Shown here piece after piece: positions 1-64,000 of a stretch of 64,000 bases of DNA (positions are counted from its first letter, which is position 1; each line of letters starts with the position of its first letter). The position numbers were made by a program, and so were the translations under genes. Under the pieces are notes generated by a model. It worked only from the letters and a program-made list of their open reading frames with translations. It had not been told where the DNA came from and searched no databases. This stretch comes from Natronomonas salsuginis (GTDB taxonomy: Archaea; Halobacteriota; Halobacteria; Halobacteriales; Haloarculaceae): assembly GCF_005239135.1 (NCBI RefSeq), contig NZ_QKNX01000002.1, positions 248,001 through 312,000 on the forward strand, given 5' to 3'.

Positions 1-160
1 GGTCGTCGAATCGGGCGAAGAAAAGCAGACGGCAGTCGCCGGAATCAACGGCCTCCAATCGGAGCTCGCCGTCACCGTCGAGGCGGCGGCCGTCCTCTAC
101 GCACACCGTCGGGGGGTCGACGTGCAGGAACTCGCGAACGCGGCGCGACGGGAGCTATAA
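1..160 (+). CDS. C-terminal end of an unrecognised protein (partial)
   Basis: An open frame runs in from the left edge and stops with TAA at 158-160, giving about 52 residues. The visible part is mostly helical, with an Ala/Val-rich stretch and a basic end (AARREL). Codon use is normal for the window, with G or C in third positions. It ends one base before the ATG of the next gene, so the two are probably co-transcribed. Too little is present to name a family. Confidence 0.6.
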   Translation, partial: VVESGEEKQTAVAGINGLQSELAVTVEAAAVLYAHRRGVDVQELANAARREL

Positions 161-161
161 C

Positions 162-581
162 ATGGTCGTCGATGAACTCACCGACGGGAAGCGTCTGGGA
201 CAGTTGCTCGCCTCGGAGATCCACGGCCACGAGCGCGGTGTGTTCGAACGCCTCGGGGTCGTCGATGCCGACACCGATGTCGAACCGAGCGACGAAGGAG
301 CGTTCGCGTACGCGATCGCGGTAGGGAGCGGCGACCGGGGCGACGGCGGAAACGACGACTGGATCGCGGACGCGTACATTCACCCCGACCGACTGCGCGT
401 GGAGTTCAGCGCGTCCCCCGACGTTGCCGCCGCCGCCGGGCGGGAAGCGGGGCTTCGGACGCGGCCGAAAGCCGTCGATCCGCCGCGAACGCTCGTGTTC
501 GTCGAGAGCGGGGCCGAGGTGAAAGCCGCGCTACGCGTCGTCCGCGCGGTCGCGGCGGAGCGTTTCGAGACGAAGCGGTAG
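162..581 (+). CDS. Conserved-looking haloarchaeal protein of unknown function
   Basis: This is a 139-residue soluble, mixed acidic protein with no signal peptide or membrane segment. The ATG follows the upstream stop by one base, indicating an operon with the truncated gene to the left. Residues about 20-75 are acidic and Gly/Asp-rich. The C-terminal half carries a segment ending in VFVESGAEVKAALRVVRAV. I do not recognise the family. Its last 51 bases overlap, tail to tail, the 3' end of the HAD hydrolase gene on the other strand. Confidence 0.6.
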   Translation: MVVDELTDGKRLGQLLASEIHGHERGVFERLGVVDADTDVEPSDEGAFAYAIAVGSGDRGDGGNDDWIADAYIHPDRLRVEFSASPDVAAAAGREAGLRTRPKAVDPPRTLVFVESGAEVKAALRVVRAVAAERFETKR

Positions 582-1217
582 CGAATCGAACTCCTCGCGA
601 CGGATCGTCGCATCGGCGTCCGGATGCGGACCGGGGCCGTCGTCGTACTGTACCTGCACGGTGAGCAGGCCGGCCGCGGACGCGCCAACGATATCCCGTT
701 CGGGGTGGTCGCCAACGTAGACCGTCTCCTCGGGGCGAACGGCCAGTTCGTCGGTGATCGCCTCGAAACCGCGACGGTCGGGTTTCGGAGCCCCGATCGG
801 TCCGGTCACGACGACGGCGTCGAAGGCGTCGCTCCAGCCCAATCGCCGGAGTTTGTCGTGTTGGGTTTCGCCGGGGCCGTCGGTCAACAAACCGACCCGG
901 TAGCGCGCTTGGAGCGTCGAGAGGACCGCCTCGACGCCCTCGATCGGGGCGAGCGCGTCACCGATGGTCTCGCGGTACGCGCGTGTCAGTTCTGGCGCAT
1001 CCGAGCCGACGAGCGACTCGAACACTGGGAGCCGACTCTCAGTGCCGCTGTGTTCGCTGTGCGCCTCCAGATACGCCTCCCGACCGAACGTCAGCGGAAC
1101 CGATGCGCGATCGGCCGCGGTTTCCAAGAGGCTCGTTCGGTCGGCCTCGGTGACGGCGAGCGTGTCGTCGAGATCGAACACGACGGCGGTGAACACGGGC
1201 GTCAGTTGGTCGGCCAT
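531..1217 (-). CDS. HAD-superfamily hydrolase
   Basis: A predicted Mg-dependent phosphatase of the haloacid dehalogenase superfamily, 228 residues. Motif I is FDLDDTL near the N-terminus, motif II is LLTDGP, the motif III lysine lies in GAPKPDRRGFE, and motif IV is VYVGDHPERDIVGA. The helical cap between motifs I and II fits subfamily I (phosphoglycolate phosphatase/pyrophosphatase-like), but the substrate cannot be told. The ATG at 1215-1217 was chosen over longer upstream frames because motif I then sits about 13 residues in, as is usual. The 3' end overlaps the convergent gene ending at 581. Confidence 0.85.
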   Translation of the reverse strand: MADQLTPVFTAVVFDLDDTLAVTEADRTSLLETAADRASVPLTFGREAYLEAHSEHSGTESRLPVFESLVGSDAPELTRAYRETIGDALAPIEGVEAVLSTLQARYRVGLLTDGPGETQHDKLRRLGWSDAFDAVVVTGPIGAPKPDRRGFEAITDELAVRPEETVYVGDHPERDIVGASAAGLLTVQVQYDDGPGPHPDADATIRREEFDSLPLRLETLRRDRADDA

Positions 1218-1302
1218 CGATATATATTGTCCGACGCGCGGCTGACGCGTTCCGGGAGACGCGAACGGGAGCGTTTTTACTCGATCCCCGAGTGGCGAAC
1301 GT

Positions 1303-2112
1303 ATGGGCTTTTTCGACGATCTCGAAGCGCGCATCGAGGCGACCGACAGCGTCGTCTCGGTCGGGCTCGATCCGGACCCCGACCGGCTGCCGGCGTTTCT
1401 CGATTCTGAACTTCCACGATGGGCGTTCAACCGCCGTGTCATCGACGCAACCCACGAGCACGCCGCCTGTTACAAGCCGAACGCCGCGTTCTACGAAGAC
1501 GGCGACGGCTGGCGCGCGCTCGAGGAGACGATCGCGTACGCCCACGGCAAGGGCGTTCCCGTCCTGCTCGACGCCAAGCGCGGCGACATCGGGAACACGG
1601 CGCGTCAGTACGCGAAACTGCTCGATGAGAGCGGACTCGACGCCGACGCCATCACGCTCAACCCCTACATGGGGCGAGACACGCTGGAGCCGTACCTCTC
1701 CCGTTCGGAGAAGGGCGTCTTCGTCCTCTGCCGGACTTCGAACCGCGGCGGCTCTGACTTTCAGGACCTCGATATCGGCAACGACAAGCCGTTGTATCAG
1801 TACGTCGCCCAGCGTTGTGCGGCGTGGAACGATCACGACAACGTCGGCCTCGTCGTCGGCGCGACCGCCCCCGAGGAACTGGAGACGCTCCGCGATCTCG
1901 TCGACCTCCCGTTTCTCGTCCCTGGCGTCGGCGCGCAGGGCGGCGACGCGGAGGCGGCCGTCGAGTTCGGCCTCGCCGACGGCGTCGGACTGGTCAACTC
2001 CTCGCGGGGAATCATCTTCGCGGGCGAGGGGGCCGACGACGAGGACGCGTACTTCCGAGCAGTCGGCGACGCCGCGAAGCGCCTCAAGCGGCGGCTCGAC
2101 GAGTTCCGGTAG
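1303..2112 (+). CDS. pyrF: Orotidine 5'-phosphate decarboxylase
   Basis: Catalyses the last step of de novo UMP synthesis, decarboxylating OMP in the cytosol. The 269-residue protein carries the signature DAKRGDIG (residues 90-97), whose Asp-Lys-Asp residues form the catalytic charge network, and VPGVGAQGG near the C-terminus for phosphate binding. The length fits the longer type 2 OMPDC subfamily found in haloarchaea and mycobacteria rather than the roughly 210-residue type found in methanogens. It stands alone on the plus strand, and the convergent redoxin gene ends 16 bases downstream. Confidence 0.93.
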   Translation: MGFFDDLEARIEATDSVVSVGLDPDPDRLPAFLDSELPRWAFNRRVIDATHEHAACYKPNAAFYEDGDGWRALEETIAYAHGKGVPVLLDAKRGDIGNTARQYAKLLDESGLDADAITLNPYMGRDTLEPYLSRSEKGVFVLCRTSNRGGSDFQDLDIGNDKPLYQYVAQRCAAWNDHDNVGLVVGATAPEELETLRDLVDLPFLVPGVGAQGGDAEAAVEFGLADGVGLVNSSRGIIFAGEGADDEDAYFRAVGDAAKRLKRRLDEFR

Positions 2113-2127
2113 GCCGCCGCGTTGGGG

Positions 2128-2661
2128 CTACGGTGGGGTGAACGCGTCGTAGTCGATGGACACCTCCATGTCGGCCGCCGCGAAGCGCGCTTGGACGTGC
2201 GGGGCGACCAGTTCGACCGGCGACGGGTCCGACGCCTCGAACGCGTCCGCACAGCTCCACACGAACGCGACGTCCCAGTCGGTTCCGACGAGGAAGACGG
2301 CCCGTTTCGGGGGGCCGTAGTGGCCCTCCCACTCGTCGTACTGAACGCCGTAGTAGCTCGCCGCGCTCGACGCGTCGCCGAGAAGCGCCATCGGGAGGTC
2401 GTACCGATCGGCGTAGGCGGCGGCCGCGTAGATGCTGTCCATCGAGAGCGCCCACACTTCGAGACCGGGCAGATCGTGCCAGCCGGCGTCCCGGATCGCA
2501 CACAGTTCGGCGGTCGCCGTCGGCAGAAACGTCGCCGGGGCGAACCACAGCAGCACGGCGTTTCCGGCTCCGATGGGGCGAAACAGTTCGTAGAGCGCCG
2601 GCTCCCCGCCCTCGACGCCCGGGAGCGCGAAGTCGGGGGCGGTCTGCCCCTCCTGTATCAT
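2128..2661 (-). CDS. Redoxin (AhpC/TSA-like) lacking the peroxidatic cysteine
   Basis: A 177-residue thioredoxin-fold protein of the peroxiredoxin family. The N-terminus (GQTAPDFALPGVEGG) and the later KRAVFLVG strand fit AhpC/TSA proteins. Where the family has F-x-P-x-x-F-T-P-x-C-T-x-E-L, this protein reads FAPATFLPTATAEL (residues 40-53). The peroxidatic Cys is Ala49 and the conserved Thr is Leu46. Only the commonly seen Cys after E-L is kept, as Cys54. It is probably not a standard peroxidase. It may be a structural, chaperone-like or alternative-cysteine redox protein. The reading frame is intact, so it is not an obvious pseudogene. Confidence 0.8.
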   Translation of the reverse strand: MIQEGQTAPDFALPGVEGGEPALYELFRPIGAGNAVLLWFAPATFLPTATAELCAIRDAGWHDLPGLEVWALSMDSIYAAAAYADRYDLPMALLGDASSAASYYGVQYDEWEGHYGPPKRAVFLVGTDWDVAFVWSCADAFEASDPSPVELVAPHVQARFAAADMEVSIDYDAFTPP

Positions 2662-2848
2662 ACGCTCCCTGCGGCGGCCGGCCCCTTCGCTTTGCCGGCC
2701 GGCGCGGTCGATCGGGGCCGTGTCGTCACGGTCGTCGGAGCGAGGGGTGAGTGTACTGCTTCGATCCGCTCGGCGAAGTAGGGCGGATACGTAGCACTAA
2801 ATAGACGTACCCCGGTAGGTGCAGGCAGTGAATCGGTGAACCATCGCC

Positions 2849-3505
2849 ATGGTAGGAGAGCTCTTTGTGACGCTGCTGGGCGACCCGTTCGCCGTGATGA
2901 ACACGATCGGGTTGGTCGCGTTCGCCCTCGTCGGATCGTCCAAGGCGATCCGTGAGGAGTTCGATCTGTTCGGGATCGCGATCGTGGGGCTGGCGATGGC
3001 GTTCGCCGGCGGCGTGACGCGGGATCTCCTCGTGATGCGCGTGCCGTTGGCGCTTCAGTCCCCGGTCGAGCTCACGCTGGGGTTCGTCGGCGTGCTCTTG
3101 GCCATCGCGTTGCTGGTCGTGTTACGCTCCCCGGACGAGCATCCGATCACGCTCGTCGCGGACGCGGTCGGACTTGGGGCCTTTGCGACGACGGGAGCGA
3201 TCGTCGCGACCGAGGCGAGCGTCTCCGCGATCGGCGTCGTGGCGATCGCGACGATCAATGCGGTCGGCGGGGGTGCGTTTGCCGATATCCTGCTCGACCG
3301 GTCCCCGTTCATCCTCTTCGATGATTTCTACGCCAGTTGCGCCGTCTTTGGCGGGGCGGCGTATCTCGTATCGGACGCCCTCGGAGCGGCCGGGAGTACC
3401 GCTGCCGGCGTCTGCGCCGTCGTTACCGTCGCGACGCGGCTAATCGCGGTGACGCGGAACTGGGAGCTTCCGACGGTTCAGGAATTAGGGCTGATCGAGC
3501 GATGA
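2849..3505 (+). CDS. TRIC/UPF0126-family membrane protein
   Basis: A 218-residue integral membrane protein with about seven hydrophobic segments and the two-repeat arrangement of the UPF0126 family (prokaryotic TRIC cation channels). Family-typical patterns are FALVGSSKAIREEFDLFGI in the first repeat with GGVTRDLL after it, and a second copy with GAIVATEA and INAVGGGAFADILL. Prokaryotic TRIC channels conduct monovalent cations, and some relatives are annotated as glycine transporters, so the substrate is uncertain. The neighbouring genes give no functional context. Confidence 0.85.
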   Translation: MVGELFVTLLGDPFAVMNTIGLVAFALVGSSKAIREEFDLFGIAIVGLAMAFAGGVTRDLLVMRVPLALQSPVELTLGFVGVLLAIALLVVLRSPDEHPITLVADAVGLGAFATTGAIVATEASVSAIGVVAIATINAVGGGAFADILLDRSPFILFDDFYASCAVFGGAAYLVSDALGAAGSTAAGVCAVVTVATRLIAVTRNWELPTVQELGLIER

Positions 3506-3568
3506 GATACCCCCGTCCGCAGCGCGCCGCGTTCATCCGTCGGTGAAGCTCCCGGAAATGCCGATACG

Positions 3569-4423
3569 CTACCGCGAGAGGGCCGCTTCGAGGCGATCGA
3601 CGTACGTCTCGTGTCCGACAAACAGCGGCGTCCGTTCGTGAAGTTCCTCGGGCGTACACGCCAACAGCGATCGCTCGCCGTTCGAGGACGCACCGCCAGC
3701 GGACTCGACGATGTGAGCGATCGGGTGGCCCTCGAACAGCAGCCGGAGTTTCCCCTCGGGGCGCTCGCGGAGGCCGGGGTAGCCGAAGATCCCGCCGTAG
3801 GTGAGTACCTGGTTCACGTCGGCGATCATCGCGCCGCCGTAACGGAGTTTCAGCTCCGATTCGACTTCGGAGACGTAGTCGGCGAAGGCGTCGGTCCACT
3901 GCGGGACGCGGCCGCCGAACCCGTAGACGGTCGGCTCGTCGGGGAGCGTGAGGTTCTCGGTGACGACGCGCCGGGAGCCGTCGCCGTCTATCACCGACTC
4001 CGTGACGACGCCGTCGCGGGCGACGACCATCGTCGTGATCGGCCCGTAGAGGACGAACCCGCTCGCGAGGAGGTCGTCGCCGCTGGCGGGGAGCGTTCCG
4101 TCGTAGACGCCGAACAACGTTCCCATCGCGTTGTTCGATCTGAGGTTCGAGGAACCGTCGAGGGGGTCTGTGGCGACGAAGTACTGGCCTTCACCGTCGG
4201 CACGGACGACCGGTTCGCGCTCCTCGCTGGCGTAGCCGGTGACCGCGTCGATGTCGAGAAGTCGCGCTTCGAGCAGCTCGTCGGCGTAGACGTCGGCTTC
4301 CAGCTGGCGCTCGCCGGAGGGGTTCGCGCCGGCCTCGTAGGTGCGTCTACCGACGAGTCCCTCGCGAACGTCGGGAGCGGTCGAGGCGACGGCGTCGACG
4401 ACGGCGGCGATCGGGTCGGACAT
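3569..4423 (-). CDS. fbp: Fructose-1,6-bisphosphatase, class I
   Basis: Hydrolyses fructose-1,6-bisphosphate to fructose-6-phosphate, the committing step of gluconeogenesis. The 284-residue protein has the metal/substrate motif DPLDGSSN (residues 86-93), an upstream acidic metal ligand region (YASEEREP) and a C-terminal YGGAMIADVNQVLTYGG segment that fits the substrate loop of class I enzymes. The ATG at 4423 lies 6 bases after the aldolase stop on the same strand, so the two gluconeogenic enzymes form a two-gene operon with the aldolase first. Confidence 0.92.
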   Translation of the reverse strand: MSDPIAAVVDAVASTAPDVREGLVGRRTYEAGANPSGERQLEADVYADELLEARLLDIDAVTGYASEEREPVVRADGEGQYFVATDPLDGSSNLRSNNAMGTLFGVYDGTLPASGDDLLASGFVLYGPITTMVVARDGVVTESVIDGDGSRRVVTENLTLPDEPTVYGFGGRVPQWTDAFADYVSEVESELKLRYGGAMIADVNQVLTYGGIFGYPGLRERPEGKLRLLFEGHPIAHIVESAGGASSNGERSLLACTPEELHERTPLFVGHETYVDRLEAALSR

Positions 4424-4429
4424 CGGGCG

Positions 4430-5224
4430 TTAGTCGGCCGCCTCAAGCGCCTCGTCGACGGTCGCCTCCTCGAAAATGACCGCTTCGAGGGCGTCAAGGA
4501 TGCGTTCGGGGTTCTCGCGCTGCCAGACGTTTCGACCGACGGCGAGCCCCTTGCCGCCGGCGTCGATCGTCTGTTTGACGCTCTCGAGGAACGCTCGGTC
4601 GCTCGTCTTCGAGCCGCCGGACATGACGACCTTCGTCCGCCCAGCCATCCGGACGGCGTCCTCCATCGCCTCGCGGCTGCCGGGGTGTTTCACCTTGGCC
4701 ACGTCGGCGCCGAGTTCCAGAGCGAGTCGGGCGGCGTAGGAGATCGTCGACGGCTTGGTGTCGTTCTTCAATCCCTGTCCGCGCGGGTACGACCACATCA
4801 CGACGGCCATTCCGTGCTCGCGGGCGGCCTCCTGGGCCTCGCGGAACTCCTCGACCATCTCGATCTCGTGGTTCGAACCGCCGTAGACAGTGAAGCCGAC
4901 CGAGGACGCGCCCAACTCGGCGGCGTACTCGACGGAGCAGTTGACCGCAGAATCTGGCTCGCCCATCCAGAGGTTCGAGGTGCCATTGAGCTTCGCGAGG
5001 AGGTCGACGTCGTCCTCGTAGCTCGGATAGTACGCCTCCGCGATCCCCTTCTGGACGGCGACGGAGGTGACCGCGGGGTGGGTCGCCGCCTCGAACGTTC
5101 GCTCGGGGTCGGCGCTCTCGGGAACGCCCTCGAAGTCGACCGGACCGTGCTCGAGACCGTGGTCGTACGCGAGAATGAGCACCTTTCCGTCCCGACACAG
5201 CGGGGTGTCGTCGATGGGAATCAT
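4430..5224 (-). CDS. Class I fructose-bisphosphate aldolase (archaeal DhnA type)
   Basis: A 264-residue TIM-barrel Schiff-base aldolase that condenses dihydroxyacetone phosphate with glyceraldehyde-3-phosphate. ILAYDHGLEHGP (residues 17-28) is the family N-terminal signature. The ADVAKVKHPG strand (174-182) holds the Schiff-base lysine, Lys177 by analogy with archaeal aldolases. VMSGGSK and GLAVGRNVWQ form the phosphate site. The related 2-amino-3,7-dideoxyheptulosonate synthase of aromatic biosynthesis shares this fold. Position 6 bases upstream of fbp favours the gluconeogenic aldolase. Confidence 0.88.
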   Translation of the reverse strand: MIPIDDTPLCRDGKVLILAYDHGLEHGPVDFEGVPESADPERTFEAATHPAVTSVAVQKGIAEAYYPSYEDDVDLLAKLNGTSNLWMGEPDSAVNCSVEYAAELGASSVGFTVYGGSNHEIEMVEEFREAQEAAREHGMAVVMWSYPRGQGLKNDTKPSTISYAARLALELGADVAKVKHPGSREAMEDAVRMAGRTKVVMSGGSKTSDRAFLESVKQTIDAGGKGLAVGRNVWQRENPERILDALEAVIFEEATVDEALEAAD

Positions 5225-5339
5225 GTACGTGAACGTCCGGTGAGGCGGACAAAGAAGATTCTGGTCCGTCGAGGCCAGCGATGGGAACTCACACTGGAAA
5301 GCGTACCGAGAACGTCCACTGGAAAACGTACTGAGGTAT

Positions 5340-5543
5340 CTACGCGTTGTTCATCCGGATCGACTGCTCCGCCCCACAGAGACGACAGGCGGCGACTCGG
5401 TAGGGTTCTCGGGAGTACTCGGCGTTTTCGGTCCGTTGGCTCTCCGTTCGGAGTTCGATCGACACGTCGTGTGGCGTGTTGCGGTCGCACGACTCACACG
5501 ATTCGGTCATCGTTCCGTCGGTGTCATCTGGTTTCGTCGACAT
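5340..5543 (-). CDS. Small zinc-ribbon protein (DUF7835-like)
   Basis: A 67-residue acidic, hydrophilic protein with two CxxC knuckles: CESC (about residues 16-19) and CRLC (about 54-57). They are separated by a beta-strand-rich stretch, as expected for a single zinc beta-ribbon. The arrangement fits a family of small haloarchaeal putative zinc-ribbon proteins. A possible TATA element (CATTTTAGG on the minus strand, about 5571-5579) lies roughly 30 bases upstream of the ATG, suggesting a leaderless monocistronic mRNA. Function is unknown; nucleic-acid or protein binding is only a guess. Confidence 0.75.
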   Translation of the reverse strand: MSTKPDDTDGTMTESCESCDRNTPHDVSIELRTESQRTENAEYSREPYRVAACRLCGAEQSIRMNNA

Positions 5544-5767
5544 GCGTACACTCCCGTAGCGATGAGAGACTCCTAAAATGGCGAGTCGGTTGCGGACCGT
5601 TTAGCCCAAGAAGAAGCAGATATTGCCAGACGAGTCGTGACCGAGCTAAAACGTTTAAAATGTCGTCTCGGACCGCGAATATACGCCCGAAACAGTTGAA
5701 CAGCCACAAGAGTTAAATACTGGTTCGACCCCCGACACGTTATCTCACGGACGCCCCGAGGGGGGAT

Positions 5768-6304
5768 ATGGACCAGCTATTCGCGCCCTGGCGAATCGAG
5801 TGGGTCGAGCGGGACGGCTCGGACGGAATCGAGGGCTGTCCGTTCTGCGTCCTTCCGGATCGCGATGACGCCCAGGAGGCGCTCGTCGTCGCCGAGTCCG
5901 AGCACGCCTTCGTGCTGTCGAACAACTACCCGTACAACCCCGGTCACGTCATGGTCATCCCGCGCCGACACACCGGCGAGTACACCGAACTCGACGACGG
6001 CGCGCTGTTAGATCACGCCAGGCTCAAACAGCGAACCATGCGGGCGCTCGATGCGGCGTTCGAGCCCGACGGCCTCAACGCCGGACTCAACCTCGGCGAC
6101 GCCTCCGGCGGTTCCGTCGACGACCACCTGCACACGCACGTCGTTCCCCGCTGGGGTGGTGACACCAACTTCATGCCGGTCTGTTCGGACACGAAGGTGA
6201 TCGTGCAGGCGCTCGAGGAGAGCTACGAGCAACTTCACGAGGCGTTCGCGGCGCAGTCGGGAACGCGGATACTGGACAGCGGATCCGTTTTCGTCGACGG
6301 TTGA
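5768..6304 (+). CDS. HIT-family nucleotide hydrolase/phosphorylase
   Basis: A 178-residue histidine-triad protein. The catalytic motif HLHTHVVPRW lies around residues 120-129, preceded by NLGDASGGSVDD. The N-terminus has CPFC, a half zinc site typical of HIT branches related to FHIT and Ap4A phosphorylase. NPGHVMVIPRRH is the other family signature. Such enzymes split or transfer nucleotides from dinucleoside polyphosphates or adenylylated compounds. A TATA-like GTTAAATAC sits about 50 bases upstream. The upstream gap of about 220 bases holds no gene. Confidence 0.88.
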   Translation: MDQLFAPWRIEWVERDGSDGIEGCPFCVLPDRDDAQEALVVAESEHAFVLSNNYPYNPGHVMVIPRRHTGEYTELDDGALLDHARLKQRTMRALDAAFEPDGLNAGLNLGDASGGSVDDHLHTHVVPRWGGDTNFMPVCSDTKVIVQALEESYEQLHEAFAAQSGTRILDSGSVFVDG

Positions 6305-6358
6305 TCCGAGGTTCGGCGCTCCGAAACGCCCGCTTCGAGACGCCTAATCCGACCACTT

Positions 6359-7315
6359 ATGCGGGCCGTTCCGGTAGAGGGTGCCGTGAGCGAGGGCGCG
6401 ATCGCCGAAGCGGGGCTCGAAGCCGACGAGGCCAAACGCGGGTTCACCCGTGCGAGCGTCGTCAACGTCCTCGGGAACGCGATCAAGATCGTCGTCGAGG
6501 CGGCCGTCGGATTGGCGTTCGGCTCCGTCGCCCTGCTGGCCGACGCCGCCCACTCGGTCGCGGATCTGGTCGCGAGCGTCGTGGTGTTTGTGTGGGGGCG
6601 GAGCGTCTACGATGACCCGGACGAGGCCCACCCGCACGGCCACCAGCGAGTCGAACCGCTCGCGGCGCTGTTCGTCGGCAGCGTCATCGTCCTGCTGGGA
6701 TTAAACCTCCTCTACGAATCCGCCCGCGGAGTGCTCGAAGGCCCGGGCGTCACGTTCAGCCCGCTTCTTATCGGGGCGTTGCTGTTCGCGATCGCGGACA
6801 TGTATCTCCTGTACTGGTACACCGTTCGAGTGAACGAGACGATCGGATCGTCGGCGCTTGACGCGCTCGCCGTCGACTGCCGGAACGACATCTACACCTC
6901 GATCGCTGCGCTCGTCGGCGTCATCGGCGTTTTCTTCGGCTACGCGACGCTCGACGCTGCCGCCGGCGGACTCGTCAGCGTGCTCGTCGTGTATCAGGGC
7001 TTCGAGATTGGCCGCGAAAACGTGTCGTACCTGATCGGCGCCGCCCCGAGCGACGAACAGCGACGACAGGTCGCGGACGTGCTCCGGTCGCACCCGGCGG
7101 TCTCGGGCGTGCACGACCTCGCCGTCTTCTACGACGGCACCGACCTCGAGGTCGAGGCCCACGTCGAGGTCGACGGCGAACTGACGCTTATCGAGGCCCA
7201 CGACATCGAGACGGAACTCGTGATGTCGCTGCGGAGCCTCGACGACGTGGGCGACGTCCACCTCCACCTCGATCCCGCCGGTATCGGCGAGTGGAAGGAC
7301 GCGATCGACGACTAG
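6359..7315 (+). CDS. Cation diffusion facilitator (CDF) metal transporter
   Basis: A 318-residue inner-membrane divalent metal/proton antiporter. Six hydrophobic segments span residues about 40-225. The metal site residues are visible as LLADAAHSVADL in TM2 (HxxxD pattern) and ALAVDCRNDIYTS in TM5 (DxxxD pattern). A cytosolic ferredoxin-like domain follows (about 230-310), containing EVEAHVEVDGELTLIEAH. Zinc, manganese or iron could be the substrate, and the sequence does not decide. An alternative downstream GTG start (VSEGAIAEAG) is possible; the ATG at 6359 was taken. Confidence 0.88.
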   Translation: MRAVPVEGAVSEGAIAEAGLEADEAKRGFTRASVVNVLGNAIKIVVEAAVGLAFGSVALLADAAHSVADLVASVVVFVWGRSVYDDPDEAHPHGHQRVEPLAALFVGSVIVLLGLNLLYESARGVLEGPGVTFSPLLIGALLFAIADMYLLYWYTVRVNETIGSSALDALAVDCRNDIYTSIAALVGVIGVFFGYATLDAAAGGLVSVLVVYQGFEIGRENVSYLIGAAPSDEQRRQVADVLRSHPAVSGVHDLAVFYDGTDLEVEAHVEVDGELTLIEAHDIETELVMSLRSLDDVGDVHLHLDPAGIGEWKDAIDD

Positions 7316-7345
7316 AGCGCCGTCGGAACGAAAACCGAGGGGCGG

Positions 7346-8590
7346 TTAAATCGGCGTCCCGAAGCAATACATCGCCTCGTGCGCTGTGATCTCGACGTCG
7401 ACGAAGTCGCCGACCTTGACGCCGCGCTCGGACGCGTTCGTGACGATCACCTGTCGGTAGGCCTCGTCCCGACACTTCACCGAATCGCCCGTCCCCGGCT
7501 CGGCGGCAAGGACGGTATGCGTCTCGCCGACCATCGATGCGTGGATCTCGGTAGAAATCTCGCGTTTCAGCTCCGACATCGCCTTCGATCGCTCCTTTTT
7601 GATCGTCCCGCCGAGCCCCTTCATTTCGGCGGCGTCCGTCCCCGGTCGCTTCGAGAAGCGCGTGACGTTGATCTTCTCGGGACGCACCCGATCGAGCAGT
7701 TCCATCGAGCGCTCGTGGTCGGCGTCGGTCTCGGTCGGAAAGCCGACGATGAAGTCCGTCGAGAGCGTCCAGTGGTCGAGTCGATCGTCGAAGGTCTCGA
7801 CGATCGCCTCGAACTTGTCGACGCGGTGTTGACGGCGCATCGCTTCGAGCACCTCGTCGGAGCCCGATTGGACGGGCGCGTGGATGAAGTCGTAGAGCTT
7901 CTCGTTCTCGGCGAAGACATCGACAAGTTCCTCGTGGATCCCGTGGATGCCGCCGGGGTTCGCCATCCCGAGTCGGACGCGAAAGTCGCCGTCGATGTCA
8001 CAGATCCGATCGAGCAGTTCGGGGAGCTTTCGATCACCGGTGTCCCACCCGTAGACGCCGGTGTCCTGGCCCGTGACGCGGATCTCCTTCGCGCCGGCGT
8101 GGACGAGCGCCCGCGCTTTCTCGACGTTTTCGGCGACCGACGGGGAGTCGACGCGGCCGGTCGCGAACTTCGTGATGCAGTACGAGCAGTTGCTCATGCA
8201 ACCGCGGGCGATCGGGAGGATGCCGACGACGCCATCGAGGATCGGCTCGGCGTCCGGCGTCGTCGTCGGACACTCGCCGTTCGTGACAGCGGTCGGCACG
8301 TCGTCCCAGTGGAGCACCTGCACGTCGAGGTCGGCGAACTCCTCGCCCTGTGCGAGCGCCATACAGCCGGTGACGATCAGATCGGACGTCTCGTCGGCCA
8401 ACTCCTCGGCGCGTCGGAGCATGTTCCGCTCGGTCTTCTCGACGACCGTGCAGGTGTTGAGAATGGCCACGTCCGCCTCGTCGGCCCCGTCGACGCGGTA
8501 GTGGCCCGCGTCGCGGAGCGACCGCTCGATCCGGCGGCTCTCGCCCCGGTTCGACGTACAGCCGTACGTCTCGATGTGGTAGGTGGCCAT
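7346..8590 (-). CDS. tRNA t6A37 methylthiotransferase (archaeal e-MtaB/CDKAL1 type)
   Basis: A radical-SAM enzyme that converts t6A37 to ms2t6A in tRNAs, 414 residues. The N-terminal UPF0004 domain has its cluster cysteines at Cys11 (ETYGCTSNRGES), Cys47 (NTCTVVEKTE) and Cys76 (VTGCMA). The radical SAM motif is CMSNCSYC (Cys131, 135, 138). A C-terminal TRAM domain covers about residues 350-414. The T-x-C-T-V-V pattern and the TRAM end match the archaeal/eukaryotic e-MtaB group rather than MiaB. It is monocistronic or co-transcribed with deoC, which lies upstream on the same strand. Confidence 0.9.
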   Translation of the reverse strand: MATYHIETYGCTSNRGESRRIERSLRDAGHYRVDGADEADVAILNTCTVVEKTERNMLRRAEELADETSDLIVTGCMALAQGEEFADLDVQVLHWDDVPTAVTNGECPTTTPDAEPILDGVVGILPIARGCMSNCSYCITKFATGRVDSPSVAENVEKARALVHAGAKEIRVTGQDTGVYGWDTGDRKLPELLDRICDIDGDFRVRLGMANPGGIHGIHEELVDVFAENEKLYDFIHAPVQSGSDEVLEAMRRQHRVDKFEAIVETFDDRLDHWTLSTDFIVGFPTETDADHERSMELLDRVRPEKINVTRFSKRPGTDAAEMKGLGGTIKKERSKAMSELKREISTEIHASMVGETHTVLAAEPGTGDSVKCRDEAYRQVIVTNASERGVKVGDFVDVEITAHEAMYCFGTPI

Positions 8591-8639
8591 CGATTACCCG
8601 TTCCTTGCGGGCCGCCGGTCAAAAGGGCGACGTTTCGGC

Positions 8640-9323
8640 TCACTCGGCCGACCGAGCATCCGCTTCGAACGACGAGCGCTCGATCGTGTCGGCGTCGAAG
8701 CCCTCGACGATCGCCGCGCCCGCCGATGCGCCGATCCGGTCGGCACCTGCTTCGAGCATGGCGAGCGCCGTCTCGAAGTCTCCGATCCCGCCGCTGGCTT
8801 TCACCGGCAGGTACTCCGACATGATCTCGACGTCCTCGACGGTCGCCCCGCCGACCGAGAAGCCGGTCGAGGTCTTCACATACGCCGCGCCGGCATCGGC
8901 CGCGAGTTTGCAGACGGTTCGAAACTCTCCGACGGAGAGCAACGGAGCCTCGACGATGACCTTCACCGGGATCGGGACGGCGGCGACGACGCGGCCGAGT
9001 TCGTCCGCGATTGCCCCGTCGTCGCCGCCGCGAAGCCGGCCGACGTTGACGACCACGTCGATCTCGTCGACCCCGTCCTTCCAGGCGCGTTCGGCCTCGA
9101 ACTCTTTCGCCTCAGGAGCGGCCTGCCCGTGGGGAAACCCACAGACGGTGACGAGCGTGACCGTCGGCGCGTACTCGCTCGCCTCGGAGACGTAACACGG
9201 CGGGACACACGCGTTCATCCCGTACTCGATCGTGGTGTCGAGAACCGAACGAACGTCGTCGAACGTCGTTTCCGGCCCGAGGACGGTGTGGTCGATGCGG
9301 GCGGCGAAGGCGGCGCGGTCCAT
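8640..9323 (-). CDS. deoC: Deoxyribose-phosphate aldolase
   Basis: Cleaves 2-deoxyribose-5-phosphate to acetaldehyde and glyceraldehyde-3-phosphate in nucleoside catabolism. It is a 227-residue class I aldolase barrel. The Schiff-base lysine is Lys150 in [10 protein letters not shown], and the second active-site lysine is Lys175 in [20 protein letters not shown] carries the conserved Asp. The ATG at 9321-9323 was chosen over a longer frame starting at 9377 because the family begins shortly before IDHTVL. A TTTAAATA element at about 9383-9390 lies about 60 bases upstream and could serve deoC or the divergent tfb. Confidence 0.9.
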
Positions 9324-9471
9324 ATCGGTTTCACACGGGACGGGCATAAATCGACACCGACTCGCCGAAAACATCAAAGTGTTTAAATACCTTTCCCACG
9401 TTCTCTATGTACTAACATCAGACCGGGTCTTTTCGAGAAGATTCCCCACCTGGTAGCCCCCGCCACGTAGC

Positions 9472-10437
9472 ATGAGCGAACATACACGAACACGAACGAC
9501 CGAGACGGAGACCGAGTCCGAAACCGAGAGAGAAGAGACGAACAGCTGTCCGGAGTGCAGCGGTACGCTCGTCGCCGATTCCGAGCACGGGGAGACGGTA
9601 TGCACGGAGTGCGGCCTGGTGGTCGAAGAGGACTCGATCGACCGTGGCCCGGAGTGGCGCGCCTTCGATAGCGCCGAGAAGGATCAAAAATCCCGCGTGG
9701 GTGCCCCGACGACCAACATGATGCACGACAAGGGGCTCTCCACCAACATCGACTGGCGCGATCAGGACGCCTACGGGAACTCGCTGGGGTCGCGTCAGCG
9801 CCAGAAGATGCAGCGACTCCGCAAGTGGAACGAGCGTTTTCGCACGCGCGACTCCAAAGAGCGCAATCTCAAACAGGCACTCGGCGAGATCGACCGGATG
9901 GCGAGCGCGCTCGGCCTCCCCGAGAACGTCCGCGAAACAGCCAGCGTCATCTACCGCCGCGCGCTCGACGAAAACCTGCTGCCCGGCCGCTCCATCGAGG
10001 GCGTCTCCACCGCCTCCGTGTACGCCGCCGCCCGGCAGGCCGGCGTCCCGCGCAGCCTCGACGAGGTCGCCGGCGTTTCGCGGGTCGAAAAGAGCGAGAT
10101 CGCCCGCACCTACCGCTACGTCGTCCGCGAACTCGGCCTGGAAGTCGCGCCCGCCGATCCCGAGAGCTACGTCCCGCGCTTTGCGAGCGAACTCAGCCTC
10201 TCAGAGGAGGCCGAAAACCGCGCGCGAAAGCTGCTTAGTAACGCCAAAGAGCAAGGCGTTCACTCGGGGAAGTCGCCGGTCGGGCTGGCGGCGGCGGCCG
10301 TCTACGCCGCCTCGCTGCTCACCAACGAGAAGACGACGCAGGCGGCGGTCTCGGAGGTCGCCGACATCTCCGAAGTCACCATCCGAAACCGCTACCACGA
10401 ACTCCTCGAAGCCGAGCAGGACCTCGCGTTCGCCTGA
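9472..10437 (+). CDS. tfb: Transcription initiation factor TFB
   Basis: The archaeal TFIIB homologue, which binds the TATA-TBP complex and recruits RNA polymerase. The 321-residue protein starts with an acidic, Thr/Glu-rich tail. The zinc ribbon follows (Cys26, Cys29, Cys44, Cys47), then the B-reader/linker (GPEWRAFD) and two cyclin repeats (about 125-215 and 220-310). Haloarchaea usually carry several TFB paralogues, and which one this is cannot be told here. The leader of about 80 bases from the TATA-like element is longer than is usual in this window. Confidence 0.93.
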   Translation: MSEHTRTRTTETETESETEREETNSCPECSGTLVADSEHGETVCTECGLVVEEDSIDRGPEWRAFDSAEKDQKSRVGAPTTNMMHDKGLSTNIDWRDQDAYGNSLGSRQRQKMQRLRKWNERFRTRDSKERNLKQALGEIDRMASALGLPENVRETASVIYRRALDENLLPGRSIEGVSTASVYAAARQAGVPRSLDEVAGVSRVEKSEIARTYRYVVRELGLEVAPADPESYVPRFASELSLSEEAENRARKLLSNAKEQGVHSGKSPVGLAAAAVYAASLLTNEKTTQAAVSEVADISEVTIRNRYHELLEAEQDLAFA

Positions 10438-10495
10438 ACGCGAAACGACTACCCCGAGCGCGTCGTTTTTCACCGTGCCGCTCGTTCGGAGAGCC

Positions 10496-11464
10496 GTGCG
10501 GGAGTTCCCCTTCGAACTCGCGGTGTGTGCCGCCCTCGAAGCCGAGAGCGATGGCATCGTCGCGCGTCAGCTCGGTACGCACTCACGAATCGTCGACGTC
10601 GTCGAGGTGCAGCCGGGACCGGAGTTCGATCGACGGACGGCGATCACCGCGGAGACGATCCCCGGCCTCGCAATCGAGAGCGACGTCGGCGTCGGACGCG
10701 CTCGTCGACCGAAGAACGCCATAGACGCCCATCCGGACCGCGCCTCGACGATCGCCGACCGGGCCGTCGAGATCGGCTTTTTCCAGGAGGAGCGTCGAAA
10801 GAGGCGACGATACGTCCGACAAACGACGGCGTATCCGGAGTGGATCGGTGGCCTTCGCGCGTTCGAGAACAAACCGGACCTCGGTCGTCCCGGCGATCTG
10901 GAACTCCAGCTCCGCAAGGACGTCTCGCTGTCGCTGTTCGACGAAGTCGTGCTCGTCACGGCGTCGTACGTGACCGGGGCACATCTGAATCGAATTCCCG
11001 AACCGGTCGGCGTGTGGCGCTTCGATCCCGACGACGGCACCTTCGAGGTCGTCCGGGAGCCGTGTCGATTGGCCGCGAGCGAGCCCGGAATCGCCGTTAT
11101 TGACGAATCGCCGACGCGAGTCGACGTCGAGCCGGTCGACGCCGAGCGGAAGGCTCGACTCCGAATCCGGGTAGCAGAGCGCGCCTATGGGAAGGGCTGG
11201 CGGCCCCGGAAGCTCCCCGAGTGTGCGAACGCGAACGCCCGCGGCCCCGCGTTCGGTGACGACGACGCGTTGCCGTACTGCGCCTGGAAGGACCGGTTTG
11301 TCGACCCGGCGCGCGAGTGCGGGGCCGAGTGCGACGGCCACGAGGGGGCCGAACCGCCGAACGTCGACATTGCGGCCGAGCGGGAACGACACGGCCCCTG
11401 GGTCGCCGATCCAGCAGGCGTCGCCCGACGGCAGGTCGGACTCGATCAGTTCCGGGACGGGTGA
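10496..11464 (+). CDS. DUF5787-family haloarchaeal protein
   Basis: A protein of about 322 residues, starting with GTG at 10496 (VREFPFELAVCAALE). A second in-frame GTG at 10475 would add seven residues. The start was chosen because the family begins with a short R-E-F-x-F-E-L pattern. The middle contains PGPEFDRRTAITAETIP, and two clusters of cysteines near residues 240-290 (CANANARGP, YCAWKD, CGAECDGHE) suggest a metal site. The character suggests a restriction-like or nucleic-acid-associated fold, but this is inference. Function is unknown. Confidence 0.75.
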   Translation: MREFPFELAVCAALEAESDGIVARQLGTHSRIVDVVEVQPGPEFDRRTAITAETIPGLAIESDVGVGRARRPKNAIDAHPDRASTIADRAVEIGFFQEERRKRRRYVRQTTAYPEWIGGLRAFENKPDLGRPGDLELQLRKDVSLSLFDEVVLVTASYVTGAHLNRIPEPVGVWRFDPDDGTFEVVREPCRLAASEPGIAVIDESPTRVDVEPVDAERKARLRIRVAERAYGKGWRPRKLPECANANARGPAFGDDDALPYCAWKDRFVDPARECGAECDGHEGAEPPNVDIAAERERHGPWVADPAGVARRQVGLDQFRDG

Positions 11465-11523
11465 CGGAGGCGCGTCGGCGACCCCCAGTCTTGATTTACC
11501 CGGCAGACGGACGTACGTCAACG

Positions 11524-12378
11524 ATGGCCAGACGAAGTGTCCTGTTTTCGCCCGGCGACAAGCCCGATCTGATGCGTAAAGCCCCCGAAACTGGTGCCGA
11601 TACGGTCGTGTTCGATCTCGAGGATGCCGTTGCGCCCGGGCAGAAGGCGACGGCGCGAACCGCCGTTTCGGACGTCCTCACGGATCGGTCCTTCGATCCC
11701 GACTGCGAGGTGTGTGTCCGGGTCAATCCCGATCTCGGGGCTGCTGTTCGCGACATTGAAGCGATCACCGACGGCGATCCGCGGCTCGATTCGGTGATGG
11801 CACCGAAGGTGGAGTCGGCGGACGACGTGGCGCGGATCGGCGAACTCCTTCGGGAGTGCGGCAACGAGCTCCCGATCATCGCGATCTGTGAATCCGCTTC
11901 TGGAGTGCTCGCTGCCGAAGCGATCGCGGCAGCAGATCGCGTAGACGCCGTACTGTTCGGCGCGGAGGACCTATCCGCGGATGTCGGCGCGACCCGAACT
12001 GAGACGGGCGAGGAGATTGCCTACGCGCGCGAACACGTCGTATTGGCCGCCGCCGCGGCCGACGTTGACGCGATCGACACGCTCGTCACCGACATCGGCG
12101 CGACCGACCGACTGGCCGAGGAGACCGCGGTCGCCCGACAACTCGGCTACGACGGCAAGATCGCGATCCATCCGTCGCAAGTCGAGGTGATAAACGAGAC
12201 GTTCACGCCGGATCCCGAGGACGTCGAGTGGGCAAATCGGGTGCTCGACGCCGCCGAGGCGGCCGAAGCCGAGGGCCGGGGGGTGTTCCGCGTCGACGAC
12301 GAGATGATCGATGCACCGCTGATCGAACGCGCTGAAGCGATCCTCGATCGACACCGAGCAGCCCGGAAGACGCAGTGA
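11524..12378 (+). CDS. HpcH/HpaI or CitE-like CoA-ester lyase
   Basis: A 284-residue TIM-barrel lyase of the citrate-lyase beta-subunit/malyl-CoA lyase family. RSVLFSPGDKPD is the N-terminal signature, FDLEDAVAP holds the metal-binding acidic residues, and MAPKVES and ICESASG follow. FGAEDLSADVG and DGKIAIHPSQ complete the active-site set of CitE-like enzymes. No CitD/CitF partners are nearby, so a stand-alone C-C lyase or thioesterase acting on a beta-methylmalyl-, malyl- or citramalyl-CoA-like substrate is more likely than citrate lyase. Confidence 0.82.
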   Translation: MARRSVLFSPGDKPDLMRKAPETGADTVVFDLEDAVAPGQKATARTAVSDVLTDRSFDPDCEVCVRVNPDLGAAVRDIEAITDGDPRLDSVMAPKVESADDVARIGELLRECGNELPIIAICESASGVLAAEAIAAADRVDAVLFGAEDLSADVGATRTETGEEIAYAREHVVLAAAAADVDAIDTLVTDIGATDRLAEETAVARQLGYDGKIAIHPSQVEVINETFTPDPEDVEWANRVLDAAEAAEAEGRGVFRVDDEMIDAPLIERAEAILDRHRAARKTQ

Positions 12379-12395
12379 GGAAAGCCAGGTCGTGT

Positions 12396-12530
12396 CTAGA
12401 TCGAAACGAGCAAGTCGCTCAGAACGATCAAGAGCAGCCCCGCGAGGACGACGGCACCCAAAAAGAACGCCGCGATTCGGAGCAATCGATTCCACATCTC
12501 TGCGTCGTTGACGTCGGTTTGTGGATCCAT
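12396..12530 (-). CDS. Small single-pass membrane protein (44 residues)
   Basis: ATG at 12528-12530 opens a 44-residue frame ending in TAG. An acidic head of about 14 residues (DPQTDVNDAEMW) leads into one hydrophobic segment (AAFFLGAVVLAGLLLIVL) and a short tail ending LVSI. The codons are GC-rich in third positions like real genes here, and the frame fills an otherwise empty gap between the CitE-like gene and gdhB. It resembles the many tiny one-TM haloarchaeal proteins of unknown function. It could modulate a membrane partner, but none is identified. Confidence 0.55.
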   Translation of the reverse strand: MDPQTDVNDAEMWNRLLRIAAFFLGAVVLAGLLLIVLSDLLVSI

Positions 12531-12668
12531 GTGTGACGTGTACGAACACACAGCATCGATTAAGCTTTCGGGTTGTGTTCCGGCGTGTGGGCCGCCGAAA
12601 TCGTCACTGACCGGACTCGTTCGGAGAGGGTCGTCACGCTTAAGCGACGGCTAGACGACGATTTCGAT

Positions 12669-13928
12669 ATGCCCGAGGATGCCAACCCGTTCGAGAGTTT
12701 ACAGGAACAGATCGACGACGCAGCTGCTCACATGGGCGTCGACGACGACGTCCTCGAACGACTGAAAAATCCCGAGCGAATACTGGAGACGAATCTCTCG
12801 GTCGAACTCGATGACGGATCCGTCGGAGTATTTCGCGCCTACCGGTCGCAGTTCAACGGCGATCGCGGTCCGTATAAGGGCGGCATTCGCTACCATCCGA
12901 ACGTCTCGCGCGACGAGGTGAAAGCGCTCTCGGGATGGATGGTGTACAAGTGTGCCACGGTTGACATTCCCTACGGCGGTGGAAAGGGCGGCATCGTTAT
13001 CGACCCACGCGAGTACTCCGAAGCGGAGTTGGAGCGGATCACTCGCGCGTTCGCGACCGAGCTTCGACCCATGATCGGCGAGGATCGCGACATTCCCGCG
13101 CCGGACGTGAACACCGGTCAACGGGAAATGAACTGGATTAAGGACACGTACGAGACGCTCGAAAACACGACGGCACCGGGCGTCATCACCGGGAAGGCGA
13201 TCGACTCGGGCGGGTCGCTCGGTCGAGTCGAAGCGACCGGCCGCTCGACGATGCTCACCGCTCGCGAGGCGTTCGAGTACCTCGGCAAAGACCTCTCGAG
13301 CGCGACGGTCGCTGTTCAGGGCTACGGTAACGCCGGCAGCATCGCGGCGAAGCTGCTGCAGGACGACCACGACGCGACCATCGTCGCTGTTTCTGACTCC
13401 TCCGGCGGGATCTACAACCCCGATGGGGTCGACGCCCACGACGTGAAGGCGTTCAAAAACGAGACCGGCTCGGTGACGGGCTACGGGGGCGCGACGGAGG
13501 AGTTGACCAACGAGGAACTGCTGACTCTCGACGTCGACCTGCTCGTCCCGGCGGCGCTGGAAAACGCCATCGATAGGGACCTGGCAGCCGAGGTCAAAGC
13601 CGACGTGATCGCCGAGGCGGCGAACGGCCCGCTAACGCCCGATGCCGACGACGTGCTCACCGGAGCGGACGTGATCGTCATTCCGGACATTCTGGCGAAC
13701 GCTGGCGGTGTGACGGTTTCGTACTTCGAGTGGGTGCAGAACCGACAGCGATTCTACTGGGCCGAATCGCGCGTCAACGAGGAGCTCGAACGACATATTG
13801 TCGGCGCGTTCGACGATCTCGTCGAGTGCTACGAGGAGCTCGGTCTCCCGAACTTCCGGACAGCCGCGTACGTAGTCGCGCTCCGCCGGGTGCTCTCGGC
13901 CTCCGAAGAAGCGGGGCGGTGGCCGTAG
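12669..13928 (+). CDS. gdhB: Glutamate dehydrogenase (Glu/Leu/Phe/Val family)
   Basis: Interconverts 2-oxoglutarate plus ammonia and glutamate with NAD(P). The 419-residue hexameric-type enzyme has the substrate-binding segment YKGGIRYHP (about residues 75-83), the catalytic-lysine motif PYGGGKGGI, and PAPDVNT. The Rossmann fingerprint [10 protein letters not shown] comes after residue 210. The ATG at 12669 was preferred over a longer upstream frame because the family begins with an acidic N-P-F-E-S-L-Q-E-Q segment. Other haloarchaeal copies exist in this family, so the paralogue letter is tentative. Confidence 0.9.
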
Positions 13929-14028
13929 AACGGGACGCCATGTTCACTCGCGTCGGGAATCGCCGTCATTGCTCACTCACCGATCGCGGAGACGAAACTG
14001 CAAAGACCGAGCCGTCGGAGAGTTCGGT

Positions 14029-15000
14029 ATGAAAGCGACCGCGAAGGCCCATCCGATCCAGGGGCTCGTCAAGTATCACGGGATGCGAAACGAGGAGCTT
14101 CGACTCCCGTATCACGATTCGATCTCCGTCTGTACCGCGCCGAGTCACACGAAGACGACCGCCGAATTCGACCCGGATCTGTCGGTAGACCGGTATGTCG
14201 TCGACGGCGAGGAAGTCGAGGGGCGGGGCGCGGAGCGGATCGAAAACGTCGTCGACCACGTTCGGGACCTCGCGGGGATTGATCACCGGGTCCGGTTCAG
14301 ATCGGAGAACGACTTCCCGACGAACATCGGGTTCGGCTCCTCTTCGTCTGGGTTCGCCGCCGCGGCCGTCGCCGTCGTCGGCGCGGCGGGGCTCGACCTG
14401 ACGCTCCCGGAGATCTCGGCGATCGCTCGCCGCGGATCGTCGTCGGCCGCCCGGGCGGTCACGGGCGCGTTCTCACACCTCCGGACGGGACTCGACGACG
14501 TGGACTGTCGTTCCGAACGCATCGAGACGGGGCTCGAAGCCGACCTCCGAATCGTCGCCGCGGAGATCCCGGCGTTCAAACACACCGAGGAAGCGCACAA
14601 AGAGGCCGCCGAGAGCCACATGTTCGAGGCGCGGATGGCGCACATCCACGAGCAGATCGCCACGATGCGTAACGCTCTCCGCGAGGAGGATTTCGACCGG
14701 GCGTTCGAACTCGCCGAGCACGATTCGCTGTCGCTGGCGGCGACGACGATGACGGGACCCGCCGGGTGGGTCTACTGGAAGCCGGAGACACTCTCGGTGT
14801 TCGAGACCGTTCGAACGCTCCGCGATGAGGGCGTTCCGGTGTACTTTTCCACGGACACGGGCGCGTCGGTGTACGTCAACACGACCGCGGCACACGTCGA
14901 TCGCGTCGAAGCCGAGATTGCAGACCTCGGTATCGGAACGCGCGTCTGGGAGGTCGGCGGCCCCGCGGAGATTCTCGACGAGGACGACGCGCTGTTTTGA
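14029..15000 (+). CDS. mvaD: Phosphomevalonate/diphosphomevalonate decarboxylase
   Basis: A GHMP-superfamily decarboxylase of the mevalonate pathway, 323 residues. It opens with KATAKAHPIQGLVKYHGM, carries the phosphate loop FGSSSSGFAAAA (about residues 104-115), and ends with STDTGASVYV and the catalytic-Asp region. Established work on haloarchaea shows that their MvaD-like enzymes act on mevalonate 5-phosphate and feed isopentenyl phosphate kinase; I infer the same here. The ATG at 14029 was chosen over the longer frame at 13969 because the family begins M-K-A-T-A. Downstream products feed the retinal pathway encoded further right. Confidence 0.85.
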   Translation: MKATAKAHPIQGLVKYHGMRNEELRLPYHDSISVCTAPSHTKTTAEFDPDLSVDRYVVDGEEVEGRGAERIENVVDHVRDLAGIDHRVRFRSENDFPTNIGFGSSSSGFAAAAVAVVGAAGLDLTLPEISAIARRGSSSAARAVTGAFSHLRTGLDDVDCRSERIETGLEADLRIVAAEIPAFKHTEEAHKEAAESHMFEARMAHIHEQIATMRNALREEDFDRAFELAEHDSLSLAATTMTGPAGWVYWKPETLSVFETVRTLRDEGVPVYFSTDTGASVYVNTTAAHVDRVEAEIADLGIGTRVWEVGGPAEILDEDDALF

Positions 15001-15074
15001 GCCGGTGGACGGTTCAGCAGCCAAACGTCTGACGCGGCGATACGCCTACATACCCGGGACTGGTGGTTTCATTC

Positions 15075-15809
15075 GTGAGCGAGTACTACGTCGGCGGTGT
15101 CGCCCGCGAGAGCGGCTGGCTCGCGGTCGCCTACACAGCGGACGGCTTTGATCACGCGGCCGTCTTCGATAGCGTCGGCGAGCTGTGGAGCCGATACGAG
15201 GAGTCGGCCGAGCGCATCGCGATCGACGTGTCGATCGGTCTGGAATCGTCCGACGCCGTTCGGCCGAACGAACGGCTTGCCCGCCGGTTGTTGGGCGATC
15301 GAGTCGACGATATCATCTCGACGCCGGTTCGCGAAGCCGCCCGCAAACACCGCTATCGGACGGCGTCACGGGTTCACGAGCGAAAGACCGGCCAAGAGCT
15401 CTCGCGACGCGCCTTCGAGACGACCCCGTTCGTCGCGGCCGTCGACGAGTTCCTCGCGGCGATCGACGACGCGCGACCGATCTTCGTCGAAGCGCACCCG
15501 GAGCTGTGTTATCTCGCCTTCGAGGGGGCCCCGATGGCGGAGCCAGCAGCCTACGCGGCCGGCTACGCCGAGCGCATGCGGACGCTCGCCGCGTTCGACC
15601 GAGACGCGCCGCCGACGGTACAAGCGGTCGCAGAATCGACCGAGGGCCGCCGGATACCGATCCCGGCCATCGTCGACGCCGTCGCGTTGGGACTGACCGT
15701 CCGTCCCGGTCCGGGAGCGTTGCGGTCGCTTCCGGAGGAACCGCCGACCGACGAGCGCGGATTGCCGATGGCGTACCACTATCGAGCCGAGACGGGACTA
15801 CCAGAGTGA
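15075..15809 (+). CDS. DUF429 domain protein
   Basis: A protein of about 244 residues with the RNase H-like DUF429 pattern. SEYYVGGVARESGWLAVAY forms the first strands, IAIDVSIGLES holds the conserved acidic strand, and FVEAHPELCYLAFEG gives the central E-x-H-P-E signature. The start is taken at GTG 15075 (VSEYYV), in line with the family; an in-frame GTG 12 bases earlier is possible. The family is predicted to be nuclease-like, but no activity is established. It follows mvaD by about 70 bases on the same strand. Confidence 0.78.
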   Translation: MSEYYVGGVARESGWLAVAYTADGFDHAAVFDSVGELWSRYEESAERIAIDVSIGLESSDAVRPNERLARRLLGDRVDDIISTPVREAARKHRYRTASRVHERKTGQELSRRAFETTPFVAAVDEFLAAIDDARPIFVEAHPELCYLAFEGAPMAEPAAYAAGYAERMRTLAAFDRDAPPTVQAVAESTEGRRIPIPAIVDAVALGLTVRPGPGALRSLPEEPPTDERGLPMAYHYRAETGLPE

Positions 15810-15856
15810 CCAACATAACGGTGTACAACCGCCATTGAGAAACACGGTCGTCAGTC

Positions 15857-16096
15857 TCAGAACGTGTAGTCGTCCCCGTCGTCGGTTCGAGCGGCCGGGT
15901 CCTGCTGGTCGTCGGTCATCTGCGTGAACAGATCCTGCTCCGGTTCGGTCGTCGTCTCGGCTGGCGCGTACGCCGAGACACCCATCGAGAGGAGTTCCTC
16001 GACGGCCTGTTCACGGTTCAGAAACTCGCCCTGGTTGACGAGACGGGATATCTCGCTGTCGATTCGGTCCGGTAACGACACTTCGACTTCTGGCAT
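15857..16096 (-). CDS. Ribbon-helix-helix protein (DUF7120-like)
   Basis: A 79-residue protein whose first 45 residues fit a CopG/RHH DNA-binding fold. A strand (VEVSLPDRI) is followed by two helices, the second containing LNREQAVEELLSMGV. The remainder is an acidic, Gln/Asp-rich tail. The ATG at 16094-16096 was chosen because upstream sequence in the longer frame does not resemble a protein. Probably a dimeric transcriptional regulator; its target is unknown. It points away from bat and is separated from it by about 570 bases of non-coding DNA. Confidence 0.72.
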   Translation of the reverse strand: MPEVEVSLPDRIDSEISRLVNQGEFLNREQAVEELLSMGVSAYAPAETTTEPEQDLFTQMTDDQQDPAARTDDGDDYTF

Positions 16097-16621
16097 GCCC
16101 GACGCTTCGCGGGTCAGCAATGTAAGCCCTCGGTTCACCGCAACGACGGGTGCGAGTGGACGGTTGACATCCTCCTCGCAGTAAACATCGAGGTTTCCCA
16201 CGGTACTGCACCGCTGAGTTGGGATATTTGCTGGCTAATGACCCGTCGGTATGACGGGGCGATGGCGGGACCACACCGCCGTTACTCCTCTCCCGGCAGG
16301 GGACTCGGAGGTATCTTGACCGAGACACCACAGCGGTTCGAGAGGGTGTCTCGAACGTGCTGGTTCTCGGAGTCCCGATATTGCGCATTTAGGCTGGCGA
16401 CGAATCGCGTCGGTGTGCTTCACACTACGGAGTGACGTTACGGGGCGCTCGTGGTGTACCTGCTGTATCGGATCCTGCGTGCCGTCGAGTTGATCGCCGC
16501 GAAGTTGTGAGTGATCGACGTGCGAATCGCGTCAATCGACCGGTCGAGATTCTCCTCACCGTCCGACTGTGATAAACGCGATCACCAACCGAGGTGGTAC
16601 TCGACGGCGAGGGTGACTCAC
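16097..16621. other. Gene-free interval upstream of bat
   Basis: About 525 bases between the RHH gene and the bat promoter. Short frames on both strands (for example 65 residues at 16238) are Arg/Ser/Cys-rich, lack the acidic character of real haloarchaeal proteins and match nothing I recognise. No tRNA, hairpin terminator or repeat is clear. It may hold regulatory DNA or a decayed gene. Confidence 0.5.
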
Positions 16622-16631
16622 GTTTATATGT
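16622..16631 (+). promoter_or_regulatory. TATA element of bat
   Basis: GTTTATATG at 16622-16630, preceded by CAC as a BRE-like context, lies about 38 bases before the bat ATG. A start site about 25 bases downstream would give a leader of roughly 10-15 bases. Confidence 0.55.
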
Positions 16632-16645
16632 TCGGGGGGCGCTAC

Positions 16646-16660
16646 CCAAACTAGTGAGGT
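16646..16660 (-). promoter_or_regulatory. Bat-type activator site in the bat leader
   Basis: Read on the minus strand this is ACCTCACTAGTTTGG. It agrees with the published Halobacterium Bat/bop upstream activator consensus ACCcnactagTTnGG at every position except the lower-case fourth base. The core ACTAGT is palindromic, so orientation is weakly defined. It lies between the bat TATA element and the bat ATG, overlapping the likely transcription start, a place better suited to autoregulation than to activation. Confidence 0.55.
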
Positions 16661-16664
16661 ATTC

Positions 16665-18668
16665 ATGACCGAAGCGGAGCCCGCGCGAGTACTCTTCGTC
16701 GCCGAGGGCGACGACACCGACGGCCGTTCGGCCGCCCTGGCCGAGGAACCGTGGCTGTCCGTGTCGGCGACGGCGGACACCGAGGCGGCGCTATCGCAGG
16801 TTTCGGCGGTCGATTGTGTCGTCGCCGTCGAGGGACCATCGCTCGACGCCGTCGGCCTCCTCGAAGAGGTACGGACGCAGCGGCCCGACCTCCCCGTCAT
16901 CGTCGTCGCTGACGACGGGACGGTGGCGAGCGAAGCCGTTGCAGCCGGCGTCTCGGAGTTCGTCCCGAAGACTGCACCCGACGCCAGGGAACGCCTTCTT
17001 GAGCGAGTTCGATCGGGGGTCGAGTCGTCGCCGCTCCGGGGTGAGGGCGCGACCCGGATGCCGATCGAAGACCTCGAGTTGCGCGAAGAAATCCGGTTGA
17101 AAGAGCGGGCCATCGACGAGGCGCCAGTCGGGATCACCATCGCCGACGCCGACGCCCCCGACGAGCCGATGGTGTACATCAACGACGCCTTCGAGCGGTT
17201 GACCGGCTACTCGAAAGGGCGTGTCGTCGGCCGGAACTGTCGGTTCCTACAGGGCGAGGAGTCCGATCTCGAGGCCATCGCCGAGATGCGGAGAGCCGTC
17301 GATACGGGTGAACCGGTCTCCGTCGAGTTGCTGAACTACCGGAAGGACGGCGACCCCTTCTGGAACCGCGTCGACATTGCGCCGGTCCACGACGACGGGG
17401 AGGTGTCGTACTTTGTGGGGTTCCAGACGGACGTGACCGAGCGCAAAGAGGCTGAGATGAAGGTGAAACGCGAGCGACGGAACCTCCAACACCTGTTGGT
17501 CCGCATCGATGGTCTCCTGAATGACGTGACTCGTGAGCTCGTCGCCGGTGAACGTCGCGTCGACATCGAACAGGCTGTCTGTGAGTGTGTCGCCGACATC
17601 GACACCTACGAGTTCGCGTGGGTCGGCGTCCCCAACCACCCGACGGACGCGCTCGTAGCGTCGGCGTCGGCTGGCGCGTGGGCGGTGACGGACGCGACCA
17701 TCGGCGTTCCGCTCGATAATGCTGACCCGCTTCCGGCTGCCGCCGCCTACGAAACGGGCGAGTCACAGGTCGTCACCGACGAGGCGGAACTGGCGGCCGT
17801 CGCCGATCGGTCGCCGTGGATGGGCCACGATAACCTCGGTGGCATCGCCGTCGTCCCGTTGGTCTACGGCGAGACGACGTATGGCGTGCTCTCACTGTAT
17901 ACGACCGAGGCGGCGGCGTTGAACGATCACGAGCGCGTTGTTCTCGAAGCCATCGGACGAGCGACGGCGACGGCGCTGAACGCCGCCGAACGGGGTCGCA
18001 TGCTTGCGACGGACAGCGTGACGCAGCTGGGGATTGAAACGCGCGACAACGGGTTGTTCTTCGTCGATCTCTCCGAGCGGGCGGGCGGATCCTTCGCCTA
18101 CAAGGGGTCCGTTTACCGCGATGACGGCACCGTCCTGATGTTCTTCCAGTCGAACGCCGACTCGAATGCTGTCATCGACACCGCCGATCGATACCTGGAT
18201 ATCGCTTCGGCAGAGGTGATACACGAACACGGCGGCGAGACGCTGTTCGAGTTCACCGTCATCGACGACTCCCTGCCCACGACGCTGGCCGAACGCGGCG
18301 TGAGCATCCGTTCGATCGACGTCTCCGACGGGGTCGCAAACCTCGAGCTCGAACTCCCCACGGAGGCTGACGTTCGAGCGGTCGTCGACCACCTTCTCGA
18401 ACGCTACCCCGAGACGGATATCGTCGCCCAGCGCGAACGCGAGCGACCGCCCTCGACACGACAGGACTTCGTCGCCGACATCGAAGGCCGCCTCACAGAA
18501 CGGCAGTTGACCGCGCTGCAAAAGGCCCACGTCAGTGGTTTCTACGAGTGGGATCGCCCCGTAACCGGCGACGTCCTCGCCAAATCTATGGGAATCGGGC
18601 GTTCGACTTTTCACCAGCACCTCCGCGCCGCCGAACAAAAACTTATCGAGGCGTTCTTCGAACGGTAG
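16665..18668 (+). CDS. bat: Bacterio-opsin activator Bat with LOV-type PAS domain
   Basis: A 667-residue multidomain regulator of the bacteriorhodopsin regulon. Residues about 7-120 form a receiver-like domain whose phospho-acceptor strand reads CVVAVEGP, lacking the usual Asp. Residues about 145-262 form a PAS domain with full LOV features: GRNCRFLQG with photo-active Cys192, NYRKDGDPFWN, and VGFQTDVT carrying the flavin-contacting Gln. A GAF domain follows (about 275-450), then the BAT domain (about 450-600) and a C-terminal HTH_10 helix-turn-helix (about 606-660). It is expected to activate bop and related genes and faces the bop-crtY-brp unit tail to tail. Confidence 0.9.
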   Translation: MTEAEPARVLFVAEGDDTDGRSAALAEEPWLSVSATADTEAALSQVSAVDCVVAVEGPSLDAVGLLEEVRTQRPDLPVIVVADDGTVASEAVAAGVSEFVPKTAPDARERLLERVRSGVESSPLRGEGATRMPIEDLELREEIRLKERAIDEAPVGITIADADAPDEPMVYINDAFERLTGYSKGRVVGRNCRFLQGEESDLEAIAEMRRAVDTGEPVSVELLNYRKDGDPFWNRVDIAPVHDDGEVSYFVGFQTDVTERKEAEMKVKRERRNLQHLLVRIDGLLNDVTRELVAGERRVDIEQAVCECVADIDTYEFAWVGVPNHPTDALVASASAGAWAVTDATIGVPLDNADPLPAAAAYETGESQVVTDEAELAAVADRSPWMGHDNLGGIAVVPLVYGETTYGVLSLYTTEAAALNDHERVVLEAIGRATATALNAAERGRMLATDSVTQLGIETRDNGLFFVDLSERAGGSFAYKGSVYRDDGTVLMFFQSNADSNAVIDTADRYLDIASAEVIHEHGGETLFEFTVIDDSLPTTLAERGVSIRSIDVSDGVANLELELPTEADVRAVVDHLLERYPETDIVAQRERERPPSTRQDFVADIEGRLTERQLTALQKAHVSGFYEWDRPVTGDVLAKSMGIGRSTFHQHLRAAEQKLIEAFFER

Positions 18669-18679
18669 TTCCCGGTAAA

Positions 18680-19711
18680 TCAGCTGTTCCAGACACCCTC
18701 CCGGTGATCCATCCACGTCACGACGGCCACGTGGGGTAGGGTAAGCACGGCGACGAAAACGAGATACAGCCCCGTGAACTCGGAGGCGTTCGACGGCGAT
18801 GCGGGGGCCAGCAGGCCGAACAGGACGAGGAAAACCAACGCGAGGACGGTCAACGGTGCCGCCTTGCGGGCGAAAGCGGAGAAAAGACGACCGGCGGTCG
18901 TCCTCACCTCCTGCTCATCGATCGCGGAGAAGCGGAGCACGTGCCGCAGCGAGTGCCACACGCAAAAGTAGACGCCGACGGCCAGGATCGGCGGCACCGT
19001 AAAAAAGAGCGCCCACAGCAACGCCGTCTCGCCGGCGTCGATGCGCCAACCGCGAGTTTCCCCGGCACGACGGTGCCCGACGAGTAGCACACCCACGGTG
19101 ACTGCGAGGAAGACGGCCCCACCGAAGAGTCGGAGATGCGGCACGAACGCCCACGTCGCAGAGAGATCGCCGCCGAACAGTTCAACCCACGTCTCGAGGA
19201 CCGCCCGATACCGTTCCGGGAAAGCGAGAAACGGGACGAACATGGGGAGGCCACCGCGGACGAAACACGTCGCGACGCGTAGCCCCGTCGAGTCGATGTG
19301 GTCGGCGCCGACGAAGGACACGAGGGCGTGTACGTCGCCCTGTCCCCAGTGGAACCAAGTCAGTGCAATGAAGATCGTCGCGGCCGCGAGCGGCTCGGTG
19401 AGCCACAGTGCCGTGTAAGCGCCGCCGAGTACGGCGTAGAGACTGCCAACGAGAGTCATCGAGGCAGCCAGCGATCGGCCGTCGAGTTGGGCCGGGATGA
19501 GATAATCGACCGCGCCGTGAGGGAGCCCGAAAACGACGACACTGGCCGCCAGGGGGAGGTATCTGACTGTCGGCGGAAGCGAGACGTCGAATAGTCGTCC
19601 GAGGATCGACCCGACGACGAGGAGGGCACAGACCGTCCACGCGGGGCGGGCAGCAACTCGGTCGTAGACTGCGCGGAACGTGGGCGTTGGTCGGCCGACG
19701 GTCACGCCCAT
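18680..19711 (-). CDS. brp: Brp/Blh beta-carotene 15,15'-dioxygenase
   Basis: A membrane enzyme that cleaves beta-carotene to two retinals for bacterio-opsin, 343 residues. About nine hydrophobic segments are visible. The conserved histidines expected to bind iron lie in VFGLPHGAVDYLIP, ALTWFHWGQGD, VWHSLRHVL and LTLPHVAVV. It is the last gene of the minus-strand bop-crtY-brp unit. Its start overlaps the 3' end of crtY by 10 bases, indicating translational coupling. The 3' end is 11 bases from the convergent bat stop. Confidence 0.92.
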   Translation of the reverse strand: MGVTVGRPTPTFRAVYDRVAARPAWTVCALLVVGSILGRLFDVSLPPTVRYLPLAASVVVFGLPHGAVDYLIPAQLDGRSLAASMTLVGSLYAVLGGAYTALWLTEPLAAATIFIALTWFHWGQGDVHALVSFVGADHIDSTGLRVATCFVRGGLPMFVPFLAFPERYRAVLETWVELFGGDLSATWAFVPHLRLFGGAVFLAVTVGVLLVGHRRAGETRGWRIDAGETALLWALFFTVPPILAVGVYFCVWHSLRHVLRFSAIDEQEVRTTAGRLFSAFARKAAPLTVLALVFLVLFGLLAPASPSNASEFTGLYLVFVAVLTLPHVAVVTWMDHREGVWNS

Positions 19712-20499
19712 CGGTCAACCACCCACCGAAACAAGACCAGCCCCTGCACGACGAATAGATTCGTCACGAGGAAGAACAGCGCTTCCTCGATAGGCAGGCC
19801 GAAGAGTTCGATGCCGGTCGTGTACGTCGGTGAGATGTACCAGATGCCGGTCGCCAGCGCGACTCGGTCGATTATCCAGAGGTACAGCGTCGGGACGGCG
19901 ACTCCGAGGGCGACCGTCCGACGCTGGTACAGCAACTGCGGGAGGCCGACGACCCACTGGACGAACAGGACCGGGGCGGCCCACACGAGGATAGCTCCGA
20001 GGTAGAACGTATCGGGCGTCGCAAGCGCGAGACCACCGAAGACGCCGATCGAAACGGCGGCGACGACGCCGATCAACCGGAGACCGAGCCCGAGGCGACC
20101 GACCTCGAGAACTCGACCCCAGTCGGCGATCTTTCCGAGTCCGGATAGCTCCGGCCATCCAGGACGGAGGGTCAACTGCCCCAGCCACAGCGCCGTGAGT
20201 ATCGGCTGAATGACAAAAAAAGCGTACTCGCCGACGGGGGCGAATCCGAGGTGAGCGATCGTCCGCCCGTCGCCGTACCCCCAGACGCCGCGAGCGATGA
20301 GGTAGTTATCCCACGGCGTCGTATAGATGACGGCGACGAGTGTGACGATGGCGACGCCGGTCCAATAGATCGGTCGACCGACCGGCCACACTGTCGAGCG
20401 GATAGTCCGGGTCCGGGTCACCGTCGCCGCCGCGAGCAACATCGCTACCACGGGCAGGAGGAACGCGAGGTGAAACTGCATGTACGTCGGGCCGCTCAT
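19702..20499 (-). CDS. crtY: Lycopene cyclase (CrtYcd-type, fused)
   Basis: Cyclises lycopene to beta-carotene, the substrate of Brp. It is a 265-residue polytopic membrane protein with two tandem lycopene-cyclase domains. The first carries PWDNYLIARGVWGYGDGR and GEYAFFVIQP. The second carries LYLWIIDRVALATGIWYIS and LPIEEALFFLVTN. The paired P-W-D-N and P-x-E-E motifs are diagnostic of the fused haloarchaeal/fungal type. The ATG at 20499 was chosen; MQFHLAFLLP at 20481 is an alternative. It follows bop by 119 bases with no visible promoter, so probably shares its transcript. Confidence 0.88.
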   Translation of the reverse strand: MSGPTYMQFHLAFLLPVVAMLLAAATVTRTRTIRSTVWPVGRPIYWTGVAIVTLVAVIYTTPWDNYLIARGVWGYGDGRTIAHLGFAPVGEYAFFVIQPILTALWLGQLTLRPGWPELSGLGKIADWGRVLEVGRLGLGLRLIGVVAAVSIGVFGGLALATPDTFYLGAILVWAAPVLFVQWVVGLPQLLYQRRTVALGVAVPTLYLWIIDRVALATGIWYISPTYTTGIELFGLPIEEALFFLVTNLFVVQGLVLFRWVVDRWA

Positions 20500-20618
20500 G
20501 CGGCGTCCCCTCCGGCCGTCGGCCTTGCGAGGGGAGTAGGCGTCTTGGGATGCATAACAGGGGGCCATGGGGGCGGTGTCGAGACGGGACGTCTCGTGGT
20601 CAAGGGTGCGACCGGCAC

Positions 20619-21383
20619 TCAGTCACCGTCGGCGGGTTGGGTCGCACCCATCGCCGCATCGGCGACCTCGCCCGCGGCATCGAGGACTTCGCGGCTCGAC
20701 AACAAGATGATGCCGAAGCCGACCTTGGCGACGAGGTCCAACACCATGAAGCCGGCAGTCTCGGTGTAGAGGGTGACCAGCCCGAGACCCTCAGTGCCGA
20801 GTATCCACCACACCGGATACACCAGCCAGACGACCACGATGAGGTTCCGGAGGATACGGAACGTCGATTGGGCGTCCGCCGAGAGTCGGTTCGCCTCTTC
20901 GGTCAGCGTTCCAAAGAGGAAATACAGCAACACCAACAGGAAGCCGGTCGAGACGCCCCACCAGATGAGGCGGTCACCGACGGGGCCGAGCAAGACGCCC
21001 GTCGTAGACAGCGTCGCCACGGCACCGGTGCCGATCATCAGCGCGTCCAGACCGACCAGTGTGGTGATCTGATTGCGGTTCGCTCCGGCGAGTAACGCGA
21101 GGTCGATGAGCAGCAATGGCGTTGTGAACAGCCAGTCGGTGTACCGCGCCCAGTAGATGGGCAACTCTTCACCGGCGACCGTGACCGTCGTCAAACCGAA
21201 CCCGAGCGCCATCATCAGGTAGTTGACGAAGGCGATTGCGGTAATGAATATCGTCACGATATAGAACTCTTGTCTGCGTCTGTTCTCCTCGCCCCATCCG
21301 CGGGCGATGAAGTACAGCATACCGAGGAACATTCCAGCGGTGCCGATCCACAACCACAGTACTTCGCTTTCTGGAGTTGCCAT
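20619..21383 (-). CDS. bop: Bacteriorhodopsin (light-driven proton pump)
   Basis: A 254-residue seven-helix retinal protein. The third helix reads [19 protein letters not shown], giving Arg80, counter-ion Asp83, Thr87 and proton donor Asp94 (equivalents of bacteriorhodopsin R82, D85, T89, D96). Glu198 and Glu208 match the proton-release pair. Asp216 and the Schiff-base Lys220 lie in [11 protein letters not shown]. Having D85, T89 and D96 equivalents makes it an outward proton pump rather than a halorhodopsin or sensory rhodopsin. The start lies about 35 bases after a TATA box preceded by a Bat site. Confidence 0.96.
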
Positions 21384-21415
21384 GATACACCATACCCTAT
21401 GGGTCCGTGTGTTTT

Positions 21416-21440
21416 GAAATATATACCCAACTAGTATGGT
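21416..21440 (-). promoter_or_regulatory. bop promoter: Bat UAS plus TATA box
   Basis: On the minus strand ACCATACTAGTTGGG (21426-21440) is followed at once by TATATATTTC (21416-21425). The first element fits the Bat upstream activator consensus ACCcnactagTTnGG except for the weak fourth base. An activator site abutting the TATA box is the known layout of the Halobacterium bop promoter. The TATA centre is about 37 bases from the bop ATG, leaving a leader of about 10 bases. Confidence 0.8.
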
Positions 21441-21803
21441 TAGCGCGGCAATAATTTCTCTCGAGAGAACGACATGAGAAGAGTCGAAGGGATCTCGAAG
21501 TTTTCACGTCCGACTCGAATAAAACGCGACACAATTTTTCGATGATTCTGTGCCAAAATATGTAGCGCACGTATGAGTACCACCCAACAGTTCAAGTCGC
21601 TGGTCCCGAGCGGCGAAAGCGCGTATAGAGGCGGACGTACGAAGGTCAGGACTGTGGGAACGTTTTAACACTTCGAAGTCATCCGAGGGGGACCAATGCA
21701 TGGAGTGTTGAACGATGTCGTCGAACCGAAAGGGAGCGAGACCGTGATCGGCGAGATCTGACCGCCAGCGGTTGCTGCTCACGGAGAGTTCACAGCGAAA
21801 TGA
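21441..21803. other. Gene-free interval between bop promoter and tRNA-Pro
   Basis: About 360 bases with lower GC than the flanks. The only frame of note (118 residues on the minus strand, 21504-21860) runs through the tRNA gene and is Ser/Arg-rich, so it was not called. No repeat or hairpin stands out. Confidence 0.45.
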
Positions 21804-21874
21804 TGGGACCGCCGTGATTCGAACACGGGTCCAACGGACCCCATCCGCAGAGGATACCACTACCCCACGGTCCC
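21804..21874 (-). tRNA. tRNA-Pro (anticodon GGG)
   Basis: A 71-base cloverleaf can be folded. The acceptor stem is GGGACCG with CGGTCCC and the discriminator is A. The T-arm is CCGTG-TTCGAAT-CACGG. The D-arm carries GGT-x-A. The anticodon loop is ATGGGGT, with GGG at 21840-21842 reading proline CCC (and CCU). No CCA is encoded and no intron is seen. A TATA-like GGTTAAACG lies about 30 bases upstream on the minus strand (about 21902-21910). Confidence 0.93.
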
Positions 21875-21929
21875 ATGCATTTCGATGGATGACTGAGGAA
21901 CGTTTAACCCCTTCGTTTCGCCGTGCCGT

Positions 21930-22808
21930 TCACACCAGAACGCGCTCTAACTCGGCGACGACACCCGAGTCGGCGTCGGGGTCGCCAACGAGGTAGCCGA
22001 GACAGACCGCGGCGTCGTCGGGGGTGTAGCAGGCGACGAGCGCATGCTCATCGACGCCGTCCAGTTCGTTGTCGATGACGCCGGGGGCGTAGACGGGAGC
22101 TCCGTGGGCGATCTCCTCTGCGGCGGAGGGCGCGACGGTGAGTCGCGGGAGGTGGGCGAGAGCGCGTTCAGCGGGCGAAACGACCTCTCGAAGCAGCGCG
22201 GCGTCACCCTCCTCGCGCCAGAAGGCGAGGCCGTCGGCGAGGTCCTCCATCGTCGAGAGCGTCCGATCGTCGAACGTTCCGGTCTGGGTTCGCCGGAGGT
22301 CGCCCATGTGCGCGCCCGCTCCGAGCGCGAGCCCGAGATCGTGGCACAGCTTTCGGACGTAGGTGCCGCTGTCGCACTCGATATCGAGCAACGCCCGTCG
22401 ATCCTCGGTTTCGAGCGCGTCGAGGCGGTGGATCTCGCGCGTACGGAGGCGGCGTGAGACGGCGGATTTCCGCGGTGGCTTCTGATACAGCGGGGCCTCG
22501 AACTCGGCGAGCGTCGACTCGAAATCACCGGGGATCGGCGCGTGGGCCTCGAGAACGGTCACGTAGCCCTTTCGGCTGTCGTCGAACACCTGTGCGGCCC
22601 GCGTGGCGGTCCCCGTCAGGATCGGCAGACAGCCGGTGACCTTCGGGTCGAGCGTGCCGGCGTGGGCCGCTCTATCGACGCCGGCCATGTCCCGGACCCA
22701 GGCGGCGACCTGGTGGGCTGAGGGACCGGGCGGTTTGTCGAGGTTGACGACGCCGAATTCGAGGAGCGTCTCGGGATCGCGGTCGTCGGGCGGGCCACGG
22801 ACCTGCAT
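21930..22808 (-). CDS. RNA-guided pseudouridine synthase Cbf5/TruB
   Basis: The catalytic subunit of archaeal H/ACA RNPs, which modifies rRNA and also tRNA position 55. The 292-residue protein has the catalytic Asp54 in RAAHAGTLDPKVTG, CDSGTYVRKLCHDLG in the second catalytic block, and a C-terminal PUA domain (about 215-290, beginning near LTVAPSAAEEIAHGAPV). The ATG at 22808 was preferred over an in-frame TTG two codons upstream. It begins just after the cmk stop, so it is co-transcribed with cmk and the upstream DUF106 gene. Confidence 0.92.
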   Translation of the reverse strand: MQVRGPPDDRDPETLLEFGVVNLDKPPGPSAHQVAAWVRDMAGVDRAAHAGTLDPKVTGCLPILTGTATRAAQVFDDSRKGYVTVLEAHAPIPGDFESTLAEFEAPLYQKPPRKSAVSRRLRTREIHRLDALETEDRRALLDIECDSGTYVRKLCHDLGLALGAGAHMGDLRRTQTGTFDDRTLSTMEDLADGLAFWREEGDAALLREVVSPAERALAHLPRLTVAPSAAEEIAHGAPVYAPGVIDNELDGVDEHALVACYTPDDAAVCLGYLVGDPDADSGVVAELERVLV

Positions 22809-22810
22809 GG

Positions 22811-23389
22811 TCAAAACTCGTAGGTGACGCCGGTGATCGGCGTCTTCCCCTCGTCGTCGTCTGGATCGTACGACTCGACGGCCGTCGCGACGACGTCGAG
22901 GACGGCGGCGGGCGAGAATCGGGCGGTGTTAAGCGCAAGATCGTAGATGTGTAGCGCGTCGATATCGATGTCGTAGTACTCCCGGTAGCGGAGCGCCTCG
23001 CTGTCGGCGCGCTCGACGGTCTCGTGGCGGGCGGTATCGGTCGGTTTGTTCTCCCGGTCGGCAATGCGGGCGACGCGAACGTCCAGCGGCGCGTCAAGCC
23101 AGATCCGGAAGTCGGCGTGGTCGCCGGCCATCCAGCCGGCGAGCCGCGATTCGAGCACGAGATCGTCGCTGGTCGCGGCGAGGTCGCGCTGTCGGCGGTC
23201 GAGATCTCGGTCGATGGTGTCGTCTTCCTCAGCGAGTTTGTTCAACTCCAGCGGCGTGAGTTCGCGCTCGGCGGCCAGCTCCCGGAAGATGTCACCACCG
23301 CTCACGTGGTCGTATCCCAGCCGTTCCGCCAGTCCGGCGGCGATCGTGCTCTTGCCGCTGCCGGCGGGGCCGGAGATGGTTATCAACAT
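22811..23389 (-). CDS. cmk: Cytidylate kinase (archaeal type)
   Basis: Phosphorylates CMP/dCMP with ATP. The 192-residue P-loop kinase has GPAGSGKST at residues 7-15, the substrate-region [14 protein letters not shown] and the lid-like RIADRENKP. The short form without the large insert of E. coli Cmk is typical of archaea. It sits between the DUF106 membrane protein and cbf5, a common archaeal gene order. Confidence 0.92.
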
Positions 23390-23481
23390 ATCAGTACTGC
23401 GCCGCTGTGAGTGAAAGACGTTACTCTTCGCGTTTGCCGGCGGACGCGGAGCGGCTCAAAAATGGATTCGATCGGGACCGA

Positions 23482-24378
23482 TCACGTCGGCGTCGTCTGG
23501 ATGTTCAGCGCCTTGCGGATGACCTGCGTAAAGCACATCGAGCAGACGAAGTACCAGACGATCCACGCCTGGATCGGGCCGAGGAGGGACTCGTTCCACC
23601 CGATCTCGCCGACGATCGGCATCATCATCGGCGCGAGGTTCACGTCCGGGTAGAGCGGCGCGCCGCGGAAGCCGACGACGGCGTACATCCACAGGAAGAC
23701 GGGGATCGTCAACACCATGATCCACACCATGGGTCGGAACTGCTCTTTGAACATTCCGAGGTTGTCGGCCATCGCCTCCATCTGTTCGTCCTGAATGCGC
23801 TGGAGGGCCTCGTCGTCGCCGCGTTCTTTGGCGTCCTTGCGGCGCTCTTGGATCTCCTTCATCCGGTTTTGATACGCACCCATGACCTCCATGTTCATCA
23901 GGTTCGATTGCAGAAGCGTCGAGTACAGCCCGGTGAACAGCGCGAGGACCATCACGACGGCGAAGAACGGCAGCGTGTTCAACAGCGGCCCGAGGACGAT
24001 GTTCAACGTGTCGGCGAGCGGCTCGCGGACCGATCGAAACGTGTAGCCGGCGAACATCGCGATCGCGCCGACGGCGGCCATCTTGTCCCACTTCGACCAC
24101 GAGGAGTCCGCGTCCGGCGCGTCCGGGAGTTCGAGATCGTCGTCCTCGAGCGCCTCGCGGACGCCGTCGGGATCGGCGACATCGAACCCCTCGCCGTTGG
24201 AATCGACGAGCAGGCCGATCTCGATGAGACGACCCCACTGCCCGCTCGTCAGTTCGTCGGAGACGTCGCCCCACGAGACCGTTCCCTGATCGGCGCGGTC
24301 GAGGACGTACTCGAGGGCGGCCTCCATCTCTACATCCTCCTTGACGAGTTCCTGTACTTTCGAGGCTGTGCGTGCCAT
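23482..24378 (-). CDS. DUF106 membrane protein (Oxa1/EMC3-like insertase)
   Basis: A 298-residue membrane protein. An N-terminal soluble, acidic segment (1-95) contains a winged-helix-like stretch. Three hydrophobic segments (about 103-120, 130-160, 218-240) and a last one near 265-285 surround a charged coiled-coil region (AYQNRMKEIQERRKDAKERG). This TM/coiled-coil/TM plan is that of the DUF106 family, archaeal relatives of YidC/Oxa1, Get1 and EMC3 that insert membrane proteins. The soluble N-terminal extension is specific to haloarchaea. Its adjacency to cmk and cbf5 is typical. Confidence 0.85.
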   Translation of the reverse strand: MARTASKVQELVKEDVEMEAALEYVLDRADQGTVSWGDVSDELTSGQWGRLIEIGLLVDSNGEGFDVADPDGVREALEDDDLELPDAPDADSSWSKWDKMAAVGAIAMFAGYTFRSVREPLADTLNIVLGPLLNTLPFFAVVMVLALFTGLYSTLLQSNLMNMEVMGAYQNRMKEIQERRKDAKERGDDEALQRIQDEQMEAMADNLGMFKEQFRPMVWIMVLTIPVFLWMYAVVGFRGAPLYPDVNLAPMMMPIVGEIGWNESLLGPIQAWIVWYFVCSMCFTQVIRKALNIQTTPT

Positions 24379-24412
24379 TACGCACCCTTACGGAGCGCGG
24401 GTAATCAACCTT

Positions 24413-24700
24413 TTACCTTCGATCGGCGTCCTCGTCGTCGAGCCGACGGGAGAGCCGCTCGAAGCGCTCCCGGAATCGCTTCCGACGGTCGGCTGCCTCT
24501 TCGGGGCGAGACTCAATCCCGACGAGCGCCCCGTCGTCGAACTCGAGGCGGAATCTGTCCCCTTCCGAGACGTCGATCGAGAGCTCCCCTACCGGGACGT
24601 GGCGTTCATCGAGGGGCTGCTCATCGCCCTCTATCAAGAAGATCGCGATCCCCTCGACGACGCGATCGACCGTCGCCGCGTACTCGCCGTCGAGTCTCAT
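24413..24700 (-). CDS. DUF3006 domain protein
   Basis: A 95-residue protein. The first 70 residues are a small beta-barrel with the family pattern of VDRVVEGIAIFLIEGD and GDRFRLEFDDG. A basic helical tail (KRFRERFERLSRRLDDEDADRR) follows. Its ATG overlaps the stop region of the upstream MBL lipoprotein by 4 bases, so the two are coupled. DUF3006 partners with ComEC-like MBL proteins in many prokaryotes, but its molecular role is unknown. Confidence 0.8.
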   Translation of the reverse strand: MRLDGEYAATVDRVVEGIAIFLIEGDEQPLDERHVPVGELSIDVSEGDRFRLEFDDGALVGIESRPEEAADRRKRFRERFERLSRRLDDEDADRR

Positions 24701-25773
24701 GGCGTCACTCCCGTACGAGGTTGCACCCGCTGGTGGGCGTGGGCGGTCGAGACGGAGCGGATGACCGTTCGCTCCGCTGCTGGGTCGGTCGGATCGGCGG
24801 TCGCCTCGGGCGCTCCATCGAGTTCCAGCGGCGACATCGTGACGTCGTGTTGGGTCCGAACGGAGATGTTCGTTCCGTTGCTCTCGAAGACGATCGAGCC
24901 GTGCGTCGCCGTCCAGACCGCCCGAGTATTGCGCTCGGCGAACCGTTCGAGCGGCTCGTCGTGGGGGTGGCCGTATGGGGAGTCGTGGGCCGCCGAGACG
25001 ATCGCGACTTCGGGGTCGACGGCGTCGAGGAACGCGGCGGACGAGGAGGTGTCCGATCCGTGGTGGCCGGCGTGATACACGTCGGCGGCGAGTGCGTCCC
25101 CGTGCGCATCGAGCATCCGCGATTCCATCTCGCGTTCCGCATCGCCCGTGAACAGGAACGTCGTGTTGCCGAAAGCGATCGTGACAGCGACGCTGTTGTC
25201 GTTTAGGCTATCACCCGGCGGTTCCGGGGGGTTGCGGACGACCGTTCGAGTCCCTTCGAACGGGATTTCGTCGCCGTCACGGACTTCGAAGAGCGTCACG
25301 TTATGCCGTTCGACGGCGTCCAGATACTCTTCGTACGTTCGGGAGGTGGCGGGAACGCCGGGGTCGTAAATCGCGCCGATCCCCTCGCGTTCGGTCTCGT
25401 AGTGGTCGATAATCGCCTCGTGGCCGCCGATGTGGTCGGCGTGGGCGTGCGTCGAGATCAGGTGGTCGATCCGATCGACGTCGTGGGCCTCGAGGTACTC
25501 GACCACGGTCTCGCCGTCGTCGCGCCAGTCGCCAGAGTCGATGAGCATCGTCTCCTCGCGCGTTCGAAGCAGCGTCGCGTCGGCCTGGCCGACGTTGATC
25601 GCGTGGACCTCGAACGTGCCAGCCGTCGCCGGAGACCGCGGTTCGTCGGTCGACACGTCGGTCGGCTCTCCCGTCGGCGGTTCGGTCGGATCTACCGGTG
25701 GGACACCGACACCGGTACAGCCGGCGAGGACGAGCACCACACACAGGCCGACCGCCGCCACGAGCCGTTTCAT
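24697..25773 (-). CDS. ComEC-like metallo-beta-lactamase-fold lipoprotein
   Basis: A 358-residue exported hydrolase. The N-terminal signal ends in a lipobox LAGC with Cys19 as the lipid anchor, followed by a Pro/Thr-rich linker (20-50). The MBL core has ISTHAHADHIGGHE (His109, His111, Asp113, His114), FLFTGDAE and YHAGHHGSDTSSS. These are the metal-ligand motifs of the extracellular nuclease-like domain of ComEC. It is likely a surface phosphodiesterase or nuclease. The C-terminal 45 residues are unstructured. Confidence 0.85.
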   Translation of the reverse strand: MKRLVAAVGLCVVLVLAGCTGVGVPPVDPTEPPTGEPTDVSTDEPRSPATAGTFEVHAINVGQADATLLRTREETMLIDSGDWRDDGETVVEYLEAHDVDRIDHLISTHAHADHIGGHEAIIDHYETEREGIGAIYDPGVPATSRTYEEYLDAVERHNVTLFEVRDGDEIPFEGTRTVVRNPPEPPGDSLNDNSVAVTIAFGNTTFLFTGDAEREMESRMLDAHGDALAADVYHAGHHGSDTSSSAAFLDAVDPEVAIVSAAHDSPYGHPHDEPLERFAERNTRAVWTATHGSIVFESNGTNISVRTQHDVTMSPLELDGAPEATADPTDPAAERTVIRSVSTAHAHQRVQPRTGVTP

Positions 25774-25869
25774 TCGCGGAGCTACGGCCGTGGGTATCTA
25801 CACTCTTTCGAGGACGATGCCCCGATCGTTCGCACGCCTGAACGGCAGAAAACACCAAAAGCCCGTTTC

Positions 25870-26508
25870 TCAGACCGCGTCGTCGATGGCGGCTTCGAGG
25901 TCGGCCCACACCTCGTCGAGCGAGCCCTCGCCGTCGATCCGGACGAGCGCACCCGTCTCCTCGTAGTGGTCGATGACCGGCTGGGTGTTCTCCTCGAAGA
26001 CCTTCAGACGCTCTTTGACCGTCTCCTCGGTGTCATCGTCGCGCTGGACGAGGTCGCCACCGCACTCGTCGCAGACGCCCTCTTCGTCGGGTTGGTTGAA
26101 CTCGACGTGGAAGTTCGCGCCACACTCCGAGCAGACGCGCCGCCCGGTCAGCCGATCGACGAGTTCGTCGGTGCTCACGTCGAGCAGGGCGACGAGATCG
26201 AGGTCCGTGATCTCCCCGAGATACTCCGCTTGCGAGAGGTTCCGCGGGTAACCGTCGAGGACGAAGCCGTCGGCGTCCTTGAGGGCGGCCTTGACGATCT
26301 CGTTGACGACCGGATCCGGCACGAGCTCGCCGGCTTCCATGTACTCGCGCGGTGTTCCGTGTTCCGTCTCCAGGTCCTTGTTGGCGCGCAGCGCGTCGCC
26401 GGTCGTGACGTGATCGACACCGTAGTGTTCGACGATGTTCTTCGACTGCGTCCCCTTGCCGGCACCCGGCGCCCCGAGCAGCAGAATCTTGGGCTGGCTC
26501 TGGCTCAT
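25870..26508 (-). CDS. adk: Adenylate kinase with zinc-type lid
   Basis: Interconverts ATP, AMP and ADP. The 212-residue enzyme of the long bacterial-like type has the P-loop GAPGAGKGT near residue 12 and the AMP-binding [11 protein letters not shown]. The lid has four cysteines (VCSECG then CDECGG) expected to bind zinc. The ATG at 26508 gives the usual distance to the P-loop. In many haloarchaea adk lies close to secY; here the potassium genes lie between them. Confidence 0.93.
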
Positions 26509-26594
26509 ATGCGGCCGTTCAAAGCGCCGCCTAAAAGAGTTGTCTGAACGCGGCGAGCGTCGGGTTGATGTGGTTGGCTCACCCACGAACGGTA

Positions 26595-26948
26595 ATGGCG
26601 GCCGATACAGTCGAGGGTCGACGAACGTTGCTCGTCACGGGGATTCTCGATGCGAGACGCGAGGGGCAGCCGGTGACGTTCGAAGCCGAGGGCGTCGAAC
26701 TCGAGTACGACGACCGGACGATCCGCCTCGAACTCGACGCCGAGCAACGCGATCGGCTCGACGCGCTCCTCTCGACGTATCACGTCTTCAAAATCAAACA
26801 GCCCGAGACGAGAAGGGCCGCGGACGGCGTCGTCTATCTCTCCGCCGTGACCGACGCGAAACACGCCGCCGATTTCGTCGACGCCGCGTTCCGCGAGGTG
26901 TACGAACTCGGCGGAGAGTACGCGCTGAACGCGGTCGATGAGGCGTGA
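26595..26948 (+). CDS. Unrecognised conserved-looking protein
   Basis: A 117-residue soluble, acidic protein predicted to be alternating strand and helix. The first half is strand-rich ([17 protein letters not shown]). The second half contains a basic patch [11 protein letters not shown] and two helices. The ATG at 26595 is preferred to an upstream frame start at 26565. Codon use is like its neighbours. It sits between adk (divergent) and the K+ channel gene (convergent, 6 bases between stops). No family assigned. Confidence 0.6.
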
Positions 26949-26954
26949 GTTCGA

Positions 26955-28610
26955 TCAGCAGTATCGCTCGACGAATCGGTTCGTCGCCGCATCGGTGCCG
27001 GCGATCACCAGTTCGTCACCGGGGTCGAGCCGAAACGCGCCGTCGAGATCGGTGTGGACGGTCCCGTTTCGTTCGATAGCTACGACGGTGCAGCCGGTTC
27101 GTTCGCGAATCCCGGCGTTCTCGATGATCTCTCCGTCGAGTGCCGGGGCGGTCGTCCGAACCAGTTGGACGTTCGTGTCCATCGACATGATTTCCTCGTC
27201 GTCGATGATACGTGAAGCGATCGACCGCCCGCTGACGGTGGCGAGAGAGAGCACGTAATCCGCGCCGGCACGGTAGGTCTTTCTGACGGCGTCAGTCCGA
27301 TCCGCGCGCGCGATGACTTCGACGTCGGGAGCTCTGTCCCGGACCACGAGAGTCGCGAACTCGGTGAGCGTGTCGTCCGAGAGCGCGAGGACGATCGAAG
27401 CGGCGCGTTCGATGCCGGCCGATTCGAGGACGTCGGGATCGGTCACGTCACCGACGACATCGACACCGTCGAAATCGCGTATATCGACCGTCGTATGCGG
27501 AACGCCGGCGCGCGAAAGCGCCGCAGCGACCGTCTGGCCGACCTCGCCGTATCCCGCGACGATCGTCTCCCCCCGGTTCGGCCGTCGAACGGTCGATCGT
27601 TCCGCCGTCCGGAGTCGCTCGATACCCTCCGAGCCGCCGGCGAGGAGGAGAACCGTGCTACTGTCGAGCGGCTGATCGAGGGGCGGCGGCGTCTCGAACT
27701 CACCGTACGACCACGCGCCGATGACGTTGACGCCGTACGTCTCCCGCAGGCCGCTGTCCGCGATCGTTCGGCCGACGAGCGATCCGTTCCGATGGATCGG
27801 TAACTCGACGATCTCGAAGTCGTCACCCACGCGGACGGCCTCGCCCAGGTCCGCGCGAACCCCGGTGGTGAGTTTTCCGGCGAGGCCGTCCCCGAGGACG
27901 CGTCTCGGCGTGAGGACGTGATCCGCGCCCGCCAGTCGGTGGTAGGTGGCCGTTTCGGCGTCCTCGACCACGCTTATCACCGTCGAGTCCCCAGTCGCTT
28001 CCTCCGCGGCGAGAACGATACTCGCATCGACCCGGTCGGAGACATCGGCGACGAGCGCTCGGGCGTCGCCGATGTGGGCTCGTTCGAGCGCCTCTGTCGA
28101 TTCCGGGTCGCCGTGGATGACTCGGTACCCGTCCGCAGCGAGGTCCATCGCTCGGTCGCGATCGGGGTCGATAAACACGTGATCGAGGCCGTTCGCGTCG
28201 AGTTCGTCGATCAGCGCCTCGGCCCGGGAAGTGTCCGAACAGACGATGACGTGATCGTCGACGGTAGCGTCGATCTCCGTCGGAACGGAGGGCGAGAGCG
28301 CGTCTTTGAAAAGCGGGAGCAACACGGCCGGCAGCGCCAAAAAGAACAGCCCGACCCCGGTGACGTCCAACAGCATCACGAGTAGATTCATCTGCACGCT
28401 CTGCCACGGGGAATCGGATCCGTAGCCGGTCGCGGTGAACGTCTCGACGACGACCTGCATCGAGTGTAGAAGCGAGATTTCGGTTCCCGGTGGCGGGTAC
28501 GGACCGGGTTCGAACGTCCGCATCCCGAAATCATACGCGGCGGCTGCAACGAGGATCAAGACGGCGATGAACGCCACGTAATACACAGCGCGACGCTTGA
28601 CTCGGCTCAT
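26955..28610 (-). CDS. K+ channel with tandem RCK (TrkA-N/TrkA-C) domains
   Basis: A 551-residue protein of the 2-TM potassium-channel superfamily. TM1 spans about 8-28, the pore helix and filter read ETFTATGYGSDSP, and TM2 spans about 75-105. The filter is A-T-G-Y-G where most have T-V-G-Y-G. Two regulatory RCK/TrkA modules follow: TrkA-N about 120-240 with TrkA-C about 255-335, then TrkA-N about 350-460 with TrkA-C about 470-551. It may conduct K+ or act as a Trk-type gating protein. It closes the minus-strand trkA-trkH-trkH-channel series. The ATG at 28616 is an alternative start. Confidence 0.85.
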   Translation of the reverse strand: MSRVKRRAVYYVAFIAVLILVAAAAYDFGMRTFEPGPYPPPGTEISLLHSMQVVVETFTATGYGSDSPWQSVQMNLLVMLLDVTGVGLFFLALPAVLLPLFKDALSPSVPTEIDATVDDHVIVCSDTSRAEALIDELDANGLDHVFIDPDRDRAMDLAADGYRVIHGDPESTEALERAHIGDARALVADVSDRVDASIVLAAEEATGDSTVISVVEDAETATYHRLAGADHVLTPRRVLGDGLAGKLTTGVRADLGEAVRVGDDFEIVELPIHRNGSLVGRTIADSGLRETYGVNVIGAWSYGEFETPPPLDQPLDSSTVLLLAGGSEGIERLRTAERSTVRRPNRGETIVAGYGEVGQTVAAALSRAGVPHTTVDIRDFDGVDVVGDVTDPDVLESAGIERAASIVLALSDDTLTEFATLVVRDRAPDVEVIARADRTDAVRKTYRAGADYVLSLATVSGRSIASRIIDDEEIMSMDTNVQLVRTTAPALDGEIIENAGIRERTGCTVVAIERNGTVHTDLDGAFRLDPGDELVIAGTDAATNRFVERYC

Positions 28611-28656
28611 ATTCATCCGATCGGGCGCTCGACCCGAAAAGCTTCCCGACAGCGGC

Positions 28657-30192
28657 TCACCGCTTCCAGAACGCACCGGTGAACACCGCGAGGACGGGAA
28701 CGATCTCCAATCGCCCGATCCACATCAAAAAGACCATCATGAGTTTGGTCTCGAACGGGAACTCGGTGTAGCTGCCGAAGGGACCGAGCGATCCGAAGCC
28801 GGGACCGATGTTCCCGAGCGTTGCGATCGACGCGCCCATTGCTTCCAGCGTACTCAGTTCGTAGCCGACACGCAGCGAATCGAGCACAAAAAAGACCGTC
28901 GCGACGCCGAAGAGCACCATATACAAAAGCGTGAATGCTGTGATTCCGCGAACCACGTCCTCGTCGATGACGTAGCCACCCAATCGGATCGGTTTGATCG
29001 CGCTCGGGCGTGCGGTCCGGAACAGTTCCCGGCGCAGCGCTTTGATGACGACGATCCACCGGATCACCTTGATCCCGCCGCCGGTCGATCCAGCGGAGCC
29101 GCCGATGAACATGGTGAACAACAGTAGCGTCTGCGCGGCGGGGTCCCACTGTGCGAAGTCGCTCGTCGCGAATCCGGTGGAGTTCAACAGCGAGCCGATC
29201 TGGAAGGCGGCCTGCCGCAAGGCGTTTTCGGTGTTGCCGGCCGTCGTTCCGCCCAACTCCTGTGGGGGCGCGCCGCCGCCGTACAGTAGGGTCGCGAGGA
29301 TCGCCGTCAGGATCGCGATCGCCCCGGCGTACACCCGAAACTCCGGGTCGTTGAGGAGCGTTCGAACGTCGCCGTCGAGCAGGTGCCAAAAGAGCGCGAA
29401 GTTCGTGCCGGCGACGACCATGAACGGAATGATGACCCACTGCACCGCCGCCGAGAAGGCAGCAATGCTGTCCGCTTCGGGGGAGAATCCGCCGGTCGGA
29501 AGCGTGCTGAACGCGTGGGCGACGGCGTTGTAGGCTGTCATGTTCGGCGCGAATCCGCCGAGATGCAGCGCGTACAGCAACACCGCGAGCAGCGCGGTGA
29601 AGCCGAAGTAAACGATCCAGAGCACCCGCGCAGTCTGGGTGATCCGCGGGGTGAGCTTCTGGAGGTCCGGGCCAGGAGCCTCCGTCTTCATCAGCTGTGC
29701 GCCGTTGACCGCCAGCTCCGGGAGGATAGCGACCATCAAAACGATGATCCCCATCCCGCCGAGCCACTGGGTGAGCTGTCGCCACAGCATCAGCGCGTGG
29801 GAGTGTCGGTCCGTCGAGATCTCGCCCATCACGGTCGCCCCCGTCGTGGTGAAGCCCGACATCGACTCGAACAGCGCGTTCACCGGATGCGCGAGCGCCG
29901 ATGGGGTGCCGTAGCCGGCGAGCAGGTACGGGATCGTGCCGACGAGCGCGACGGCGAGCCACGAGACGACGACGAGCAACAGCGCCTCCGCAGGCCCCAT
30001 ATCGGGATCGGGGTCGAGTCGTTCGAGGGCAAACGCGAGGAGTCCGGTCGCCGCGGCGGAGACGGCGAACACCCAGACGTCCTCCATATAAATGAACGAA
30101 ACCGCGAGGGGGACGACCATCGCCGCCGCGATGTACTTGAGCACGGTCCCGACGAGGCTCGCGGTCGTCAGCCACTTCACGCGGAGCCGCAT
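28657..30192 (-). CDS. TrkH-family potassium uptake protein (second copy)
   Basis: A 511-residue membrane subunit of a Trk/Ktr-type K+ uptake system, with four M1-P-M2 repeats. Their filter loops are visible as SGFTTTGAT, TLPTGGFSPE, NSTGFATSD and NIGPGFGSLGP, each with the conserved Gly. TrkH conducts K+ and is gated by TrkA. The gene follows the first trkH copy by 81 bases on the same strand. The two paralogues are diverged, so this is an old duplication. Haloarchaea use K+ as their main osmolyte, which fits multiple copies. Confidence 0.9.
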   Translation of the reverse strand: MRLRVKWLTTASLVGTVLKYIAAAMVVPLAVSFIYMEDVWVFAVSAAATGLLAFALERLDPDPDMGPAEALLLVVVSWLAVALVGTIPYLLAGYGTPSALAHPVNALFESMSGFTTTGATVMGEISTDRHSHALMLWRQLTQWLGGMGIIVLMVAILPELAVNGAQLMKTEAPGPDLQKLTPRITQTARVLWIVYFGFTALLAVLLYALHLGGFAPNMTAYNAVAHAFSTLPTGGFSPEADSIAAFSAAVQWVIIPFMVVAGTNFALFWHLLDGDVRTLLNDPEFRVYAGAIAILTAILATLLYGGGAPPQELGGTTAGNTENALRQAAFQIGSLLNSTGFATSDFAQWDPAAQTLLLFTMFIGGSAGSTGGGIKVIRWIVVIKALRRELFRTARPSAIKPIRLGGYVIDEDVVRGITAFTLLYMVLFGVATVFFVLDSLRVGYELSTLEAMGASIATLGNIGPGFGSLGPFGSYTEFPFETKLMMVFLMWIGRLEIVPVLAVFTGAFWKR

Positions 30193-30273
30193 CGTCTCAC
30201 AGACACCCCGTCATTTCCGGCGTCGCTCCATACGTTCCGGGTTGGTCGGTGATGGTATATAAAATCCGCAGGA

Positions 30274-31776
30274 TTACGTTCTCCAGAACGCCCGGGTGAA
30301 CAACACGAGGACGGGGATGATCTCGATGCGTCCGATCCACATCAACAGGATCATCGCCGTTTTCGTCGCCATCGAAAAGCCGTTGTACGTGCCGTAGGGA
30401 CCCGCCTCGCCGAACGCCGGGCCGATGTTGAGAAACGTGGACGCGGCCGCGCCCATCGCGTCGAACTCGGAGACGTTCGCGCCGATCCGAGCCGCGTCGA
30501 CGACGATGAGGATCGTGAACAGAAAGAAGATCACGAGGCTCAACAGCAGGTACGCGTAGATGTCGCGGATCGTCTCCTCGTCGACGGTACGACCGGAGAG
30601 TCGAACCGGCCGGACGGCCTCCGGGTGAACGCTGGTAAAGAGGTTCCGGCGGAACGCCTTCAGCGCGACGAGCCAACGCAGCGACTTGATCGAGCAGGTC
30701 GTCGACCCGACCATCCCACCGAGGAACATGCACAAAAAGAGCATGTGTTTCCCCGCCGCCGACCACAGGTCGAAGTCGACGCTCGCGTAGCCGGTCGTCG
30801 TGACCATCGAGGCGACGTTGAACGCCGCGTGTCGGAGCGTCGCCTCGGCGCTGAACCCGGCGTTCGGGTCGAACACGAGCGCCGCGGCGACGAGCGTCGT
30901 GAAGAACGCCAACGCCCCGATGTAGAAGTGGAACTCCTCGTTTTTCAACAGCCGCATCGGCTCGCCGTTGATCGCGAAGTACATGAGCACGAAACTCGTC
31001 GAGCCCGCGATCATGAACGGGATGACGGCCCACTGGACGATCGGCGCGAACGCCCCAATGCTCAGCGGCTCGGGCGAAAAGCCAGCCGTCGACACGGACG
31101 TGAGCGCGTGGGCGACGGCGTTGTACAGCCCCATCTTCGGCGCGAGGTCGACGAGATGGAGCCCGTAGTAGACGACGACCGCGAGCGCCGTCAGTCCGAC
31201 GTACAACCCCCAGATGAGCCGCGCCGTCTCGGAGATCCGAGGCGTCAGCTTGTTCACGTTTCTCGTCTGCGTTTCGGTCTCCATGAGCTGTGCGCCACCG
31301 ACGCCGAGTTCCGAGAGGATCGCCGTCGCGAGGATGAGGATACCGAGCCCGCCGAGCCACTGGAGGATCTGTCGCCACATCAGTATCGACCGATCGTGGA
31401 TCGAGAAGTCCACCAGCGTCGTCGCTCCCGTCGTCGTCAGCCCGCTCATCGCCTCGAACATGGCGTTGATAGGGTGGGCAATCGTTCCCATGCCCGCGGT
31501 GACGAACGGGATCGCACCCACAGTGGCCACGAGAAACCAGATTACGGCGACCGCCAGAAAGGCCTCTCGCGGCCCGAGATCGCCGGGGTCGCCGGGCAGC
31601 GACCGAAGCCCGCCGCCCAGCGCGATCGTGACGACGATCGCGACGACGAACGGGAGCACGGACTCGCCGTACCACACTGCGATCGCGAGCGGGAAGACGA
31701 GCGGAATCGCGAGATACAGTAGTATTCGCCCGGTAAGATCGAGGCTCGTCCGCCAGTCGACGCGTACGCGGACCAT
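30274..31776 (-). CDS. TrkH-family potassium uptake protein (first copy)
   Basis: A 500-residue four-repeat K+ transporter subunit. The filter loops read SGLTTTGAT, SVSTAGFSPE, VTTTGYASVD and NIGPAFGEAGP. Hydrophobic segments cover nearly the full length. The ATG at 31776 directly abuts the trkA stop at 31777, so TrkA and this TrkH are translated from one message and are the best-matched partner pair. Confidence 0.92.
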   Translation of the reverse strand: MVRVRVDWRTSLDLTGRILLYLAIPLVFPLAIAVWYGESVLPFVVAIVVTIALGGGLRSLPGDPGDLGPREAFLAVAVIWFLVATVGAIPFVTAGMGTIAHPINAMFEAMSGLTTTGATTLVDFSIHDRSILMWRQILQWLGGLGILILATAILSELGVGGAQLMETETQTRNVNKLTPRISETARLIWGLYVGLTALAVVVYYGLHLVDLAPKMGLYNAVAHALTSVSTAGFSPEPLSIGAFAPIVQWAVIPFMIAGSTSFVLMYFAINGEPMRLLKNEEFHFYIGALAFFTTLVAAALVFDPNAGFSAEATLRHAAFNVASMVTTTGYASVDFDLWSAAGKHMLFLCMFLGGMVGSTTCSIKSLRWLVALKAFRRNLFTSVHPEAVRPVRLSGRTVDEETIRDIYAYLLLSLVIFFLFTILIVVDAARIGANVSEFDAMGAAASTFLNIGPAFGEAGPYGTYNGFSMATKTAMILLMWIGRIEIIPVLVLFTRAFWRT

Positions 31777-33114
31777 CTACGCCATCGTGGTGAGCTCGTC
31801 GACGAACGAAGACTCGACGAAGACGATGATGTGGTCGCCGATCTGAAGCTCCGTGTCGCCGCGGGGGGTGATCATCTCTCTGTTCCGCGTGATCGCACCG
31901 AAGACGAGATCCGCGTCGATATCGGCGGCGATGTCCCGAATTGGACGATGGATCAACTCGCTCGAGTCGGTCAGTTCGAGCTCCAACACCTCCGCTTGAT
32001 CGCCTTCGAGGACGGCGATGTTTTCTGCGACGCCGCCGTGCGTAAAGCGGGTGATCTCCTCGGCGGTCACCTGACGGGGATTGATCGCCACGTCGATGCC
32101 GATCTCCTCGAACAGCGTCACGTACTCGCCGTTGTCGACGACCGCGACGACGCGGTCGGTGCCGAGGCGTTTCGCCAGCATCGATACCAGGAGGTTCCGC
32201 TCGTCGCTGTCCAGCGCCGCGATGACGATGTCGGCCTCGTCGACGTGTTCGCGCCCGAGGAACTCAGTGTCGGTCGCGTCGTGCTCCATCACGAGCGTAT
32301 TGGGGAGTTTCTCCGCGAGTTTCCGCGCTCGGGCGTGATCCCGTTCGATGATCCGCGGCGAAAGATCGCGTTCTTCTAGCAGTCGAGCCGTCTGGTAGCC
32401 GATCTCCGAGCCGCCGATGACGACGATTTCGTCGGCTTGGCCGGGCGTCGCTTCCGGGGCGATATCGCTCGAAAAGCCCTGTACGCTCTCGGGACTGCCA
32501 ATGACGACCGCCCGGTCACCGGCCTTGATGACCGTGTCCCCTCGAGGAAGAACGAGCTCATCGTCCCGAAAGAGGCCGGCGAAGGTCAGCGACTCGAACC
32601 TGTCGGCCTCGGCGACCGTGTGGCCCGCGACCGGGCTCTCAGGACCGATCTCGAACTCGGCCATCTGAACGAGACCGCCCGCGAAGGGGTCGACGTCGAC
32701 CGCCGAGGGGAGCCCGATCACTCGCACGATGTTCTCTGCGCTCAAGAGGTCCGAACAGACCATGAAGTCGACGCCGAAGGCCTTCTCCGTCAGTTCCCAC
32801 GTCTCGAGATACTCGACGCTTTTGGTCCGCGCGATGGTGAACGGATCACCGACGGTTTTCGCCGTCTCACAGGCGACGAGATTGGTCCGGTCGTCGTCGG
32901 TGCTCGCGATGAACAGATCCGCGGCCTCGATGTTGGCCGTCCGTAGCGTCGACAGCGAGGTCCCGTCTCCGGTTAGCGTCATCACGTCGAGGTCGTATTT
33001 CAACTGTTCGGCCCGGTCGGGATCGATATCGATGACGACGACATCGTGATCCGCGGCGAGGCTCCTCGCGATCGAGGTCCCGACCTCGCCGGCCCCGACG
33101 ATAACGGTGCGCAT
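31777..33114 (-). CDS. trkA: Trk potassium uptake regulatory protein TrkA
   Basis: The cytosolic nucleotide-binding gating ring of the Trk system, 445 residues. Two RCK units are visible: GAGEVGTSIARSLA with VVIDID (residues 7-35) and GGSEIGYQTARLLEERD (about 240-256), each a Rossmann NAD(H)/ATP site. Each is followed by a TrkA-C domain. First gene of the minus-strand Trk series. Confidence 0.93.
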   Translation of the reverse strand: MRTVIVGAGEVGTSIARSLAADHDVVVIDIDPDRAEQLKYDLDVMTLTGDGTSLSTLRTANIEAADLFIASTDDDRTNLVACETAKTVGDPFTIARTKSVEYLETWELTEKAFGVDFMVCSDLLSAENIVRVIGLPSAVDVDPFAGGLVQMAEFEIGPESPVAGHTVAEADRFESLTFAGLFRDDELVLPRGDTVIKAGDRAVVIGSPESVQGFSSDIAPEATPGQADEIVVIGGSEIGYQTARLLEERDLSPRIIERDHARARKLAEKLPNTLVMEHDATDTEFLGREHVDEADIVIAALDSDERNLLVSMLAKRLGTDRVVAVVDNGEYVTLFEEIGIDVAINPRQVTAEEITRFTHGGVAENIAVLEGDQAEVLELELTDSSELIHRPIRDIAADIDADLVFGAITRNREMITPRGDTELQIGDHIIVFVESSFVDELTTMA

Positions 33115-33215
33115 ACCCCCACGTCTCGGTGAAGCATGAAGTGAATTACTATCCCGTGAGCCGGACGCGTCGGGCGCTCGTATTTTAACAGTGTGGCGGT
33201 CGTACCCGTGTGAGA

Positions 33216-33521
33216 ATGCTCTACGGACGCGTCGCCGATCTCGGTCTCCGAATCGACGATTACGATATCGACCTGCGGAGCCGGGAGACGTCCAGCGGCT
33301 TCGAGCGCGTCACGGTCGTCGTCTCGCTCGAGGGGGACGGCGAAACCGGCCGCGGCGAGGACGTGACGTACGATGGCGACGCCAACGTCGCCTTCGCAAA
33401 CGCGGACGCGTCCCTGTTCTATCCCGACTCTCCAAACGATGTCGCGCCATCCGGCTACAACGACCCGAATCCGAGCCGCGGATTGCCGTCGAGCCAACTC
33501 GAAGCCCCCGCGGAACCGTAG
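33216..33521 (+). pseudogene. Remnant of an enolase-superfamily gene with internal deletion
   Basis: A 101-residue frame that looks like the two ends of a much longer protein joined in frame. Residues 1-58 (VADLGLRIDDYDIDLRSRE then GRGEDVTYDGD) resemble the N-terminal domain of haloarchaeal enolase/mandelate-racemase-like proteins, which run to more than 300 residues. Residues about 70-101 (FYPDSPNDVAPSGYNDPNPS) resemble their C-terminal end. The central catalytic barrel is absent. This rests on my memory of the family, not on an alignment. It could instead be a genuine short protein. Confidence 0.5.
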
Positions 33522-33561
33522 GGGCTGTCGTGGGAACAGCGATAGGGACGCGACCGTTCGA

Positions 33562-33572
33562 CCAATAAAAAG
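33562..33572 (-). terminator. T-rich terminator after secY
   Basis: On the minus strand TCTTTTTATT follows the secY stop by about 10 bases. A short U-tract without a strong hairpin is the usual archaeal termination signal. It would end the ribosomal protein superoperon. Confidence 0.45.
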
Positions 33573-33582
33573 AATCCGCCGG

Positions 33583-35061
33583 CTAGTCGCCGAACATCTG
33601 GCGCATCATCGGATGCATCTCCATCAGCTGCTCCTCGGCGATCTCCTCGTAGAGCTTGTAGGTTATGGAGACGGTGAGGAGCAGCCCCGTTCCGGTGACC
33701 TGCCCGATCGTGCCGAGCATGTTGGCCATGACGGCGAGAATCCCGACCAGCGCACCGCCGAGGACGGTGACCTGTGGGATGTAGCGTTCGAGCACCTTCT
33801 CCGTGACGCCCGGCGACTGCCGGAAGCCGGGGATCTGCATCCCGGAGCGCTGGATCTGTTTGGCGGTCGCGTTCGGACCCATCCCGGTCGTTTCGACCCA
33901 GAAGATGGCGAAGATAGCGCCGCCGACGATCATGAACGTCAGGTCGACACCGACACGAACCATGATCTGCCAGGGGGCCGCGGCCGTCTCGCCGAGCCAC
34001 CACATCCAGTCGTTCGGGGAGTAGATCGGGGCGAGATAGTAGAACAGCCCACCGGTCGGTTCGGCGAAGCCCTGTTCGGTCCCGGCGTAATCGCCGAGCC
34101 ACGCGGGCATACCGGCCCACTGGGCGTTAAGAATGCGGCCGAGGAACTGCACGTTCGCCTGCAGCGCGCGAACGAGGATCATCGGCAGGACGCTCGCGTA
34201 GATGAGTTTCACGGGGAAGCGACCGCGAGCGCCCTTGACGCGGGCGTGGCTGAGCGGGATCTCGACGCGGACGGACTCGGCGTAGACGACGATCCCGAAG
34301 ATGAGAAGCGTCGTGATCAACGCGAGCAGCTCGCCGGGACCCAAGAACAGATCGAAAAGCCCGGTTTGGGTCAGCACGGGCCCCATCTCGACATCGCCCG
34401 TGAGGATACCGTACCACCGCGGGAAGAAACCGACGTAGCCCGCACCGAGGCCACTCCACGCGATGAAGCCGCCGATAAGCCGCTGGCTCACACCGGCGAT
34501 GATGAACAACCCGATACCGGAGCCGACGCCCCACTTCGAGATGATCTCGTCCATGTAGAGGATGAGCATGCCGCCGACGAAGATCTGGGCGAACATGATC
34601 CAGCCGAGCACCGAGGCCGACACGCCGAGCGATTCGGCGATCGATTGGCTTGGCTGAAGGAAGCCGGCGAACACCATCGGCAGGCCGGTGAGTACCGTCA
34701 TGACGATGACGAGCATCTTCTGCAGCCCCTGGTACAGTGCCTGATCGCGAGGGTTCTCGTCCGTGTTGAGCCCCAGCAGGTCCGCCCCGCCGAGCAGCTG
34801 CAACACGATGGATGCCGTGACGATCGGACCGATACCGACCTGCAGTATCGATCCCTGCGAACCCGCGAGGATCGTTCGGAACTGCCCGAAGATGTCGGAG
34901 TTCTGGCCCAGCCCGTAGATCCCGACGTTCGTCAGGAAAAAGTACAGCACGAGCACGCCCGCGGTCCACCCGAGCTTCCGCTTGAACGGGACGTGACCCG
35001 TCGGTCGCTCGACGGCGGGCAGCCGCGTGAGTACCGGTTCGGCGGCCTCCTTCCAGCTCAT
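33583..35061 (-). CDS. secY: Preprotein translocase subunit SecY
   Basis: The pore subunit of the Sec translocon, 492 residues with ten hydrophobic segments. Family motifs include AGVLVLYFFLTNVGIYGL in TM1, the plug/TM2 area SQGSILQVGIGPIVTAS, and GLFIIAGV. It is longer than E. coli SecY (443), with extra loop sequence around residues 290-350 (NAQWAGMPAWLGDYAG), an extended external loop common in haloarchaea. Last gene of the spc section, immediately after uL15. Confidence 0.95.
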   Translation of the reverse strand: MSWKEAAEPVLTRLPAVERPTGHVPFKRKLGWTAGVLVLYFFLTNVGIYGLGQNSDIFGQFRTILAGSQGSILQVGIGPIVTASIVLQLLGGADLLGLNTDENPRDQALYQGLQKMLVIVMTVLTGLPMVFAGFLQPSQSIAESLGVSASVLGWIMFAQIFVGGMLILYMDEIISKWGVGSGIGLFIIAGVSQRLIGGFIAWSGLGAGYVGFFPRWYGILTGDVEMGPVLTQTGLFDLFLGPGELLALITTLLIFGIVVYAESVRVEIPLSHARVKGARGRFPVKLIYASVLPMILVRALQANVQFLGRILNAQWAGMPAWLGDYAGTEQGFAEPTGGLFYYLAPIYSPNDWMWWLGETAAAPWQIMVRVGVDLTFMIVGGAIFAIFWVETTGMGPNATAKQIQRSGMQIPGFRQSPGVTEKVLERYIPQVTVLGGALVGILAVMANMLGTIGQVTGTGLLLTVSITYKLYEEIAEEQLMEMHPMMRQMFGD

Positions 35062-35568
35062 TTACGCTTCCTCGTTATCCTCGTCGGTTGTGTCTTTTTC
35101 GGATTCCGCCTCGGCTTCGAGTTCCTCGCCGCGCTCTGTGAGGACGGCCTCGCCGCCGGCCGCGTCGAGCGCCGACGCCGCGCTCTCGGAGAACGCGTCC
35201 GCGACGACCTCGAGTTCGTTGTACACCTGTCCCGCACCGAGAACTTTCACGAGGTCGACGTCGTGGCCGTCCTCGACGAGGTCGCGAGCGTCGACGGCGT
35301 AGCCGTCGCCGGACTCGTCGGCAACGCCGTCGGCGGCGAGGACCGCGATGTCCTCGTCGATCTCGCGAAGATTGACCGTTTCGACGTCACGTCGGGTCTT
35401 TTGGGGCCGTTTGAACCCCGATTTCCCGAGCGGTTCGTAGTTGTGGAACTCGTGTTTGGATCGACCGGCGCGACCGCGGCCACCGCGATGGCCCGCGCCG
35501 CGACGGTTCTTGTGCGTCCCGCCACCGTGCGTTCTGGAACCGCGCTGTCGTCGTTTCTTCGAAGTCAT
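35062..35568 (-). CDS. 50S ribosomal protein uL15
   Basis: A 168-residue large-subunit protein. The basic, Gly-rich N-terminus (KKRRQRGSRTHGGGTHKNRR) threads into 23S rRNA and is followed by the globular GAGQVYNELEVVADAFSESA part. A C-terminal acidic tail (EAEAESEKDTTDEDNEEA) is a haloarchaeal addition. The ATG at 35566-35568 shares its first base with the last base of the uL30 stop codon, and the stop abuts the secY start. Confidence 0.93.
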   Translation of the reverse strand: MTSKKRRQRGSRTHGGGTHKNRRGAGHRGGRGRAGRSKHEFHNYEPLGKSGFKRPQKTRRDVETVNLREIDEDIAVLAADGVADESGDGYAVDARDLVEDGHDVDLVKVLGAGQVYNELEVVADAFSESAASALDAAGGEAVLTERGEELEAEAESEKDTTDEDNEEA

Positions 35569-36032
35569 TATCGCATCGCCTCCAGGAGCTCGTCGATCTC
35601 CTCGGTCGTGTGTTTGCCGAGCTGACCACCCTCCTTGGTCGGGTGTTTGATTCCGTCGTGGCCGCCGCGGGGCGGGTGGAGACGGATCGTCGGGGCGATC
35701 CCCTGCTCTCGAAGCGTCGTCTCCTCGGCGACGAGTGCCTCCGCGAGCGCCGAAACGTCGTCGTAGTCGGTGTGCACTGCGACCCACTCGTCGTCGATAT
35801 CGGCGTCGCCTTCGGCCGGTTCCGCGCGACGGGAGACGAGCAGTTCGACGGTCTCGAGCGACGGTTCGCCGTGGGCGACCCAGTCGTTGACCTTCGTCAC
35901 CATGCCGCCGTAGGTGTCCGTCTCAGGGACGAACGTCGCGTGGTTGACGCGGTGGAGATTGAGCATGCCGAGCGTGTCGCGAACTGCGGCGCTCTGGTTG
36001 ACTTCGCCGCGTAGTTGGACGATCGCCCTCAT
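35568..36032 (-). CDS. 50S ribosomal protein uL30
   Basis: A 154-residue archaeal/eukaryotic-type L30, about 2.5 times the bacterial length. It starts [13 protein letters not shown], has [15 protein letters not shown] in the core, and ends in the archaeal extension [17 protein letters not shown] followed by the [11 protein letters not shown] helix. It overlaps uS5 by 4 bases upstream and uL15 by 1 base downstream. Confidence 0.94.
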
Positions 36033-36664
36033 TCTTGGGCCTCCCGACGGATCTTCCGAGTGTGCTCCGGTGTCCGCGACTCCGACGCGTTCTGCAGGGC
36101 GTTGTAGGTCGCCTTCGCGAGGTTGAGCGTCGTTCGCGTGTTACCGTGACACTTCGTCCAGGCGTCCTCGACGCCGGCGAGCTCGAGCACGTGTCGAACA
36201 GTCGGCGCCGCGGCCAGCCCGAGTCCGCGCGGAGCGGGTTCGAGCACGACTTCGACGGAGCCAGCCTTGCCGGTCGTCCGCCGCATCAGGGAGTTTCGAC
36301 CGCCGGGACGGTCCTCCCACGAGCCCGAGCCGAGCGGAACGTCGATGATGTTCAGCTTCGCGACCTCGATCGCCTTCTGGATCGCGCCGCCGACCTGATC
36401 GTCGCGGCCCTGCGCGTAGCCGACGTAGCCGTCGCGGTTTCCGACCGCGACGACACACCGGAACTTCACGCGCCGACCGGAGTCGGTCATCCGCTGGACC
36501 ATGTTGATGTCCAGCACCTCGTCCTCCAGCCCCGGTAGGAGCTGATCGACGATCTTCGGTTCCTTCAGCGGGAGCCCAGACTGCAGGGCCTCGCGCATCG
36601 ATGTGATGTCGCCGTCCGCTACCTTTCGTCCGAGCCGCGTTCGCGGCTCCCATCCGTTACTCAT
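36029..36664 (-). CDS. 30S ribosomal protein uS5
   Basis: A 211-residue small-subunit protein involved in decoding accuracy. The S5 N-terminal dsRBD-like domain ([19 protein letters not shown]) is followed by a C-terminal ribosomal-fold domain with [18 protein letters not shown]. The archaeal N-terminal extension [15 protein letters not shown] is present. It overlaps both uL18 and uL30 by 4 bases. Confidence 0.95.
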
Positions 36665-37215
36665 AGTTCATCCTCCAGGCGCTCTCGCACCTCATCAAAG
36701 TGAGCCGGAAGCTCCGTCGCGTCGAAGTCGTGGCCGTAGAGCTCGTCGTCGAGCGATTCGGCGTACTCCGCGATGTGCGAACCGCGGGTCCGCTGCCAGT
36801 CGGCGAAGACATCCTCGTTGTGCGGGATCTCCAGCCCTGCGTCGATTGCACCTTCCTGTACTGCGAACACCTTGTTGCCGGGCGTCGCGGTGTTGAGCCC
36901 GATGTCGAGCACGGCCTCCTCGAGGCCGGCGTCGACCGCGCGCTTGCCGGCCAGATAGCCGGTCAGGTACGCGGCTGGCAGATTACCCGTCGGGGCCTCC
37001 CAACCGAACGCCGAGAGGTCGTTCGACGAAGCGCTCGCCACCGTTTCGTCACCGCTTTGACCCGTAACGACCAGCTGCGCCCTGGTGTGGTTGTTGCTCT
37101 TGCGAGCGACCAGTCGTGGCTTGCCGGATTTCAGCAGGCGCAACCTCTGATGGTAGTTCGTCCGGGCCTCGCGGCGACGCCGCATCGGCACCGTGTATCG
37201 TGGTCCTGTCGCCAT
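36661..37215 (-). CDS. 50S ribosomal protein uL18
   Basis: A 184-residue 5S-rRNA-binding protein, archaeal (L5e-like) type. The basic start [20 protein letters not shown] is followed by [18 protein letters not shown] and the family segment [13 protein letters not shown]. The C-terminal acidic helix is longer than in bacteria. It overlaps eL19 by 1 base and uS5 by 4. Confidence 0.94.
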
Positions 37216-37664
37216 TATTGTTCACCGTAGTTGTCCGCGATATATCGGTTCAGGTCCGCGACGCTGTCGAACTCGCCGCCGCTGGCCATGTCGTACAGCT
37301 TGCGGTACTGTGAACCGTCGATGTCGCCGTCCTCGCGCAGCTCGCGCAGCTCGCGACGCTGTGCGCGAATCCGGCTCCGCCAGTCGTCCTTTCGGTTCTG
37401 TCTGCCGCCCGCTTTCCCCTTCCGGGACCCGTGTCCCTTCCGGTGGCCGTAGGCGCGCTTTTTCTGCCGTTCGCGCGCTCGACCGCGGGAGTTGCTCTTC
37501 GCGTCCGTTGCCTGGATGACGCCGGAATCGATGAGTTCGCGCACGTCGTCGCGCGTGATCGCGTCTGCGATCTCCGCTTGCGCGTCGGGATCGAGTCGAA
37601 CACGGTTCTTACCGACGCCGAGAATGTCGGCAGCGAGTCGTTTCTGTGCCTTCAGATCACTCAT
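37215..37664 (-). CDS. 50S ribosomal protein eL19
   Basis: A 149-residue archaeal/eukaryotic-only protein. It starts [20 protein letters not shown], followed by the D-P-D-A-Q segment and a highly basic middle ([20 protein letters not shown]). The long C-terminal helix lies along the rRNA. The ATG at 37662-37664 overlaps the end of eL32 by 4 bases. Confidence 0.94.
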
Positions 37665-38380
37665 TCTTCGACCTCCACTTCGACGTAGGTCGGGTTGAGA
37701 ACGCGGATCCCTGCCTCCTCGGCGAGCTCTTCGATGCGCTCTCGCTTTCGGGCGCCGACCGTCGAGCCGATTCGAATCGCCTCGCGATCGCCGTCGATAC
37801 CGTCGACGTCGTCCGGCGTCTCGACGTGGACTTCCTCGAAGCCGCTCGGGTGACGGCCACGGATCGCCTTGGGCGTCCGGTAGCCGGCCTCGACTTTCGG
37901 GCCTTTGCCCTTGTAGCCGCGGCGCTGCTTCGAGAGACCGCCACGCGGGCGTCGCCACGACGTCGGGGTCCGCTTTTTCATGTGGTAGTCCTGTCGGTTG
38001 AACTGCGGTTTGCCGACGCGCTCGCGCTGTGCGAGCAGTCGATCTTCGTCGTCGGAGAGCTCCGGAGTCTTGTCTGCCAGCCCGCGGGGCTGCAGTTCCG
38101 TCTCGACGTCCTCGTCGACCTTCTCGGCCGCCTCAGGCGTCTCGTCTTCGACTTCGGCCTCCGTTTCGTCGGCGACCTCGAGATCGCCGACATCGGCTTT
38201 GATCCGCGCCGCGAGCGCGTTGCCGATCCCGTCGACCCCGGCGAGCTCCTCCTGTGTGAGCTCGCGGATGTCGTCGACGGTTTCGATGCCCGCCTCGCGG
38301 AGCTGTTCTGCCTTCGCGTCGCCGACGCCGCTGATGTCGGTCAGCTCCTCGTACTCGTCTTCGTGTTCCTCGTCGCTCAT
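37661..38380 (-). CDS. 50S ribosomal protein eL32 with helix-hairpin-helix leader
   Basis: A 239-residue protein. The C-terminal part from about residue 110 is the conserved eL32 ([19 protein letters not shown] and [16 protein letters not shown]). The first 65 residues form a helix-hairpin-helix domain ([19 protein letters not shown] and [20 protein letters not shown]). An acidic linker ([20 protein letters not shown]) joins them. HhH leaders on eL32 occur in haloarchaea; their role on the ribosome is not established. Four-base overlaps on both sides. Confidence 0.93.
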
Positions 38381-38913
38381 TTGGCCTCACCTCGATCGGG
38401 CATTCCCGTGATGTAGACGCCGTCTTGGAAGACGCGAGTATCCTTATCGGAGACGCGTGTCAGCTGTTCGATGTCCGCGGCCGTCTGACCGACGTCCTCG
38501 ATGTTCGGACCGCTGATCGTCAGTTCCTCGCCGTCGACCGAAACCTCGGTGTCGCCGCGGATCGGCGTCCGTCGCGGCGCTCGCTCGCCGAGGAAGTTCT
38601 CGATGACGACCTCGCCGTCCTGAACGGAGACTTGCATCGGGAAGTGAGAGTAGAACACTTCCATGTTGTACTCCCACCCGTCGGTCACACCGTAGAGCAT
38701 GTTCCGCACGTGGCTCTCGAAGGTGCCGACCGTCGAGTTCGTTTTCGCGTTGTCGTCGTCGGATTCGATCACGACTGCGTCGCCGTCCACCGTGACCGCG
38801 ATGTCGGGGTACCAGAGGCGTCGCGTGACGCTCCCGTTCGTCCCCTCGACGGTCAACTCGAGGTGGTCCATCGTCACCGTGACCTCGTCCGGTATGTCGA
38901 TTTCTTTGCGCAT
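38377..38913 (-). CDS. 50S ribosomal protein uL6
   Basis: A 178-residue two-domain L6. [20 protein letters not shown] opens the first domain. Between the repeats is [19 protein letters not shown]. The second domain includes [19 protein letters not shown], a conserved rRNA-contact stretch. Located two bases after uS8 and overlapping eL32 by 4. Confidence 0.95.
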
Positions 38914-38915
38914 TG

Positions 38916-39308
38916 TCAGTATACGTAGGCGATTACCTGTCCACCGATGCCCTGTTCGCGGGCCTCGTAGTGGCTCATGACGCCGTGGCTGGTCGTGACG
39001 ATGAGCGTCCCGTAGTCACGGGCGGGGAGGAACCGCTTCTCCCACTTCTCGAACTCGTCCGCGCCCGCCGAGTAGCGGGGCTTGACCGCGCCACACTCGT
39101 TGATAGCGCCTTTCAGTTCGACCTCGAATCGTCCGGCTTTACCGTCGTCGACGAACTGGAAGCCGCCGACGTACCCGCGGTCGTAAAAGACCTCGAGTAC
39201 GGAGCCGATTTCGTTCGAGGCGGGCTGTATCGTCTGGTCTAAGTGGCCGACGCTTTCGGCGTTGTCGAGCCCCGAGAGCGCGCTGGCCAGTGGATCGTTG
39301 TCCGCCAT
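38916..39308 (-). CDS. 30S ribosomal protein uS8
   Basis: A 130-residue 16S-rRNA-binding protein. It starts [18 protein letters not shown] and ends with the family C-terminus [19 protein letters not shown] then QVIAYVY. It follows uS14 with only two bases between. Confidence 0.95.
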
Positions 39309-39310
39309 TG

Positions 39311-39484
39311 TTAGCTGTACTTGTTGAAGCCCATGCCGCGGGCGATCTCTCTGAAACACTGTCGGCACAGCCAGATGTCGTACTTGCCGACGAGTCCCTG
39401 TTGGCGCCCACAGCGCTGGCACGATTCGAGCTGGCCGGTCCGCTTTGCGACCTGCTCGCCCGTCTGTTGGTCTGATTCGCTCAT
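39311..39484 (-). CDS. 30S ribosomal protein uS14 (zinc type)
   Basis: A 57-residue frame with four cysteines in CQRCG and CRQCF, the zinc-binding form of S14, ending in [16 protein letters not shown] at 39482-39484, TAA at 39311-39313. It overlaps uL5 by 4 bases. Confidence 0.94.
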
Positions 39485-40023
39485 GCTGAGTCCTCCGCCG
39501 CAACGTCGATGTCGAAGCTCGATTCGAGGAACGCGATCGCATCCTCGGCCGTCAGCTGATGGTTCGCCGGGATCGGACGGGCGACCTTGTCGCGCTTGCG
39601 AACGCGGTAGCCGGGCCGTACCAAGTTCACCGTCACGTCGAGTCCGAAGATCCCGATGTCCGGGTCGTACTCTTGGCTCGGGAAGTCGGTATGCTCCTCG
39701 ACGCCGAAGCTGAAGTTGCCGGTCTCGTCGAACTGCGATTCGCGAAGTTCGGCGAGCGGCAGCGCGGTCTCGAGGAACTCCGCGGCGGCCTCACCACGGA
39801 GCGTGACCTTCGCACCGATCGGATCGCCCTCGCGGACGTTGAAGTCCTGGATGGTCCGTTTCGCCGTCGTTCGAACCGGCCGTTGGCCGGCGACCTCTGC
39901 GAGAATGTCCTCGGCGAGGGCGAGCGGCTCACCGCCGCGACCGACGCCCATGTGGACGACGACCTTCTCGACGGTCGGTTCGCGCATCTCGTGGAACTCG
40001 CCCGACTCGAGTTCGGAGCTCAT
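39481..40023 (-). CDS. 50S ribosomal protein uL5
   Basis: A 180-residue 5S-rRNA-binding protein. Family motifs: [17 protein letters not shown] near the N-terminus, [21 protein letters not shown], and [22 protein letters not shown]. It overlaps eS4 and uS14 by 4 bases each. Confidence 0.95.
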
Positions 40024-40805
40024 TCCGCATCACCGTCCTCGACGTCGTCCGCGTCGGCCTCCGACTCGTCGTCCGCAGCGTCGTCGGCCGACCCGGCGTC
40101 CGTATCCTCGTCGGTGAAGTTCTCGTCGATGACGACGACGTACTCCTCGACCGTCTCGAAGCGTTCGTCGCCGTCGACGGCGTCGATGAGCACGTTGTTG
40201 GCCGACGATCCAGGCGTGACCTGAATCTCGTCGACCGTACCGATTCGGCCCGCATGGGAGCCGCTAACGGCCGTGACGAGCGCGCCCTCCTCGTAGGTGA
40301 AGTGTGCGACGATGTCGTCGCCCTCGTTGGCGACGACGATGGAGTCGTTCGCGTCGTACGCCGTCGCGTCGTCGACGAGCAGCGTCTCACCGTCGTGGAG
40401 CGCGAGCTGCGTGGCGCCGCCGGCGACCTGCGTCTTGCCGACGATCTTGCCGAGCTTCGAGTCTGCGCTCTCGGCGTCGATGGGGGTCAACGAGAGCCGT
40501 CCACCCTCGTCGGGGAACACGCGGTAGTACTCCTCGCGCTCTTGGAACGCCAGGATGTCGAACATCCCGATCGGTCGTCGCTCGTCGGAGACCGCCTTCC
40601 CGTTGACCAGAACGCTGTCCTGACCGAGCGCGAAGCGGGCTTCCTTCTTCGAGTCGACGTAGCCGAGCACGTCGCGCAGGACGATCAGGAGCGGAACTCC
40701 TGCCGCACCGTGCGGACCCGCCGCGGCCTTCGTCGTGTATGTCTCTTCTTTCCGTTCGACCGGCCACGATTTCGGGACGGCCAGTCGTTTCTGATGTTTC
40801 GTCAT
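40020..40805 (-). CDS. 30S ribosomal protein eS4 with acidic tail
   Basis: A 261-residue archaeal/eukaryotic S4e. It starts [19 protein letters not shown] and has the S4-like segment [23 protein letters not shown] segment follows ([17 protein letters not shown]). The last 40 residues are almost entirely Asp/Glu/Ala, a halophilic tail not found in non-halophiles. Overlaps uL24 and uL5 by 4 bases. Confidence 0.94.
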
Positions 40806-41164
40806 TCGGTATCCTCCTCGGCTTCGAGTCGCGCCTCGCGAACGTCGTCGTCGAGGTCGAGTTCGGTCACCTGAACGTTGCTCGCCTCGAGCGGACGGGG
40901 AACCTCTTCGCCGTCCGCCGTCTCGAGTGTCACGTCCTCGACGTGGATCGTCGCCGAGCGGAGATCCACGTGGACGACCTCACCGGACTCGCCGGAGAAA
41001 TCGCCGCGTTGAACCTCGACCGTATCGCCCGCGTTGACGCGGACGCTACGCTGGCCGTACTCATCGCGAAGATCCGGCGACAGCGATGCACGAACCTGCT
41101 TTTGCTTTTCGTGCAGCGGGGCGCGTTCCTGTCGATTGCGCTGTTTGCGTGGTTGTCGTGTCAT
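40802..41164 (-). CDS. 50S ribosomal protein uL24
   Basis: A 120-residue KOW-domain protein. It starts [20 protein letters not shown] and has the KOW turn [19 protein letters not shown]. An assembly-initiator of the large subunit. It follows uL14 by three bases. Confidence 0.94.
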
Positions 41165-41167
41165 GGT

Positions 41168-41566
41168 CTATACGATCATCGTCGCCGTCGAGGCGATGCT
41201 TCCGAAGCGTTCTGCGACCTCGCGGGCGATCGGGCCCTTGAGTTCGGTTCCTCGGGGGTCTTCGTTCTCGTCGACGATGACGGCCGCGTTGTCTTCGAAT
41301 TTGACGCGAGTGCCGTCGGGTCGTCGGATCGGCTTGCGCTGGCGGATGATGACCGCTTCGAGCACCTGCCGTCGCATCTCCGGGGTCCCCTTCGTGACCG
41401 AGACGGTCACCTTGTCACCGAGTCCCGCCTTCGGATGGCGGTTCTTGGTGCCGGAGTACCCGGAGGTGGAGATGACGCGCAGTTCGCGTGCGCCGGTGTT
41501 GTCGGCGCATGTGACGAGCGAGCCCTTCTCCAGTCCTTGCGTCACGTCGGCATTGAGTGCCTCCAT
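41168..41566 (-). CDS. 50S ribosomal protein uL14
   Basis: A 132-residue beta-barrel protein. Signatures are [19 protein letters not shown] and [20 protein letters not shown], and it ends [11 protein letters not shown]. Its first base overlaps the last base of uS17. Confidence 0.95.
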
Positions 41567-41910
41567 CAGGCATCACCCTCCGTGACCTCGACCACGACGT
41601 GGCTCTTCGTCTTCGAGAGCGGTCGCGTCTCTGCTATCTTCACGTTGTCGCCGACGGAAAGCGGCTCCAGTACCCCCGGCACGTGCGCCGGAATCTTCGA
41701 TCGTCGTTTCATGTAACGATCGTATTTGGGTACGTTCACCTCGTACTCCCGCTCGACGACGACGGTACGGTCCATGTCAGTCGAGACGACCGTTCCCTCG
41801 ATGACCTGCCCGCGAACGGGCAGCTCACCGTAGAACGGACACGTCTCGTAGTCGTACTCCTCCGGATTTTCGGGTTCCGGAGGCTGTGTTACGTCGAGTC
41901 CTATTGCCAT
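41566..41910 (-). CDS. 30S ribosomal protein uS17
   Basis: A 114-residue OB-fold protein. The archaeal N-terminal extension ([20 protein letters not shown]) leads into [20 protein letters not shown], and the C-terminal strand reads [20 protein letters not shown]. It starts 10 bases inside the end of the RNase P gene. Confidence 0.95.
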
Positions 41911-42179
41911 AGTGAACCTCTGTGTGTTTCGGTGCGGAGCGCGGGGCGCGCGAGTAGCCGATCGCCCTCGACGGCCACGGTGGCCGTCTCCAGGACGAAC
42001 CGGAACGTCGTCCCCGCCTTCGGCACCTGTTTGACCCCATCGCTCGTCGCCACGAGCAGCGTCCGCATCGTCTCGTCGCGAACGCAGCCGCTAATCCCGA
42101 TCAGATCGGGATTGGTCGCGTCCGTGACTGTCACGTCCAAACCGGCAAGTTCGTGGCGGGCGAGCGATTCGGGGGTCAT
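41901..42179 (-). CDS. rnp1: Ribonuclease P protein component 1 (Rpp29/Pop4)
   Basis: A 92-residue protein subunit of archaeal RNase P, which removes tRNA 5' leaders. It is a small Sm-like barrel with the pattern [20 protein letters not shown] and [11 protein letters not shown]. Location between uL29 and uS17 is the conserved archaeal position. The 10-base overlap with uS17 is in a different frame. Confidence 0.9.
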
Positions 42180-42385
42180 TCGTCGAAGTCGCCCTCCTCT
42201 CGCTGCACCGTCTTCAGGCGAGCGATCGTTCGTTTCAGTTCGCCGATGCGGCCCGGGTTCTCGGGCGCACCGCCGGCGGCCAGAACGGCCTTCTCGTTGA
42301 GCAACTCCGTTTTGAGCTGTTCGAGCTCCGCCTCGCGCTCGGCGGGCGTCATGTCACGGATCTCGTCGACGTGAAGGATCGCCAT
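42176..42385 (-). CDS. 50S ribosomal protein uL29
   Basis: A 69-residue two-helix protein located at the exit tunnel. It starts [18 protein letters not shown], and [15 protein letters not shown] is the second helix. The ATG at 42383-42385 was chosen over an in-frame GTG two codons earlier. Confidence 0.93.
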
Positions 42386-42387
42386 CG

Positions 42388-43299
42388 TCACTCGTCCTCC
42401 TCGTCAGCGTCCTCGGATTCCATCTCGTCGAGGAGCTCTTCCGCTTCGGCCTCGACATCCTCGTCGAGCTCCTCGACATCGAGTTCCTCCGCATCGTCCG
42501 CGGCCGTCTCGGCATCGCCGGTTTCGGCCTCGAGTTCGTCGTCGATTATCTCCTCTTCGGGGACTTCCTCGACGGCGTCGCTCGTCTCCTCGTCGATGAC
42601 GTCTTCGGGGGCCGCGCCGACCGGCTCGGCCTCAGCGTCCTCGGGTGCGTCGAGCAGTTCCTCGACGTCGCCCTCGGGCTCCTCGATGAAGTCCTCGACC
42701 TCGACGCCCTCGTAGATCTCGAAGTCGTCGGGGAGTTCCGCGTCCGGCGGAATGATCTTCACCTGCACGCCGATTGTCCCCAGCTTCATCACTGCGGTAC
42801 CGATACCGCTGTCGACGATCGTCTCGGCGGGTTCGCCGTTGTGTTTGATGTAGCCGCGGTTGAACTTCTCGACGCGCGAGCGAGCGCCCGTGACCTTCCC
42901 GCTGAGGACGATCTCGGCGCCGAGAGCGCCCGAGTCCATGATGCGGTCGATCGTCGTGTGGCCGGCCTTCCGGAAGTACCAGCCGCGCTCGAGCGCGTTC
43001 GCCAGTCGGTCCGCGACGATCTGCGCGTTGAGATCGGGCTCGTCGACCTCCTGTACGTCGATCTGTGGATCGTCGAGGTCGAACTCCTCCTCGAGCGTCG
43101 AGGTGATCTTCCGGATGTTCTTGCCGCCCTTTCCGATGACCATTCCGGGCTTTTCGGCCTTCAGAACGATCTGCGTACCCATCGGAGTCTTGACCACGTC
43201 CATGCCACCGTAGCCGGCTCGGGAGAGCTCGGCGGCGAAGAACTCGTCGATCTGTGTCCGCTGAAGCCCGTCCTCGATGAATTGGTGTTCGTCTGCCAT
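42388..43299 (-). CDS. 30S ribosomal protein uS3 with long acidic tail
   Basis: A 303-residue small-subunit protein. The KH domain carries VIGKGGKN (residues 54-61) and the C-terminal domain ends near IIPPDAELP (182-190). Residues about 195-303 are an almost pure Glu/Asp/Ala tail ending [10 protein letters not shown], about one third of the protein. The tail is far longer than in most homologues. It overlaps uL22 by 1 base. Confidence 0.95.
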
Positions 43300-43763
43300 T
43301 ATTCGTCGTCCTCCTCCCGCAGGACGAGTTCGACGTCGACCTGTGGGGTGTTCCACGGAGAGGCGCGACCGAAGGCCCGTGACTTCTGACCGGGGGACTC
43401 CCCGACTTTGTGCGCCGCGACGTGTTCGATCGTCATGGTTTCGCCGTCGAAGCCCTGATGATCGGCGTTATTCGTCGCGTTCTCAAGGAGATTGAGGAAC
43501 TCCTTGGAGGCCTTCTCTGGGTATCGTCCCGCGTCCCAGCCGTCGATGTCGTTTCGGTGGCCGACACCGCTGTTGTGGGATTTGAACGGGACGGATCGCT
43601 CGCCTTCGACGACGGCTTCGAGATACTCGACGGCGTCGCCGGCGATCATGCCCTTGATCTCCCGTGCGATCTCCTTGCTGTGCTTGTGACTCATGTGACG
43701 CTCCCGGAGCATGGCTTTCGCCGTGGAGTCCGGATCCGCGTCGACACTGTAGCTGATTCCCAT
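43299..43763 (-). CDS. 50S ribosomal protein uL22
   Basis: A 154-residue exit-tunnel protein of the archaeal/eukaryotic (L17e) type. It starts GISYSVDADPDSTAKAMLRE, has KSHNSGVGHRNDIDGWDAGR in the centre, and the tunnel-loop/C-terminal part reads SRAFGRASPWNTPQVDVELV. Two bases follow the uS19 stop. Confidence 0.94.
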   Translation of the reverse strand: MGISYSVDADPDSTAKAMLRERHMSHKHSKEIAREIKGMIAGDAVEYLEAVVEGERSVPFKSHNSGVGHRNDIDGWDAGRYPEKASKEFLNLLENATNNADHQGFDGETMTIEHVAAHKVGESPGQKSRAFGRASPWNTPQVDVELVLREEDDE

Positions 43764-43765
43764 GG

Positions 43766-44188
43766 TTATTTGAGCGGTACGAACTTCGACGAGCGGGTCG
43801 CGCCGATTCCGGCCTGTCCGTGTTCGACCGAGGTTCGCGTCAACTGGAACTCGCCGAGATAGTGACCGATCATCTCCGGCTCGACCGTGACGCGTTCGAA
43901 CGACTGGCCGTTGTGAACCGCGAACGTCAGTCCGACGAACGCCGGGACGACCGGCATCGAACGCAGATGCGTCCGGATCGGATCGTTCGCGGTCTCCTCT
44001 TCGCCCGCGTCGCGGGCTTTCTCGAGGAGCTTCTCCTGTTCGACGGAGAGGCCCCGCTCTATGGTTCGCCGCTGTCGTGCGGGAAGCAGTTCCGCGACCT
44101 CGTCGAGCGACAGCTCCTGCAGCTCGCCGAGCGTGTGACCACGGTAGGTGAACTCACCTTCGTGGCCGATCTGGTATTCCGAACTCAT
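43766..44188 (-). CDS. 30S ribosomal protein uS19
   Basis: A 140-residue protein. The archaeal N-terminal extension ([20 protein letters not shown]) is followed by the S19 core [20 protein letters not shown] and [20 protein letters not shown]. The ATG at 44186-44188 was chosen from several upstream in-frame candidates because the family starts M-S-S-E-Y. Confidence 0.94.
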
Positions 44189-44189
44189 G

Positions 44190-44921
44190 CTATTCTCGTC
44201 CTCCTTTCCCGCCGCGACCGGTCCGTTTGGAGGCGATGTCGCCGACCTTGCGGCCCGGTGGCGCGTTGCGGGAGACGCTTTTCGGTTTGCCGGGGTGCTG
44301 TCGGCCGCCGCCACCGAACGGGTGGTCGACGGCGTTCATCGCGACGCCGCGGACGCGCGGGTACTTGCTCCCGCGGGATTTCATCTTGTGATATTTGTTG
44401 CCGGCCTTGACGAACGGCTTCTCCGTCCGACCGCCACCGGCGACGACGCCAATCGTAGCGCGGCACTCGGGCGACAGCCGTCGAACCTCACCGCTCGGCA
44501 GTTGAACGACCGCGGCGTTCCGATCGTGGGTCATAAGCGTCGCACTCACGCCGCTGGCGCGGGCGAACTTCCCACCGTCACCAGGCTGTCGTTCGACGTT
44601 ACATACCGGGATTCCTTCGGGGATCTCGGCCAGCGGCATCGTGTTGCCGGGCTCGATCTCCGCGGAGACGCCGATCTGAATCTCGTCGCCGACCGCGACA
44701 CCCTCGGGGGCGAGGACGAGCCGTCGGTCGCCGTCGTCGAACTCGACATCGGCGAGCGGCGCGGATCGTGCGGGGTCGTGCTCGATCCCGACGATCTCGC
44801 CGGTCACGAGATCCGTGTCTTCGAGGCTTCGGTGCGAGAGATTCGCCTTGTACCGGTGCGACGGGGCGCGGAACGTCGACGTCCCGCGACCACGCCGCTG
44901 TCCTTGGATTCTGCGTCCCAT
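44190..44921 (-). CDS. 50S ribosomal protein uL2
   Basis: A 243-residue protein needed for peptidyl-transferase activity. It starts [40 protein letters not shown] carries the conserved catalytic-region histidine. The C-terminus is basic ([15 protein letters not shown]). Confidence 0.95.
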
Positions 44922-44923
44922 GA

Positions 44924-45172
44924 TCAGAACACCCCGATCCGCGATGCGACTTCCTGTGCGTCGTCGTCGTCCGAGAGCGTGACCGTCGCCTTCTTGTCAC
45001 CCTTCATTCGCATCTGGGTGTTGACGGCGTCGACGGAGACGTCGAACTGCTGTTCGACGGCCTCGGCGATCTCGGGTTTCGTCGCCTCGGGCAGACAGAC
45101 GAACTGCAGTTTGTTCTCGAAGTCCATGTCGTTCATGGCCTTCTCCGTGACGAGGGGGTGTTTGAGCGTCAT
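44924..45172 (-). CDS. 50S ribosomal protein uL23
   Basis: An 82-residue protein that docks SRP and the translocon at the tunnel exit. It starts TLKHPLVTEKAMNDMDFENK and ends with VNTQMRMKGDKKATVTLSDD and an acidic patch. The start at 45172 overlaps uL4 by 4 bases. Confidence 0.94.
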   Translation of the reverse strand: MTLKHPLVTEKAMNDMDFENKLQFVCLPEATKPEIAEAVEQQFDVSVDAVNTQMRMKGDKKATVTLSDDDDAQEVASRIGVF

Positions 45173-45912
45173 CGCTCGGCCACCTCCTCGAGTGCGCTTT
45201 CGGTCCACAGCGTGAGTCGCCCCGCGTGCGTACCGGGCGCGAGGTTCTCGACGTTGACCTCAGCTGCGGTCGCCACGTCGGCACCCGCGAGGTTGCGGGC
45301 CGCCAGCGAGGGCTCCTCGCTCGTGACGACGAGGATCGACTTCGGCTCCGTGTACTTCCGTCCGCGGGTCGTCCCGCGGCCGGCACGGACCGATTTGCCG
45401 TCCTCGGCGCGCTCGACATCGGCGTACACGCCGAGAGAGTCGAGCGCTGCGACCGCGTGCTTCGTCTTGACGAGTTCTTCGAACTCGTCGGAAACGACGA
45501 GCGGAAGCTCGACGTCGCCGAAGGCGTGGCCGCGCTCGGCGACGCGTTCGGCGTCCGCGGTCGCGGCGATCGCGCTTCTGGTCGCGAGCTTTCGCTCCTT
45601 CGTGTTGATCTCGAGTCCGCGGTCCTTCTCGGCCTTCGGCGGGTGCGCCGCGCGACCGGAGACGGCCTGCGGCACCTCGCGTGCGCGCCCGTTCTGTCTC
45701 GGGATATGCGCCAGCCCGCGGCCGCTGCCGAGGGACTCCGCCGGGGTCCGAAGCCCCGCGTACTCGTCGGTACCAGTGTCTTGCTGTCGGTTGGCCTGTG
45801 CGGCGAGGACTGCGCGCTTGATCAGATCGGGCCGGAAGGCCGTCTCGAAGACGGCCGGCAGCTCGACCTCGCCCGCGTCGTCGCCGTCCAGGTCACGTAC
45901 TGTTGCCTGCAT
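45169..45912 (-). CDS. 50S ribosomal protein uL4
   Basis: A 247-residue archaeal/eukaryotic-type L4. It starts QATVRDLDGDDAGEVELPAV. The tunnel loop region includes GSGRGLAHIPRQNGRAREVP. The Rossmann-like globular part ends with NLAPGTHAGRLTLWTESALE. Confidence 0.95.
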   Translation of the reverse strand: MQATVRDLDGDDAGEVELPAVFETAFRPDLIKRAVLAAQANRQQDTGTDEYAGLRTPAESLGSGRGLAHIPRQNGRAREVPQAVSGRAAHPPKAEKDRGLEINTKERKLATRSAIAATADAERVAERGHAFGDVELPLVVSDEFEELVKTKHAVAALDSLGVYADVERAEDGKSVRAGRGTTRGRKYTEPKSILVVTSEEPSLAARNLAGADVATAAEVNVENLAPGTHAGRLTLWTESALEEVAER

Positions 45913-45915
45913 GAT

Positions 45916-46926
45916 TTAGCCCTGGTTGGAGACGGTGGAAACGTACCGGACCTCGGGGTCGAGGCGCGGTTGATCGGCCGGTCGCACCGCCGGGCGGAAC
46001 CGAACGAGACGTTTGTCGGGACCCGGAACCGAGCCCTTCACGAGGGCGTACGGACCCGAAACCTCGCCGTAGTTGACGAAGCCACCGTCGGGGGTGACCT
46101 CGTCGTCGCCGAGTGCGACGAGCCGCTTGTTCAGTTCGGTCCGCTGGTGGTAGCCGGTCTGGCCCTGCTGGGGAACCGTCGAGCGGACCCGCGATGGGTT
46201 CCACGGGCCGAGGTTGCCGATGCGTCGGCGCCAGCCCTGGCGGGCGTGTTTGCCCTTCCGCTTTTGGACGCCCCATCGCTTGACGGGGCCCTGGGTTCCC
46301 TTCCCCTTCGTGATGCCCGCGACGTCGGCGTACTGGCCGGCGCGGAACACGTCGGTGACGGCGTGTTCGCCGCCATCGTCGACGAGGCCGAGTCCGAACT
46401 CGACTCGCTCTTCGAGGGAGCCGCCGCCGACGCGTGTCTCCATGACATCGGGGCGCTTCTTCGGGACGCTCGAAACGGATCGCGGGACGGTGTGGGTGAT
46501 CACCCGCACGTCGGCGAGGGCACCCGCATCGAGCGCCTCGCGGATCTGGCTTTCGGCGTCGCCGGACTGTTCTTCTGGGACGGAGAGCGCGCGCCCGAGA
46601 TCCTCGTGGACCTCGTCGGCCCAGAGCTCGGTCAGCGGTCGCTTTCCGTACGGCGTGTCTTCGTAAGCTCGAACGGCGACAGCCCGCATCGGTGGCGTCT
46701 CGACGACGGTCACCGGAACGGTCTCCTCTTGGCCCTCTCGGGGGGAGTTGGGTTCGTCGTTGATCGTCACGACGTGACTCATGCCGGCTTTGTATCCGGC
46801 GAAGCCCTGTAACCCAGGCTGCCCTTCATCGTCCGGCCAGGAGTTAAAGCGCGGGACCTCACTGGCCGCACGGCTGCGGGGGCTGAAGCCCATCGAGCCT
46901 TTTCGTGGTCTGCTTGGTTGTGGCAT
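45916..46926 (-). CDS. 50S ribosomal protein uL3
   Basis: A 336-residue archaeal/eukaryotic-type L3. It starts PQPSRPRKGSMGFSPRSRA, has the core KGKGTQGPVKRWGVQKRKGK, and a W-finger area HARQGWRRRIGNLGPWNPSR. First ribosomal protein of the superoperon, 5 bases after the RNA methyltransferase stop. Confidence 0.96.
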   Translation of the reverse strand: MPQPSRPRKGSMGFSPRSRAASEVPRFNSWPDDEGQPGLQGFAGYKAGMSHVVTINDEPNSPREGQEETVPVTVVETPPMRAVAVRAYEDTPYGKRPLTELWADEVHEDLGRALSVPEEQSGDAESQIREALDAGALADVRVITHTVPRSVSSVPKKRPDVMETRVGGGSLEERVEFGLGLVDDGGEHAVTDVFRAGQYADVAGITKGKGTQGPVKRWGVQKRKGKHARQGWRRRIGNLGPWNPSRVRSTVPQQGQTGYHQRTELNKRLVALGDDEVTPDGGFVNYGEVSGPYALVKGSVPGPDKRLVRFRPAVRPADQPRLDPEVRYVSTVSNQG

Positions 46927-46931
46927 TTATC

Positions 46932-47768
46932 TCACTCCAGTGTGAGGGGGGCAAGGGTCGCGAACAGAGCTTCCTCCGTTCGGACGACCTCGCTACCCTG
47001 GTTCGGAACCGTATTGAGCCAAAGGTCGAACCGCGCTTTCGGTTCATCTTCGATCGTCTCCGCGCGAGGCTCACAGTCGAGGATCTCCGGCAGCCCCCGT
47101 TCGGGGGCGCCGAAGACGACCGTGAGTCCGTCGGTAGCCGACCGCTCCGTGAGTCCACGGAGCCGATCGACCGTCAACACCTCGCCGTGTCTGGACGCGG
47201 CGATTCGGACGCCGGCGTCCGGACGGGTGAGGCAGTCAGCGATGGTCGCGCGCTCGACGGCGAATCCCGGTGGGGAGTCCGCCACGAGTTTCGCGCGAAC
47301 CGGCTCTCGCGAAGAGACCCTGATGGTGACGCGCTCTCCCGCCGAGACCGCCATGGATGGTGGCACCGGCAGAGAGATCGGGTGTTGCAGTCCGCAATTG
47401 ACCCGGACGCGCCCGTCAGGTCCGACCTCGGTCACGATTCCCTGTCTTAACGACCCCGAACCGTCCGATCCGGAGCCGGTCTGTGTACGGACGAGGAGCG
47501 GCGGTAGGATGCCAGCGTACTCCAGTTCGTCCCGCCTGTCCCAGACCTCCTTTCGGAGGTATGGGGGCGTGGCGGCGTAGTCGAGCACGGTGCCGACGAA
47601 CCCGTCGCCGAACCGACCGTCGTCGCCACCCCGATCGGGGTAGACGACCAGTCGATCCACCCGAAAGATCGTCGCCGCGCGGGCGACGTAGCCGAGTTTG
47701 CGAGTCGCCTCGCGTTTGTCCTCGGCCTCTCGGGTTAGAGACGACGGCACGAGCACGCTGCGTGTCAT
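46932..47768 (-). CDS. SPOUT-class RNA methyltransferase (DUF171-like)
   Basis: A 278-residue predicted SAM-dependent RNA methyltransferase with a trefoil-knot SPOUT fold and an inserted OB-like domain (about residues 85-180). It starts TRSVLVPSSLTREAEDKREA and continues with AATIFRVDRLVVYPDR. The C-terminal knot motif is LTVVFGAPERGLPEI. The ATG at 47766-47768 is preferred over a longer frame. In archaea the gene regularly heads the uL3 operon, suggesting action on rRNA, probably 23S uridine methylation. A TATA box lies about 60 bases upstream. Confidence 0.85.
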   Translation of the reverse strand: MTRSVLVPSSLTREAEDKREATRKLGYVARAATIFRVDRLVVYPDRGGDDGRFGDGFVGTVLDYAATPPYLRKEVWDRRDELEYAGILPPLLVRTQTGSGSDGSGSLRQGIVTEVGPDGRVRVNCGLQHPISLPVPPSMAVSAGERVTIRVSSREPVRAKLVADSPPGFAVERATIADCLTRPDAGVRIAASRHGEVLTVDRLRGLTERSATDGLTVVFGAPERGLPEILDCEPRAETIEDEPKARFDLWLNTVPNQGSEVVRTEEALFATLAPLTLE

Positions 47769-47823
47769 ACCGTGGCGCTTCCGTATCCGATCACGAGACT
47801 GTGCCGTTGATACCGAATCCACC

Positions 47824-47832
47824 CATAAAAGC
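47824..47832 (-). promoter_or_regulatory. Promoter of the ribosomal protein superoperon
   Basis: On the minus strand GCTTTTATG lies about 55-60 bases before the methyltransferase ATG. It is the only TATA-like element in the gap and would drive the 25-gene unit down to secY with a leader of about 30 bases. Confidence 0.5.
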
Positions 47833-47934
47833 ATCGCGGTATGCAGCGGTCGTGCCTGCCGTTGACAGGGGTTTCGCGTGTGTGACACTCTCGAACTCCG
47901 ACGGGAACCCCCACGACCACCGCGGGTTCGCAAG

Positions 47935-47946
47935 TCTTTTATTTAT
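47935..47946 (+). promoter_or_regulatory. Promoter of tRNA-Gly
   Basis: TCTTTTATTTAT ends 29 bases before the first base of the tRNA, the normal archaeal TATA distance for a tRNA gene. Confidence 0.65.
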
Positions 47947-47974
47947 CTCCGCGGTACGGTTGAATGCGAAGGAC

Positions 47975-48045
47975 GCGCTGGTAGTGTAGTGGTATCACGT
48001 GACCTTGCCATGGTCACAACCTGGGTTCAAATCCCAGCCAGCGCA
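47975..48045 (+). tRNA. tRNA-Gly (anticodon GCC)
   Basis: A 71-base cloverleaf. The acceptor is GCGCTGG with CCAGCGC and discriminator A. The D-arm is GTGT-AGTGGTA-TCAC, and the anticodon stem is TGACC/GGTCA with loop TTGCCAT, giving GCC at 48007-48009. The T-arm is CTGGG-TTCAAAT-CCCAG. No intron and no encoded CCA. Its 3' end is duplicated about 237 bases downstream. Confidence 0.95.
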
Positions 48046-48317
48046 TACCGACACCGAACGCAGTGAGGTCTCGAAAACGTGAACGGGGAGCGAAGCGACC
48101 CGTGAACGCATTTCTCTGACGAACATCACGCCGAGTGGCGCGTAGCGATAGCGGAGCGTCACGAGGAATCTCGTGAGTCGTGAATGCGGTCGGGATTTGA
48201 ACCCGGCGAGTCGCAGCCCGCACAGCGAACGAAGTGAGCGAGCAGGACCGCCTCGACCCGGTTCAATATCCCAGCCAGCGCATAGCGAGGCCGAACGCAG
48301 CGAGGTCTCGAAAACGT
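48024..48317 (+). repeat. Direct duplication of the tRNA-Gly 3' end
   Basis: Copy 1 is 48024-48080, spanning the tRNA T-loop, 3' end and 35 bases of flank. Copy 2 is 48260-48317. They share GGTTCAA, ATCCCAGCCAGCGCATA, CCGAACGCAG and GAGGTCTCGAAAACGT, with a one-base insertion and a few substitutions. Two near-copies of a tRNA 3' end flanking about 180 bases is what is left when a tRNA-targeted integrated element decays or is mostly deleted. No integrase remains. Confidence 0.75.
48186..48208 (-). other. Inverted tRNA 3'-end-like fragment
   Basis: On the minus strand CGGGTTCAAATCCCG is followed by ACCGCA, that is a T-arm and the end of an acceptor strand, with no tRNA body upstream. It differs from tRNA-Gly around the core, so it may derive from another tRNA. 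It lies inside the direct duplication. Confidence 0.5.
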
Positions 48318-48326
48318 CGGATTCCT

Positions 48327-48346
48327 CCCACGGCTAAAGCCGTGGG
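48327..48346. repeat. IS200/IS605-type end hairpin
   Basis: CCCACGGC-TAAA-GCCGTGGG is a perfect 8-bp stem with a 4-base loop, flanked by ATTCCT on the left and CTTCCTCC on the right. Such subterminal hairpins with TTCCTCC flanks mark ends of IS200/IS605-family elements in haloarchaea. No TnpA or TnpB frame is present, so this is an orphan end. It is right at the 3' end of the duplicated block. Confidence 0.5.
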
Positions 48347-48369
48347 CTTCCTCCTTGCGCCTTTGTGAC

Positions 48370-49173
48370 TCACAGCTCTCTCGGATCCTCCGGCAGAAAC
48401 CACTTCGTGACTCCCCCCGGCTCCGGATCGCGGTCGGCCCGAAAGCGCGCCCACTCGACGGTGAGTTTCATCAGAACCCCCCCCGAGACGAGCAGGAATT
48501 CGATCCGAGCGGCCATCAGAGCGATCCCGAAGACCTCCGGGACGGCGACGAACGCGAAGAAGAGCCACGGCCAGCCGACGAAGGCGATGAAAAGGAGTAG
48601 AAACAGCGGGAAGAGAACGATTCGGATCGGGATCTCGAGCACCATGTGTGCCGACAGCTCCTCGTAGCGCTTCTCGACGAACAAATCGCGCCGTAGCTCG
48701 GCGAGGTGCGAGAAGACGATCCCGACCGACGCCACGAGCACGGCCGGCGAGAGCGCGTCCCGAACCACGGTGGTGATCTCGAGGGCGGAGATCGGCCCGA
48801 TCCAGAGGGCGATACCCAACACGAACGACAGCGAAATGACGCCGAAGTCGTGTAGATAGATCGACAGAAGCGGCCCGGGAACCTCGATACCGACCCGTTC
48901 GCGCCCGGGAGGTGAACGAGTACGCCCTGACTCATGACTCGTCCCCGGGAGGACGAACGTCCGATCGTCGGTTTCGATCGGTAGTTCCGCGAAGAACGCG
49001 ACGAAAGTGTATACGAGCAGCATAACGCAGACTTCGATCCAATAGAGCACGAGCGCCTCGGCGGTTCGCCACCCGAACAGCGCGATCCCGGCGAGCGGGA
49101 CCAGGTTGGCGAGGAGGATCGACGCGAACGCGACGGCGTCCGAGCGATGGAGACGTGGAGGGCCAATTCGCAT
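48370..49173 (-). CDS. DUF6498-containing membrane protein
   Basis: A 267-residue polytopic membrane protein with about six hydrophobic segments (for example ASILLANLVPLAGIALFGW, YWIEVCVMLLVYTFVAFFA and IVLFPLFLLLFIAFVGWPWL). The N-terminal W-R-T-A-E-A-L-V-L-Y-W-I-E pattern is typical of the family. A hydrophilic loop (about 75-100) separates the first and second halves. Function unknown. The ATG at 49171-49173 is chosen over an upstream TTG. Its 3' end is 24 bases from the IS-like hairpin. Confidence 0.75.
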   Translation of the reverse strand: MRIGPPRLHRSDAVAFASILLANLVPLAGIALFGWRTAEALVLYWIEVCVMLLVYTFVAFFAELPIETDDRTFVLPGTSHESGRTRSPPGRERVGIEVPGPLLSIYLHDFGVISLSFVLGIALWIGPISALEITTVVRDALSPAVLVASVGIVFSHLAELRRDLFVEKRYEELSAHMVLEIPIRIVLFPLFLLLFIAFVGWPWLFFAFVAVPEVFGIALMAARIEFLLVSGGVLMKLTVEWARFRADRDPEPGGVTKWFLPEDPREL

Positions 49174-49256
49174 CAGTCGATCGTGTTCGGTGGAGAGAAA
49201 ATACCCCTGTGATCCGTTTACGTCGATATCGCGGCGAACTGTCGACAACGCCGAGG

Positions 49257-50153
49257 CTACAGAAACGCCGCGATCTCGTCGCCGACGACGTCGGGGCGTT
49301 CGTGGTGCATGAAGTGGCCGGCACCGGGGACCCGGACGACTCGACAGTCCTCGATCACCTCGCCGGCGCGTTCGAACAGTTCGGGACCGACGCTTCCGTC
49401 CCGATCGCCGCAGATGACAAGCGTCGGCGTCTCTATCGACGGCACCTCATTTAGCGAGGGGCCGTTGCCGAGAAGGGCAGACGGTGGGACGTTGATCGTG
49501 TCGCGGTAGTACTGAACGGCGTGTTCGACGGTCCCCTCGGCGCGGAACGTCTCCTTGACGTCGTTGACCCTCGAGTCCGGGTAGTCCCAGTCGGGACTCC
49601 ACGTCCCCCACAGGAACTCGATCAGCGCGAAGTTGCGCCACCGGAGGGCGCGCTCCGGGAGGTCGGGGAGCTGGAAGAGCCACATGTACCAGCTCCGGAG
49701 GAACTGCCGATGGTGCGTCGGAAGGAGCGCGTTGAACCCCGGCGGGACCGCCATCGCGACGAGTTTCGAGAAGGCGTCCGGATCGGTCCGGTCGGCGGCG
49801 TAGGCGGCGGCTGCGCCCCAGTCGTGGCCGACGAGAACGGCGTCGTCGGTGTCGAACTCCTCCCCCAGTACCTCGGCGAGTTCGATCGCATCGCGCCCGA
49901 GCGCTCGCGCTGAGTAGTCGCCGTCGGGTGCGGGGTCGGTGGGGGCGTAGCCGCGCATGAACGGCGCGACGGCGGTGAACCCCTCGTCGACGAGTCGCCA
50001 CATGATCGGGGCCATCGAGCCCGCGTTGTCCGGAAAGCCGTGCAGACACAGCGCCAACCGATCGTCCTCGCCGGAGTGCAGACACTCGAAAGTCAGCCCG
50101 TTGGCGTCGACCCGTCGCCGCTGGAGTCGGTGGCCGGCAGTCTCTCCGCTCAT
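49257..50153 (-). CDS. Alpha/beta hydrolase (epoxide-hydrolase-like)
   Basis: A 298-residue alpha/beta-fold hydrolase. The oxyanion motif is LHGFPDNAGS and the nucleophile elbow is GHDWGAAA, with Asp rather than Ser. The third triad acid lies near CGDRDGSVG and the catalytic His in GAGHFMHHE. An Asp nucleophile followed by Trp is typical of epoxide hydrolases and haloalkane dehalogenases. The cap domain spans about 135-215. The substrate is unknown. A TATA-like element lies about 20-27 bases upstream, so the mRNA is probably leaderless. Confidence 0.85.
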   Translation of the reverse strand: MSGETAGHRLQRRRVDANGLTFECLHSGEDDRLALCLHGFPDNAGSMAPIMWRLVDEGFTAVAPFMRGYAPTDPAPDGDYSARALGRDAIELAEVLGEEFDTDDAVLVGHDWGAAAAYAADRTDPDAFSKLVAMAVPPGFNALLPTHHRQFLRSWYMWLFQLPDLPERALRWRNFALIEFLWGTWSPDWDYPDSRVNDVKETFRAEGTVEHAVQYYRDTINVPPSALLGNGPSLNEVPSIETPTLVICGDRDGSVGPELFERAGEVIEDCRVVRVPGAGHFMHHERPDVVGDEIAAFL

Positions 50154-50172
50154 ATCCTGAGGTGGGCACCAA

Positions 50173-50180
50173 TTTATATA
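50173..50180 (-). promoter_or_regulatory. TATA element in the divergent promoter region
   Basis: TTTATATA at 50173-50180 (TATATAAA on the minus strand) is 20-27 bases before the hydrolase ATG, correct for a leaderless minus-strand transcript. The plus-strand gene starts about 60 bases away and could use the same AT-rich block. Confidence 0.5.
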
Positions 50181-50238
50181 GAAATTTGTGGAGGAGTCAC
50201 AGGATAATGTCTATCAGCGCGGGCGGCGAAGTCTTCGC

Positions 50239-50550
50239 ATGAGCGTCGTAGCACTCCTGAGCGTGGCACCGGTTATCGAAGACAGCATGGCGAACGAGGT
50301 CGCCGCCGCGGTCGAGGCGCTCGAGGCGTTCGACGTCGCCTACGAGACGAACCCGATGGGAACGATCATCGAAGCCGACGACATCGACACGCTGCTCGCG
50401 GCTGTCGGGGCGGCGCACAACGCTGTCGACGCCGATCGCGTGAGCACGTTTTTGAAGATCGACGACAAGCGAACCCGAAAGCAGCGCGCAAGAGAGAAGG
50501 TCGAAAGCGTCGAGCGAGAACTGGGACGGACCGCGAAGCGAGAGCGATAG
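50239..50550 (+). CDS. MTH1187/UPF0045 thiamine-binding protein
   Basis: A 103-residue ferredoxin-like protein. It has SVVALLSVAPVIEDSMANEV at the N-terminus, YETNPMGTIIEADDIDTLLA in the centre, and a basic C-terminal helix. Members of the family bind thiamine or related pyrimidines. Haloarchaeal copies are often found near thiamine genes, but none is adjacent here. ATG at 50239 was chosen because the family starts a few residues before the first strand. Confidence 0.85.
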   Translation: MSVVALLSVAPVIEDSMANEVAAAVEALEAFDVAYETNPMGTIIEADDIDTLLAAVGAAHNAVDADRVSTFLKIDDKRTRKQRAREKVESVERELGRTAKRER

Positions 50551-50604
50551 CGCGGCGAGACGGGCAAGGAAAAGGCATATCCCCGGCCCCCCGTATCTTC
50601 GGAC

Positions 50605-51186
50605 ATGAGCACGCCTCCCGGCGAATACTACGCGGAAGAGCGGTGGAACAACTGGCTGGACCGGCTTCGAGAGGAGGAGATCGATCCCGAGAGCGACGAC
50701 GCCGCACGGCTGTTTTTTAATCTGCTCGACGACGCGACGATCGCCATCGCCAAGATCGTCACTGACTACGAGGACGGCGAACTCGACGACGCCGACACAG
50801 CGGTCGAAGAACTCGCCCGAATCCGGGAGATCGTTCTCTCCGAAGTCGAGATCGACGACGAGGAGAAACTGACGCTCGTCGACGGGATCCAGACCTCGCT
50901 CGTGTGCGCGTTCTACACCGCCGAGGAGTTCATCGTCGGTGGGCCGGCCGGAGAGGGGACCGTTGAGGAACACCTCCGGGCCGCCGCGGCGGCGGAAGAC
51001 GAGGAGGATCTCGACACCGCGTTGGCACACTGCGTGCAGGCGGGCACGCTCATCGTCGACGGCGAGGAGCTCGGGATGGACGTCGCCGAGGAGATCGAGT
51101 ACGGGCTCGTCGCCGATTGGATCAACGGCCTCGATTCGCTGGGGCGCGCACTCGCCGATCCGGAAGTCGTCGAGGAAGACGAATAG
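50605..51186 (+). CDS. DUF2150-family protein
   Basis: A 193-residue, very acidic, all-helical protein. It starts STPPGEYYAEERWNNWLDRL, contains DDATIAIAKIVTDYEDGELD, and ends LVADWINGLDSLGRALADPE. The pattern fits DUF2150, a family confined to haloarchaea and some methanogens. Function unknown. It is 54 bases after the MTH1187 gene on the same strand. Confidence 0.8.
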   Translation: MSTPPGEYYAEERWNNWLDRLREEEIDPESDDAARLFFNLLDDATIAIAKIVTDYEDGELDDADTAVEELARIREIVLSEVEIDDEEKLTLVDGIQTSLVCAFYTAEEFIVGGPAGEGTVEEHLRAAAAAEDEEDLDTALAHCVQAGTLIVDGEELGMDVAEEIEYGLVADWINGLDSLGRALADPEVVEEDE

Positions 51187-51223
51187 GGCGTACGTTTTTA
51201 TCCGGGACGACCGTTCATCGGCC

Positions 51224-52945
51224 ATGGAATTCGGGGGCGACGAGCGCGCGCAGTCCGTCCTCGTCGGATCGATTCTGCTGTTTGCGATGTTGATAATCGC
51301 GTTTTCGACGTATCAGGCGTTCGTCGTGCCCAGTCAGAACGCCGAGGTGGAGTTCAATCACAACAGCGACGTCCAGACGGATATGCAGGAGTTGCGGAAC
51401 TCACTTTTCGACGTGCGGTCGGTCGAACGTGTCGAGGAAGGCGACTACGAGATCGTCTCCGAACACCGTCCGGTTCGAGTTCGGATCGGAGCACGGTATC
51501 CGGCTCGATTGGCAGCACTGAATCCACCAGACCCGTCGGGGGATCTCCGAACGATCGATCCGGAAACCAAGTTCGTTATACGGGACGCCAAAGCGACGAC
51601 TCCGGGTGCCTTCGATAACGATCCCAACGACCTCCTTGACGACTTCGAGGACGGGTTCGAAACGCGGTTGCTCGGGTACCAACCGGGGTATAACGAGTAT
51701 CAAGAAGCACCCGAGACGAACTTCGAGCACTCGCTTTTATATAACCAGTTTCGGGACACCGACCTCGTGGTCAAGGACCAGCGATTAATAAACGACAAGC
51801 GACTGAACGTCGTCCTGTTCAGTGGCGACCTCTCGCGGACGGGCGGGCAAGCGATCACCCTCGATCCGGAGACACTCGACGGACCGACGGCCCCGATCGA
51901 GATTGAGGCGGCAAACGACAACATCGAGTTTACGATTCCGACAGAGACTCCCGAACTGTGGGCAAGCGAGGACGTCATCGGGGAGGAGTTCGACGAAGGG
52001 GAGCCCCACGCCCGGGTACCCACCCCCGGAGCCGAAGACGACCGCGTCACGATCGAACTCGAAGCGGGCGAGACGTACCAGCTTCGAGTGGCGCGAGTCG
52101 GCTTCGACGGCGGCTCAGTGGATGACGAACAGTTCACCCCGGTTCAGTACGAGCGTACCGAACCCGGCGGGGAGGGTGGCGACGAAACGCTTCCTGGACC
52201 AAGAGTGGATGTCAACAGCGACGATGAATCGCTAGAGGAAGGCGACACGTTCGATATCAGGGCGGACGTTTCGAGTGTGGGGAAGACAGGTGAAGATAAT
52301 TGGCGAGGGGGTACTACTATTCAGGCCGCGGAGTGGTATATACAGGGCGATGATCCCGGGGAAGGAAACGCCAATCCGATGGAAGCTGTCGACGGCGAGT
52401 ATCTAAATGACGTTGAGCTCGAAGTTGAAGACGAAATTTCGGCTGACGACCTCGAGGAAGGGACGAATACGTTGGTGATTCGTGGGCAGGATAGCCGTGG
52501 AGTCTGGGGTGATGATACGGATAGTGTGAAAGCGACTGTGGAAGAAGCTGACTTTCCGCCAGGTCCGCCGGGTCCGCCGGGAGACGTTAATTTTGTAGCG
52601 AATGATATAGAAATTAACAACGACTCACAGACATTCAGTTTTGAACCCGAAATGGGGAACAATAACGAGGCGATAATAGATCTCTCGTCGGCACAGGGAG
52701 ACACGATTAATTACACTGGGGGCGAAGTTGAGTTTCTACAGCAGTCTAATAATAACGATCGAGTCGAATACGATCAAGAGAACGATCAGATCATATTTAC
52801 TGCTAGGGGCAATAAGGGTGGAGACACGATCGAGATTGTGATAAACGGTATAAATGTGGTTGGAAACGTTGGTGACGCAAGTACCGTGGATTATGGGGAT
52901 GATAGCGGTGCCGAAGACAGCGATGCATTCGAGATTACAGATTAG
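51224..52945 (+). CDS. Pilin-like surface protein with Pro-Pro-Gly stretch
   Basis: A 573-residue probable surface protein. The N-terminus (GDERAQSVLVGSILLFAMLI) matches the charged-then-hydrophobic leader of archaeal type IV pilin-like proteins. The next 370 residues are acidic and strand-rich, with a possible Ig-like module around 330-440 (DSRGVWGDDTDSVKATVEEA). Residues about 444-453 read PPGPPGPPGD, a collagen-like triplet run. The final 115 residues are Asn/Asp-rich. The DNA after about 52230 is clearly more AT-rich than the first half, suggesting the C-terminal part was acquired or changes fast. Confidence 0.7.
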   Translation: MEFGGDERAQSVLVGSILLFAMLIIAFSTYQAFVVPSQNAEVEFNHNSDVQTDMQELRNSLFDVRSVERVEEGDYEIVSEHRPVRVRIGARYPARLAALNPPDPSGDLRTIDPETKFVIRDAKATTPGAFDNDPNDLLDDFEDGFETRLLGYQPGYNEYQEAPETNFEHSLLYNQFRDTDLVVKDQRLINDKRLNVVLFSGDLSRTGGQAITLDPETLDGPTAPIEIEAANDNIEFTIPTETPELWASEDVIGEEFDEGEPHARVPTPGAEDDRVTIELEAGETYQLRVARVGFDGGSVDDEQFTPVQYERTEPGGEGGDETLPGPRVDVNSDDESLEEGDTFDIRADVSSVGKTGEDNWRGGTTIQAAEWYIQGDDPGEGNANPMEAVDGEYLNDVELEVEDEISADDLEEGTNTLVIRGQDSRGVWGDDTDSVKATVEEADFPPGPPGPPGDVNFVANDIEINNDSQTFSFEPEMGNNNEAIIDLSSAQGDTINYTGGEVEFLQQSNNNDRVEYDQENDQIIFTARGNKGGDTIEIVINGINVVGNVGDASTVDYGDDSGAEDSDAFEITD

Positions 52946-53039
52946 CACCGTGTCGAATAACGGCTTTTGAGCGCGAATATTCGTCAACTGTCGAAACAGC
53001 CACCGACAATAACTTATAACGAGACGTTGAGTATCCGAT

Positions 53040-54377
53040 ATGACAACCGTAGGTATCGACGCCGTCGAGATCCACACGGGAAAACTCAGGCTCGATCTCG
53101 CGGAGACGTTCGCACCGGAGATGGGCGACGCGCCCGAAAAGTACACCAAGGGACTCGGCCTGCACGCCAGTTCGTTCCCGGACACCTACGAGGACATCGT
53201 CACGATGGGCGCGAACGCCGCCCACCGACTGATGAAGCGGAAGGGTCTAGAACCCGACGACATCGGCCGGATCGACGTGGCGACGGAGTCGGCGTTCGAC
53301 CACTCCAAGCCCGTCTCGACGTACATCGCGGGCTGTCTCGAACAGGTCTTCGAGAGCGACTTCCACCACGCGAACAAGGGCGAGCGGAAGTTCGCCTGCG
53401 TGGCGGGCACCCAGAGCATCGACGACGCCTACAACTGGATCAAGGCGGGACGAAATCGCGGGCGGGCGGCGCTCGTCATCGCGACGGACACGGCGCTGTA
53501 CGCGCGCGACGACCCCGGCGAGGCGACCCAGGGGGCGGGTGCGGTCGCGATGTTAATCGACGAGGATCCCAACCTCGTCGAACTGTCGACCGAGCAGGGG
53601 TACGGCTCGGCCGACGAGACGGACTTCCTGAAACCCCAACAGCAGTTCCCGAGCGTCGACGGCAAGCGCTCGGTGAACGTCTACCTCGCCCGCATGCGCG
53701 AGGCGCTCATCGATTACGAGCGCGTCGGCGGGAAGATCCACGCCGACGACTTCCGCCTCGGGCCGTTCCACACGCCGTTCCCCGGGATGGTCCGGAAGGC
53801 TGCCGTCCTCGCGTATCGCCACATCACCCGCGACACGGAGATCGAGGAGGAACTGGCCGAGGAGATCGGTCGCCAGCCCCGATCGGAAGCGTTCGACTCC
53901 GACGAGGCGTATCTAGAAGCGCTCTCGGAGTACACGGACGCGCTGAAGGAGACCGAACGCTATCAGGCGTGGTACGGTCGAACGATCGATCCGACGCTGA
54001 CGCTCTCTCGGCACGTCGGCAACTGGTACACTGGGTCGGTCCACGTCGCCCGCGTCTCGGGACTGAAAGCGCTCGCCGAGGCCGGCGAAGATGCGGTCGG
54101 AGAACGACTGTTGGTCGGCTCGTACGGCTCGGGTGCGCAGGCGGAGATTCACGTGGAAACGGTGCAGGAGGACTGGCGCGAGGAGATCGAAGCGATCGAC
54201 ATCGACGAGCGGCTCGAATCACGGTACGAACTCACCTTCGAGGAGTACGAGGACGTCCACGACGCACATAACTTCGACGAGGAGTCCGCAGTCGAGGAGT
54301 TCACCGTGCCCGAGGCGGAGTTCGCCTTCGACGGCTGGGGGCGGATGGGTGAGCGAAAGTATCGGTACGTCGAATAG
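53040..54377 (+). CDS. Hydroxymethylglutaryl-CoA synthase
   Basis: Condenses acetyl-CoA and acetoacetyl-CoA to HMG-CoA, the first committed precursor of archaeal lipids and carotenoids. The 445-residue thiolase-fold enzyme has the catalytic base in VATESAFDHSK (Glu83), the nucleophile Cys120 in KFACVAGTQS, and the His in GPFHTPFPGMVRKA. Length and motifs fit the haloarchaeal/bacterial MvaS type. It is preceded by a 94-base AT-rich gap. Together with mvaD and idi in the window it covers part of the mevalonate route. Confidence 0.94.
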   Translation: MTTVGIDAVEIHTGKLRLDLAETFAPEMGDAPEKYTKGLGLHASSFPDTYEDIVTMGANAAHRLMKRKGLEPDDIGRIDVATESAFDHSKPVSTYIAGCLEQVFESDFHHANKGERKFACVAGTQSIDDAYNWIKAGRNRGRAALVIATDTALYARDDPGEATQGAGAVAMLIDEDPNLVELSTEQGYGSADETDFLKPQQQFPSVDGKRSVNVYLARMREALIDYERVGGKIHADDFRLGPFHTPFPGMVRKAAVLAYRHITRDTEIEEELAEEIGRQPRSEAFDSDEAYLEALSEYTDALKETERYQAWYGRTIDPTLTLSRHVGNWYTGSVHVARVSGLKALAEAGEDAVGERLLVGSYGSGAQAEIHVETVQEDWREEIEAIDIDERLESRYELTFEEYEDVHDAHNFDEESAVEEFTVPEAEFAFDGWGRMGERKYRYVE

Positions 54378-54410
54378 CGAGGACGACCGTAGGGAGTCCT
54401 CGAATAGATC

Positions 54411-54506
54411 GAACGGCGAACCGTGTGAGCCGTGAGATAGCGGGGGCGAGCAGCGCGAGGCCATCAGAACTTGCGAACGGCGAACCGTGTGAGCCGTGAG
54501 ATAGCG
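54411..54506 (+). repeat. Two 32-base direct repeats, plus a partial third
   Basis: An identical 32-base unit starts at 54411 and 54475 (beginning GAACGGCGAACCGTGTGAGC and ending GAGATAGCG), spaced by 64 bases. A weaker relative (CCCGCGAGATAGCG) occurs near 54560. The whole 54378-54640 gap between the HMG-CoA synthase and carA has no credible gene. The unit contains a partial dyad. Such short units are common between haloarchaeal genes; the role is not known. Confidence 0.7.
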
Positions 54507-54640
54507 CGAGCGACCGTGGGGAGTTGTTGAATGGATCGAGCGGGAGGAGCGAATCGACCCGCGAGATAGCGAAACGCGACGGGGAGAGTGTCTCGGGGAA
54601 TCGAACCGAAAAAAACCTATTTTGAGAGGTTTGCCGTCGG

Positions 54641-55702
54641 TTACCGCTCGACGGTTGGCGGGGAGTCAACCATCCCGAGTACGTCGTCGAAGAAGCCAAG
54701 CGTGTCGTGGGGACCGGGGTTCGCCTCGGGGTGGTACTGTCGTGTGATGACGTTCAGCTCCTCGCTTTCGAGCCCCTCCGGCGTGTCGTCGTTGACGTTG
54801 ATTTGGGTGACGTCGAGTTTGCCGGGGTCGGAGACCGTGTAGCCGTGGTTTTGGGTCGTCATGACGACCTGCTCGGAGCGGAAGTCCAAGACCGGCTGAT
54901 TGACGCCGCGGTGACCGAACTCCATCTTCTCGGTTTCGCCGCCGAGCGCGTTGGCGATAACCTGCTGGCCGAGACAGATGCCCGCGAGCGGGAGCTCGCC
55001 GACGAACGCGTCGACGAGAGCCGCAGCTTGCTCGAAGTTCTCGGGGTCACCCGGGCCGTTCGAAATGAAGAGGATGTCCGGATCGATCGCCTCGATATCG
55101 GAGGCAGTCGCGTCGTACGGGAGCTGCTTGACGACCGCATCTCGCTCGACGAGCGAGGAGGCGATCGACCCCTTCGCGCCACAGTCGACGAGCGCGACCG
55201 TGGGGCCGTCGCCCTCGGCGTTGTACGTCACCGGCTCGGTGACCGAGACCTGCGAGCCGATGTCGGTGTGTTCGCTCATTCCCTTGCAGGCGGCGAGCTC
55301 TGCCTCGGCGTCTTCGGGAGTCGCATCGGGACCGGCGGCGATCCCACAGCGCATCGCGCCCTGCTCTCGGATGCCGGTGACGAGGTCGCGGGTGTCGAGT
55401 TCGTCGACCGCGGGGACGCCCTCGCGTCCGAGCCACTCGGCGACGTCCTCGGTCAGTTCCCGCGCGACGACGCCGCGTGGGTGGACCCGATCGGACTCGA
55501 AGCGCTCCTCGCGGACGCCGTAATTCCCGATCAGCGGGTACGAGAAGGTGAGGATCTGCTCCTCGTAGCTCGGATCGGTGAGCGATTCCTCGTAGCCGGT
55601 GTAGGCGGTAGTAAACACCAGTTCGCCGCGGGTACGCCCCGGAGCACGCGAGCGCGCCTCCACGACCTGCCCGTTCTCCAGCGCCACGTAGGCCTTCGTC
55701 AT
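54641..55702 (-). CDS. carA: Carbamoyl-phosphate synthase small subunit
   Basis: The glutaminase subunit that feeds ammonia to CarB for pyrimidine and arginine synthesis. It has 353 residues. The N-terminal CarA domain (KAYVALENGQVVEARSRAPG, TGYEESLTDPSYEEQ) is followed by a class I glutamine amidotransferase domain with ISNGPGDPENFE, nucleophile Cys in GICLGQQVIANALGG, and YHPEANPGPHD carrying the His-x-Glu pair. carB is not in the window. ATG at 55702. The divergent Lrp-like gene starts about 100 bases upstream. Confidence 0.94.
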   Translation of the reverse strand: MTKAYVALENGQVVEARSRAPGRTRGELVFTTAYTGYEESLTDPSYEEQILTFSYPLIGNYGVREERFESDRVHPRGVVARELTEDVAEWLGREGVPAVDELDTRDLVTGIREQGAMRCGIAAGPDATPEDAEAELAACKGMSEHTDIGSQVSVTEPVTYNAEGDGPTVALVDCGAKGSIASSLVERDAVVKQLPYDATASDIEAIDPDILFISNGPGDPENFEQAAALVDAFVGELPLAGICLGQQVIANALGGETEKMEFGHRGVNQPVLDFRSEQVVMTTQNHGYTVSDPGKLDVTQINVNDDTPEGLESEELNVITRQYHPEANPGPHDTLGFFDDVLGMVDSPPTVER

Positions 55703-55804
55703 TACGAGATGCGTATGACACACCCGCAATTAACGCTTGTGTTCGAAGGATCGCTACGAAATTCGTAATCTGTAAGTGCGATCGGAGAAAACGGACGCAT
55801 CTCG

Positions 55805-56218
55805 ATGGACGATCTCGACCGCCGGATCCTCGCGATCCTCCGCCGCGATTCCCGGACGCCCTACACGGAGATCGCCGACCGGGTGGGAACCTCCGAGGGG
55901 ACGGTTCGAAATCGCGTCGAACAGCTGCTCGATTCGGGTATCATCGAGCGTTTTACCGTCGCGACCCGGACGGGGAACGTCAAGGCGATGATCGAGATCG
56001 GCGTCGCGGTCGACGTCGACACCGGTACGATGTCCGAACGGATGGCCGACTGGACCGAGGTGGATTTCGTCTGGCAAGTCTCCGGCGAGGAGGACGTCGT
56101 CGTCGTCGTGGACACGACCGATACCGGGACGCTCAACGACCTCATAACCCGGGCGAGAGAGCTTGACGAGGTCGTCTCGACGAAGACGCGACTCATCCTC
56201 GACGAGAAGCGTGGGTAA
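55805..56218 (+). CDS. Lrp/AsnC-family transcriptional regulator
   Basis: A 137-residue DNA-binding protein. The N-terminal winged HTH (DDLDRRILAILRRDSRTPYT then GTSEGTVRNRVEQLL) is followed by a ferredoxin-like RAM ligand domain (about 60-130). It is transcribed divergently from carA, so an amino acid or nitrogen signal acting on carA is a reasonable but untested guess. Confidence 0.88.
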   Translation: MDDLDRRILAILRRDSRTPYTEIADRVGTSEGTVRNRVEQLLDSGIIERFTVATRTGNVKAMIEIGVAVDVDTGTMSERMADWTEVDFVWQVSGEEDVVVVVDTTDTGTLNDLITRARELDEVVSTKTRLILDEKRG

Positions 56219-56267
56219 CACCGAGCGAGTCGAAGGCTCCTTAACCTCGTCACGCGTCTGCCGGAAC

Positions 56268-56867
56268 ATGAGCACGGACGACACCGATCCCGCCGGATCG
56301 GGACCGGATTCGGAAGATCTCACGAACCACAAGAACGCCGGACAGGACGTCATCGCCGTCGACCCAGACGACAACCCGGAAGGGCTCGTCAACCGAATCG
56401 ACGCCCACACGGGGGAGGGAATCAGACATCGCGCGTTCACCGCACTCGTCTTCGACGGCGAGGGGAACGTGCTACTCGCACAGCGCGCCCCGGGGAAGCG
56501 ACTATGGGACACCCACTGGGACGGGACCGTCGCGTCCCATCCGGTCGAGGGACAGACCCAACTGGAAGCCACCGAGGAACGTCTCGAAGAGGAACTCGGG
56601 ATCACGCCGGATCAGTACGACGATCTCCGAGTGACGGACAAATTCGAGTACAAGCGCTACTACCTGAACGACGGTCTCGAGTGGGAGGTCTGCTCCGTGC
56701 TGCAGTGTACCCTCGAGGATCGGACGCTCGATCCCGACGAGGAGGAGGTCGCGGGCGTGATGTGGGTCCCCTACGAGCGGCTCCATCAGAACCCACGGTG
56801 GTACCGGCAACTCCGGCTGTGCCCGTGGTTCGAAATCGCGATGCGGCGGGACTTCGACGAGGACTGA
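56268..56867 (+). CDS. idi: Isopentenyl-diphosphate delta-isomerase (type 1, Nudix)
   Basis: Isomerises IPP to DMAPP. The 199-residue Nudix enzyme has HRAFTALVFDGEGNVLLAQR, LWDTHWDGTVASHPVEGQ and EATEERLEEELGI (the Nudix box). The active-site residues lie in ASHP and in the later EWEVCSVLQ. The first 30 residues are an acidic extension. The ATG at 56268 was chosen because an upstream frame reads basic and unrelated. Confidence 0.9.
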   Translation: MSTDDTDPAGSGPDSEDLTNHKNAGQDVIAVDPDDNPEGLVNRIDAHTGEGIRHRAFTALVFDGEGNVLLAQRAPGKRLWDTHWDGTVASHPVEGQTQLEATEERLEEELGITPDQYDDLRVTDKFEYKRYYLNDGLEWEVCSVLQCTLEDRTLDPDEEEVAGVMWVPYERLHQNPRWYRQLRLCPWFEIAMRRDFDED

Positions 56868-56972
56868 TTCCGGATAGAATAGCGATACTATTTTTGCACT
56901 TTTTGAGACGTTCGGGCAACAGATCCGAAGAAAGATTTACATTTGATTCACGAGTAGACATCAACGGAGACG

Positions 56973-57152
56973 ATGGATGATAAAGAAATTCGAGACGCCG
57001 TGCTCCGGTACATAACTGGGCAGTTGACCGAGGTCGAGGCCGCTCGTCGGGCGGGGATTCCGCGGTCCAGGCTTCGGCAGTACGCTCGAACCTCCGGTAT
57101 CATCGCACCCTCGCCCGTCGAAGGGACGGACCACTCCGAGCCAGCGGCGTAG
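56973..57152 (+). CDS. Small HTH-like protein (59 residues)
   Basis: A 59-residue frame starting at ATG 56973 and stopping with TAG. Its centre (LTEVEAARRAGIPRSRLRQY) fits a helix-turn-helix of the kind found in tiny haloarchaeal regulators. The last 15 residues are acidic and flexible. It lies about 105 bases after idi in a stretch that is AT-rich just upstream. Probably a DNA-binding protein; the target is unknown. Confidence 0.55.
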   Translation: MDDKEIRDAVLRYITGQLTEVEAARRAGIPRSRLRQYARTSGIIAPSPVEGTDHSEPAA

Positions 57153-57238
57153 GTGCCGTTGTGCTCGAACGCGTCGACAGCCGCTTGAGGACGGAACCAA
57201 GCGCTGTCCGGCGCACGTCCGTTCGACCGGCCCATCGA

Positions 57239-57523
57239 TCAGGGACGAGTCGTTGCCCACACCGCGAGCAGGCCGAGGATGACGGCGGGAATCATCGGTA
57301 ACACGAGATACGTGTCCCAAAACGAGAGGCCGACGATCGACGGGGCGTGTGGGTACAGGTATATTATCCCCGGAACCGCGACGAACGCGACGAAGATCGC
57401 CCCGACGAGCGCCCAGCCGCGCCAGTCGAACTTCCGATCGACGGCATCCGGGTGCGTGATCAGCGCATCGTTGGCGTCTCGATCGGTAGGTGACGGGTCG
57501 CCGTCGTCTCGATCCTCGCTCAT
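57239..57523 (-). CDS. Small two-TM membrane protein (possibly DUF3311-like)
   Basis: A 94-residue protein with an acidic, hydrophilic N-terminal 35 residues and two hydrophobic segments (ALVGAIFVAFVAVPGIIYLY and TYLVLPMIPAVILGLLAVWA). The arrangement and the P-x-G-x-x-F-W-D-T-Y link resemble DUF3311 subunits that accompany sodium:solute symporters, but no such symporter is next to it. Assignment is weak. Confidence 0.55.
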   Translation of the reverse strand: MSEDRDDGDPSPTDRDANDALITHPDAVDRKFDWRGWALVGAIFVAFVAVPGIIYLYPHAPSIVGLSFWDTYLVLPMIPAVILGLLAVWATTRP

Positions 57524-57563
57524 GGGCCCCGAACACCGCTTCGCGGCACTCGACCGGCGGACA

Positions 57564-58619
57564 TCACTCGTAGTCGCTCGGATCGTAGTCCTCGTCGGGG
57601 ACGACCACGACGGAGCCGAACCCGTCGCGGGATTCGAGCATCTCGTGGGCCTGTTGGATCTCGCTCATCGGGAGCACGTCCCGGACGTGCGGCTCAAACG
57701 TGCCGTCGAACACCTTCGCCATCACGTCGTCCATCTCGCCCGGCGTCCCCATCGTCGAGCCGAGGATGTCGAGCTGTTTCCAGAACACTTTCGGGATGTT
57801 CGTCTCGGGGGAAACACCGGAGGTCGCCCCGCAGGTGACGACGGATCCGCCGTGAGCGGCCGCGCTCAACGAATCGTCCCACGTGGCCGCGCCGATGTGG
57901 TCGACGACGACGTCGACGCCGCGGCCGTCGGTTAGCTCCTTGATCTCGTCGGCGAACGAGTCCTCTTCGTAGTTGATCAGGTGGTCGGCTCCGCACGCCC
58001 GCGCGTGATCGAGTTTCTCCTCGGAGGACGCCGTGGCGAACACTTCACAGCCCTCGTTGGCGGCGATCTGGACGCATGCGTGGCCAACGCCGCCGGAGGC
58101 GCCCAACACGAGGACGGTGTCCGATTGGTCGATCCCAACCCGCGTGCGTAACATTCGCCAGGCGGTCTGGAAGGCGAGCGGGGCGGCCGCGGCCCTCACG
58201 AAGTCGGTACCCTCGGGGAGGTCGAGGAGGTTGTCCTCGTGAACCGCCGCGAGTTCGCTGTGGACGCCACGGACGTGCTCACCCGTGATCTTGTAGTCGA
58301 CGCACAGCGACTGTTCGCCCGACCGGCAGAACTCACACGAACCGCAGTACAGCCCCGGATCGACGACGACGCGGTCGCCGGGTTCGAAGCGAGTGACCCG
58401 ATCGCCGACCTCGCTGACGACGCCGGCACCGTCGCTGCCGGGGATGTGCGGCATCTCCTCGGGGCTCGGCATGCCCTTTCGGGTCCAGACGTCGAGGTGA
58501 TTTAGTCCGCCAGCTTTGATCTCGACGAGTACCTCCTCGGCCCCGATTTCGGGGTCGGGGAAGTCGCCATACTGGAGGACGTCCGACGAGCCATGCTCTT
58601 CGTAGTATATCGCCTGCAT
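57564..58619 (-). CDS. Zinc-binding alcohol dehydrogenase (MDR family)
   Basis: A 351-residue medium-chain dehydrogenase/reductase. The catalytic zinc region includes GGLNHLDVWTRKGM, and the structural zinc lobe has CGSCEFCRSGEQSLC. The nucleotide-binding turn is LGASGGVGHACVQIA, the quinone-oxidoreductase-like spacing that usually prefers NADP(H) or NAD(H). The oxidised substrate is unknown. ATG at 58617-58619; a longer upstream frame does not look coding. Confidence 0.88.
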   Translation of the reverse strand: MQAIYYEEHGSSDVLQYGDFPDPEIGAEEVLVEIKAGGLNHLDVWTRKGMPSPEEMPHIPGSDGAGVVSEVGDRVTRFEPGDRVVVDPGLYCGSCEFCRSGEQSLCVDYKITGEHVRGVHSELAAVHEDNLLDLPEGTDFVRAAAAPLAFQTAWRMLRTRVGIDQSDTVLVLGASGGVGHACVQIAANEGCEVFATASSEEKLDHARACGADHLINYEEDSFADEIKELTDGRGVDVVVDHIGAATWDDSLSAAAHGGSVVTCGATSGVSPETNIPKVFWKQLDILGSTMGTPGEMDDVMAKVFDGTFEPHVRDVLPMSEIQQAHEMLESRDGFGSVVVVPDEDYDPSDYE

Positions 58620-58760
58620 GCGTGCGAGTGCGGTCCGAGGGTGCAAAACACTAGCGAAGTCTGCCGTCGGAGTTGACGGGCGAGCAGACTGGAGCCCGGG
58701 CGATCGCGGGTGGCGCGCATCGAACCGGTCGTTTTTCCCACGGCTGGTCGTGGTATCGGT

Positions 58761-59375
58761 ATGGACGATCCGACGAGCGCGGACGAAATAGCTGACGACG
58801 GAACCGAGACCGCAGAGCCGGATGGCCGTCACGGAAGCGGTGAAGACGAACACGACAACGAACACCACGGCCACCACCACCACGACGTCGACGAACTCGG
58901 CGTCGCGATCGTGACGGTCTCGTCGAGCCGCGGGATCGACGAGGATGCCGCGGGCGACGCCATCGCCTCCGCGATCGCGGACGCCGGACACGCGGTCACG
59001 GTTCGAGAACTGATCAACGACGACTTCGACACGGTACAGAGCATCGTCGATCGCCTTGTCAACAGAGGCGACACCGACTGCGTCGTCACGACCGGCGGGA
59101 CCGGCGTCACCCCTGACGACGTGACCGTCGAAGCCGTAACGCCGCTGTTCGACAAGCGCCTGCCGGGATTCGGCGAACTGTTCCGGAGCCTCTCGCGAGA
59201 TGAGATCGGCACGCGCGTCGTCGGCACGCGGGCGACGGCCGGAATCGCCGACGGTGCCCCGGTCTTCTGTCTACCGGGGAGCGAGAGCGCCGCACGTCTC
59301 GGAGCCGAAGCGGTGATCGTCGAGGAAGCGCCGCACCTGGCCGGATTGGCGCGGCGTGAGGAAACCGAAGAGTAG
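58761..59375 (+). CDS. Molybdenum cofactor protein MoaB/Mog with His-rich leader
   Basis: A 204-residue MoaB-type molybdopterin adenylyltransferase. The core from residue 45 on includes GVAIVTVSSSRGIDEDAAGD, VVTTGGTGVTPDDVT, LFDKRLPGFGELFR and FCLPGSESAARLG, the MoCF/MogA ATP- and MPT-binding motifs. The first 45 residues are a non-conserved acidic leader with the run EHHGHHHHD (about residues 34-43), a likely divalent metal-binding stretch. The ATG at 58761 is preferred to 58710. Confidence 0.85.
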   Translation: MDDPTSADEIADDGTETAEPDGRHGSGEDEHDNEHHGHHHHDVDELGVAIVTVSSSRGIDEDAAGDAIASAIADAGHAVTVRELINDDFDTVQSIVDRLVNRGDTDCVVTTGGTGVTPDDVTVEAVTPLFDKRLPGFGELFRSLSRDEIGTRVVGTRATAGIADGAPVFCLPGSESAARLGAEAVIVEEAPHLAGLARREETEE

Positions 59376-59384
59376 CGCGAGCGA

Positions 59385-59699
59385 TCAGGGCAACGGACAG
59401 AGACTGGCGGTCAAGAGCGCCAGATTCTCACTCTCGTTTTTTGCGCCGTGTTCGACCCCACGGGGGTTGTGAACCACCGCGGGCGCACGGACGGTCTCCT
59501 TGACGTCGTCCTGCGTGACGACGATCTCGCCCGTCAACAGGTGAAAGACGTTCTCACAGTCGTCGTGGACGTGCGGGTCGAAGGTTCCGCCGGGGCCGAG
59601 GGCGAACAGTTTCACGAGAACGTCGTCCTCGACGACGAGTTCGGCGGTTTCGACGGTGCCGGCGGCGGGATCGAGATCGGGAAGTTCGTTCAGCGTCAT
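59385..59699 (-). CDS. Cupin-domain protein
   Basis: A 104-residue single cupin. Motif 1 is PGGTFDPHVHDDCENVFHLL, with histidines at about 47 and 49 and a Glu after them, and motif 2 is HNPRGVEHGAKNES. A metal-binding small barrel; function could be a regulator or a dioxygenase-like protein. ATG at 59699. It ends 9 bases from the MoaB stop, convergent. Confidence 0.78.
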   Translation of the reverse strand: MTLNELPDLDPAAGTVETAELVVEDDVLVKLFALGPGGTFDPHVHDDCENVFHLLTGEIVVTQDDVKETVRAPAVVHNPRGVEHGAKNESENLALLTASLCPLP

Positions 59700-59802
59700 A
59701 CGAGCACTTCGGCGGCTCAACCAATTAGTGCTTGGATGTGTGCGATTCGTACGCTCGCGCCACTGTCTGACCCGCGAGTTGCCCGATCAGATCCCGGAAG
59801 GG

Positions 59803-59809
59803 TTATATG
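59803..59809 (+). promoter_or_regulatory. TATA element of cspA
   Basis: TTATATG is 24-30 bases upstream of the cspA ATG, the correct distance for transcription to start at the ATG itself (leaderless message). Confidence 0.6.
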
Positions 59810-59832
59810 TGCAGCTACGTTGTGATTACAAG

Positions 59833-60027
59833 ATGGCAACCGGAACGGTTGATTTCTTCAACGACACTGGCGGATACGGCTTTATTGACACTGAGGACGC
59901 GGACGAGGACGTCTTCTTCCACATGGAGGATGTCGGCGGCCCGGACCTCGAAGAAGGACAGGAAGTCGAGTTCGATATCGAGGAGGCCGACAAGGGCCCC
60001 CGCGCGACGAACCTGACCCGCCTGTAA
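59833..60027 (+). CDS. cspA: Cold-shock-domain protein
   Basis: A 64-residue OB-fold nucleic-acid chaperone. RNP1-like GYGFIDTED and RNP2-like DVFFHMEDV lie in the usual order. The protein is strongly acidic, a halophilic adaptation. Leaderless promoter directly upstream. Monocistronic. Confidence 0.93.
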   Translation: MATGTVDFFNDTGGYGFIDTEDADEDVFFHMEDVGGPDLEEGQEVEFDIEEADKGPRATNLTRL

Positions 60028-60139
60028 GGCCGACGACTCGTATCGCTTTCGACCACTTTATTTTACGTCCGGAGCGCCGCGGTCGTCGAACGCGGAAGCG
60101 ACAGAAGAGAACGGATCCTCGGCTCGCGAGCCCAACGGG

Positions 60140-60835
60140 TTAGGCCACGAGCCGATCGACGTGAGATTCGAATCGATCCGGAACGACGGTGCGAAGCGCC
60201 TCGGCGGACGTCTCGCCGTCGTAGTTGACGAGATAACACCGACCGAGCGCGTCCCCGTAGACGCCCTGGAAGTCGTAGACGAAGCCGACGACGGTCGTGG
60301 AGTCGGGGATCGAGTCCGCCGCTCGAAGGAACTCGACCTGTCTGTCGACGTTGTACTCGACGAGCTGATCGATCACCCCCGCCGTCTCGTCGTCGCTGAT
60401 CCGATCGTCGTCGAGGCCGGCCTCGACGATCGGACGGAGCGTCTCGACGCGCTTTTCGATTCCCTCGGGAAGCAGCGTCTGCTCGTCCGATCGAACCCGT
60501 TCGAGCGTGGCGGTGACGGCCCCACAGCCGGTGTGTCCCACGACGGCTGCCAGCCTCGTGTCGGTGAACCGAATGGGGTAGAGAACGTCCCCGCTGACGA
60601 CCTCGCGTCCGTCGTAGCGGTCGCGGACCTGATTGCCGATGTTGCCGGCGGTGAAGAGCCAGCCCGGTTCGTCGACGTCCCACATCCCCTCCTGTGAAAC
60701 GCGCGAATCCGAGCAACAGACGGAGACCACCGCCGGCATCTGTCCGGACTGAACGGCATCGAAATAGTCCTCGGGGATGGATTCGGCGTGACGAGCGTTC
60801 CGTTCGAAGAGTTCCGCTAGCGTCGCTTCTGGCAT
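60140..60835 (-). CDS. Beta-class carbonic anhydrase
   Basis: Hydrates CO2 to bicarbonate. The 231-residue protein has the zinc ligands Cys41, His101 and Cys104 and the Asp-Arg dyad in CSDSR (Asp43, Arg45) and GHTGCGAV. FTAGNIGNQV is the conserved substrate-side loop. The C-terminal FVYDFQGVYGDALGRCYLVN is as in related enzymes. ATG at 60833-60835. Confidence 0.93.
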   Translation of the reverse strand: MPEATLAELFERNARHAESIPEDYFDAVQSGQMPAVVSVCCSDSRVSQEGMWDVDEPGWLFTAGNIGNQVRDRYDGREVVSGDVLYPIRFTDTRLAAVVGHTGCGAVTATLERVRSDEQTLLPEGIEKRVETLRPIVEAGLDDDRISDDETAGVIDQLVEYNVDRQVEFLRAADSIPDSTTVVGFVYDFQGVYGDALGRCYLVNYDGETSAEALRTVVPDRFESHVDRLVA

Positions 60836-60930
60836 ACGTACGCCTCATCGTCTTGGAACTAAAATCGCAAGTATCCCGTTCGGACGGGGTGGACGTCGAT
60901 CAAGCCGCGCGAGACGGCCCAGAAGCGCCG

Positions 60931-61083
60931 TTAAGTGTCGAGCTCGATCTCGACGTCTTCGTACAGTTCGTCGAAGTCGAGTTCGCGGTCGCGCGCTTCG
61001 ATCGCCTGCTCGATCTCGTACTGCCGGCGCTGTGCTTGCTTCATCCGACCCTTTCGTTCGCGTCCACGCTTCGTGTCAGGCAT
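60931..61083 (-). CDS. Small charged protein (50 residues)
   Basis: A 50-residue frame ending in TAA at 60931. It has a basic first half (KRGRERKGRMKQAQRRQYEI) and an acidic second half (ELDFDELYEDVEIEL). It is probably a charged helical protein. A TATA box at about 61111-61120 sits about 25 bases upstream, which would place the transcription start near 61089, where a second in-frame ATG gives a two-residue longer N-terminus. The family is unnamed here. Confidence 0.6.
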   Translation of the reverse strand: MPDTKRGRERKGRMKQAQRRQYEIEQAIEARDRELDFDELYEDVEIELDT

Positions 61084-61110
61084 ATCCATGTCACACTATA
61101 CCACGACAGT

Positions 61111-61120
61111 ATATAATTTT
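61111..61120 (-). promoter_or_regulatory. TATA element of the 50-residue gene
   Basis: TTATATACTG on the minus strand lies about 22-31 bases upstream of ATG 61089, pointing to a leaderless transcript. Confidence 0.55.
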
Positions 61121-61170
61121 TGTCGCCGTTTCGGATCGAAGCGGTGAGAACCGACGGACGCGCGGTTCAC

Positions 61171-62133
61171 CTATCGGACCGGCGGCTGTCCGGGCAGTTC
61201 GTCGCGGTCGTGTGGGGCCTCGAAGTCCGGACCCGGACCTATCGGAACGATGCGCTTCGGACTCACGTCAGGGTGGGTTGTGTAGTAGTGTTCCTTGATG
61301 TGTGCCATGTTCGTTGTCTCGCCGAACCCCGGCGTCGTGTAGAGGTCCCGCAGATACGGCCAGAGGGTGTCGAACTCGCGGATGAGCGTGCGGTTGCACA
61401 TGAAGTGCGTGTGATACACCTCGTCGAACCGCACGAGGGTCGTGTACATCGCGATGTCCGCCTCGGTGAGACGATCGCCGACGAGATACCGTTGGGATTC
61501 GAGCACCGAATCCCAGTGATCGAGGGCGTCGAACAGCTCGGTGACGGCCTCGTCGTACGCCGCTTGCGTGTCGGCGAACCCGGTCCGGTAGACCCCGTTG
61601 TTGATCGGCTCGTAGATCCGATCGAGCGTCTCGTCGATTTCCTCACGAAGTTCTTCGGGGGCGAGATCCACGCCGTTGCCCAACTCGGCGAAGGCCGTCG
61701 TCAGGTCCCGCATCACCTCCCGCGATTCGTTGTTGACGATCGTGTCCTCGACCGTGTCCCACAGCACCGGGACCGTCACCCGACCGGTGTAGTTCGGGTC
61801 GACCTCGACGTAGGCCTCCCGGAGGTAGTCGACGCCGTTGACCGAATCGACCGTACAGCCGTCCTTGTCGGGCGTGAACTGCCAGCCGCCCTCGGCGCGA
61901 AACGGGTCGACGACGTCGACTGAGATGACCTCCTCCAACCCGAGCAGTTTCCGAGCGATGAGCGTCCGGTGGGCCCACGGACACGCGTAGCTCACGTAGA
62001 GGTGATACCGACCGGCTTCGGCCTCGTCGGGATCGACTCGGTCGCGGAACGACGTCGGCTGTCGCTGAAACGAGCCGTCCTCGTCGGTGGCTTCGTACTC
62101 GCTTACCCACTCGCCGTCGACGAACTGATGCAT
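61171..62133 (-). CDS. Xi-class glutathione S-transferase-like (glutathionyl-hydroquinone reductase type)
   Basis: A 320-residue protein of the ECM4/YqjG group. The catalytic Cys51 lies in SYACPWAHRTL. Then come PVLWDTVEDTIVNNESREV, the characteristic GST N-domain end, and LVGDRLTEADIAMYTTLVRFD in the C-domain. These enzymes reduce glutathionyl-hydroquinones. Haloarchaea use gamma-glutamylcysteine rather than glutathione, so the natural thiol here is likely that or another. Monocistronic; divergent from yjbQ. Confidence 0.88.
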   Translation of the reverse strand: MHQFVDGEWVSEYEATDEDGSFQRQPTSFRDRVDPDEAEAGRYHLYVSYACPWAHRTLIARKLLGLEEVISVDVVDPFRAEGGWQFTPDKDGCTVDSVNGVDYLREAYVEVDPNYTGRVTVPVLWDTVEDTIVNNESREVMRDLTTAFAELGNGVDLAPEELREEIDETLDRIYEPINNGVYRTGFADTQAAYDEAVTELFDALDHWDSVLESQRYLVGDRLTEADIAMYTTLVRFDEVYHTHFMCNRTLIREFDTLWPYLRDLYTTPGFGETTNMAHIKEHYYTTHPDVSPKRIVPIGPGPDFEAPHDRDELPGQPPVR

Positions 62134-62288
62134 ACTTCGGGTAGGCGTCGAGCACGGATAGGTGTCCGGTCGGAGACGGATCCTTGCCGGATTCAGTATG
62201 GACGTCGTCCGTGATGTGGAGTTTGCCGGCAGACACGCGCCCGATACCGTGAGCTAGCACTTAGTCGAACCGGAACCTACGACACCCC

Positions 62289-62675
62289 ATGAACGTATCC
62301 ACCGAGCACCGGATCGACGTCGTCGACGTGACCGAGCGAGTCGAAGCCGAACTTCCGGCCGTCGATCACGGACTCTGTACGGTGTTCGTCGAACACACGA
62401 CGGCGGCGCTCTCGATCAACGAAGCCGAACCGCACCTAGTGGACGACATCGAGGCGTTCGTCGCCGAGCTGTCCGCCTCGGACGGCTGGAAACACGACGC
62501 GCTCGACGGCAACGCCGATTCACATCTCCGGTCATCGCTGTTCGGTCGCAGCGTCTGCGTCCCGATACGCGACGGGAAACTGGCGTTGGGAACGTGGCAG
62601 TCGGTTTTGCTGATCGAGTGCGACGGTCCCCGGACCCGGTCGCTATCGGTGACTGCGACGCCGAGCGTCGAGTAG
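62289..62675 (+). CDS. YjbQ/UPF0047 family protein
   Basis: A 128-residue beta-rich trimer-forming protein. It has LCTVFVEHTTAALSINEAEP with the conserved H-T-T, and NADSHLRSSLFGRSVCVPIR. Some members show weak thiamine-phosphate synthase activity, so a link to thiamine is possible but not shown. ATG at 62289. Confidence 0.87.
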   Translation: MNVSTEHRIDVVDVTERVEAELPAVDHGLCTVFVEHTTAALSINEAEPHLVDDIEAFVAELSASDGWKHDALDGNADSHLRSSLFGRSVCVPIRDGKLALGTWQSVLLIECDGPRTRSLSVTATPSVE

Positions 62676-62744
62676 AGTGCGGCGCGGAAAGCCGCGTACA
62701 CCCCAGCAGCAGCTTTTTGCGCTGTTCCCGTCTCTCATCGGAGA

Positions 62745-63629
62745 ATGGACACGAGCAAACAGCTGTACGAGCACGAGGCGACCGGGTGGAAGCGCGGGCT
62801 CTACGACGACGTCAAGCACACGTTTCGAGCGCCGATCGTCAACTGGATATTCCGGACGACGATGGCGAACCATCCCGAGTTCGTCCGCCACATGTGGGGG
62901 CAGGTGAAGCCGGCGTTTCAGACGCGAGCGTTCGGCCGCGTCTCGATCGAGTATCGCGACGCCGTGTTGGGTGCCGTCGAGTCAGAACGCGACCTCCCGG
63001 CGTACGGTCGAGAGGAGATCGACGTCTCGCCGGCCGAATACGCGGAACTCCGCCGACAGCTCGCGACGTTCGACGTGGTCGCACCGCGGCTCGCGGTGTT
63101 GTTCGAACTCGTCGACCGATCGCTCTCCGAGCAGCCGGTCGGAACGGCGACGATGGACGCGTCGAGCGCGACCGAACCGTTGCCGCCGGCGCTCGACCGG
63201 GACCGGGGAGCACCGCCGACGCTTGCGGCGTTCGACGATCCGCCGACCGACCTCGCCGGAACGATCGAGTCGATCCGGGCGTTTCACGGCATCGACGAGG
63301 GGCTCCCCAGCGTCCACCGATGTCTGGCGCAGTGGCCCGAGTATCTCTCGCGGGCCTGGACAGATATCGAGCCGGCGCTCCGGGACGAGACGTTCGACGA
63401 CGGTCGTGCTGCTGCTCGCCGAGTCGTCGAGGAATACGTCGGGTCGCTTCCGTACGTGCCGCAGCTCGGGGCGGACGTGTTAGCTTCGCGCGGACTGGAC
63501 GAGGACGCGATCGAGGAGCTCCGCGCGCTGTTCAGGGAGTTCAACCGCGGCGCGATCGAGACGGTCGTCCCGTCGATCCACGTGTTTGCGGACACGCTGA
63601 GAGTCGCGGGACGACGGGACGGCTGGTGA
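62745..63629 (+). CDS. DehI-like 2-haloacid dehalogenase
   Basis: A 294-residue, mostly helical protein of the group I (DehI) haloacid dehalogenase family, built from two tandem repeats. The conserved beginning APIVNWIFRTTMANHPEFVR is repeated in the second half as LAQWPEYLSRAWTDIEPALR. The family hydrolyses both D- and L-2-haloacids. Whether it does so here is unproven. Annotated function rests on the family only. Confidence 0.83.
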   Translation: MDTSKQLYEHEATGWKRGLYDDVKHTFRAPIVNWIFRTTMANHPEFVRHMWGQVKPAFQTRAFGRVSIEYRDAVLGAVESERDLPAYGREEIDVSPAEYAELRRQLATFDVVAPRLAVLFELVDRSLSEQPVGTATMDASSATEPLPPALDRDRGAPPTLAAFDDPPTDLAGTIESIRAFHGIDEGLPSVHRCLAQWPEYLSRAWTDIEPALRDETFDDGRAAARRVVEEYVGSLPYVPQLGADVLASRGLDEDAIEELRALFREFNRGAIETVVPSIHVFADTLRVAGRRDGW

Positions 63630-63653
63630 GCCGGCACGTTCGCACGTGCGGCG

Positions 63654-64000
63654 TCAGGGGTCTTCGGCATCGATCCGGTCGAGGAACGCCTCGCGCTCGA
63701 CCACCCGAAGCGTGTTCACCACCTCGCCGACAAGTTGGTCCGAGTCGACGAGAGACAGCGTCCCCTCGATCGTGAGCGTCCGGTCCGTCACGTCGGTCAG
63801 TTCCGTTCGAACGAGCACGGAACGGTCGACCGAGACGGCTCGACGGTGTCGAACCTCCGCGCTCGTTCCGGCGACACCGGTGCCGTCGGGGAGCGTCCCA
63901 CGCAGCGATTCGCGGCCCAGAAACTCGACTTCGGCGAGCAGTTGTGGCGTGCCGAGCACCCGCATCGAATCCCCGTCGTCAGCGTCGGCTGCGGCGGGCA
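63654..64000 (-). CDS. Thioesterase-like hotdog protein (partial)
   Basis: An open frame continues through 64000, so the N-terminus is off the window. The visible 115 residues resemble FlK/thioesterase hotdog proteins: LGTPQLLAEVEFLGRESLRG, TSAEVRHRRAVSVDRSVLVR, and SDQLVGEVVNTLRVVERE. An ATG at 63963-63965 exists, but the codons before it remain open and the fold needs more residues, so the true start is probably upstream of the edge. Confidence 0.65.
   Translation of the reverse strand, partial: PAAADADDGDSMRVLGTPQLLAEVEFLGRESLRGTLPDGTGVAGTSAEVRHRRAVSVDRSVLVRTELTDVTDRTLTIEGTLSLVDSDQLVGEVVNTLRVVEREAFLDRIDAEDP

Follow-up and report, generated by a model that had tools for sequence, protein, structure and literature searches.

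Bat is the regulator of a classic light-energy system of archaea, and the control of bat itself has been described mainly for Halobacterium. In the 64-kb stretch of the Natronomonas salsuginis genome analysed here (the window), a palindrome of the kind found upstream of bop also lies in the leader of bat, and the question raised by this locus is what such a site is doing between the TATA box and the start codon of the gene for its own presumed regulator. Its sequence and position suggest that the regulator which switches on a light-driven proton pump may limit its own production. Since the operator is short and well placed, the sign of the feedback on Bat can be tested directly.

The bat-bop cluster and its two operators

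The bacterio-opsin activator gene bat (plus strand, 16665-18668) encodes a protein of 667 aa with PAS, GAF, BAT and HTH_10 domains (Pfam). It converges with a minus-strand group comprising brp (18680-19711), for the beta-carotene 15,15'-dioxygenase of retinal synthesis, a crtY-like lycopene cyclase gene (19702-20568; a weak Pfam match, below the cut-off) and bop (20619-21383), for a bacteriorhodopsin-type opsin (Bac_rhodopsin, E 7e-67). The Pfam matches and the synteny of bat, brp, crtY and bop mark the protein as a Bat regulator linked to bop and brp; by Bat protein, the closest named relative is Natronomonas gomsonensis. The bop gene carries an activating operator (UAS), ACCATACTAGTTGGG, at 21426-21440 on the minus strand, just 5' of a TATA-like stretch, with the palindrome ending 42 nt before the ATG. 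An operator of their own was looked for at the brp and crtY-like genes of the window, and neither has one; the crtY-like gene is likely cotranscribed with bop. Upstream of bop, a tRNA-Pro (ggg) gene occupies 21802-21875 on the minus strand, and a 118-aa frame at 21504-21860, which overlaps it and is without a Pfam match, is probably not a gene.

Read 5' to 3', the bat leader consists of the TATA box TTTATAT (plus strand, 16623-16629; beginning 42 nt before the ATG), 16 bp, the palindrome, 5 nt and the ATG at 16665. The palindrome (16646-16659, without a strand of its own) reads CCAAACTAGTGAGG and, in a sequence and pattern search, is an exact instance of the Bat-family operator CCNNACTAGTNNGG, the centre of which is somewhat tolerant. 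The 15-mer at 16646-16660 is CCAAACTAGTGAGGT on the plus strand and ACCTCACTAGTTTGG on the minus strand, and it shows 0 mismatches to ACCYNACTAGTTNGG; the initial annotation had put it one weak base away from the Bat UAS consensus. The Bat-type site claimed at this place in an initial annotation is thus present, and its assignment to the minus strand, although the minus-strand sequence is as given, means little for a site that is nearly palindromic. Four other bat leaders of the same clade have CGTTTATA or a similar sequence at 41 nt from the start codon. About 40 bp 5' of the bat TATA box is a short inverted repeat, GTGAT-AAACGCG-ATCAC (16569-16585), in upstream DNA that differs in both relatives sharing the leader operator.

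If the start of bat transcription is placed about 26 nt 3' of the centre of the TATA box, the usual haloarchaeal spacing (PMC10817205), it is expected at 16651-16653 on the plus strand and so coincides with the centre of the palindrome (16652.5). The placement that had been proposed, between the bat TATA box and the ATG and over the likely start, is borne out by these positions. The leader site is not where an activating UAS would be, just 5' of the TATA box and about 36-43 nt before the ATG; it is an operator sequence, not an upstream activator. A regulator's own operator 3' of the TATA box or over the start is the arrangement of negatively autoregulated archaeal regulators, and this geometry is found in three genomes, with the start predicted from TATA spacing.

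The right arm of the palindrome has a second possible use, which the initial annotation had not mentioned. It overlaps a Shine-Dalgarno-like GAGGT (plus strand, 16656-16660), well placed 4 nt before the bat ATG and recognized as such from what is known of the 16S rRNA 3' end in haloarchaea. The left arm and the centre, CCAAACTA, lie outside it. Since the right arm doubles as a Shine-Dalgarno sequence, part of the conservation of the leader, described below, may reflect selection on translation; the conservation of the left-arm CC..ACTAGT is not explained in this way.

Rarity and conservation of the leader site

In the 2.9-Mb genome, a pattern search found the exact palindrome CCNNACTAGTNNGG at two places only, the bat leader and the bop UAS, and no copy of a reversed control pattern. 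In the window the tetranucleotide CTAG is 14-fold depleted (15 seen against 210 expected), and with this depletion allowed for, 0.23 exact palindromes would be expected per genome where two are found. Within the window the hexamer ACTAGT likewise occurs twice, at 16650 and 21430, that is, in the bat-leader and bop sites. With the looser centre CYRG the pattern matches 12 places in the genome against 2 for the control. Allowing three mismatches makes the pattern uninformative (13 matches, 14 expected).

For comparison we took the neighbourhoods of Bat-like genes in other haloarchaeal genomes, sixty regions in all. Of 36 bop entries, 24 have the palindrome upstream, either exact or with a single mismatch, and it also precedes some of the crtY, brp and more distantly related rhodopsin genes; the family operator is therefore well defined. 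In 23 aligned cases the AT-rich TATA position falls at bases 9-12 after the palindrome. At most bop loci 41-43 nt separate the end of the palindrome from the ATG, and at some 37-38 nt; at crtY and brp the distance is mostly 36-38 nt. Because the bop palindrome lies just 5' of the TATA box and the bat palindrome 3' of it, the bat copy is on the opposite side of its promoter.

Several further features of these regions were seen. The bop operator of five loci from a group of related genomes (L113, L116, L117, L121 and L122) reads TCCAACTAGTTNGG, with the first C consistently changed, perhaps matched by a change in Bat. A palindrome also follows the matched-frame end of some Bat-like genes by about 4-12 bp (L095, L096, L098-L101, L103, L106 and L107; for example CCTGACTAGTCAGG after the stop codon), as if it activated the next gene. 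At L190 (G059; minus strand, about 1501-1590), a gene that resembles bop and has a normal operator agrees with the bop of the window for 33 residues and then continues in another frame, and may be a broken or frameshifted bop.

The initial annotation had proposed that the leader site be sought in the bat leaders of other haloarchaea, and the scan gave a divided answer: two Natronomonas relatives keep it, with a CCAG centre, and it is absent from the other leaders examined. Where the window has TACCCAAACTAGTGAGGTATTCATG, N. gomsonensis (L003; identical in G393) and G392 have TACCCAAACCAGTGAGGTATCCATG; the operator itself reads CCAAACCAGTGAGG, its central CTAG being changed to CCAG (CTGG on the other strand). 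The variant fits the bop profile, since the bop operators of these relatives also carry centres other than CTAG (CTGG in N. gomsonensis, CTTG in G392). The distance from operator to ATG is identical in all three, and the spacer to the TATA box is one base shorter in the two relatives. Between the window and N. gomsonensis, 21 of the 23 nt before the ATG are identical, against 56% identity at the fourfold sites of bat (binomial P 3e-4), which is supporting and not conclusive, as change in leaders is often slower than at fourfold sites. Farther upstream than about -46 no similarity is left among the three genomes, and the TATA box and the operator are the conserved parts. Directly upstream of bat, each of the three Natronomonas genomes with the operator has DNA of its own (L069, L070), which suggests repeated rearrangement at the bat edge of the bop cluster.

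Elsewhere the site is degraded or missing. The bat leader of G275 holds only a partial site, AACGAGTG, and there is none in that of G253, the closest relative of the N. gomsonensis group and its partner in the Bat tree (85/98); it is missing likewise from the leaders of G394, G396, G400 and G307 and from more distant bat genes, and among the other bat leaders of the fetched loci none has a site at fewer than two mismatches. The contig of strain CBA1123 ends inside bat and so lay outside the scoring of leaders. We also considered a general leader operator near haloarchaeal start codons and rejected it: in 392 genomes, palindromes that lie 2-14 nt ahead of an ATG show no visible excess over the reversed control, and among 30 start-proximal loci that were fetched, the palindrome stands before a bat gene only at the window locus.

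A candidate for negative autoregulation

We lean toward the view that the leader site is a Bat operator which, in one Natronomonas group, would block initiation and so mediate negative autoregulation. With Bat plentiful or active (at low oxygen and in the light, by analogy with Halobacterium), its binding to the operator on the 5' side of the bop TATA box would activate bop-crtY-brp. Bat, probably as a dimer, would also bind 16646-16659, across the bat transcription start and the ribosome-binding site, and from this position 3' of the bat TATA box it would block RNA polymerase and so limit the synthesis of Bat. We infer here the identity of the binder, repression by its binding and the position of the start. 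Negative feedback is the most likely interpretation, on present sequence evidence, because archaeal sites downstream of the TATA box repress and those upstream activate, as described for TrmB/TrmBL1 (PMC4706686, PMC10817205). The family also offers a precedent for such a dual role, since the Bat-like NarO (PMC11218638) is described both as an activator of nar and as a nitrate-dependent repressor of dms (PMC10062603). Negative feedback at bat had been suggested in the initial annotation, and the suggestion is supported in part: an operator of the bop type is found across the TATA box from its place at bop, overlaps the expected start and is kept in two Natronomonas relatives. It does not extend to a general rule, as the other bat leaders examined are without the site and the feedback in Halobacterium would be positive.

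Other readings of the leader site have to be weighed against this one. The operator might be bound mainly by another HTH_10 regulator or by an unrelated repressor, with bat controlled in a cascade. The genome has 13 HTH_10 matches, so that a paralogue could bind, and the palindromes just past the stop codons of Bat-like genes in several lineages point to a site common to more than one subfamily; a separate regulator should, however, have further targets, whereas the exact palindrome occurs here only at bop and bat, and the second of its two sites belongs to bop, a known Bat target in Halobacterium. We consider this reading unlikely. It is slightly less likely still that the conserved block is a translation signal, the Shine-Dalgarno sequence GTGAGGT, and resembles an operator by chance. 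A conserved GAGGT 4 nt before the ATG is what such a signal would give, but it covers only the GAGG arm and leaves the other eight specified bases, CC..ACTAGT, outside; the left arm is kept as well (CCCAAAC), and a chance occurrence at this spot is very unlikely, given the 14-fold depletion of CTAG and the presence of only two exact copies in the genome.

Bat might also bind the leader and act there positively or neutrally, for example by aiding its own promoter as in the brp-bat unit of Halobacterium, where the Bat regulon includes bat (PMC1502140) and brp, cotranscribed with bat, is reportedly activated by Bat (PMC2253796). Yet the genes presumed to be activated carry the palindrome just 5' of the TATA box and the bat copy is 3' of it, over the expected start, with no TATA-like sequence at activating distance downstream of the leader operator, and we hold positive or neutral action to be improbable. 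Least probable in our estimate is a vestige, in which bat acquired a promoter fragment with a Bat operator during rearrangement of the cluster and any strong function has since gone. Such a history would suit the rearranged upstream flanks of bat in each of the three species and the loss of the site in G253 and its degradation in G275, but not the retention of 21 of 23 positions by two species that agree at only 56% of the fourfold sites of bat.

Two further candidates were rejected. A divergent gene as the true target finds no place, since the three genomes with the site have unrelated sequence farther upstream than about -46. An RNA hairpin in the leader was set aside too: the palindrome alone is unfolded, and the leader shows no more structure than its shuffles (z 1.17). 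A scan for sigma-70 promoters and terminators, which is unsuited to archaea, found nothing.

Relation to known regulatory circuits

That Bat controls bat is an idea already known. In H. salinarum the brp-bat unit places bat within the Bat regulon and implies feedback on bat (PMC1502140, PMC2253796), and this feedback would be positive because bat lies behind brp in a shared transcription unit and activation of brp by Bat has been reported (PMC2253796). The initial annotation knew of no established description of such a site in a bat leader; we likewise found none in the open-access literature (subscription papers lay outside the search), although control of bat by Bat was already implied in Halobacterium. 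What is new here is the operator in the leader of bat itself and the sign that it would predict. In the Halobacterium-like cluster L124, a palindrome with one mismatch lies 37 nt before brp and bat directly follows brp, a layout that by its sequence is the activating one. Clusters with bat ahead of bop (e.g. L113, L116, L121 and L122) have bat leaders without the operator. It is conceivable, at a little short of an even chance, that the sign of Bat feedback was reversed in haloarchaeal evolution by an operator placed across the TATA box, being positive in Halobacterium-like brp-bat units, absent where bat precedes bop and lacks its own operator, and negative in a single Natronomonas lineage. 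If this is true, the contrast with the Halobacterium-like clusters would be a case of a circuit rewired by moving one operator across a TATA box.

The bop copy in the window is a standard UAS, as in Halobacterium, and the palindromic class and the regulator family (PAS, GAF, BAT, HTH_10) are those of the bop-type UAS and Bat of that genus; the bat-leader copy differs from the Halobacterium bop UAS in lying 3' of the TATA box, over the expected start, and not 5' of it. Control of bat in H. salinarum runs through brp and is positive, whereas in the window bat is served by a promoter of its own, the sign is predicted to be negative, and brp belongs to the bop group on the opposite strand. TrmB/TrmBL1 likewise use one motif to activate from upstream and to repress from downstream of the TATA box (PMC4706686, PMC10817205), but they belong to an unrelated protein family and respond to an unrelated signal. 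Closer in family is NarO of Haloferax volcanii, a Bat-like protein reported to activate nar and to repress dms (PMC10062603, PMC11218638); as far as we found, it represses another operon and not its own gene, as proposed here for Bat. The motif of the denitrification promoters of H. mediterranei, CGAAYATDKTYG, differs from the Bat operator.
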